NCBI GenBank assembly: GCA_004298675.1 | Contig: SCRI01000023.1 | Location: forward strand, 1 to 27,577 | Direction of reading: 5' to 3' | From: a bacterium | Lineage (GTDB): Bacteria; Vulcanimicrobiota; Vulcanimicrobiia; Vulcanimicrobiales; SCRA01 | Length of the DNA: 27,577 nucleotides | Shown here: positions 1 through 27,577 of the stretch, in pieces | Numbering within the stretch: position 1 is the first letter of the stretch | Layout: every line of letters begins with the position of its first letter | Notes under the pieces: model-generated | What the model saw: the letters and a program-made list of their open reading frames with translations, nothing else | Database searches by the model: none | Told to the model about the DNA's origin: nothing | Program-made: the position numbers and the translations under genes

Positions 1-1180
1 GGATCACTTTCAACTTCGTCAGCGGGATCTGTGAGATGCGGCGCAGATCCGTGAGTGAGACGCCGTGCTCCTGCGCCTCGAAGATGTCGAGCGTGCCGTA
101 GATCTTCTGCACTTCCTCGACGTCGGGATACTTGCCCGTCAAGAAGTAGTGCTGTACCCGCGTATCGCTCATGCGATAGAGCAGGATGCAGCGCGAGGGC
201 TGGCCGTCGCGTCCGGCGCGGCCGGCCTCCTGCGTGTACGCCTCTACGCTGCCCGGGAGGTCGTAGTGGATGACGAAGCGGATGTTGGGTTTGTCGATGC
301 CCAGACCGAAGGCATTGGTGGCCACCACCGCGCGAATCTTCTCCTCCATGAACAGCTCGTGCACGCTGTCGCGCTCACGCTTGTGCAGTTTGGAGTGGTA
401 GACGGCGGCGGGGATGCCTAGGCTCTCGTGCAGATATGTTTGCACCGCCAACGTATTCTTGATCGTCGCGGTGTAGATGATGCCGGTGCCCTCGGGCTCG
501 GACTGAAAGAACTGTCTGAGGAGCTTGAGCTTCTCGTTCTCACTCTCCGCGCGCAGCACTTCGTAGATCAAGTTGGGGCGGTCAAAGCCCTTGACGACCG
601 GCTTCACGCCGGGGATGCCCAGTTGATGCAGGATGTCTTCGCGCACGGCGGGGGTGGCGGTGGCCGTCAGCGCCAGCACCGTGGGGTGGCCGAGTGCTTG
701 GATGACATGGCCCAGGCCGAGGTAGGCCGGACGGAAGTCGTGGCCCCAGGCGGAGATGCAGTGCGCTTCGTCGACGACGAAGAGCGGAACCGTCAGCTCG
801 CGCAGCAGCGCGACGAAGGTTTCGTCCTCGAGCTTCTCGGGCGTGACGAAGACGATCTTGAGCGCACCGCCGCGGATGCGCGCGAGTGCCGCGGCCTCCT
901 GTTCCTCGGTGAGCGTGGAGTTGAGCGCAACCACGTCGTAGACGCCGCGGTCGGCCAGCATGTCCACTTGATCTTTCATCAGCGCAATGAGCGGGCTGAC
1001 GACGATGGTCGTCCCTTCGAGCAAGAGCGCGGGGAGCTGGTAGCAGAGGCTCTTCCCGGCGCCTGTGGCCAGAATGGCAAGCGAATCCTTGCCGGCCATG
1101 ATGCGCGAGATAACCTCTTCTTGGCCCGGATAGAAGTTCGGGTAACCGAACTTCTCCGTCAGGGCCGCACGCAGATTCAC
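1..1180 (-). CDS. recQ: RecQ-like ATP-dependent DNA helicase (3' end outside window)
   Basis: 3'-5' superfamily 2 DNA helicase of the RecQ family, expected to unwind DNA in repair and recombination. About 393 residues are visible; the C-terminus lies beyond the window edge. Seen: Walker A TGAGKS (39-44, where many RecQ proteins have TGGGKS), the DEAH box followed by CISAWGHDFR (137-150), TATAT (173-177) and motif VI QEAGRAGRDG (317-326). The four-cysteine zinc module that follows the helicase core in E. coli RecQ is not present in the visible part. Instead the chain runs through HYFLTGKYPD into a helical, probably winged-helix, region, as in divergent RecQ-like proteins. The GTG start at 1180 is chosen because AAGGAG lies 5 nt upstream and the family-typical start of the core follows at once. 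The gene is divergent from dnaX. RecQ family assignment is firm; the exact subfamily is inference. Confidence 0.9.
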   Translation of the reverse strand, partial: MNLRAALTEKFGYPNFYPGQEEVISRIMAGKDSLAILATGAGKSLCYQLPALLLEGTTIVVSPLIALMKDQVDMLADRGVYDVVALNSTLTEEQEAAALARIRGGALKIVFVTPEKLEDETFVALLRELTVPLFVVDEAHCISAWGHDFRPAYLGLGHVIQALGHPTVLALTATATPAVREDILHQLGIPGVKPVVKGFDRPNLIYEVLRAESENEKLKLLRQFFQSEPEGTGIIYTATIKNTLAVQTYLHESLGIPAAVYHSKLHKRERDSVHELFMEEKIRAVVATNAFGLGIDKPNIRFVIHYDLPGSVEAYTQEAGRAGRDGQPSRCILLYRMSDTRVQHYFLTGKYPDVEEVQKIYGTLDIFEAQEHGVSLTDLRRISQIPLTKLKVI

Positions 1181-1260
1181 ACCTTCTCCTTGTTCGACGG
1201 AGATACAACACTGGGGCGACGACAATACCGGCACCGTGCTATACATTACCCAGCGCAGGT

Positions 1261-1420
1261 CTCGGGGGTTTCGCTTCGCTTGTGCCCGAGCCACGCCTGC
1301 CCCAAACGCGTGCACGCGTTTGGGGTCCCCGATGAGCGAAGTAGAACCGAACTGCAAGCCGGGCCGGGTGGCCCGGAAGCTTTCAAGCAAAGGGGTCCCC
1401 ACGAACGAAGCAGAGCGGAG
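1261..1420. repeat. Cluster of palindromes and degenerate repeats between recQ and dnaX
   Basis: The roughly 290-base spacer between the divergent recQ and dnaX starts holds no gene but several nested repeats. A perfect 26-bp palindrome lies at 1300-1325, with arms beginning CCCCAAACGCG. The 9-mer GGGGTCCCC occurs at 1322-1330 and 1392-1400, each time followed by a similar 15-17 base tail built around GCGAAGTAGA or ACGAAGCAGA. A degenerate inverted copy of that tail is at 1266-1283. CCGGGCC and GGCCCGG (1359-1376) form a hairpin with a 4-nt loop, and CTCGGG/CCCGAG pair across 1261-1290. This looks like a REP-type extragenic palindromic element. No transposase is present nearby. The same DNA must contain the promoters of both genes. 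Confidence 0.7.
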
Positions 1421-1474
1421 TGAGTGGGGAAGATCACAGCAGGTTCGTTTGGGAGAGCGCGCCAACCAGCCAGC

Positions 1475-3031
1475 GTGTCTCTCTATCGTTCGTGGCGTCC
1501 CAAGACGTTCGCCGAGCTCGTGGGTCAAGATGCCGTCGTCAAGACGCTGACCTCCGCGATCACCAAGGGGCGGCTTGCCCACGCCTACCTCTTCTCCGGC
1601 CCGCGCGGATCGGGGAAGACCTCCGCCGCGAAGATCCTAGCCCGCTGCATCAACTGCGTCCACGGTCCCACCGCCGAGCCCGACAACACCTGCGAGAACT
1701 GTCTGGCCATCCTCGAAGGCCGTGCGCTCGACGTGCTGGAGATCGACGCCGCGTCCAACCGCGGCATCGACGAGATTCGCGAGCTGCGGGAAAAGGTGAA
1801 GTTCGCCCCTAGCACGATGCGCCGGAAGGTCTACATCATCGACGAGGCTCACATGCTCACCCGCGAGGGGGCCAATGCCTTCCTCAAGACGCTGGAGGAG
1901 CCGCCGGAGCACGTCGTGTTCATCATGGCCACCACCGAGCCCGAGAAGCTGCCGGTGACGGTGCTCTCGCGCTGCCAGCGCTACTCGTTCCGGCGCATCG
2001 CGATTCCCGTGATGCTGGAGCGGCTGCGTCACATCGCCGCCGCGGAGGGATTCACCTTCACCGAAGAGGCGCTCGGGCAGATCGCCTACCGGGCCGACGG
2101 CGGCCTACGAGACGCCCTCACGATGCTCGAGCAAGCGGCGGCCTTCGGCGACGGTCAGGTGGATGCCGAGACGGTGGCGGCGGCCTTCGGGCAGTCGACG
2201 CGCGAGTGGGCGCGGTCGCTCGTGCAAGCCGTCTGCGACGCCGATGCGGCGGCGGCGCTGGACGCCGTCTCCGGCGCCTCCGACGCTGGGGCCGAGATGG
2301 TCAACCTCATGCGCGAGGTCATCTCCTCGCTGCGCCAGCTCTTGGTGGCGCGGCTCAACCCCGAGGTGCTGGCGAGCGAGCTGGCGCCCGAAGATGCCCG
2401 CTGGGCGGCCGAGCACGCCGAGGGCGTGCCGCAGGGGAGGCTCGTGCGCGGCCTCAAGCTCCTGGCCGACGCCATGGCCGACGCCCGGCGCAGCGGCCTG
2501 CCGCGCCTGGAGCTGGAGGTGGCGATGCTGCGCCTGCTGCTGGCGGCGGACGAGGCCCCCGCGGCCAAGCCCGAGCCACACGCCGCACCTGCCCCGCCCA
2601 AGCCCGAGCCACGCCTGCCCGCACCGGCCCAGGCGTCCCCGCCCCCGCCGGCGCCCGCGCCCGCGCCCGCTGCAGGTGAGCCGTCCGTGCAGAAGGTGCT
2701 CGGGATCTGGGAGCAGGTTCGCGCGCGCGTGGCGGAGCGCAGCGCCCCGGTCAACGGGATGCTCGCCGCAGCCGAGCCGCGCAGCGTCAGCGGCGGGGTG
2801 CTGACGTTGGAGTTTACGAATACCATCGCCGCCGACGCCGTCCGCGACAACGCGCCGCTGGTCGAGGAGGCGCTGCTCGATCTCTTGAGCGTGCCTCTGA
2901 AAGTGTCGATCCACGTGCAGAAGCGGGCCCCAGCGGCCCATGGCGCGAGCGGCGGCGCGGGCAGGGCGCCCTCGATCCGGGAGGATGGCAGCGACCTCCT
3001 CGACTATGCCTTCAAGAAGTTTTCCACCTGA
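1475..3031 (+). CDS. dnaX: DNA polymerase III subunit gamma/tau
   Basis: AAA+ subunit of the clamp loader, which opens the sliding clamp and ties it to the replicative polymerase. 518 residues from the GTG at 1475, where SLYRSWRPKTFAELVGQ gives the classic family N-terminus. Walker A GPRGSGKT (42-49), a zinc site of four cysteines (C58, C61, C73, C76), Walker B with DEAH (123-126) and the SRC arginine-finger motif (165-167) are all present. A proline/alanine-rich linker spans about 360-404, followed by a C-terminal tau-like domain. An in-frame GTG at 1424 would add 17 residues encoded by the repeat cluster and is disfavoured. The ribosome site for 1475 is poor (GGGAG about 20 nt upstream). 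I see no A-rich slippery site in the second half that would make a short gamma form. First gene of dnaX-ybaB-recR. Confidence 0.95.
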   Translation: MSLYRSWRPKTFAELVGQDAVVKTLTSAITKGRLAHAYLFSGPRGSGKTSAAKILARCINCVHGPTAEPDNTCENCLAILEGRALDVLEIDAASNRGIDEIRELREKVKFAPSTMRRKVYIIDEAHMLTREGANAFLKTLEEPPEHVVFIMATTEPEKLPVTVLSRCQRYSFRRIAIPVMLERLRHIAAAEGFTFTEEALGQIAYRADGGLRDALTMLEQAAAFGDGQVDAETVAAAFGQSTREWARSLVQAVCDADAAAALDAVSGASDAGAEMVNLMREVISSLRQLLVARLNPEVLASELAPEDARWAAEHAEGVPQGRLVRGLKLLADAMADARRSGLPRLELEVAMLRLLLAADEAPAAKPEPHAAPAPPKPEPRLPAPAQASPPPPAPAPAPAAGEPSVQKVLGIWEQVRARVAERSAPVNGMLAAAEPRSVSGGVLTLEFTNTIAADAVRDNAPLVEEALLDLLSVPLKVSIHVQKRAPAAHGASGGAGRAPSIREDGSDLLDYAFKKFST

Positions 3032-3045
3032 GCGGACGGAGTGCG

Positions 3046-3351
3046 ATGAACCAGGCGCAACTGATGCGGATGCTGCAGAAGACCCAAGCCGAGATGGCGC
3101 GCGTGCAAGAGGAGCTCGCGGCGACGACCGTCACGGGCAGTGCCGGCGGGGCCGTCTCGGTCGAGATGACCGCGGACTTGCATGTTACCAAAGTGACGAT
3201 TGACAAGGCCGCACTCGACCCCGAAGACGTGGAGTCGCTGGAGGACGTGGTGGCCACCGCCGTCAACGCGGCGATCAAGAACGCGCAGGACCTCTCCAGC
3301 CGCAAGATGGGGGCCGTGACCGGCGGGATGCGCATCCCCGGCATGTTCTAA
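3046..3351 (+). CDS. ybaB: YbaB/EbfC family nucleoid-associated protein
   Basis: Small DNA-binding protein of the YbaB/EbfC family, a dimeric nucleoid-associated protein. 101 residues, close to the usual 100-110. The N-terminal long helix (MNQAQLMRMLQKTQAEMARV) is followed by the beta-sheet segment with GAVSVEMTADLHVTKVTID and a C-terminal helix ending in GGMRIPGMF, the typical family tail (GGxxIPGxF). The start follows GGACGGAG at a good distance, 14 nt after the dnaX stop. Its position between dnaX and recR is the conserved arrangement across many bacteria and supports the call. Confidence 0.95.
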   Translation: MNQAQLMRMLQKTQAEMARVQEELAATTVTGSAGGAVSVEMTADLHVTKVTIDKAALDPEDVESLEDVVATAVNAAIKNAQDLSSRKMGAVTGGMRIPGMF

Positions 3352-3356
3352 AGGGC

Positions 3357-3962
3357 ATGCCGTCGATAGCGGGCCCCGTACAATCGCTGATCAACGAGTT
3401 CGCGAAGCTCCCGACGATCGGTCCCAAGACAGCCGCTCGCCTGGTGTTCTACCTGCTTGCTCAACCGCGGGGCGAGGCAGCGAGTCTGGCCGAGGCCATC
3501 CTTGCGCTCAAGGACAAAGTTCGCTCCTGCTCGCAGTGCTTCTCGATCACCGAGGACGATCCGTGCGAGATCTGCCGCGATCCGCGCCGCGATCCGCGGC
3601 TGCTCTGCGTGGTAGCCGAGCCCAAGGACATCTTTGCCCTCGAGCGCACGGGAGTCTACCGGGGACGCTACCATGTTCTGGGGGGGCTGATCTCGCCCAT
3701 GGAGGGTATCGGCCCCGATCAGTTACGGGTGCGCGAGCTGATCGCCCGCGTGGGGCAGGAGAGCCCTTCCGAGGTAGTGATCGCAACCAATCCCAACGCC
3801 GAGGGAGAAGCGACCGCCCTCTACCTCTCCCGGCTGCTGCAGCCGCTGGGGGTCACGGTGAGCCGCTTGGCATACGGGCTGCCGATCGGAGGCGAGTTGG
3901 ATTACGCCGACGAGGTGACGCTTGCTAAGGCTATCGAGGGGCGAAGAATCCTTGAAAAATAA
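3357..3962 (+). CDS. recR: Recombination protein RecR
   Basis: RecR works with RecF and RecO to load RecA at gapped single-stranded DNA. 201 residues, the normal length. In order: helix-hairpin-helix LPTIGPKTAARLVFYLL (18-34), a C4 zinc finger (C58, C61, C70, C73), a Toprim domain beginning LCVVAEPKD, and the conserved segment NPNAEGEATALYL followed by SRLAYGLPIGGELDYADE near the C-terminus. ATG at 3357 starts 5 nt after the ybaB stop, so the two are probably translated from one message. The end of the gene runs into a sharply AT-richer stretch that leads to the next gene. No residue expected for function appears to be missing. Confidence 0.97.
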   Translation: MPSIAGPVQSLINEFAKLPTIGPKTAARLVFYLLAQPRGEAASLAEAILALKDKVRSCSQCFSITEDDPCEICRDPRRDPRLLCVVAEPKDIFALERTGVYRGRYHVLGGLISPMEGIGPDQLRVRELIARVGQESPSEVVIATNPNAEGEATALYLSRLLQPLGVTVSRLAYGLPIGGELDYADEVTLAKAIEGRRILEK

Positions 3963-4025
3963 AGGTTCTTTTAACTTCAAAAATCAAATAGACTTGTAAA
4001 ACTGAAGGCCAGCATGGTATGCTGG
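3960..4025 (+). promoter_or_regulatory. AT-rich leader with a small palindrome upstream of the HxlR gene
   Basis: The 70 bases between recR and the HxlR-type regulator are far richer in A and T than anything around them (3960-4004), which suits a promoter, although I cannot assign -35 and -10 boxes with confidence. A perfect inverted repeat CCAGCAT/ATGCTGG with a 3-nt spacer occupies 4009-4025 and touches the probable ribosome site (GGTGGGG). It could be an operator for autoregulation by the HxlR protein, or a small hairpin controlling translation. The palindrome is seen; both roles are inference. Confidence 0.5.
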
Positions 4026-4032
4026 TGGGGCG

Positions 4033-4500
4033 ATGCCGAAGAACTATGACCAGAATTGCCCCATTGCCTGGACCGCCGGCCTAATCGGCGAGCGCTGGAC
4101 GAGCCTGATCGTGCGGGACCTGCTGTTGGGTAAGACCACCTTCTCGGAGTTGGCCGCCTCCACCGGGGCCTCAACCAACACGCTCTCGTCGCGCCTGCGC
4201 GATCTGGAGCTCGAGGGCATCGTCGACCGCCACCAGTACCAGGAGCGCCCGGCGCGCTTCGAATACGAGCTGACCGAGAAGGGGCAACGGCTCCATCGGT
4301 TGATCGGCGCCATGTACGCCTACGGCATGAACTACGGCGGCGTCTCACCCTCGTACGCCTTCGCCCACGAGGAGTGCGGCTCGCCAGTCGAGCCCGAGTG
4401 GTACTGCGAGACCTGCCAGCGAGCGGTGGGCCAGCGCGAGGTCGTGCGCGCCCAGCGGTTGCTCAAGCCTTCCCGTCGCCGCTCCCGTCGCGCTTCCTAG
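4033..4500 (+). CDS. HxlR-family winged-helix transcriptional regulator with C-terminal cysteine cluster
   Basis: Transcription factor of the HxlR (MarR-like winged-helix) family. 155 residues. Hallmarks: NCPIAWTAGLIGERWTSLIV near the N-terminus with the family's conserved cysteine (C9), a recognition-helix region TFSELAASTGASTNTLSSRL (36-55), and the wing followed by FEYELTEKG (77-84). After the dimerisation helix comes a tail with H112, C115, C125 and C128 in a CG-x8-CxxC arrangement, likely a zinc ribbon, then a very basic end (SRRRSRR). HxlR members often respond to aldehydes, oxidants or electrophiles; the ligand here is unknown. It is the only clear regulator in the window. Its last 38 bases overlap the 3' end of the convergent DUF697-type gene. 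Confidence 0.9.
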   Translation: MPKNYDQNCPIAWTAGLIGERWTSLIVRDLLLGKTTFSELAASTGASTNTLSSRLRDLELEGIVDRHQYQERPARFEYELTEKGQRLHRLIGAMYAYGMNYGGVSPSYAFAHEECGSPVEPEWYCETCQRAVGQREVVRAQRLLKPSRRRSRRAS

Positions 4501-5416
4501 CGTTCAGCCGGTCGATCAACTCGCGCCCCATCCCCACGGCCCGCTGCCGCGCCTCGTCGTAGAGGCGGCGGACTTGCATGGATGACATCGGGCGCCCCTG
4601 CTGATAGTAGAAGGCGGCCCCTTGGCCCACCACCAAGGTGCCCGCATACGCGATCCCACCCTTGACCAGGATGCCCGCTACCGGGATGAAGCCGGAGAGC
4701 TCCCGGGCCAGCGCCCGCCAGCCGAAACCACCGCCCACCACCGGAATCAGCTCGCCCAAACGCGCCAGGCCGGGCTCGTGCCCATAGGTAGCGGCGATCT
4801 GCAGCAGGAGAAAGGCCTGGATGCCGGTGATCGCGAGCGTGTCGCCGGCGGAGGCTACCGTCCCCAGCACGATGCCCAGCACCGGCACGTGATCCACCAG
4901 CGCCGAGGCTACCGCCACGCGCAGGCTCGACATCGCGGCCTCCGTCGTCAGGTAGTCCGCGACCGTACGGCGCAGCACCGGCAGCCTCCGCCCCGCCGCG
5001 ACCTCGACGCCCTTGAGCGCCGTCAACAGGTGCGCAAAGAGCGTAGCTTCGAGGTCACTCGCGCTCAGCGCGGGGACGGCGTAGTGGGCCGTGCCGGCGG
5101 CGGAGGGGGCCTCGCCGGCGGCGCGCGCCGGCGCCTCGGGATCGACGGTTACCGCGAAGACGGGGAGCTCCATCGCCTCCAAGCGCGAGAGCGTGGAGGG
5201 TGCGGCGTCGCCTGGCCGCCCCACGAAGATCACGCAGCGGGCGGCGGTCCTGTCGGCAAGGCGTTCGGCGTTCGAATCGAGGCTTTCCAGGCAGGCGTTG
5301 GCGTCCAGCGGGATGCGGTCGCCGTGGCCGGAGAGCAGGGTCGCGCGCAACTGCGCCGTGAGCGAGGCGTCGCCGGCGAGGAAGATGCGGAATGGTCGTT
5401 TGGCCTGGGCCTCCAC
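4463..5416 (-). CDS. DUF697-type membrane protein with a degenerate N-terminal domain
   Basis: About 317 residues. The second half (about 165-275) resembles the DUF697 domain found beside small GTPases. It has helical, glycine-rich hydrophobic stretches (VDHVPVLGIVLGTVASAGD, LGELIPVVGGGFGWRAL, SGFIPVAGILVKGGIAYAG), predicted as membrane-associated hairpins, and ends in a basic helical tail. The N-terminal 110 residues read as an alpha/beta domain (FRIFLAGD, ARCVIFVGRPGD, LPVFAVTVDPE) but show no Walker A, so GTP binding is not supported. The GTG at 5416 is the only convincing start, about 50 nt downstream of the M48 stop, so both probably share a transcript. Function unknown. DUF697 is recognised by pattern, not by a profile search. 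Confidence 0.7.
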   Translation of the reverse strand: MEAQAKRPFRIFLAGDASLTAQLRATLLSGHGDRIPLDANACLESLDSNAERLADRTAARCVIFVGRPGDAAPSTLSRLEAMELPVFAVTVDPEAPARAAGEAPSAAGTAHYAVPALSASDLEATLFAHLLTALKGVEVAAGRRLPVLRRTVADYLTTEAAMSSLRVAVASALVDHVPVLGIVLGTVASAGDTLAITGIQAFLLLQIAATYGHEPGLARLGELIPVVGGGFGWRALARELSGFIPVAGILVKGGIAYAGTLVVGQGAAFYYQQGRPMSSMQVRRLYDEARQRAVGMGRELIDRLNARKRDGSGDGKA

Positions 5417-5466
5417 GAGGTTGAGCGTGAGGCCCTCGCTCCACGTACCGGCCGACGATAGCGAGC

Positions 5467-7500
5467 TCAGCGTACCGGGCTCTCCTTGGGGCGATCCGGA
5501 CGCGGGCCCTCCTTGGCCGGATCGTCGGTATAGTCGAGGTAGATCAAGCCTAGGAAGATCTCCAGCGACTGCGCGTTCATGCGGCGTGAGTTGGCGAGAT
5601 CGACCAGCGGCTCGTGGCTCGAGCGCATCGACGTCAGGATGGCCGCGGGCGTGCTCTGCGTGTCGGCCGCGACGATCGTCGCCGCCGCGACTTGTCCGGG
5701 GCTCACGTCCAGTTGCTCCATCTGTTGATAGTTGGGCGGGTCGAGGTGGAAGCGGGTCTTCAGCGCGTACGTCAGCGTATCGTAGCGCGCCGAGGGATAG
5801 CCTAGCCCCAGCAGCGTGATCTGTGCCTCCAGCGAGCGGGACTTGGCCATGTTGAAGAGCTGCCATGATTGCGAAGCGGCGATCGAGGCCTTAGAGACGG
5901 AGGCGTTCGCCTTTTCCATCAGCGGCACGAGCGTGTTGTAGTCCTCCAGCGAGATGTCGCCGCCGAAGTCGAGGCGCACGTGATCGAGCGTTTTGAGGAA
6001 TGCATCGATGTCGCCAAGCGAGACGTCCAGCAGCGCGAGCGCGGCCCGCGAGGCGTCGGCCGTGCGCACGAGATCGCCTTGGGAGCGCTCGAGCGAGGCG
6101 AGAATACCGGGATAGTACGGCAGCATCGAGAGCGACGGCGCCGGGATGGGCTTGAGATCGAGCGGTGCGGTCATCTGCGTGAGGACACCCTGTTCGTCCA
6201 GCAGCAGCCCGCCCTTTTTGCCGGTCTCGAGCGTGCCGATTTGGTCGAGGGCATTGGGCGCCTTGTCCAGCGCATTATCGGCGTTGCGGATGATGGCGTA
6301 GAGATTGCGGCGCACCGCCTCCAGGCGCGTCCCCTTGCGCACGTCCACTTGGCTGAAGTCGGGCATCTCGTAGCCGATGGAGTTGACGCGATCCGTGATC
6401 GACTTGAGCTGTGTCTTGCCGTCCTGCCGCCGCTGCTGCAACTCGGCCGAGACTTGCTCCAAGCGTGCGGAGGCATCGGCAAGTTGCTGTTTGAGCGGCG
6501 CGGGATCTTCGTGGAGCAGCCTGGTTCCGTGTACCGAGTCGCGCAGGCGCTCCAAGCGCACCGTGGCGTCCGCGCGCGTCTGCACGTCGCCGGTCTTGCT
6601 CAATTGCTCCAGCGTCTGCTCGCCCTTCTCCGGCTGCCCCAACGCGACTTCGAGCTGTCCCATGCGCATCTGCGCGAGCTCGTCGTGCGGATCGCGCTTG
6701 AGGATGTCGCGGAACTCCATCGCCGCCACGTTGTAGCGCGCGGTCTCTTGGTCGTGCAGCGCGCGCGCCATGCGCTCGTCGAGCGTGACCTTGGTGGGGT
6801 CGAGCTGCGGGTAGCCGTCCAGGTGAGAGATACGATCCTTGCTGCCGGGGTGGTCCTCGAAGTACTTGGAGACCAGATCGTTGCTCTCGCCCAGCGATTC
6901 GAGGTGCAGCATCGAGGAGACGGCCGCTGCGGGATCGTAGCCGGCGCGCGTCATCAACTGCAAGCCGTACTGGTCCGCCTGCAGTTCCTGTACGCGGCTG
7001 AACTTGGCTACCGTCAGGCCGCCGATCAGGTTGCCGAAGTGATAGGCGAAGGGCGAGAAGATGGAGGCGACGCCCAGCAGGATCTGCAGGATCGTGTTGC
7101 GCGTTTGTTCGGTGACGGCGTGACGGCGTTCGATGTGTCCGGTCTCGTGGCCGAGCACGAACGCGAGCTCGTCGTCGGACTGCGCGAAATCGAGCATGCC
7201 GAGATTGACGTGAACGTAGCCGCCCAACGTGGCATAGGCGTTGATCTCGTTGGTATCGATGATGAAGATGTGATACGTCAAGTCGCGCCGCGCGCGCTGT
7301 GTCCACAGACGGTCGGTGACGTCTTTCACCCAGGCATTGAGCAACGGATCGCTGACGTACCCTTGCGTCTCCTCGATCTGCTGCTCGTAGTCTTTGGCGA
7401 TCTGCACTTCCTGCGCCGTCGACATCGCGCTGGACGGCACGGGCAGGCTGGCCCAGAGCAGCGCTGAGATCAAGACGAGCGGCGTGAATTTGCGCAACAT
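5467..7500 (-). CDS. Secreted M48-family zinc metalloprotease with long helical C-terminal extension
   Basis: Exported peptidase of family M48 (BepA/YfgC-like), probably acting on proteins in the periplasm or envelope. 677 residues from the ATG at 7500. A signal peptide covers 1-25 (ending VPSSA). The zinc site is HETGH (118-122), with the downstream glutamate ligand in ELQAD (172-176), and NEINAYATLGGYVHVN is typical of the family. Residues about 235-320 look like tetratricopeptide-type helices. From about 330 there is a predicted coiled coil (LADASARLEQVSAELQQRR), and a further 300 residues of helical sequence have no recognised domain. BepA is much shorter, near 490 residues, so the tail is unusual. 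First gene of a minus-strand pair with the DUF697-type protein; divergent from minC. Confidence 0.9.
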   Translation of the reverse strand: MLRKFTPLVLISALLWASLPVPSSAMSTAQEVQIAKDYEQQIEETQGYVSDPLLNAWVKDVTDRLWTQRARRDLTYHIFIIDTNEINAYATLGGYVHVNLGMLDFAQSDDELAFVLGHETGHIERRHAVTEQTRNTILQILLGVASIFSPFAYHFGNLIGGLTVAKFSRVQELQADQYGLQLMTRAGYDPAAAVSSMLHLESLGESNDLVSKYFEDHPGSKDRISHLDGYPQLDPTKVTLDERMARALHDQETARYNVAAMEFRDILKRDPHDELAQMRMGQLEVALGQPEKGEQTLEQLSKTGDVQTRADATVRLERLRDSVHGTRLLHEDPAPLKQQLADASARLEQVSAELQQRRQDGKTQLKSITDRVNSIGYEMPDFSQVDVRKGTRLEAVRRNLYAIIRNADNALDKAPNALDQIGTLETGKKGGLLLDEQGVLTQMTAPLDLKPIPAPSLSMLPYYPGILASLERSQGDLVRTADASRAALALLDVSLGDIDAFLKTLDHVRLDFGGDISLEDYNTLVPLMEKANASVSKASIAASQSWQLFNMAKSRSLEAQITLLGLGYPSARYDTLTYALKTRFHLDPPNYQQMEQLDVSPGQVAAATIVAADTQSTPAAILTSMRSSHEPLVDLANSRRMNAQSLEIFLGLIYLDYTDDPAKEGPRPDRPKESPVR

Positions 7501-7612
7501 GGACGTTCCTCGCCCTACGGAGAGCCGGGTCGGAAGGTGGGAGTTAGGTTCCGCGGCCACGCGGGCCTGTTTGGATTGTCTCCCGCGAGTCTGAGAAAAG
7601 ATTGGGGATGGC

Positions 7613-7650
7613 TTGTGGATACCGGGTGAAAGTTGTGGACCGCTTGTGGA
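7613..7650 (+). promoter_or_regulatory. Three phased TTGTGGA repeats upstream of minC (DnaA-box-like)
   Basis: In the 190-base spacer between the divergent M48 protease and minC, the heptamer TTGTGGA occurs three times on the same strand at 7613, 7633 and 7644. The starts are 20 and 11 bases apart, close to whole helical turns. The first copy, TGTGGATAC, differs by one base from the reverse complement of the consensus DnaA box TTATCCACA; the other two match less well. They may bind DnaA or another regulator of the min genes, or be part of the promoter. The repeats are seen; the binder is inference. Confidence 0.4.
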
Positions 7651-7690
7651 GGGCGCAGGGCGCCGACTCGGGCTGGGCGTATGGGGGCCC

Positions 7691-8458
7691 ATGCCGATCG
7701 TTCGCGGGACGCGCAGCGGGCTGGAGTTCGATCTCTTTGCAAGCCCCCTCGTGGAGCTCTTGCCGCAGGTACGAAGCAAGCTCGACGCCTCTCCGGAGTT
7801 TTACCGGGGAGCCGCTGGCGCGCTCTCCTTCGGTGACGCCGCTCCGGACGAGAGCGCGTTCGACGAGCTGGTGGCGGCGTTGGCCGAGCACGGGATCGCG
7901 GTAGCCGGCGTGCGCGGCGGGGCGGCGGTCGCCGAGTTCGCCGAGCGGCGCGGCCTAGCCTATCTCGGAGCGCTGGCGCCGGCGGCGCCGAAAGCGCGCC
8001 GTCTCTCGGCCGCGGCACGCTCCACGCAGGCCGACTTCGCCGGCGCGCGCGCGGACCTCGCACGCCGCAGATTGCGCGCGGTGCATGAGCCGGAGTCGCC
8101 GCAGCCCGCCGGCGCGATCGGCGAGGGCACGGAACTTCATCGCGGAACGCTGCGAGGCGGGCAGGCCTTGCGCCGGCACGGCTCGATCGTCGTCTTGGGG
8201 GACGTCAACCCGGGTGCCGAGTTGATCGCCACCGGCGACATCGTGGTGATCGGGGCTCTGCGCGGCATCGCCCACGCGGGGGCGCAGGGCGACGTGGGCG
8301 CGTGTGTTTTCGCGCTCGACTTGTCGCCGACGCAGTTGCGCATCGGCCCCCACATCGCCGTGGCGCCGGAAGGCGAGCGGCGGCGCAGCCCCGTTCCCGA
8401 ACTTGCGCGGATCGAGGACGGGCGGATCGTGATCGTGCCCTACGCGCCGCCGCGGTGA
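7691..8458 (+). CDS. minC: Septum site-determining protein MinC
   Basis: Inhibitor of FtsZ assembly that is brought to the membrane by MinD and keeps the division septum away from the poles. 255 residues from the ATG at 7691, preceded by a G-rich ribosome site. The N-terminal domain (1-100) is divergent but of the right size. The C-terminal beta-helix domain is clear: GTLRGGQAL (152-160), VVLGDVNPGAELIATGDIVVIGALRG (167-192, family pattern) and LSPTQLRIG. The MinD-binding RSGQ motif reads RGGQ here (155-158). An acidic/alanine linker separates the domains. The gene lies 48 nt before minD1 and heads the min cluster. Confidence 0.9.
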   Translation: MPIVRGTRSGLEFDLFASPLVELLPQVRSKLDASPEFYRGAAGALSFGDAAPDESAFDELVAALAEHGIAVAGVRGGAAVAEFAERRGLAYLGALAPAAPKARRLSAAARSTQADFAGARADLARRRLRAVHEPESPQPAGAIGEGTELHRGTLRGGQALRRHGSIVVLGDVNPGAELIATGDIVVIGALRGIAHAGAQGDVGACVFALDLSPTQLRIGPHIAVAPEGERRRSPVPELARIEDGRIVIVPYAPPR

Positions 8459-8506
8459 GGGCAGGTCAAGGAGAGAGTACGTGAGGGTAACCGGGAGAAC
8501 GGCATC

Positions 8507-9304
8507 GTGAGTGAAGTAGGGCGGCGTATCGTCGTGACCTCGGGCAAAGGCGGCGTCGGCAAGACGACGACGACCGCCAACCTCGGCTGTGCGCTGGCGC
8601 GCGCCGGCCGCAAAGTGGTGCTCGTGGACGCCGACATCGGCTTGCGCAATCTCGATCTCGTGCTGGGCTTGGAAAAGCGTATCGTCTTCGATCTGGTCGA
8701 GGTGGCCGAGGGGCGTTGCGCTCTGCGCTCCGCGCTGATCAAGGACAAGCGTCTGGAGGATCATCTGTGGCTGCTGCCTGCGGCGCAGACGCGCGACAAG
8801 CAGGCACTGAGCGAGGAGCAGATGGAGGCCATCACGCGGGAGCTCGCCGGGACGGTAGATTACGTGCTGATCGACTGCCCCGCCGGTATCGAGCACGGCT
8901 TCCGGAACGCCGTGGCCGGTGCCGACGAGGCCATCGTCGTCACGACGCCGGAGGTCAGCGCCATCCGTGACGCCGACCGTATCGTCGGCAAGCTCGGGGA
9001 GCGCGCGTTGCCGACGCGGCTGATCGTCAACCGCATCCGCCCCGAGTTGGTGAAGGCGGGCGACATGCTCTCGGTGGACGACGTGTGCGAGGTGTTGGGT
9101 CTGGAGTTGTTGGGCATCGTTCCCGACGACGAGGACGTCATCGACACCACCAATCGCGGCGAGCCGGCCGCGCTGGCCGAAGGCACGCGCCTGGCGTCGA
9201 TCTACGGCAAGATCGCCCGCCGCTTGGAGGGCGAGATGGTGCCGTTCACGAGTCTCGAGCCACAGAGCTTCCTAGGCCGGCTCTGGGACGCTCTGGCGGG
9301 TTAG
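8507..9304 (+). CDS. minD: Septum site-determining protein MinD, first copy
   Basis: Deviant Walker-type ATPase that binds membrane when ATP-loaded and recruits MinC; MinE triggers release. 265 residues, the usual length. Signature Walker A SGKGGVGKT (12-20) with signature lysine K14 and K19, switch I DADIGLRNLD, LIDCPAGIE (Walker B region), TTPEVSAIRDADR and TNRGEP are all intact. The C-terminus QSFLGRLWDALAG makes a short amphipathic membrane-targeting helix. GTG at 8507 is chosen as the family start. A second full MinD follows 12 nt downstream, with AGGAGG overlapping this gene's stop. By eye the two proteins match along most of their length but are clearly not recent duplicates: loops and N-termini differ. 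Confidence 0.95.
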   Translation: MSEVGRRIVVTSGKGGVGKTTTTANLGCALARAGRKVVLVDADIGLRNLDLVLGLEKRIVFDLVEVAEGRCALRSALIKDKRLEDHLWLLPAAQTRDKQALSEEQMEAITRELAGTVDYVLIDCPAGIEHGFRNAVAGADEAIVVTTPEVSAIRDADRIVGKLGERALPTRLIVNRIRPELVKAGDMLSVDDVCEVLGLELLGIVPDDEDVIDTTNRGEPAALAEGTRLASIYGKIARRLEGEMVPFTSLEPQSFLGRLWDALAG

Positions 9305-9316
9305 GAGGGAGCAACG

Positions 9317-10189
9317 ATGGCCGACGGACGGAGCGCCGCCGCCTTGGAGGCGGAGAGCGTCGAGGTGCGTGAAGACGCTGTTAGCGCCGCGCAGCGCGAG
9401 GGGACGGCAATCGTCATCACCTCCGGGAAGGGCGGTGTGGGAAAGACGACCTCGACGGCAAATCTAGGCGCGGCGCTGGCGGCACGCGGACGCAGCGTGT
9501 GCCTGGTCGACGCCGACGTAGGGTTGCGCAATCTCGACGTGGTGCTGGGGCTGGAGAACCGCGTCGTCCATCACTTCCTCGACGTGATCGAGAAGGCGTG
9601 CTCACTCGAGGAGGCGCTGGTGCAAGACAAGCGTGTGCCGTCGCTGGTGCTGCTCCCCGCCGCGCAGACGCGTGAGAAGGACGACGTGGCCACGGCGGAG
9701 ATGGCCGCGCTGATCGAGGATCTGCGCAAGCGCTACGACTACGTTTTGATCGACTGCCCCGCCGGCATCGAGATGGGTTTCAAGAACGCCGTGGTAGGGG
9801 CGCAGCGCGCGATCGTGGTGACCACGCCGGAAGTCAGCGCGGTGCGTGACGCCGATCGCGTGGTGGGCCTGTTGCCCAAAGGCGTGGAGGCGCACTTGAT
9901 CGTCAATCGCCTGCGCCCGCAGTTGGTGCGTAGAGGCAAGATGCTCTCGGTCGCGCAGATCGACGAGATCCTGCGGCTGCCGCTCTTGGGCGTGATTCCC
10001 GACGAAGCTGAGGTGGTGGTGGCCACCAATCGTGGCGAGCCGGTCTCGCTCAACGCTGCTTCGCGGACCGGCGAAGCCTACCGTCGCGCGGTCTCGCGCT
10101 TGGAGGGGGAGCAGGTGGAGATCGACGACTACAGCGGCGATGGCGGCTTCTTCGAACGGCTCGCTGCTTGGATCGGAGGACGGCGATGA
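9317..10189 (+). CDS. minD: Septum site-determining protein MinD, second copy with N-terminal extension
   Basis: A second complete MinD ATPase, 290 residues. It carries about 30 extra N-terminal residues rich in alanine and glutamate before the core. Walker A SGKGGVGKT (36-44, with K38 and K43), DADVGLRNLDVVLGLE, LIDCPAGIEMGFKNAV, TTPEVSAVRDADRVVG and TNRGEP are intact. The C-terminus GGFFERLAAWIGGRR again forms an amphipathic membrane-targeting helix, so both copies should bind membrane. A strong AGGAGG ribosome site precedes the ATG at 9317. The stop overlaps the minE start as ATGA. Because both copies keep all catalytic and targeting motifs, neither looks like a pseudogene. Whether they form mixed dimers is unknown. 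Confidence 0.95.
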   Translation: MADGRSAAALEAESVEVREDAVSAAQREGTAIVITSGKGGVGKTTSTANLGAALAARGRSVCLVDADVGLRNLDVVLGLENRVVHHFLDVIEKACSLEEALVQDKRVPSLVLLPAAQTREKDDVATAEMAALIEDLRKRYDYVLIDCPAGIEMGFKNAVVGAQRAIVVTTPEVSAVRDADRVVGLLPKGVEAHLIVNRLRPQLVRRGKMLSVAQIDEILRLPLLGVIPDEAEVVVATNRGEPVSLNAASRTGEAYRRAVSRLEGEQVEIDDYSGDGGFFERLAAWIGGRR

Positions 10190-10623
10190 GCTGGTTGGAC
10201 GCGATTCTACGGTTCTTCCGTCCCACGCCTTCGGGCGTGGTCGCCAAAGAGCGTCTGCGTCTGGTACTGCTCTCCGACCGTATCCATCTGGCCCCCGATG
10301 TGATCGATCAGTTGCGCGGCGATCTGATCGCAACGATCTCCCGCTACATGGAGATCGACGAGGTCGGTCTCGACGTGACCTTTGAGACGCGCGAGAACGA
10401 CGTGGCGTTACTGGCGAATATCCCGATCAAGGCGGTGCGGGCACGTCCCTTGCCGCCGCCGGCGCCGGTTGTGCCACAGCCGGAGGAGGCCGTGGCGCAA
10501 CCGGAAGAGGCCGTGGCGTTGGCGGAGGTCGCGGCGGCGGACGGCGTTGCAGCTGCGGAGGCCGTGACCGTTCCGGCGCGCCGCAAGCGGGTGAAGGCGA
10601 AGGGGAACCCGGAGGCGGGTTAG
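10186..10623 (+). CDS. minE: Cell division topological specificity factor MinE with extra C-terminal tail
   Basis: MinE stimulates MinD ATPase and drives its redistribution along the cell. 145 residues from the ATG at 10186, overlapping the minD2 stop by 4 nt. Residues 1-85 are a normal MinE: an N-terminal amphipathic membrane helix (MSWLDAILRFF), the segment SGVVAKERLRLVLLSDR that contacts MinD, and the dimer domain through VTFETRENDVALLANIPI. Most MinE proteins end near 85-90. This one continues for about 60 residues of Pro/Glu/Ala/Val-rich, probably disordered sequence that contains a tandem heptapeptide QPEEAVA, then a basic patch RRKRVKAKG. The stop codon shares bases with the convergent dps stop. 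Confidence 0.92.
   Translation: MSWLDAILRFFRPTPSGVVAKERLRLVLLSDRIHLAPDVIDQLRGDLIATISRYMEIDEVGLDVTFETRENDVALLANIPIKAVRARPLPPPAPVVPQPEEAVAQPEEAVALAEVAAADGVAAAEAVTVPARRKRVKAKGNPEAG
10477..10518 (+). repeat. 21-bp tandem repeat inside minE
   Basis: Two adjacent 21-base units (10477-10497 and 10498-10518) encode the same heptapeptide QPEEAVA in the C-terminal tail of MinE, differing only at third positions. This suggests the tail grew partly by short in-frame duplication and has since drifted. Confidence 0.75.
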
Positions 10624-11126
10624 GCCTGCAGATGCGCTTCGAGAAACCAGAGCTGCTTCTCGATGGCGCGTGAGATCTCGATGTAGAGGTCGTTGGTATC
10701 GGGATCGCCGATGGTGTCGCTGGTCTCGATGGCTAGGCGCAAGTTATGCGCGTAGGCGGCTAAACGATCGACCAGCGCCGCGACGTGGCTCTTGCCGTCG
10801 TGGATGTCGTCGGGGTATTCGTCGATGCGCGAATCGTGCGCGGCCCGGCGTAGCGTCCCCAATGCCGTGCCGCCCAAGGCGGTGATCCGCTCGGCGACCA
10901 GATCGACCTGCGCGACGAGGATCGCCGCGATCGAGTCGAACAGCTCGTGGAGCGCGATGAAGTTCATGCCTTTCACGTTCCAGTGTGCATACTTCACCTG
11001 GCTTTGGAGATCGAGCGCGTCGGCTAGCGTTTCGTTGAGCAGGGCTACGAGTTGGCTACGGTCGCTCTCGGGGACGTCGATCTTGGTCACGTGGAGGGCT
11101 GCGGTTTGCGTTCCGTCGATCGGCAC
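10620..11126 (-). CDS. dps: Dps-family ferritin-like DNA-protection protein
   Basis: Dodecameric miniferritin that oxidises and stores iron and protects DNA under stress. 168 residues. The ferroxidase ligands fall exactly as in E. coli Dps, shifted by three: H48, H60, D64, D75 and E79, in YAHWNVKG, LHELFD and VDLVAERI. The ending EKQLWFLEAHLQA is typical of the family. The GTG at 11126 has AAGGA about 8 nt upstream. The gene converges on minE and their stop codons overlap (TTAG at 10620-10623). No OxyR or Fur site could be assigned in the 93-base spacer shared with the small acidic protein gene. Confidence 0.95.
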   Translation of the reverse strand: MPIDGTQTAALHVTKIDVPESDRSQLVALLNETLADALDLQSQVKYAHWNVKGMNFIALHELFDSIAAILVAQVDLVAERITALGGTALGTLRRAAHDSRIDEYPDDIHDGKSHVAALVDRLAAYAHNLRLAIETSDTIGDPDTNDLYIEISRAIEKQLWFLEAHLQA

Positions 11127-11189
11127 GTTGTGATCCTTTCTGAGGTGGGTGTTTCAAGAAGAGGCCCCGGCCGGGTCTCCTGCCCGTGG

Positions 11190-11210
11190 TTGTACCCGCC
11201 GTGGGTACAA
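11190..11210 (+). promoter_or_regulatory. Perfect 8-bp inverted repeat just before a ribosome site
   Basis: TTGTACCC and GGGTACAA flank a 5-nt spacer and end immediately before the AAGGAG ribosome site of the small acidic protein gene. It could be a repressor operator in the short divergent spacer with dps, or an RNA hairpin that masks the ribosome site. The palindrome is seen; its role is inference. Confidence 0.5.
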
Positions 11211-11219
11211 GGAGCCACG

Positions 11220-11360
11220 ATGGAAAAGCCGCGTGAAGCCCAGAAGCCGGATGCCCAGCCGGATGCTCCCGAGCCGGAGCCGCTCGAGGACCCCTATGAC
11301 GAGACCCTCGCCGAGTCGTTTCCAGCCAGCGATCCCCCGCCCAGCACGCTGAGCATCTAG
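11220..11360 (+). CDS. Small acidic protein with ETLAESFPASDPP motif
   Basis: A 46-residue protein from the ATG at 11220, with AAGGAG at ideal spacing. It is rich in Pro, Glu and Asp and ends with DETLAESFPASDPPPSTLSI. The core ESFPASDPP resembles a short conserved motif that recurs in small uncharacterised proteins of many bacteria, which makes translation likely despite the size. There is no signal peptide or membrane segment. It is divergent from dps and upstream of the rodA-like gene. Function unknown; the position next to dps hints at stress, but that is only suggestive. Confidence 0.75.
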   Translation: MEKPREAQKPDAQPDAPEPEPLEDPYDETLAESFPASDPPPSTLSI

Positions 11361-11375
11361 GGAGGCTTCCGCCGC

Positions 11376-11395
11376 CGGGGCGATAAGTTGCCCCG
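11376..11395 (+). promoter_or_regulatory. Small hairpin before the rodA-like gene
   Basis: CGGGGC and GCCCCG pair around an 8-nt AT-rich loop in the 37-base gap between the small acidic protein gene and the GTG start. It sits where a ribosome site would be expected and none is obvious, so it may affect translation of the downstream gene. It has no T-run, so it is a poor terminator. Confidence 0.35.
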
Positions 11396-11397
11396 CT

Positions 11398-12501
11398 GTG
11401 GATCGCCCCTGGTATCGCTCCTATAACTTCATCCTCGCCGGCGTCTGCGTCCTGATCACGCTGGCGGGCTTGCTATTCATTCACTCGGCCACGCTGCACG
11501 ATCCAAGCGCCGCCAGCGAGGCTAGGAAGCAGGGGCTCTACGCGCTCGCCGGTCTCGGCGTGATGATTGCGTTCTCTGCCATCGACTACCATTGGTGGAA
11601 GAAGGCGGCGCCGTATCTCTACGCGCTCAACCTGCTCTTACTCGGCATCGTACTGGCCAAAGGGCAGTCGGCCCTGGGGGCGCAGCGCTGGATCTCGCTG
11701 GGTCCGCTGGGTACGTTTCAGCCTTCGGAGTTCGCGAAGTTCTTCATGGCGGTGACGCTGGCGGCGATGCTCTCCGAAGACCGCAAGTACGAGAAGTTGC
11801 GCGACCTCGTCAATCCGCTCTTCGCGCTGATCTTTCCCGCGCTGCTGGTGGTCAAGCAGCCCGATCTCGGAACCACGCTCGTGTTGGGCGCCATCTTCAC
11901 CACGCAGCTCTTCTTCGGGATCGACAATCTGCGCGTCTTCGCGCTCTACGTTGCGGGCGTCGTCGCAAGCGCGCTCGTCACCGTCGGCACGCCCTTCGTG
12001 CTCAAACCGTTCCAGCGCGCGCGCCTCTTGGTCTTTCTCAATCCCAAGGCCGACCCGCAGGGCGCGGGCTGGAACCTCAACCAGTCGAAGATCGCGGTGG
12101 GCGACGGACAACTCTTTGGCCGCGGTCTCTTCCACGGCTCCCAGACGCAGCTCAACTTCGTGCCCGAGCACTCGCGCGATTTCATTTTCACCGTGCTAGC
12201 TGAAGAGACGGGTTTCGTCGGCGCGGCGCTGCTGCTATGCGCGTATGCCGTGGTGCTCTGGGGCGGCATCGCCGCCGTGGCCAGCGCACGCGACAAGTTC
12301 GGCGTGCTGCTGGCCGCGGGCTTGGTGGCGATGTTCGCCTTTCACGTCCTGGTCAATGTCGGGATGACGATCGGCATCATGCCCATCGCCGGTATTCCGC
12401 TCCCGTTCATGAGCTTCGGCGGTTCGGCGCTGATCACGAACTTCATGGCTATCGGCGTGCTGCTGAACGTCTACATGCAGCGCCACCGCCTCGTGTTCTG
12501 A
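11398..12501 (+). CDS. rodA: RodA/FtsW-family (SEDS) peptidoglycan glycosyltransferase
   Basis: Polytopic SEDS protein that polymerises lipid II into glycan strands together with a class B PBP. 367 residues, about ten membrane segments. Seen: W98 in AQRWISLG, FQPSEFAKF (107-115), KQPDLGT (153-159), the loop with FVPEHSRDFIFTVLAEE whose D261 matches the catalytic aspartate of RodA, and the C-terminal GIPLPFMSFGGSAL. The N-terminus DRPWYRSYNF and the sequence style favour RodA (elongation) over FtsW, but no mreBCD or PBP2 gene is adjacent to settle it. GTG at 11398 is the likely start. The gene is convergent with the ABC binding-protein gene, 27 nt away. Confidence 0.88.
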   Translation: MDRPWYRSYNFILAGVCVLITLAGLLFIHSATLHDPSAASEARKQGLYALAGLGVMIAFSAIDYHWWKKAAPYLYALNLLLLGIVLAKGQSALGAQRWISLGPLGTFQPSEFAKFFMAVTLAAMLSEDRKYEKLRDLVNPLFALIFPALLVVKQPDLGTTLVLGAIFTTQLFFGIDNLRVFALYVAGVVASALVTVGTPFVLKPFQRARLLVFLNPKADPQGAGWNLNQSKIAVGDGQLFGRGLFHGSQTQLNFVPEHSRDFIFTVLAEETGFVGAALLLCAYAVVLWGGIAAVASARDKFGVLLAAGLVAMFAFHVLVNVGMTIGIMPIAGIPLPFMSFGGSALITNFMAIGVLLNVYMQRHRLVF

Positions 12502-12528
12502 ACGCGCTCTGCGGGGTGCTCGCGAAGG

Positions 12529-13674
12529 CTACTCCTTGATCACCGCCCACTTGCCGTCTTTGACTTCGGTCATGTGCAGCGACTGGATGGCGATGCCGTT
12601 GTGATCCTTGGCGGTGAACGTGTACATCGCCGTCGCCCCGTGAAACGGCTTCATCGTCTCCCAGGCTTTGACGATCGAGGGACCGTCGAGCTTGCCGCCG
12701 TTGGTTTGCGCCGCGAACTGGAACAGATGCGCGGCGTCCCATGCGAATGACGCGAAGTTGTTGGGCGGAAGCTTGAACTGACTGCGGTAGGCGCTGATGA
12801 AGTGTTCCTGGACCGCGTCGGGTGAGGTGGTGTTCAAGTCGGTATCCGAGTAGACGCCTTCGGCATCGGGACCGGCCACGCGGATGAAGTTTTGCGAGAG
12901 GATGCCCGTCGATCCGACGACGTGTACTTTGAGTTTGAGCTGGCGGATCTGGCGAACGGCGATCGCCGGCGCCTCGGATGCGCCCCAGAGAAAGACCGTA
13001 TCGGCACCGCTCTGCTGCACCTTCAGCAGCTGCGGAGTGAGGTCGCTAGCCGTGGTAGGGTACTGCTCTTCGTCCACGACGTCGAGGCCGTCTTGCTTGG
13101 CACGCTCGGCCAGCAGCTTATGACCGATCTGTCCGTAGGGATTCTCGTCATAGAGGATGGCGATTTTCTTCGCGCCTAGCCGGTTCTTGGCGAAGAGCGA
13201 GAGTTTGGCGGTCTCCAACTCGTTGCGCGGCACCGACTGGAAGAGATACGGCGTGATGCCGCGCTTGGTCTCCCAGAGTTGCGCGGTCGGCGTCATGAAG
13301 ATCTCCGGAATCTGCGCGCTCTCCGCCAAGCGGTACGCGGCCTGTGTGTTGGCGGTGAGGGTGCCGCCGATGATGCCGATGACGTGCTGCGAGATCAGCT
13401 GCGTGGCGAGCTGTGAGGAGACGTCGGGTTTGCCTTCGTCGTCCAGGATGACGATTTTCACGGGGTGTCCCGCGATGCCGCCGCCGGCGTTGATATCGCG
13501 TTCGGCGGCCTGCAGCGCGTTGCGCTCCGGCTCGCCCAGCGGCGCGAACGGCCCCGAGATGGAGAGGATGGCGCCGATCGTTACGGGCGTTCCGGTCGGC
13601 GTGACGGCCCCGCTGGGGGCCGTGGAGAGGGCGATGGCGGCGGCCGCGAGTGCGGCAAGTGGGCGGATCCGCAT
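12529..13674 (-). CDS. livJ: Branched-chain amino-acid-type ABC transporter substrate-binding protein (LivJ-like)
   Basis: Periplasmic binding protein of the Leu/Ile/Val type (Peripla_BP_6). 381 residues from the ATG at 13674, which follows AAAGGAG. A GTG at 13695 lies upstream of that ribosome site and is disfavoured. A Sec signal peptide covers about 1-29. Family features: VTIGAILSISGPFAPLGEPERNALQAAERDIN, then VKIVILDDEGKPD and QLISQHVIGIIGG in the first lobe, and KKIAILYDENPYGQIG starting the second lobe. Divergent from the liv permease and ATPase genes, with which it most likely forms one importer. The true ligand could be an amino acid, an amide or an aromatic acid; sequence alone does not decide. 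Confidence 0.92.
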   Translation of the reverse strand: MRIRPLAALAAAAIALSTAPSGAVTPTGTPVTIGAILSISGPFAPLGEPERNALQAAERDINAGGGIAGHPVKIVILDDEGKPDVSSQLATQLISQHVIGIIGGTLTANTQAAYRLAESAQIPEIFMTPTAQLWETKRGITPYLFQSVPRNELETAKLSLFAKNRLGAKKIAILYDENPYGQIGHKLLAERAKQDGLDVVDEEQYPTTASDLTPQLLKVQQSGADTVFLWGASEAPAIAVRQIRQLKLKVHVVGSTGILSQNFIRVAGPDAEGVYSDTDLNTTSPDAVQEHFISAYRSQFKLPPNNFASFAWDAAHLFQFAAQTNGGKLDGPSIVKAWETMKPFHGATAMYTFTAKDHNGIAIQSLHMTEVKDGKWAVIKE

Positions 13675-13732
13675 GAAAAGGATGACTCCTTTCACTCGTG
13701 CGTTTAGAGAAAACGCCGATCGTCAAGTGCGA

Positions 13733-13797
13733 GGTGCTTCCAGGGAGGACGGAACGACGCCTCTCCTACTCGAAGCACCCGCCCCGTGGAGCGCTCC
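13733..13797 (+). promoter_or_regulatory. Candidate structured leader (cis-regulatory RNA) of the liv operon
   Basis: An outer 8-bp perfect stem GGTGCTTC/GAAGCACC (13733-13740 with 13772-13779) encloses a second stem AGG-GAGG/CCTC-T-CCT (13742-13748 with 13760-13767, one bulged T). An 11-nt loop ACGGAACGACG caps it. Right after it, the perfect 10-bp palindrome GGAGCGCTCC (13788-13797) contains the probable ribosome-site GGAG for the GTG at 13800. The nested pairing looks selected, and the second palindrome could hide the ribosome site. I recognise no known riboswitch class. A DNA operator for the divergent livJ/livH promoters is the alternative. Confidence 0.5.
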
Positions 13798-13799
13798 GT

Positions 13800-14684
13800 G
13801 TGATCGACTTCGTCTTGCAGCTCGTGATCGCCGGCCTGACCGTGGGCAGCGCTTACGCGTTGGTCGCGCTGGGATACCACGTCATCCTGCGAGCCACACG
13901 CGCCATCAATTTCTCGCAAGGTGAATTCGTAGTGCTGGGCGGACTCATCGCGTACACGTTCGTGCACGTGCTGCATGCGTCGCCCTGGTTGGGCCTGCTC
14001 GGCGCCACAGCCGCGGGCTTCGCGTTGGGGTGGATCTACGAGCGCATCGTGCTGCGCCCCGCCGCGCGCAACGGCGACATCGCGGTCATCATCGCCACCA
14101 TCGGCTGCGTCTTCATTTTGCTCTACGGTCACGCGCTGATCTGGGGCAGCCTGCCGCAGCCGCTGCCACCGTTTACGGGGGCGCAGGGGCAAGCGCTCCA
14201 TCCCGGCGGCGTCGCGATCCAAGAGCAGAGCCTGTGGGTCTTCGCGCTGCTGGCGTTCGCGCTGTTCGTGCTGTGGCTGCTCTTCGAGCGTACGACGTTC
14301 GGCAAGGCGATCCGGGCCGCCGCCGTCAACCCGATCGGGGCGCAATTGGTGGGCATCGACGTCAACGCGGCGCGGGCCGCCAGCGTGGGGATTGCGATCG
14401 CGCTGGCGGCATTCGGGGGAACGCTGCTCGGACCGATCACGCTGGTGGGCGGAACGGCGGGGACGGCCATCGCCATCAAGGGCTTCGTGGGTGCCGTCGT
14501 GGGTGGGCTCGACTCGCCGCTGGGCTGTGCGCTGGGCGGACTGGCCGTGGGCGTCATCGAGAAGCTGCTGGCGGGTTGGCTGCCCTATCAAGCCGTCGAT
14601 CCCGTGGTCTACACTCTGCTGCTGTTCGCGCTGATCGTGCGCCCGCAGGGTCTGCTCGGGCGCAGGGGTGCGGTGCGCGATTGA
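13800..14684 (+). CDS. livH: Branched-chain amino-acid-type ABC transporter permease LivH
   Basis: Inner-membrane permease of the LivH type. 294 residues from the GTG at 13800, the start that gives the family N-terminus IDFVLQLVIAGLTVGSAYALVALG. RAINFSQGEFVVLGG (34-48) and the long hydrophobic segments are typical. The C-terminal half has GIDVNAARAASVGIAIALAA, the loop that contacts the ATPase, and GGLDSPLGCALGGLAVGVIE. Upstream in-frame codons to 13698 would encode 34 non-family residues across the folded leader and are disfavoured. The gene overlaps the next by 4 nt (TTGA), so translation is probably coupled. Confidence 0.93.
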   Translation: MIDFVLQLVIAGLTVGSAYALVALGYHVILRATRAINFSQGEFVVLGGLIAYTFVHVLHASPWLGLLGATAAGFALGWIYERIVLRPAARNGDIAVIIATIGCVFILLYGHALIWGSLPQPLPPFTGAQGQALHPGGVAIQEQSLWVFALLAFALFVLWLLFERTTFGKAIRAAAVNPIGAQLVGIDVNAARAASVGIAIALAAFGGTLLGPITLVGGTAGTAIAIKGFVGAVVGGLDSPLGCALGGLAVGVIEKLLAGWLPYQAVDPVVYTLLLFALIVRPQGLLGRRGAVRD

Positions 14685-16480
14685 TCGAGCGGCTTGGTCG
14701 TGACGTTCGCGCGCTGCCGGTGCTTGCGCTTGCGGTTGTCGTCTATGGCATGGCCGCACACGGTTCGGCGTTTGCGCTGCAGGTGGGCACCTATGCCGCG
14801 ATCTTCGCCGTAGGCGCGCTCGGCCTCTCGCTGCTGCTCGGGAACTCCGCGCAGATCTCGCTCGGGCAGGCCGGCTTCTTCGCGCTGGGCGCGTACGCCG
14901 TGGCTTGGCTCACCACCAATGCCGGTTGGGGTTTCATCCCCGCCGCCGTTGTGGGTGTCTTCGCAGCCACCTGCGTGGGTGTGGGGGTGGGACTGATCGC
15001 GCTGCGCTTCGCGGGCCACTATCTGGCGATGGCGACGCTAGCCTTCGGCCTGATCGTCTACGGTGTCTTCAGCCAGCTCGATGCATTCGGAGGAGTCAAC
15101 GGCATCACCGACATTCCGCCGCTCGACGTCTTCAGATACCCGCTGTCCAACGTTGCGGCGTATTGGTTTGCCTGGCTGGTGGCGGCGCTGGCCGCGTGGA
15201 CGACGTGGAATCTCCTGCGCTCGCGGACGGGGCGCGCGTTCGCGGCGCTCTCCGGTGATCCGCTGGCCGCCCAAGTTGCCGGCGTGCCGGTCAAGCGCTA
15301 CAAGCTGCTGGCCTTTGCCTACGCCGGAGCCCTAGCCGGCCTCTCGGGTGCGCTCTACGCGGGCTATCTGGGATTGGTGATTCCAACGGCGATGGGCGTG
15401 CAGCTCTCGATCGACTTCTTGTTGATGGCGGTGCTGGGCGGCTCGGGCAACATCTCGGGGGCGGTGATCGGCGCAGCGCTGGTGGCCGGGCTAGACGTCG
15501 CGGGGCACGCGTGGGAAAACTGGCGCCCCGTGGCCTACGGCGTTCTGGTCGTTTGCGTGGTCATCTTTTTCCCGGGCGGAATCGCCGGGCTCTACGTCCG
15601 GCGGCGCCGGCGCGCGCGGCCAACGGAGTCCGGCGCGGAAGTCCCCCGCGCGGGCGCGCACAGCGCTGGCAGGGTGACGCCGCCGTCCGCGCAGAGCCCG
15701 CTATGCGTCGAGCACGTCGGCAAGCGCTTCGGAGGTCTCGTGGCCGTGCGCGACGTGAGCTTCGCGCTCGAGGCTGGGCGGCTGACTTCGCTGATCGGCC
15801 CTAACGGCGCCGGCAAGACCACGCTCTTCAACGCCATCTCCGGCGTCAGCGCGCCCAGCGCAGGCGAGATCCGGATCGGTGGGCACGCCGTCGCGGGCTG
15901 GCCCGCCCACCGCATCGCGGCCTTGGGCGTTGGACGCAGCTTTCAGAACGCGCGGCTCTTCGCCGATCTCACCGTGCTCGAGAACGTGGTACTGGGTGCG
16001 TTCCGCTGCGAGCGCGCAGGGTTTGCCGCCGATCTGCTGGCGTTGCGCACGGCGCGCCGCAGCGAGCGCGAGGTGCTCGAGCGAGCCTGGGCAACGCTGC
16101 GTGAGTTGGGGCTGGAGAGCCGTGCCGGCGTGTATGCACGCGATCTTGCCTTCGGCGAACGCCGGCGCGTCGAGTTGGCGCGCGCCGTCGTTTCGGAGCC
16201 GTGGCTGCTGCTGCTGGACGAGCCCGCGGCGGGGCTCAACGCGCAGGAGCGCGGGCGGCTGCGCCGCGACGTACTGACGCTGCGCGAGCGCGGGGTGACG
16301 ATGCTTCTGATCGAGCACGACATGCGTTTGGTGATGTCGATCAGCGATCGCGTGCTGGTACTGAACTTCGGCGAGTTGATCGCGGACGGAACGCCGGCGG
16401 CGGTGCGCGACGATCCCGCGGTGATCGCCGCATACCTAGGGGCCGCGCCGGAGAGCGGCGAGGCGGAGAGCCTGCGATGA
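14681..16480 (+). CDS. livM-livG: Fused LivM permease and LivG ATPase of a branched-chain amino-acid-type ABC importer
   Basis: One 599-residue chain that joins a membrane permease to its ATPase. Residues about 10-305 are LivM: GALGLSLLLGNSAQISLGQAGFFALGAY, GHYLAMATLAFG, the coupling segment SGDPLAAQVAGVPVKRYKLLAFAYAGALAG, and LLMAVLGGSGNISG. A hydrophilic linker of some 35 residues follows (RRRRRARPTESG onward). LivG begins at about 340 with VEHVGKRFGGLVAV, then Walker A GPNGAGKT (373-380), signature LAFGERRR (489-496, Ala where Ser is usual), LLDEPAAGL (511-519) and H-loop EHD (545-547). The TTG at 14681, overlapping the livH stop, is the best start. The stop overlaps livF as ATGA. No stop or frameshift interrupts the reading frame across the linker. 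Confidence 0.93.
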   Translation: MIERLGRDVRALPVLALAVVVYGMAAHGSAFALQVGTYAAIFAVGALGLSLLLGNSAQISLGQAGFFALGAYAVAWLTTNAGWGFIPAAVVGVFAATCVGVGVGLIALRFAGHYLAMATLAFGLIVYGVFSQLDAFGGVNGITDIPPLDVFRYPLSNVAAYWFAWLVAALAAWTTWNLLRSRTGRAFAALSGDPLAAQVAGVPVKRYKLLAFAYAGALAGLSGALYAGYLGLVIPTAMGVQLSIDFLLMAVLGGSGNISGAVIGAALVAGLDVAGHAWENWRPVAYGVLVVCVVIFFPGGIAGLYVRRRRRARPTESGAEVPRAGAHSAGRVTPPSAQSPLCVEHVGKRFGGLVAVRDVSFALEAGRLTSLIGPNGAGKTTLFNAISGVSAPSAGEIRIGGHAVAGWPAHRIAALGVGRSFQNARLFADLTVLENVVLGAFRCERAGFAADLLALRTARRSEREVLERAWATLRELGLESRAGVYARDLAFGERRRVELARAVVSEPWLLLLDEPAAGLNAQERGRLRRDVLTLRERGVTMLLIEHDMRLVMSISDRVLVLNFGELIADGTPAAVRDDPAVIAAYLGAAPESGEAESLR

Positions 16481-17232
16481 GTGCGGCGCTGCTCGAGGTG
16501 CGGGCGCTGTACGCCGGATACGGCGAGCTCGAAGTGCTGCAAGGCGTTGACGTGCGCGTGGGTGCGGGCGAGCTGGTGGCGGTGCTGGGAGCCAACGGAG
16601 CGGGCAAAACTACGCTGTTGCGCGCAATCTCCAAAGTGGAGGCGACGCCGCGGTCCGGCAGCGTCGTCTTCGACGGCGTCGATCTCGCTGGTCTCGCACC
16701 GCAGCGCATCGTGGCACTGGGGTTGTCGCAGATCCCGGAGGGGCGCCAACTCTTCGGCGAGCTCTCGGTGGAAGATAACCTCATGCTAGGCGCCTATCGG
16801 CGCGAGCGCGGTGCGCGGGCGGAGAGCCTGAACCGCGCCTACGAGCTCTTCCCCTCGCTACGGGCGCGGCGCAACCATAGTGCGGCTTCACTCTCCGGCG
16901 GCGAGCAGCAGATGCTGGCGATCGGGCGCGCGCTGATGGCGCGCCCGCGCGTGCTGATGCTCGACGAGCCGTCGACGGGTCTAGCGCCGCGCGTGGTCGA
17001 GCAGATCTTCACGATCCTAACGCGGCTGCGCTCCGCAGGCACCGGCATTCTGCTCGTGGAGCAAAATGCGTTTCTAGCGCTGCGGCATGCCGACCGCGCC
17101 TATGTCATGGCGCATGGCAGCGTGGCCCTCGAAGGAGAAGCACGCACCCTCGCCGCCGACGAAAGCGTACGGCGCATCTATCTCGGTGCGGCCCTCGACG
17201 AAGAACAAACGAACGGAAAGGATGTCACATGA
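16477..17232 (+). CDS. livF: Branched-chain amino-acid-type ABC transporter ATPase LivF
   Basis: Second ATPase subunit of the Liv-type importer, on the cytoplasmic face. 251 residues, slightly longer than the usual 235-240 because of a hydrophilic end. Walker A GANGAGKT (38-45), Q-loop region QIPEGRQLFGELSVEDNL (84-101), signature LSGGEQQ (138-144), Walker B LMLDEPSTGL (159-168) and LVEQN with Gln in place of the H-loop His, which is normal for LivF. The ATG at 16477 overlaps the livMG stop (ATGA), and its own stop overlaps the HbpS-like gene in the same way, so the four genes form a tightly coupled unit. Confidence 0.95.
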   Translation: MSAALLEVRALYAGYGELEVLQGVDVRVGAGELVAVLGANGAGKTTLLRAISKVEATPRSGSVVFDGVDLAGLAPQRIVALGLSQIPEGRQLFGELSVEDNLMLGAYRRERGARAESLNRAYELFPSLRARRNHSAASLSGGEQQMLAIGRALMARPRVLMLDEPSTGLAPRVVEQIFTILTRLRSAGTGILLVEQNAFLALRHADRAYVMAHGSVALEGEARTLAADESVRRIYLGAALDEEQTNGKDVT

Positions 17233-17660
17233 ACGAGGCTCTTATCTCGCGCAACCAGTTGCGGCTGACCTGCAAAGGGGCGCATATCGTGGTGCACGCC
17301 GCGGAGAAGCACGCCGTGCAGATCGGCGTGCCGCAGTGCATCGCCGTGACCGATGCCGGTGGCCATCTGCTGGCGTTTTCGCGCATGGACGGCGCGCGCA
17401 TCGGGTCGATCGAGATCGCGCTGACCAAGGCGCGCACGGCGGCCACGCGCCTCCAACGTTCTGAGGAAGTGGGCGGCACGAACGACTTCGGCAAGATCGG
17501 CGTCGCGCTGGCTTCACAGCTTAAGCTCACGGGAATGGCGGGCGGGGTACCAATCGTCGTGGACGGTCAGGTACTCGGCGCCGTCGGCGTCTCGTCGGGG
17601 AAGCCGGATCAAGACGTCGCGGTCGGTGAGGCGGGGATCGCCGCACTGCTGGAGGGGTGA
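17229..17660 (+). CDS. HbpS/GlcG-family (DUF336) protein
   Basis: 143 residues of the HbpS/GlcG family, small alpha/beta proteins. Streptomyces HbpS binds haem, and E. coli GlcG sits in the glycolate operon; the function of most members is unknown. Family patterns: ALISRNQL at the start, CIAVTDAGGHLLAFSRMDGARIGS (37-60), ALTKARTAA (64-72), GGVPIVVDGQVLGAVGVSSGKPDQD (105-129). No signal peptide is present, so the protein should be cytosolic. It is translationally coupled to livF by an ATGA overlap and is the last gene of the liv operon, followed at once by a strong hairpin. It might bind the imported compound or a product of it, or regulate uptake; this is inference from context. Confidence 0.88.
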   Translation: MNEALISRNQLRLTCKGAHIVVHAAEKHAVQIGVPQCIAVTDAGGHLLAFSRMDGARIGSIEIALTKARTAATRLQRSEEVGGTNDFGKIGVALASQLKLTGMAGGVPIVVDGQVLGAVGVSSGKPDQDVAVGEAGIAALLEG

Positions 17661-17665
17661 TGCGA

Positions 17666-17694
17666 AGAGGGGCGGCCACTACGGCCGCCCCTCT
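17666..17694. terminator. Strong hairpin between convergent liv operon and SGNH lipoprotein gene
   Basis: A perfect 12-bp stem AGAGGGGCGGCC/GGCCGCCCCTCT with a 5-nt loop lies 5 nt after the HbpS-like stop and 24 nt before the stop of the convergent SGNH gene. It lacks a clear T-run on either side, so it is an intrinsic-terminator candidate in a GC-rich genome rather than a textbook one. The position between two convergent units suits a bidirectional terminator. Confidence 0.75.
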
Positions 17695-17718
17695 CGCGTT
17701 GCGCTGTCCGTGGTGCCG

Positions 17719-19143
17719 CTAGTGCGGCGCCCAGGGATCGGTAGCGTAGGCCGCGCTCACGCTCACCGGGGGAATCGTGAGGCTGAACTTCCCGTCGATC
17801 GTCTGGATCCACGTGTTGGCCACCAACGCGTAGCCGGTATTCGACGGATGGAGGCCGTCGTAGCTGAAGAGCCCGCCGCCGAACTGCGTGCTGCAGCACT
17901 TGGGCGGATTGATCGGTACGGCGCCCGCCTGGAAGAGCTGGTTGAACGTACCGTAGATGTCGACCAGCGCCGCGCCGGTGCTCTGCGCATCGGCGGAGAT
18001 CGCCGCGTTCAGCGCGGTGAGCTGCTGCTCGGTGGCTGCGGCGAGGGCGTCGGGTACGAAGTCACCCGGTCCCAGCGCCGGCGTGGTGCTGGGCAGGCCC
18101 AGTGCGATCTTCCGCAGCCCGCTCAGCGTGACGTAGCCGTTGGGTCCAACGCCGTACGTCGACTGCAGCGACGCTTGGATGGCGGGCGTCACCGCCCCCG
18201 CGACCACCGCGGGCACGCCCGCGCTGATCAGCGCCGTTTGCAGGCCGGGCTGCGGGATGAAGGCCGGCGCCTTGAGCGGATCGAGCAGATTGCCCACCGC
18301 GACCTTAGCTCCAGCTTGCTGCAGCTGTTGGATGATCGAGAGAATGTCCGCCTGGAACTGCTGCGGCGAGGTGGGATTGACTTGCCCCAGCGAGCCGACG
18401 AACTTCAGCAGCTCGTTCTCACCGAACCACACGGTGGCCAGGGTCGGATGCAGTGAGACCGCGGCCTGCACCGCCGTCTTGCCCGGGAAGTTTCCGAGCA
18501 CCGGATAGAAGTTCAAGCTCTCCGCGCCCAGCAGCGTGGCCAGCAAGTTGAGCTGCCCCTGCTGCACATTGGTTGGCGGCGCAATCGTGCAGGCGCTCTG
18601 GTATGGGCCCGTCATGTAGAGCGCTTCGTGGGCCAGCATGCCGGGGACGCCGAGGTCGAACGGCGCCGCCGACGGGTTGGCGCGCGTCTGCAGCGCCGAG
18701 CCGAGCGCGAACGCGCTGAGGTTGTTCTGACTACCGGCGCCGCTGCACGACTGCAGCGGAAAGCTGGTGAGCTGTGTGGGCGTTGCACCCGGAATGATCA
18801 TTGACCCCAGCGGCGCGCCGGCGATCACCGGCAGCACGGCCGTGGATGCGGCGCCGCCGTTGGCGGATGACCACATCTGGGCCCACCAGCCCGCCTCTTG
18901 CGTGGGTGGAAGGGCGGGGAAGAGCGAGCCGCTGACCGGAACGGGGGCGCCGAGCAATGCGCCGGATTGCTCGCCGGCGGTGAGACTGTCGCCTAAGCCC
19001 ACGATATTGGTGGTTGCGGGTGAGCCCGAGGGAGGCGCCGACGGCGTGTAGGCGGCGCTCGATCCGCCGCCGCCACCGCAGGCGCTGAGTGCAAGCGCGA
19101 GCGTCGCGGCCGCGGCCAGGGAGAGTGTAGGACGCAACTTCAT
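17719..19143 (-). CDS. SGNH/GDSL-hydrolase lipoprotein
   Basis: Exported esterase- or lipase-like protein anchored by lipid. 474 residues from the ATG at 19143, with GGGAGG upstream. The signal peptide ends in a lipobox LSAC (C22), followed by a glycine/serine/proline-rich spacer. Block I VGLGDSLTAG holds the nucleophile S53, GVPG matches block II, the Asn in WFGENELL fits block III, and YDGLHPSNTGY gives the D429/H432 pair of block V. Typical SGNH enzymes are near 200 residues. Here two long insertions rich in Ala, Gly and Gln separate the blocks. Substrate unknown. It lies 19 nt downstream of the barrel protein gene and is probably cotranscribed with it. Confidence 0.88.
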   Translation of the reverse strand: MKLRPTLSLAAAATLALALSACGGGGGSSAAYTPSAPPSGSPATTNIVGLGDSLTAGEQSGALLGAPVPVSGSLFPALPPTQEAGWWAQMWSSANGGAASTAVLPVIAGAPLGSMIIPGATPTQLTSFPLQSCSGAGSQNNLSAFALGSALQTRANPSAAPFDLGVPGMLAHEALYMTGPYQSACTIAPPTNVQQGQLNLLATLLGAESLNFYPVLGNFPGKTAVQAAVSLHPTLATVWFGENELLKFVGSLGQVNPTSPQQFQADILSIIQQLQQAGAKVAVGNLLDPLKAPAFIPQPGLQTALISAGVPAVVAGAVTPAIQASLQSTYGVGPNGYVTLSGLRKIALGLPSTTPALGPGDFVPDALAAATEQQLTALNAAISADAQSTGAALVDIYGTFNQLFQAGAVPINPPKCCSTQFGGGLFSYDGLHPSNTGYALVANTWIQTIDGKFSLTIPPVSVSAAYATDPWAPH

Positions 19144-19162
19144 CGTTTGGAAGCCTCCCCGG

Positions 19163-20287
19163 TTAGAACGGCAGCACGCTGGGCGTGCCGATGCCGAACT
19201 GGAGCTGTAGTTGAGTCGCGTGGAGACCACCCGCGGTGATCGCCTGTTTCGAGCAGGGCACGAGCTGTTGGCAGTAGATGCCGGTAAGCCCGTACGGCTT
19301 GTAGTTCGACGGACCGCCCGAGTTCAGCACGGCCTGCACGAACGTATTGCGCGTCAAGCGATGCGAGATGCCCAAGAAATACGAGTTGAGATGTTGAGCG
19401 TAGACGTCGGCTGGGAGATAGTCGCGCGACGACTGCGGCTCTAAGAAGATCGTCGTGCGATCGGTCGGGCGGTACTCCAGGTAGAGGATCGAATAGACCT
19501 GCGCCTTGTTCTCTACGTTGAGCCCGGCGCGGTGCACCAGCCACGACGGCGCGATGGTAAACGTACCGAACATCTTCGGCGTCGAAAGGAACGGCAGCGT
19601 CAGCGCGAGCGCCTGAACTTGGACGGTGCGTGCCTGAATCTGCAGCGGGAAGCCGTTAGCCTCGACCACTTGCTTGTCGTCCGGTCCGCCGATCATCGAG
19701 GTGCGGCTGACGTACGTGGGCGTGATCACGATCGGCAGCTTGTGGCCGATGGTGATGAGATGCTCCAGCATCAAGAGGGTGAACTTGTCTTTGGTTGCGA
19801 CGTCGATGCCGGCCGTCGAGAGATCCTGCGTGCCGATGGGGTTGGCGACGCCCTGCACGTAGACGGGAACGACGCCGGTATTGAAGCCTACCGGATAGTG
19901 CTGGACTTCGTAGTACGCCGCCTCGGCGCGTAGCGTTGGTGAGAACCCGTAGGCGAGCATGCCGTCGACGCCGCCGGGGAGCTTATTGCTCGCGCCGGTA
20001 TTGCCGAGGGACCACGCCGCCGAGAAGTCTGCCATATACGTCCAGCCGGTGGGCAGCCCCGTCTGGGCCGGCGCCTTCGCGGGCTGCTGGATGGGCGGCA
20101 CTTGCGCGACGTCGGCGGCGTGCAGGCTCTGTTCGCGGATGGCGGCCTTGATGGCGCTATTGGCCGACGGAACGAGCTGATCGCCGAGGACTGACCCAAT
20201 GCCGGAATCGGCGGCCGCTGGAAGCGCGGCGCAGAGGATGCCAAGCAGCGTCAATGACGCAGTCCGGCCGAGGAACCTTCGTAGCAT
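19163..20287 (-). CDS. Probable outer-membrane beta-barrel protein
   Basis: 374 residues from the ATG at 20287, with GGAGAG upstream; a GTG at 20296 would add three residues. A signal peptide ends near AAA-D (about 26). The mature N-terminus (about 27-75) is polar with a proline/alanine stretch. The rest is a series of alternating polar/hydrophobic strands rich in aromatic residues (GWTYMADFSAAWSLG, LRAEAAYYEVQHY, SILYLEYRPTDRTTIFLEP, NSYFLGISHRL), and the last residue is phenylalanine. These are signs of an outer-membrane barrel, though no named family is recognised. It forms a pair with the SGNH lipoprotein. A transport or export role is possible, and the call rests on composition and pattern only. 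Confidence 0.65.
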   Translation of the reverse strand: MLRRFLGRTASLTLLGILCAALPAAADSGIGSVLGDQLVPSANSAIKAAIREQSLHAADVAQVPPIQQPAKAPAQTGLPTGWTYMADFSAAWSLGNTGASNKLPGGVDGMLAYGFSPTLRAEAAYYEVQHYPVGFNTGVVPVYVQGVANPIGTQDLSTAGIDVATKDKFTLLMLEHLITIGHKLPIVITPTYVSRTSMIGGPDDKQVVEANGFPLQIQARTVQVQALALTLPFLSTPKMFGTFTIAPSWLVHRAGLNVENKAQVYSILYLEYRPTDRTTIFLEPQSSRDYLPADVYAQHLNSYFLGISHRLTRNTFVQAVLNSGGPSNYKPYGLTGIYCQQLVPCSKQAITAGGLHATQLQLQFGIGTPSVLPF

Positions 20288-20413
20288 GCTGCACACTCTC
20301 CAAGGCGGAAAACCGATAGCGCCCGGCCCGGAGGACTGGACGAGATCGTGCTATGGCTTGGCCGTACAGCAGCCGAGCGGAGAATCCTTTTCGGATTTGC
20401 TTGCGCGAGGGGA

Positions 20414-21592
20414 TTATTTGATCAGGAAACCGGTGTTGCGGGCGGCGCGCCGGTAGATCCAGCGGCCCTCGCGCAGTTCGTAGAAGAACAGGTTGGGTTC
20501 CAGCGGATCGCCTTGGGGCGTGAAACGGAACGTTCCAACGATGGTGTTGAAGGCTCCCTGCGCGATGGCGGCGCGCAACGCGGAGCGGCTCCCGCCCCCA
20601 GTGTTCCGCACGGCCTGCGCCACGATCTGCGCTGCGGCATACGAAAAGGCCGCCACCGGCGTCAGCGCTCCGTAACGCGCTTGGTAGGCGTCAAGGTCGA
20701 AGCGTACCTGTGGCGCCAGCGCCAGCGGCGGCATCGAGGTGGAGGCGACCAGGCCTTGAGCAGGCTTGGCGTAGTGCTCCATGGTGGTCTGGTTCCAGAA
20801 GCCTTGCGAGGCGCTGAAGAGCCCCTTGTAGCCCGCGGCGCGCAGGACTTCGAGCAGCGGTCCCAGGCGCTGGCTCATGCCCGCGAAGTAGACGAGTTGC
20901 GGCGAGTGCGCGGCGATGGCCGCAGCCGCGGCGCTCCAGTCCGGCTTCTCGAGATCGACTAAAACCTGCGTGGCCGTCGCGCCTTTGACGGAATTGAACT
21001 CCTGCAGGAAACCGGAGGCTACGGCCGGACCGTACGAAGCCGCCTGCGAGACGACGACCGCCGCCGTTACCTTGAGCGTGTTGGCGGCGTCGAGCGCGTC
21101 CATCCGTCCCTCGAGCGTGTCATTGGTCGGCAGTCGGAAGACGATGTCGTAGTTCTTCCCGGTCGCTTCGTCGGCCGTCGTCGTCGGCACGATCAGCGGC
21201 AGGCGATTTTGGTAGTACGTCTGGAGCGCGAACTCCGTGGTGTCGGAGCGTAAGTGGCCGATGGCGGCGCTGATGCCGTCGCCGGCCGCGAACTGCGCGA
21301 CCTGCTGCGCGACGCCGATGTCGTCGAGATCGTCGTAGGTGCGAAATTGCACCGCGCGCTGGAAGATGCTCGCGCCTTGGTTGGCGTTGTCCAGAGCCTG
21401 GCGCACGCCGTTGGCCATCTGCTCGCCCAGCCCGCGATCCGAACCCGTGAACGGCCCCATGAGGCCGATCTGCACGGGATTGGTGATCGGTGCGGTGCCG
21501 CCTTGGAACACTTGAGCCAGGGCTGGGCGCGCGACGGCGCCGAGACCGGCGACCGCGAGCGATCCGGTCAGGAAGCGGCGACGATCGGTCAT
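20414..21592 (-). CDS. Tat-exported ABC transporter substrate-binding protein (Leu/Ile/Val type)
   Basis: Periplasmic binding protein of the Peripla_BP_6 family. 392 residues from the ATG at 21592. The N-terminus TDRRRFLTGSLAVAG followed by ALAQ is a twin-arginine (Tat) signal, unlike the Sec signal of the LivJ-like protein. VQIGLMGPFTGSDRGLGEQMANGVRQAL, AAIGHLRSDTT and LPLIVPTTTADEAT are family patterns; the C-terminal half reads VYFAGMSQRLGPLLEVLRAAGYKG in family style. No permease or ATPase gene is adjacent. Its start overlaps the ubiA stop as ATGA, so it is translated with the prenyltransferase. It may serve the liv permease as a second binding protein or have been recruited to another role. 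Confidence 0.88.
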   Translation of the reverse strand: MTDRRRFLTGSLAVAGLGAVARPALAQVFQGGTAPITNPVQIGLMGPFTGSDRGLGEQMANGVRQALDNANQGASIFQRAVQFRTYDDLDDIGVAQQVAQFAAGDGISAAIGHLRSDTTEFALQTYYQNRLPLIVPTTTADEATGKNYDIVFRLPTNDTLEGRMDALDAANTLKVTAAVVVSQAASYGPAVASGFLQEFNSVKGATATQVLVDLEKPDWSAAAAAIAAHSPQLVYFAGMSQRLGPLLEVLRAAGYKGLFSASQGFWNQTTMEHYAKPAQGLVASTSMPPLALAPQVRFDLDAYQARYGALTPVAAFSYAAAQIVAQAVRNTGGGSRSALRAAIAQGAFNTIVGTFRFTPQGDPLEPNLFFYELREGRWIYRRAARNTGFLIK

Positions 21593-22464
21593 GCGGCGAA
21601 ACCTGCCAGTGCGGCGGCGAGAACGACGAGTGAGAAGAGCATGTTGGCCTTGAAGATGCGGTCGTTCATCAAGAGGACGTTGCTCGCGCGCAGCGCGCGT
21701 CCCTCGTAGGCGATCAGCAGCGCGCCCGCGGCCACCGCGAGATACCACCAAGGCCCGCAACCAGCGGTCCAGCCCACGAGTGCGAGCAGCAGCGTTGTGA
21801 GCGCGTGGAGCAGCAGCGTCGCCGTGCGCGTCGCGCCTTCGCCGAAGGCCGCGGGGAACGAGTGCACGCGGTTGCGCCGGTCGGCCTCCAGGTCCATCAT
21901 CGCGTAGGGGAGGTCGAAGCCCGCCACCCACAGCAGCACCGCCAGGAAAAGCAGCCCCGCCGGCGGGGCCACGGCCGCCGCCACGCCGATGTAGGCACCC
22001 AGCGGCGCCAATGCATCGACGGCTCCCAGCATCAGATGCGCCCCCCAAGTAAAGCGCTTGAAGAGCGGATAGGTGAGGACGCCCGCCGCGGCCAGCGGCA
22101 GCAGTTTGACGCAGAGCGGGTTGAGCTGCCAAGCCGCAACGACCAGCAGCGCCAGGCCCATGCCCACCGCCCACCACATCACCGCCGGACGCAGCCGCCC
22201 GCTGGCCAGTGGGCGGTTCTTCGTGCGCGGCGTGGCGCGGTCGATGTCGCGATCCAGAAGACGGTTGGCCGCCATCGCCACCGTGCGCGCGCCCAGCATC
22301 GCAAGCGTGATCCAAAGCAGCTGGAGCGGCGTGGGGAGGCCGCGTGCGGCGACGACCGCGCCGACGTAGGCGAAGGGCAGCGCGAAGAGCGTATGCGAGA
22401 TGCGGATGTCTTGGAGGAAGAGCTTGGCTTGCTGGTTCAGGCTGGTCGCGGTGCGGGTGGCCAT
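21589..22464 (-). CDS. UbiA-family aromatic prenyltransferase (MqnP-like)
   Basis: Integral-membrane enzyme that joins a polyprenyl chain to an aromatic acid in quinone synthesis. 291 residues from the ATG at 22464; a longer reading from 22509 adds a non-family leader. Both aspartate motifs are clear: NRLLDRDIDR (67-76) and DLEADRRNRVHSFP (191-204), with about eight to nine membrane segments. The style (KNRPLASGRL, ALPFAYVGA at the start) fits the UbiA-like proteins of menaquinone-making bacteria, where it is called MqnP. A UbiD-family decarboxylase lies 2.7 kb away, which supports a quinone role. The gene overlaps the downstream binding-protein gene by 4 nt. Confidence 0.9.
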   Translation of the reverse strand: MATRTATSLNQQAKLFLQDIRISHTLFALPFAYVGAVVAARGLPTPLQLLWITLAMLGARTVAMAANRLLDRDIDRATPRTKNRPLASGRLRPAVMWWAVGMGLALLVVAAWQLNPLCVKLLPLAAAGVLTYPLFKRFTWGAHLMLGAVDALAPLGAYIGVAAAVAPPAGLLFLAVLLWVAGFDLPYAMMDLEADRRNRVHSFPAAFGEGATRTATLLLHALTTLLLALVGWTAGCGPWWYLAVAAGALLIAYEGRALRASNVLLMNDRIFKANMLFSLVVLAAALAGFAA

Positions 22465-22492
22465 CAAGGGCGGTATGTTGTCGCTCCGCGGT

Positions 22493-22522
22493 GCGGGACC
22501 CTGGCGCACAAGAGGTCCCCGC
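22493..22522. promoter_or_regulatory. Imperfect inverted repeat in the ubiA/metalloprotease divergent spacer
   Basis: GCGGGACC and GGTCCCCGC pair with a single bulged base across a 13-nt gap in the 86-base spacer between the divergent ubiA and metalloprotease starts. It may be an operator or a leader hairpin. No regulator gene is adjacent, so the role is open. Confidence 0.35.
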
Positions 22523-22550
22523 CCGCAGACGCGAGCATAATCCGGGCATC

Positions 22551-25142
22551 GTGAAGCGCACCGTCTTGTTGATCGCGGCCACGCTTGCCGCCGCCTTGCT
22601 GTGGCTAGGCCAAGGGGCGGCGTGCGCCGCCGAGCCGCAGAGCTACGCGGCGTTCACCAAGGGGGCGCAGGCGCAGCCGGGGCTCCTCACCGTGTGGCGT
22701 AAGCGCGACGGCGTCTATCTGGAGATCGCGCCCGGCCAATTGGGCCAGGACTTCATCGAGACCGCCGTGCCGGTGAATGGCTTGGGCGGATTCACCATCT
22801 TTCCGGGCTACGTCTACTTGGCGCCGGCGCGCATCATGCGCTTTACCAGAGCCGGCGACAAGATCGTCATCACCTGGCCCAACACGATTTACGATGCCAA
22901 GAACCCCTCCGCGCAGGCGGCCGCCGCGGCGACGTTCGCGCAATCGGTCGTGGCGCTGGCGGACGTCGTGGCCGTCGACGCCTCGAACGGTCATGTCGTC
23001 TTCAGCGCCAAGCCGTTCCTCGCCGACGTCTCGGGCGTCTCCGCCACGCTCGAGCAGAGTTTGGGGGCGAAGAACCCGCTCAATGCCTACCATCTGGATG
23101 CCGAGCGTGGCTACTTCGGCACGACGGAGGCGTTTCCGGAGAACGTGGTGATCGAGGCGGCGCAGACCTTCGTCAGCGTCCAGCCCAAGATCATCGACAA
23201 CGTTCCTGACCCCCGCAGCTTGCAGCTGAAGATCGACTACAACATCGCGCGCGCCCCCAGTGCGGGCGCTTACCGCCCGCGTCTAGCCGATCCGCGGGTG
23301 GGCTTCTGGAGTATCACGCGGCTGGCGTACGGCGACTACTCCGTGCGCGACAACCGCGAGCGTTACATCCTGCGCTGGAACCTGCAGCCCAGCGACCCCG
23401 GCCAACCGCTCTCGCCGGCGCAGCACCCGCTGGTGTACTATCTGAGCAACACGATCCCGCCGGAGTATCGCCGGACGGTGCGCGACGCATTGCTGAGCTG
23501 GAACGCGGCCTTCGAGAGGATCGGCATCAGCAACGCGGTGGAAGTTCGCGCTCAGCCCAGCGACCCGAGCTGGAGTCCCGACGACATCCGCTACAACGTG
23601 GTGCGCTGGGTCACCGGATCGAACGTGCAGTTCGGCGCGGAGGCGGAGGTGGTCTTCGATCCGCGTACCGGCGAGGAGATCAACGTCGGCGTGCTGCTCG
23701 ACGGCAACGATCTGCGCTTCGTCAACAACGTGAGCTCCTTCGAAGTCGAGCCGTTGCGGGCGGCGCCCCGCGAGCGCGAGCGGGAGGCGAGCTTCGGCGC
23801 GCAGCTGCGCAGGCAGGGCGCCTTCGCTTTGCAAGCGCTCCAAGCGCAGGGTGAGGACGTCGGCGGCGTCTTCGCGCGCAAGTTCCGCGAGCAGGCGCTG
23901 CGCGCCATCGTGCTGCACGAGTCCGGGCACGACTTCGGTCTCAATCACAACTTCATCGGCTCGGAGGCCTACACCGCGCAGGAGCTGCGCAGCCGGGCCT
24001 TCACGCAGGCCAACGGCATCACGTCCAGCGTGATGGAGTACGCCCCCGTCAATCTCTGGCCCAAGGGTACGTCGACCGGCACGTACTTCCAGGAGGTGCT
24101 GGGGCCCTACGATTACCACGCCATCCGCTACGGCTACGAGCCGTTGCCCGCAGCGAAGACGCCCGCGGACGAGGTGCCGGAATTGAATCTCGTCGCGCGG
24201 CAGTGGAGCGATCCACGCTTTCGCTTCGCGGGTGATGAGGATAGCGACTTTGCCGGCGGCCACGCCGTCGATCCGCGCGTCAACATCGAGGACCTGACGA
24301 ACGATCCGCTCTCGTGGTGCGCGGCGCAACTTGCGCTCACGCACGGTCTGCTGCGCAACCTCGACGCGCGCGAGCCGCGCTATGGCCAGCCCTACGAAGT
24401 GGCGCGTCAGGCCTTCGGCACGCTGCTGGGGCATGAGCGCTACTGCTTGGAGCTGCCGGAGCACTACATCGGCGGTGCCTATCTCTCGCGCTCGCACAAA
24501 GGCGATCCCGGAGCCGCAGCGCCGTTCCAACCCGTTCCGCGTGCGCTGGAGCTACGCGCCTTCGGGATGCTGGAGCGTTACCTCTTCTCCGAGCGCGCAT
24601 GGACGTTCTCGCCGCGGCTGCTCAACACGCTCACGTACTCCGAGTGGAATAATTGGACCGAAGGCGCTTGGGCCTACGATCCCCCCGCGCGTCATGACGT
24701 TCCGGTGGCGCAGATCGCCGCGAGCTATCAAGAGCGCGTGCTTGCGATGCTCTTCGACCCGCTGATGTTGACGCGCCTCGATCAGATCACGCTCAACGCC
24801 GCCTCCGGCACGACGATGGATCTGGGCGACCTCTTCACGTGGATGCAGCGCAGCGTCTATGCCGAGCTGCATGCGCGCCGGCTCGCGCCGATCGGCGTGG
24901 TGCGGCGCGGACTTCAACAACGGTATACGCATCGCCTGATCGAGCTGGCGCTGGAACCGCCCGAGGGGACGCCCGGCGACGCGTCGGCGCTGGCGCGGAT
25001 GGAGCTGAGCTCGCTGGCCGCCGATCTTCACCGGGTCCTGCGCTCGCGTTCGCCGGACACGCTCACGCGCGCGCATCTGCTAGACCTCGCAGCCGCCGTG
25101 CACGACGCGCTGGGTGCGCGTACGGTCGTCCCGGAACGGTAG
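22551..25142 (+). CDS. Secreted metzincin-type zinc metalloprotease (DUF5117/DUF4953-like)
   Basis: 863 residues from the GTG at 22551, which begins a clean signal peptide (KRTVLLIAATLAAALLW to about residue 27). The catalytic site is an extended metzincin motif HESGHDFGLNH (456-466), with a Met-turn in SVMEYAP (493-499). The large N-terminal part, with GLLTVWRKRDGVYLEI, FIETAVPVNGLGG and QPKIIDNVPDPRS, matches proteins annotated as zinc-dependent metalloprotease with DUF5117 and DUF4953 domains. The C-terminal 350 residues are helical and lack a named domain. The function of this family is poorly known; secretion is expected. Divergent from ubiA and convergent with ubiD, 3 nt away. I see no weak or missing catalytic residue. 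Confidence 0.9.
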   Translation: MKRTVLLIAATLAAALLWLGQGAACAAEPQSYAAFTKGAQAQPGLLTVWRKRDGVYLEIAPGQLGQDFIETAVPVNGLGGFTIFPGYVYLAPARIMRFTRAGDKIVITWPNTIYDAKNPSAQAAAAATFAQSVVALADVVAVDASNGHVVFSAKPFLADVSGVSATLEQSLGAKNPLNAYHLDAERGYFGTTEAFPENVVIEAAQTFVSVQPKIIDNVPDPRSLQLKIDYNIARAPSAGAYRPRLADPRVGFWSITRLAYGDYSVRDNRERYILRWNLQPSDPGQPLSPAQHPLVYYLSNTIPPEYRRTVRDALLSWNAAFERIGISNAVEVRAQPSDPSWSPDDIRYNVVRWVTGSNVQFGAEAEVVFDPRTGEEINVGVLLDGNDLRFVNNVSSFEVEPLRAAPREREREASFGAQLRRQGAFALQALQAQGEDVGGVFARKFREQALRAIVLHESGHDFGLNHNFIGSEAYTAQELRSRAFTQANGITSSVMEYAPVNLWPKGTSTGTYFQEVLGPYDYHAIRYGYEPLPAAKTPADEVPELNLVARQWSDPRFRFAGDEDSDFAGGHAVDPRVNIEDLTNDPLSWCAAQLALTHGLLRNLDAREPRYGQPYEVARQAFGTLLGHERYCLELPEHYIGGAYLSRSHKGDPGAAAPFQPVPRALELRAFGMLERYLFSERAWTFSPRLLNTLTYSEWNNWTEGAWAYDPPARHDVPVAQIAASYQERVLAMLFDPLMLTRLDQITLNAASGTTMDLGDLFTWMQRSVYAELHARRLAPIGVVRRGLQQRYTHRLIELALEPPEGTPGDASALARMELSSLAADLHRVLRSRSPDTLTRAHLLDLAAAVHDALGARTVVPER

Positions 25143-25145
25143 CGC

Positions 25146-26636
25146 TTAGCGCGGCGGGCGCTGACCGCTCCAGTCGTCGGGGGTGCCGCGCTCGAGCACG
25201 CCCTCCAGACCGTACTCGCGCCAGCGGCGGTCGACCAGCTCTTTGGTGGGTGCGTCCATCACGATGTCCGGCGGCCACTCGCGCTGGTAGCCTTCGTCGG
25301 CGCCCTTACGCGTGGCGTCGATACCGATCTTGTGACCGAGCGCGGGCGTGCGAGAGGAACTGTGATCGAGATCGTCCACCGGCCCCGGCACGATGGTGAG
25401 ATCCCGCGACGGGTCGACGTTGTTCAGCGCGAACCAGGCCGCCTGGCGCACGTTCTGCACGTCGACGTCCGCGTCCACGATCAGCAGCGTGCGGGTGAGC
25501 ATCAGCATGTGTCCCAAGCCCCACAACGCGTTCATCACCTTGAAGGCGTGTCCGGGGTATTGCTTGCGGATCGAGACGATGGCGAGGTTATGGAAGCCGC
25601 CCTCAACGGGCAGATTCATGTCGACGACCTCGGGCAGCACCGTCTGCAGGACGGGCAGGAAGATACGTTCGGTGGCCTTGCCTAACCACGCGTCCTCCAT
25701 CGGAGGCTTGCCCACCAGCGTGGCGGCGAAGATGGGTTGGGCGCGGTGCGTGATCGCCTTGATGTGGAAGGTGGGGTAACTATCGGCGAGGCTGTAGACA
25801 CCGGTGTGGTCGCCGAAGGGTCCCTCGCTGCGCAGGTCGGTATTGTCGACGTAGCCTTCCAGCACGAACTCGGCCTCCGCAGGCACGAGGATGTCGTTGG
25901 TCAGCGAACGGACCATGCGTACGGGTGAGCCTTGGAGGAAGCCCGCCAGCGCCATCTCGTCGACGATCGGCGGCAGCGGCGCGGTGGCGGAGTAGGTCAC
26001 CGCAGGCGCGGCGCCGACGGCCACCGAGACGGGGACGCGCTGCCCCCATCCGCGCGCGTGCTCGCGCCCCTGCTTGTGGCGCTGCCAGTGCATGCCGGTG
26101 GTGCGCGCATCGTACACCTGCATGCGGTACATGCCGCAGTTCTGCTGTCCGGTGCGGGCGTCGCGCGTGAAGACCAGCGGCAGCGTGATGAACGGGCCGC
26201 CGTCGAGCGGCCAAGTCGTGAGAATGGGGAGTTTCGTGAGGTCGGGCTCGTCCATGCGCACGTCTTGGCACGAGCCCCCCGCCGCCTTGCGCGGGATGGC
26301 GTTGGCCAAGGGCGCCAGCGACAGCAGCTTAGCAAAGGCGCCGCCAAGTGATTTTGGGAGTTGGAGATCGAGAGCGTTGCGCACGCGCAAACTCACGGCG
26401 TCCAGCGAATCGGCGCCGAAACCCATGGCCATGCGCCGCTGTGTCCCGAATTGGTTGATGAGGAGCGGGAACGACGAGCCGCGAACGTTGGTGAACAGGA
26501 GCGCGGGTCCCCCGGCCTTCATCGCGCGGTCGGCGATCTCGGCGACTTCGAGACGGGGGTCCACGGCTGCGGTGATCTCCACGAGCTCGCCGGCGGCCCG
26601 GAGGGCGCGGACGAAGGAACCGAGGGAGTCGTACAA
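25146..26636 (-). CDS. UbiD-family prenylated-FMN decarboxylase (MqnL-like)
   Basis: Reversible (de)carboxylase that uses prenylated FMN made by a UbiX partner. 496 residues, close to the family norm. Seen: ALLFTNVRGSSFPLLINQFGTQRRM (45-69), PILTTWPLDGGPFITLPLV (137-155), GMYRMQV, MHWQRHK, PAEAEFVLEG (252-261) and EGPFGDHTGVYS (271-282) with the catalytic acid region. The probable start is TTG at 26636 with GAGG 6 nt upstream. Further upstream the open frame continues without family sequence and would overlap the divergent gene's promoter. With the UbiA-like protein it suggests menaquinone synthesis by the futalosine-type route, where the pair is MqnP and MqnL; other aromatic acids are possible. 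Confidence 0.93.
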   Translation of the reverse strand: MYDSLGSFVRALRAAGELVEITAAVDPRLEVAEIADRAMKAGGPALLFTNVRGSSFPLLINQFGTQRRMAMGFGADSLDAVSLRVRNALDLQLPKSLGGAFAKLLSLAPLANAIPRKAAGGSCQDVRMDEPDLTKLPILTTWPLDGGPFITLPLVFTRDARTGQQNCGMYRMQVYDARTTGMHWQRHKQGREHARGWGQRVPVSVAVGAAPAVTYSATAPLPPIVDEMALAGFLQGSPVRMVRSLTNDILVPAEAEFVLEGYVDNTDLRSEGPFGDHTGVYSLADSYPTFHIKAITHRAQPIFAATLVGKPPMEDAWLGKATERIFLPVLQTVLPEVVDMNLPVEGGFHNLAIVSIRKQYPGHAFKVMNALWGLGHMLMLTRTLLIVDADVDVQNVRQAAWFALNNVDPSRDLTIVPGPVDDLDHSSSRTPALGHKIGIDATRKGADEGYQREWPPDIVMDAPTKELVDRRWREYGLEGVLERGTPDDWSGQRPPR

Positions 26637-26754
26637 GATGACCTCTTCGTGCGGAACCCGAGTATTGAGAATTGCGTTACCACAACTGTCGGGAGCGGCC
26701 CTACTTTCGCCAAGGCTGAAGACCGCGCCCGCGCTGTGAAAGAGAGATAGTGTA

Positions 26755-27189
26755 GTGAAGCGACCGATCCTTGCCGCCGCCCTTGCCGGCGCACTCACTG
26801 TAGGAGCTATCGGCGGGGCGTCTGCGGCCGGCCTGCTCGACAAAGTGCTCCTGGGCGCCGGAGGCGTGTTGGCCGTCAAGGCCGTCGCGGCTCCGCTGAA
26901 CAACTTCATCAACAACTTGATGGCCGCCAACCACGTGGCCAATCGCGATCACACCAAGGTCGTCCCCATCGTGACGGTGGGCTCGAACACGTACGTCGGA
27001 GCCGCGCAGGTCTCCGGACCGACCTACAACGTCAACCGCGTCGAAGCCGTCGGCGCCTTCAAGGGTGACTGGAACAACGGCGTCTGGAACGTCAACGCCC
27101 TGATTCCCATCGACAACCTGAACGTGCTCAAGGGCTTCCACCGCGTCTACGGCACCGGCGTCGACGCGATCGTCAACGCCAAACTCTAA
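26755..27189 (+). CDS. Small secreted protein of unknown function
   Basis: 144 residues from the GTG at 26755. The signal peptide (MKRPILAAALAGALTVG to ASA at about 24) is convincing. The mature part begins with a glycine/alanine/valine-rich hydrophobic helix (GLLDKVLLGAGGVLAVKAVA), then an Asn-rich segment (LNNFINNLMAANHVANRDHTKVVPIV) and a beta-type domain with repeated Val/Tyr/Asn (SNTYVGAAQVSG, GDWNNGVWNVNALIP, HRVYGTGVDAIV). There are no cysteines, no lipobox and no recognised family. Codon use is like that of its neighbours. It is divergent from ubiD. The only ribosome-site candidate is GAGAG about 10 nt upstream. Translation is likely because of the clean signal peptide. Confidence 0.75.
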   Translation: MKRPILAAALAGALTVGAIGGASAAGLLDKVLLGAGGVLAVKAVAAPLNNFINNLMAANHVANRDHTKVVPIVTVGSNTYVGAAQVSGPTYNVNRVEAVGAFKGDWNNGVWNVNALIPIDNLNVLKGFHRVYGTGVDAIVNAKL

Positions 27190-27577
27190 GCCTAACTCCC
27201 GCGCGTCTGCCCGCTCGCATCGCGTGGCGCACCCCTCGCAGTCACGCTCGCGTGAGCGGGGCACTCTCCTCCGGGGGACGTTCCCTCGCGCGCGCTCCTG
27301 CGCGCTCGGTCACCTCGGCTGCGGCGCCGCTCCGGCCCTCCAGGCCTCTCGCGGCGCCTTGACGCCCCCTGCGGAGAGAACCCCGCCCCCGCTCGCTGAC
27401 GCACCGGCAGCGTAACGTGTGCGCAGGCGCAATGCCGGCGGCTGCGTGTGCGACGTGAGCGGCGGGGCGTGCGACGTCGCCCCTGAGGGGGCTCTGAGGC
27501 GCGCGCGGAGCCATGGATGGCGAGAGCGCGCGCGAAGGCAGTAGGAGCGGTGCAGGATAGCACCGCGACGGGCGGCC
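27190..27577. other. GC-rich stretch with no supported gene
   Basis: The last 388 bases hold no reading frame that looks like a real protein: the open frames on both strands are Arg/Ala/Pro-rich shadows with no family resemblance. Short palindromes are present, such as TCACGC-TC-GCGTGA (27242-27255) and GGGGCG/CGCCCC (about 27463-27482), along with repeated CGCGCTC and TGCGACGT motifs. I looked for RNase P RNA, tmRNA, SRP RNA and tRNA signatures and did not find them. It may be a terminator region, a repeat element or the edge of a feature beyond the window. Confidence 0.4.

Follow-up and report, generated by a model that had tools for sequence, protein, structure and literature searches.

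Two diverged MinD proteins in the min operon of Eremiobacteriia and their possible division of labour

The canonical MinCDE system of E. coli and other Gram-negative bacteria has one MinD, and the min operon described here encodes two diverged ones. This raises the question of what a second MinD does in such an operon, how old the pair is and whether the two proteins have taken on different parts of the work.

The operon and its products

The window (the whole stretch of DNA that was analysed, 27,577 nucleotides) comes from a 3.03 Mb genome, 98.5% complete, of the class Eremiobacteriia in the phylum Eremiobacterota. Between 7.6 and 10.6 kb it carries minC-minD1-minD2-minE, all on the + strand, followed by a convergent dps and then by rodA. 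The features of the operon are the following:

7691..8458, + strand: minC, with MinC_N and MinC_C domains (Pfam PF03775, E 1.6e-29; PF05209, E 3.8e-6; TIGR01222 100.7 bits, cut-off 95.25)
8507..9304, + strand: minD1, GTG start, 265 aa, canonical N-terminus (TIGR01968 363.8 bits; clade D1, 100/98; pLDDT 89.9)
9269..9298, + strand: predicted C-terminal amphipathic helix of MinD1 (membrane-targeting sequence), residues 255-264, from the structure model and hydrophobic moment
9303..9311, + strand: strong Shine-Dalgarno sequence AGGAGGGAG, read from the sequence, overlapping the minD1 stop, 5 bases before the minD2 ATG
9317..10189, + strand: minD2, ATG start, 290 aa, the derived copy, with an N-terminal extension (TIGR01968 364.3 bits; clade D2, 100/99; pLDDT 87.4)
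9317..9391, + strand: N-terminal extension of MinD2, about 25 residues, rich in Ala, Pro and acidic residues, of low model confidence and poorly conserved across the class
10148..10174, + strand: predicted C-terminal amphipathic helix of MinD2, residues 278-286, from the structure model and hydrophobic moment
10186..10623, + strand: minE, with the MinE core, the contact-helix motif AKERLRLVLLSDR and a Pro/Ala-rich tail with a basic end (Pfam MinE 8.9e-21; TIGR01215 63.8 bits)

An earlier note on this DNA had described two full-length MinDs in tandem at 8507-10189, and these coordinates are exact. In the profile search both proteins lie above the curated bacterial MinD cut-off of TIGR01968 (212.9 bits) and are the only ones in the genome to do so, while Foldseek searches with the predicted folds returned the MinDs of E. 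coli, Aquifex and Pseudomonas as best matches (E 2e-28 and 2.5e-25). MinD1 is the conservative copy. The minD2 stop overlaps the minE start as ATGA (minE ATG at 10186), which, together with the Shine-Dalgarno sequence at the end of minD1, suggests that minD1, minD2 and minE are translationally coupled. For minC, the open reading frame as listed runs from a TTG at 7613 to 8458; the ATG at 7691 is the likelier start, since it sits just 5' of the MinC_N match.

Both MinDs have retained the residues expected of a MinD ATPase. In about 60 loci that were sampled, K11, K16 (the deviant Walker A), D40, E53, the Walker B residue D120 and D152 are kept in MinD1 and MinD2, as is the switch I residue N45 in all but one sequence, so that the claim of intact Walker A, switch and Walker B regions in both proteins has held up as invariant or nearly so. 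The same can be said, at the level of prediction, of the C-terminal targeting helices: both tails are modelled as helical and their mean maximal hydrophobic moment exceeds that of shuffled tails (mean z 1.7 and 1.5). The MinD2 helix is less basic, with a mean net charge of 0.42 for its tail versus 1.64 for that of MinD1. The extension of MinD2, which had been put at 30 residues, is real, given the Shine-Dalgarno sequence ahead of the ATG at 9317, and it is somewhat shorter, with about 24-28 residues before the first strand. It spans about 15-30 residues throughout the class and is predicted to be disordered, the first 20 residues having a pLDDT of 57-63. In 26 of 48 loci of the lineages f1 and f2, including L174, L178, L181, L186, L192 and L204, MinD2 has a His directly after the start codon (MHQL, MHEL, MHVL and the like), and this start, placed before the disordered linker, resembles a short linear motif. 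As an explanation of the general function of MinD2 the Met-His start was rejected, as it is absent from the window and from the lineage f3.

In MinE, PF03776 spans positions 1-68 of the 68 in the model, so that both the contact helix and the topological specificity domain are present; the contact helix AKERLRLVL is unusually uniform across the class, and AKERL is kept with the equivalents of R21 and L22. The Pro/Ala/Glu-rich tail of this protein of about 145 aa (10450-10620) terminates in the basic ARRKRVKAK, a possible second membrane contact, and basic C-terminal clusters also occur in some other MinEs of the class (e.g. SKKKR in L192). In MinC, the linker between MinC_N and MinC_C carries a conserved ARSLxADFAGARADIxRRR in many f1 and f2 proteins (L173-L231); in its strict form the motif was found in 25 of 48 of these and in none of the MinCs of f3, the sister classes or the outgroups.

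Distribution and age of the pair

MinD matches are found in 112 of the 117 genomes of the class Eremiobacteriia that were examined, and 110 of those 112 carry at least two. A single match was obtained in two genomes, 74% and 61% complete, and among the 112 none was found that cleanly misses just one copy. Class genomes that lack MinD also lack MinC, which suggests that the operon has been lost or missed as a whole. The relatives had been proposed as a check of the minC-minD-minD-minE order, and it is found class-wide, in every sampled locus uncut by contig ends; the pair is also carried by a genome that consists of one contig of 3,508,363 bases (G090). In the rest of the phylum, the 20 genomes with a MinD match have exactly one each, and the sampled loci of other classes and phyla read minC-minD(-minE), with a single MinD in every one. 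The rule of one MinD per operon is thus kept in the other classes of the phylum and broken in this one, and within the phylum the two-MinD trait cleanly marks out a single class. In the open-licence literature that was searched, no paper describing a min operon with two MinDs came to light.

Two further observations concern the copy number of the system. In other classes of Eremiobacterota, the genomes G117-G120 (family f4) and G141-G144 (f16) are fairly complete and have no MinD match, and G117 and G119, which were tested for MinC, lack it as well, suggesting that the Min system has been lost in some lineages outside the class. One metagenome-assembled genome of the class, G069, holds two full minC-minD1-minD2-minE operons (L204 on contig C13, L205 on contig C20), whose MinD1s are 95% and MinD2s 92% identical; the bin either mixes strains or comes from a genome with a duplication of the whole operon.

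The maximum-likelihood tree recovers one clade for MinD1 (100/98) and one for MinD2 (100/99), and both clades persist after removal of long branches. Each divides identically into f3 versus f1 and f2, which indicates that the two proteins are older than the radiation of the class; on this phylogenetic evidence the two-MinD arrangement is ancient and general in the class. The mean identity within MinD1 is 73%, that within MinD2 69% and that between the copies 54%, in agreement with the description of the two MinDs as clearly diverged. Within the genus, dN and dS between this genome and L035 are 0.067 and 0.70 for minD1 and 0.091 and 0.67 for minD2; with dN far below dS in both, the two genes are under purifying selection. 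The only broken copy seen, the minD2 of G031, breaks at an ambiguous base (N) of the assembly. Two findings had been named that would speak against a lasting pair, namely a very recent duplication and the decay of one copy in relatives: tree and distribution rule out a recent or strain-specific duplication, and the dN/dS values rule out that one copy is becoming a pseudogene.

The origin of MinD2 is compatible with duplication or with transfer, as the trees fit either. In free trees MinD1 falls beside Cyanobacteria, and in the tree without long branches MinD2 takes that place; holding MinD1 and MinD2 as one clade is not rejected (AU p 0.30 and 0.17), and it is not favoured either. A Kofleriaceae metagenome-assembled genome (L082) carries a myxococcal minC-minD-minE; its MinD sits on a long branch and joins the MinD2 clade (97/87), which could be a transfer or a long-branch artefact.

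Changes at the partner-docking surface

The sister classes have single-copy MinDs, with 149 conserved positions, and against these as ancestral reference the two copies can be compared for the states that each has lost. Two regions stand out:

8954..9001, + strand: helix 7 of MinD1, residues 150-165, placed by alignment and model; K162 (codon 8990-8992) corresponds to E. coli I159
9518..9622, + strand: switch I to alpha-3 stretch of MinD2, residues 68-102, equal to E. coli 41-75, with 10 of the 13 losses, including H86 (E. coli D59)

MinD2 has lost the reference state at 13 positions where MinD1 has kept it, and 10 of them lie between E. coli residues 41 and 75, a stretch that leads from switch I to alpha-3; in a scan test this clustering was equalled in 1 of 20,000 random draws. 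The position of E. coli D59 is His in 59 of 60 MinD2s, and residues fixed in a copy-specific manner (e.g. D62/H86) are seen in the MinD alignment. MinD1 has lost only 4 reference states, two of them in helix 7 (150 and 159). At position 159 it has Lys in all sampled f1 and f2 sequences and Met in all of f3, whereas Leu is found in all sampled MinD2s and nearly all single-copy MinDs. MinD2 has thus kept helix 7, and MinD1 the switch I/alpha-3 stretch.

Both regions are known to be engaged by the partners of MinD. The RSGQ motif of MinC and the contact helix of MinE dock at helix 7 (PMC5548801), on S148, D154 and I159 (PMC6803595). MinE R21 contacts MinD E53 (PMC12462528), MinE acts through N45 of switch I (PMC6803595), and both protomers of the MinD dimer are contacted by the MinE peptide (PMC13170346). 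The losses of MinD2 within 41-75 flank E53 and include the neighbourhood of N45, with E53, N45 and D154 themselves kept in both copies. Taken with the published contact sites, the copy-specific losses indicate that each paralogue has been altered in one docking half and conserved in the other. Judged from the alignment, divergence has affected one half of the known partner-docking surface in MinD1 and the other half in MinD2, and this result is new.

The MinC of the window has RGGQ in place of the MinD-docking motif RSGQ. RGGQ is found in nearly all f1 and f2 loci, which are the lineages with Lys at position 159 of MinD1, and RSGQ in f3. This association appears to amount to about one coincident evolutionary event with exceptions (L175 combines K159 with RSGQ), and may serve only as a lead.

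A probable sharing of work between the two MinDs

The preferred reading, which we consider probable, is that the two proteins are MinDs that have specialised and do non-redundant work within a single Min system. MinD1 and MinD2 would replace the single MinD of the operon that positions the division site and would work together, both binding ATP, dimerising on the membrane and being released by the one MinE. Part at least of the working pool would consist of MinD1:MinD2 mixed dimers with non-equivalent faces. As we infer that helix 7 of one subunit and the 41-75 stretch of the other make one site, one face of such a dimer would combine the ancestral elements (helix 7 of MinD2 and switch I/alpha-3 of MinD1) and the other the derived ones (helix 7 of MinD1 and switch I/alpha-3 of MinD2), and MinE and MinC would then not need to compete for identical sites. 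A single MinE on one side of the MinD dimer is enough to set off both ATPases in E. coli (PMC6803595, PMC10691731), which makes a hard-wired asymmetric MinD dimer mechanistically workable; by analogy, a MinD1:MinD2 dimer of this kind could separate the faces for MinC and MinE. That mixed dimers are the main species is perhaps the case, although we hold it to be doubtful, and a little more doubtful is the stricter version of obligate heterodimers with chemically different faces, on which MinC and MinE dock from opposite sides.

When the rates of the Min proteins are compared on a shared tree, the strongest covariation is that of MinD1 and MinD2 (partial rho 0.50), which speaks for the preferred reading but, between paralogues, can also reflect shared constraint rather than contact. 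Against this reading stands the conservation of contact residues: E53, D154 and M193 are kept in both MinDs, and S148 and D198 mostly so (D198 is Gln in the MinD2 of this genus), which suggests that homodimers of either MinD may still be able to bind MinC and MinE. No experiments on Min oscillation or Z-ring placement in this phylum were found. The earlier suggestion of divided labour is best kept in its general form, for which the copy-specific changes in different halves of the docking surface argue indirectly, and not in its specific versions.

One of those versions assigns one MinD to MinC and the other to MinE, so that MinD1 homodimers would carry MinC and MinD2 homodimers the MinE-driven oscillation, with little mixing. 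The pairwise partial rate correlations do favour it, being 0.38 for MinC with MinD1 and 0.20 with MinD2, and 0.30 for MinE with MinD2 and 0.04 with MinD1; the gene order C-D1-D2-E mirrors the pairing, and K159 of the f1 and f2 MinD1s accompanies RGGQ as Met159 of f3 accompanies RSGQ. However, the direct contrast for this pairing gives p values from 0.014 to 0.31, depending on the data transformation and branch cut-off, and we do not claim the assignment because that contrast is not robust. Moreover, neighbouring genes may covary for other reasons, the link between RGGQ and K159 is that of roughly a single event, and the MinC and MinE contacts are present in both MinDs, all of which leaves this version unlikely. 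A role of MinD2 as a modulator, whose altered nucleotide cycle or membrane residence would tune the wavelength of the pattern, for instance in filamentous cells, next to a canonical MinD1, is a somewhat better candidate that we would still not expect to be right. It is in line with the more derived state of MinD2 (13 ancestral states lost versus 4), with changes near switch I and with the difference in tail charge. Alterations of the MinD membrane tail change patterns in vitro (PMC8155659). Vulcanimicrobium, a cultured member of the class with a 3.50 Mb genome, grows as rods and filaments of 1-92 um (PMC9758169), but no evidence ties filament length to the MinD pair; furthermore, the helix 7 Lys belongs to MinD1 and not to MinD2, and a modulator overlaps with the preferred reading of two specialised MinDs.

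The retention of all catalytic residues and of the membrane tails in both proteins would also be expected of interchangeable MinDs kept for their expression level. Such redundancy is improbable in view of the 54% identity between copies against about 70% within each clade, of the fixed copy-specific residues and of the fact that neither copy has been lost across the class. Lastly, relatives of the ParA/MinD family position many cargoes, and a docking motif could reside in the N-terminal extension of MinD2, so that MinD2 might act outside division on another cargo such as pili, its place in the operon being a mere remnant. This is very improbable, as minD2 always lies between minD1 and minE and overlaps the minE start, its MinE-contact residues (E53, D154, M193) are kept and its rate covaries with that of MinE.

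The preferred reading of two specialised MinDs can be set beside the systems already described. With canonical MinCDE the locus shares the order of minC, minD and minE, the MinD fold, the Walker A/B and switch residues, the amphipathic MinD tail, the contact helix of MinE and the C-terminal domain of MinC; apart from the number of MinDs, it differs in the altered I159 position of MinD1, in the altered 41-75 stretch and N-terminal extension of MinD2, in the RGGQ of MinC in most of the class and in a longer MinE tail. The other classes of Eremiobacterota (L148-L164), of the same phylum and with the same gene order, have a single MinD and in most cases a MinC with RSGQ. Thermoactinomycetaceae and some Cyanobacteria also have two MinD-type proteins per genome, but the second lies away from the min operon; such a protein, MinD-like and with 47-53% identity to the query, was observed in G151-G158 (Thermoactinomycetaceae; loci L054, L056, L057, L059, L061 and L064) and in G168 and G170 (Cyanobacteria). 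The 26 genomes from other phyla that were compared are those with the MinD most like MinD2. The archaeon Haloferax volcanii likewise has several MinD homologues per cell, MinD1-4, of which the names MinD1 and MinD2 denote different proteins from those described here, and it is not known to have a MinC/MinE operon. Its MinD2 has a role of its own in shape and motility (PMC11588486, PMC11621097). In PomXYZ of Myxococcus, a MinD/ParA system that positions division and has a doubled component, it is the ATPase-activating protein that is doubled and not the ATPase (PMC13170346).

MinDE is the textbook example of pattern formation by proteins, and its theory, like its reconstitutions, presupposes a single MinD species. 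With its two MinDs, a natural system of this kind would offer a direct test of whether competition of MinC and MinE for a common site is obligatory, a test of hard-wired one-sided activation by MinE, and a test of how a second ATPase species alters the wavelength and stability of the pattern, for which reconstitution would need just four small proteins. Obligate heterodimers, if true, would be a natural asymmetric version of a pattern former known only from symmetric homodimers. In this class, the usual single-protein oscillator seems to have been split into two specialised parts, as the retention of both MinDs under selection suggests.
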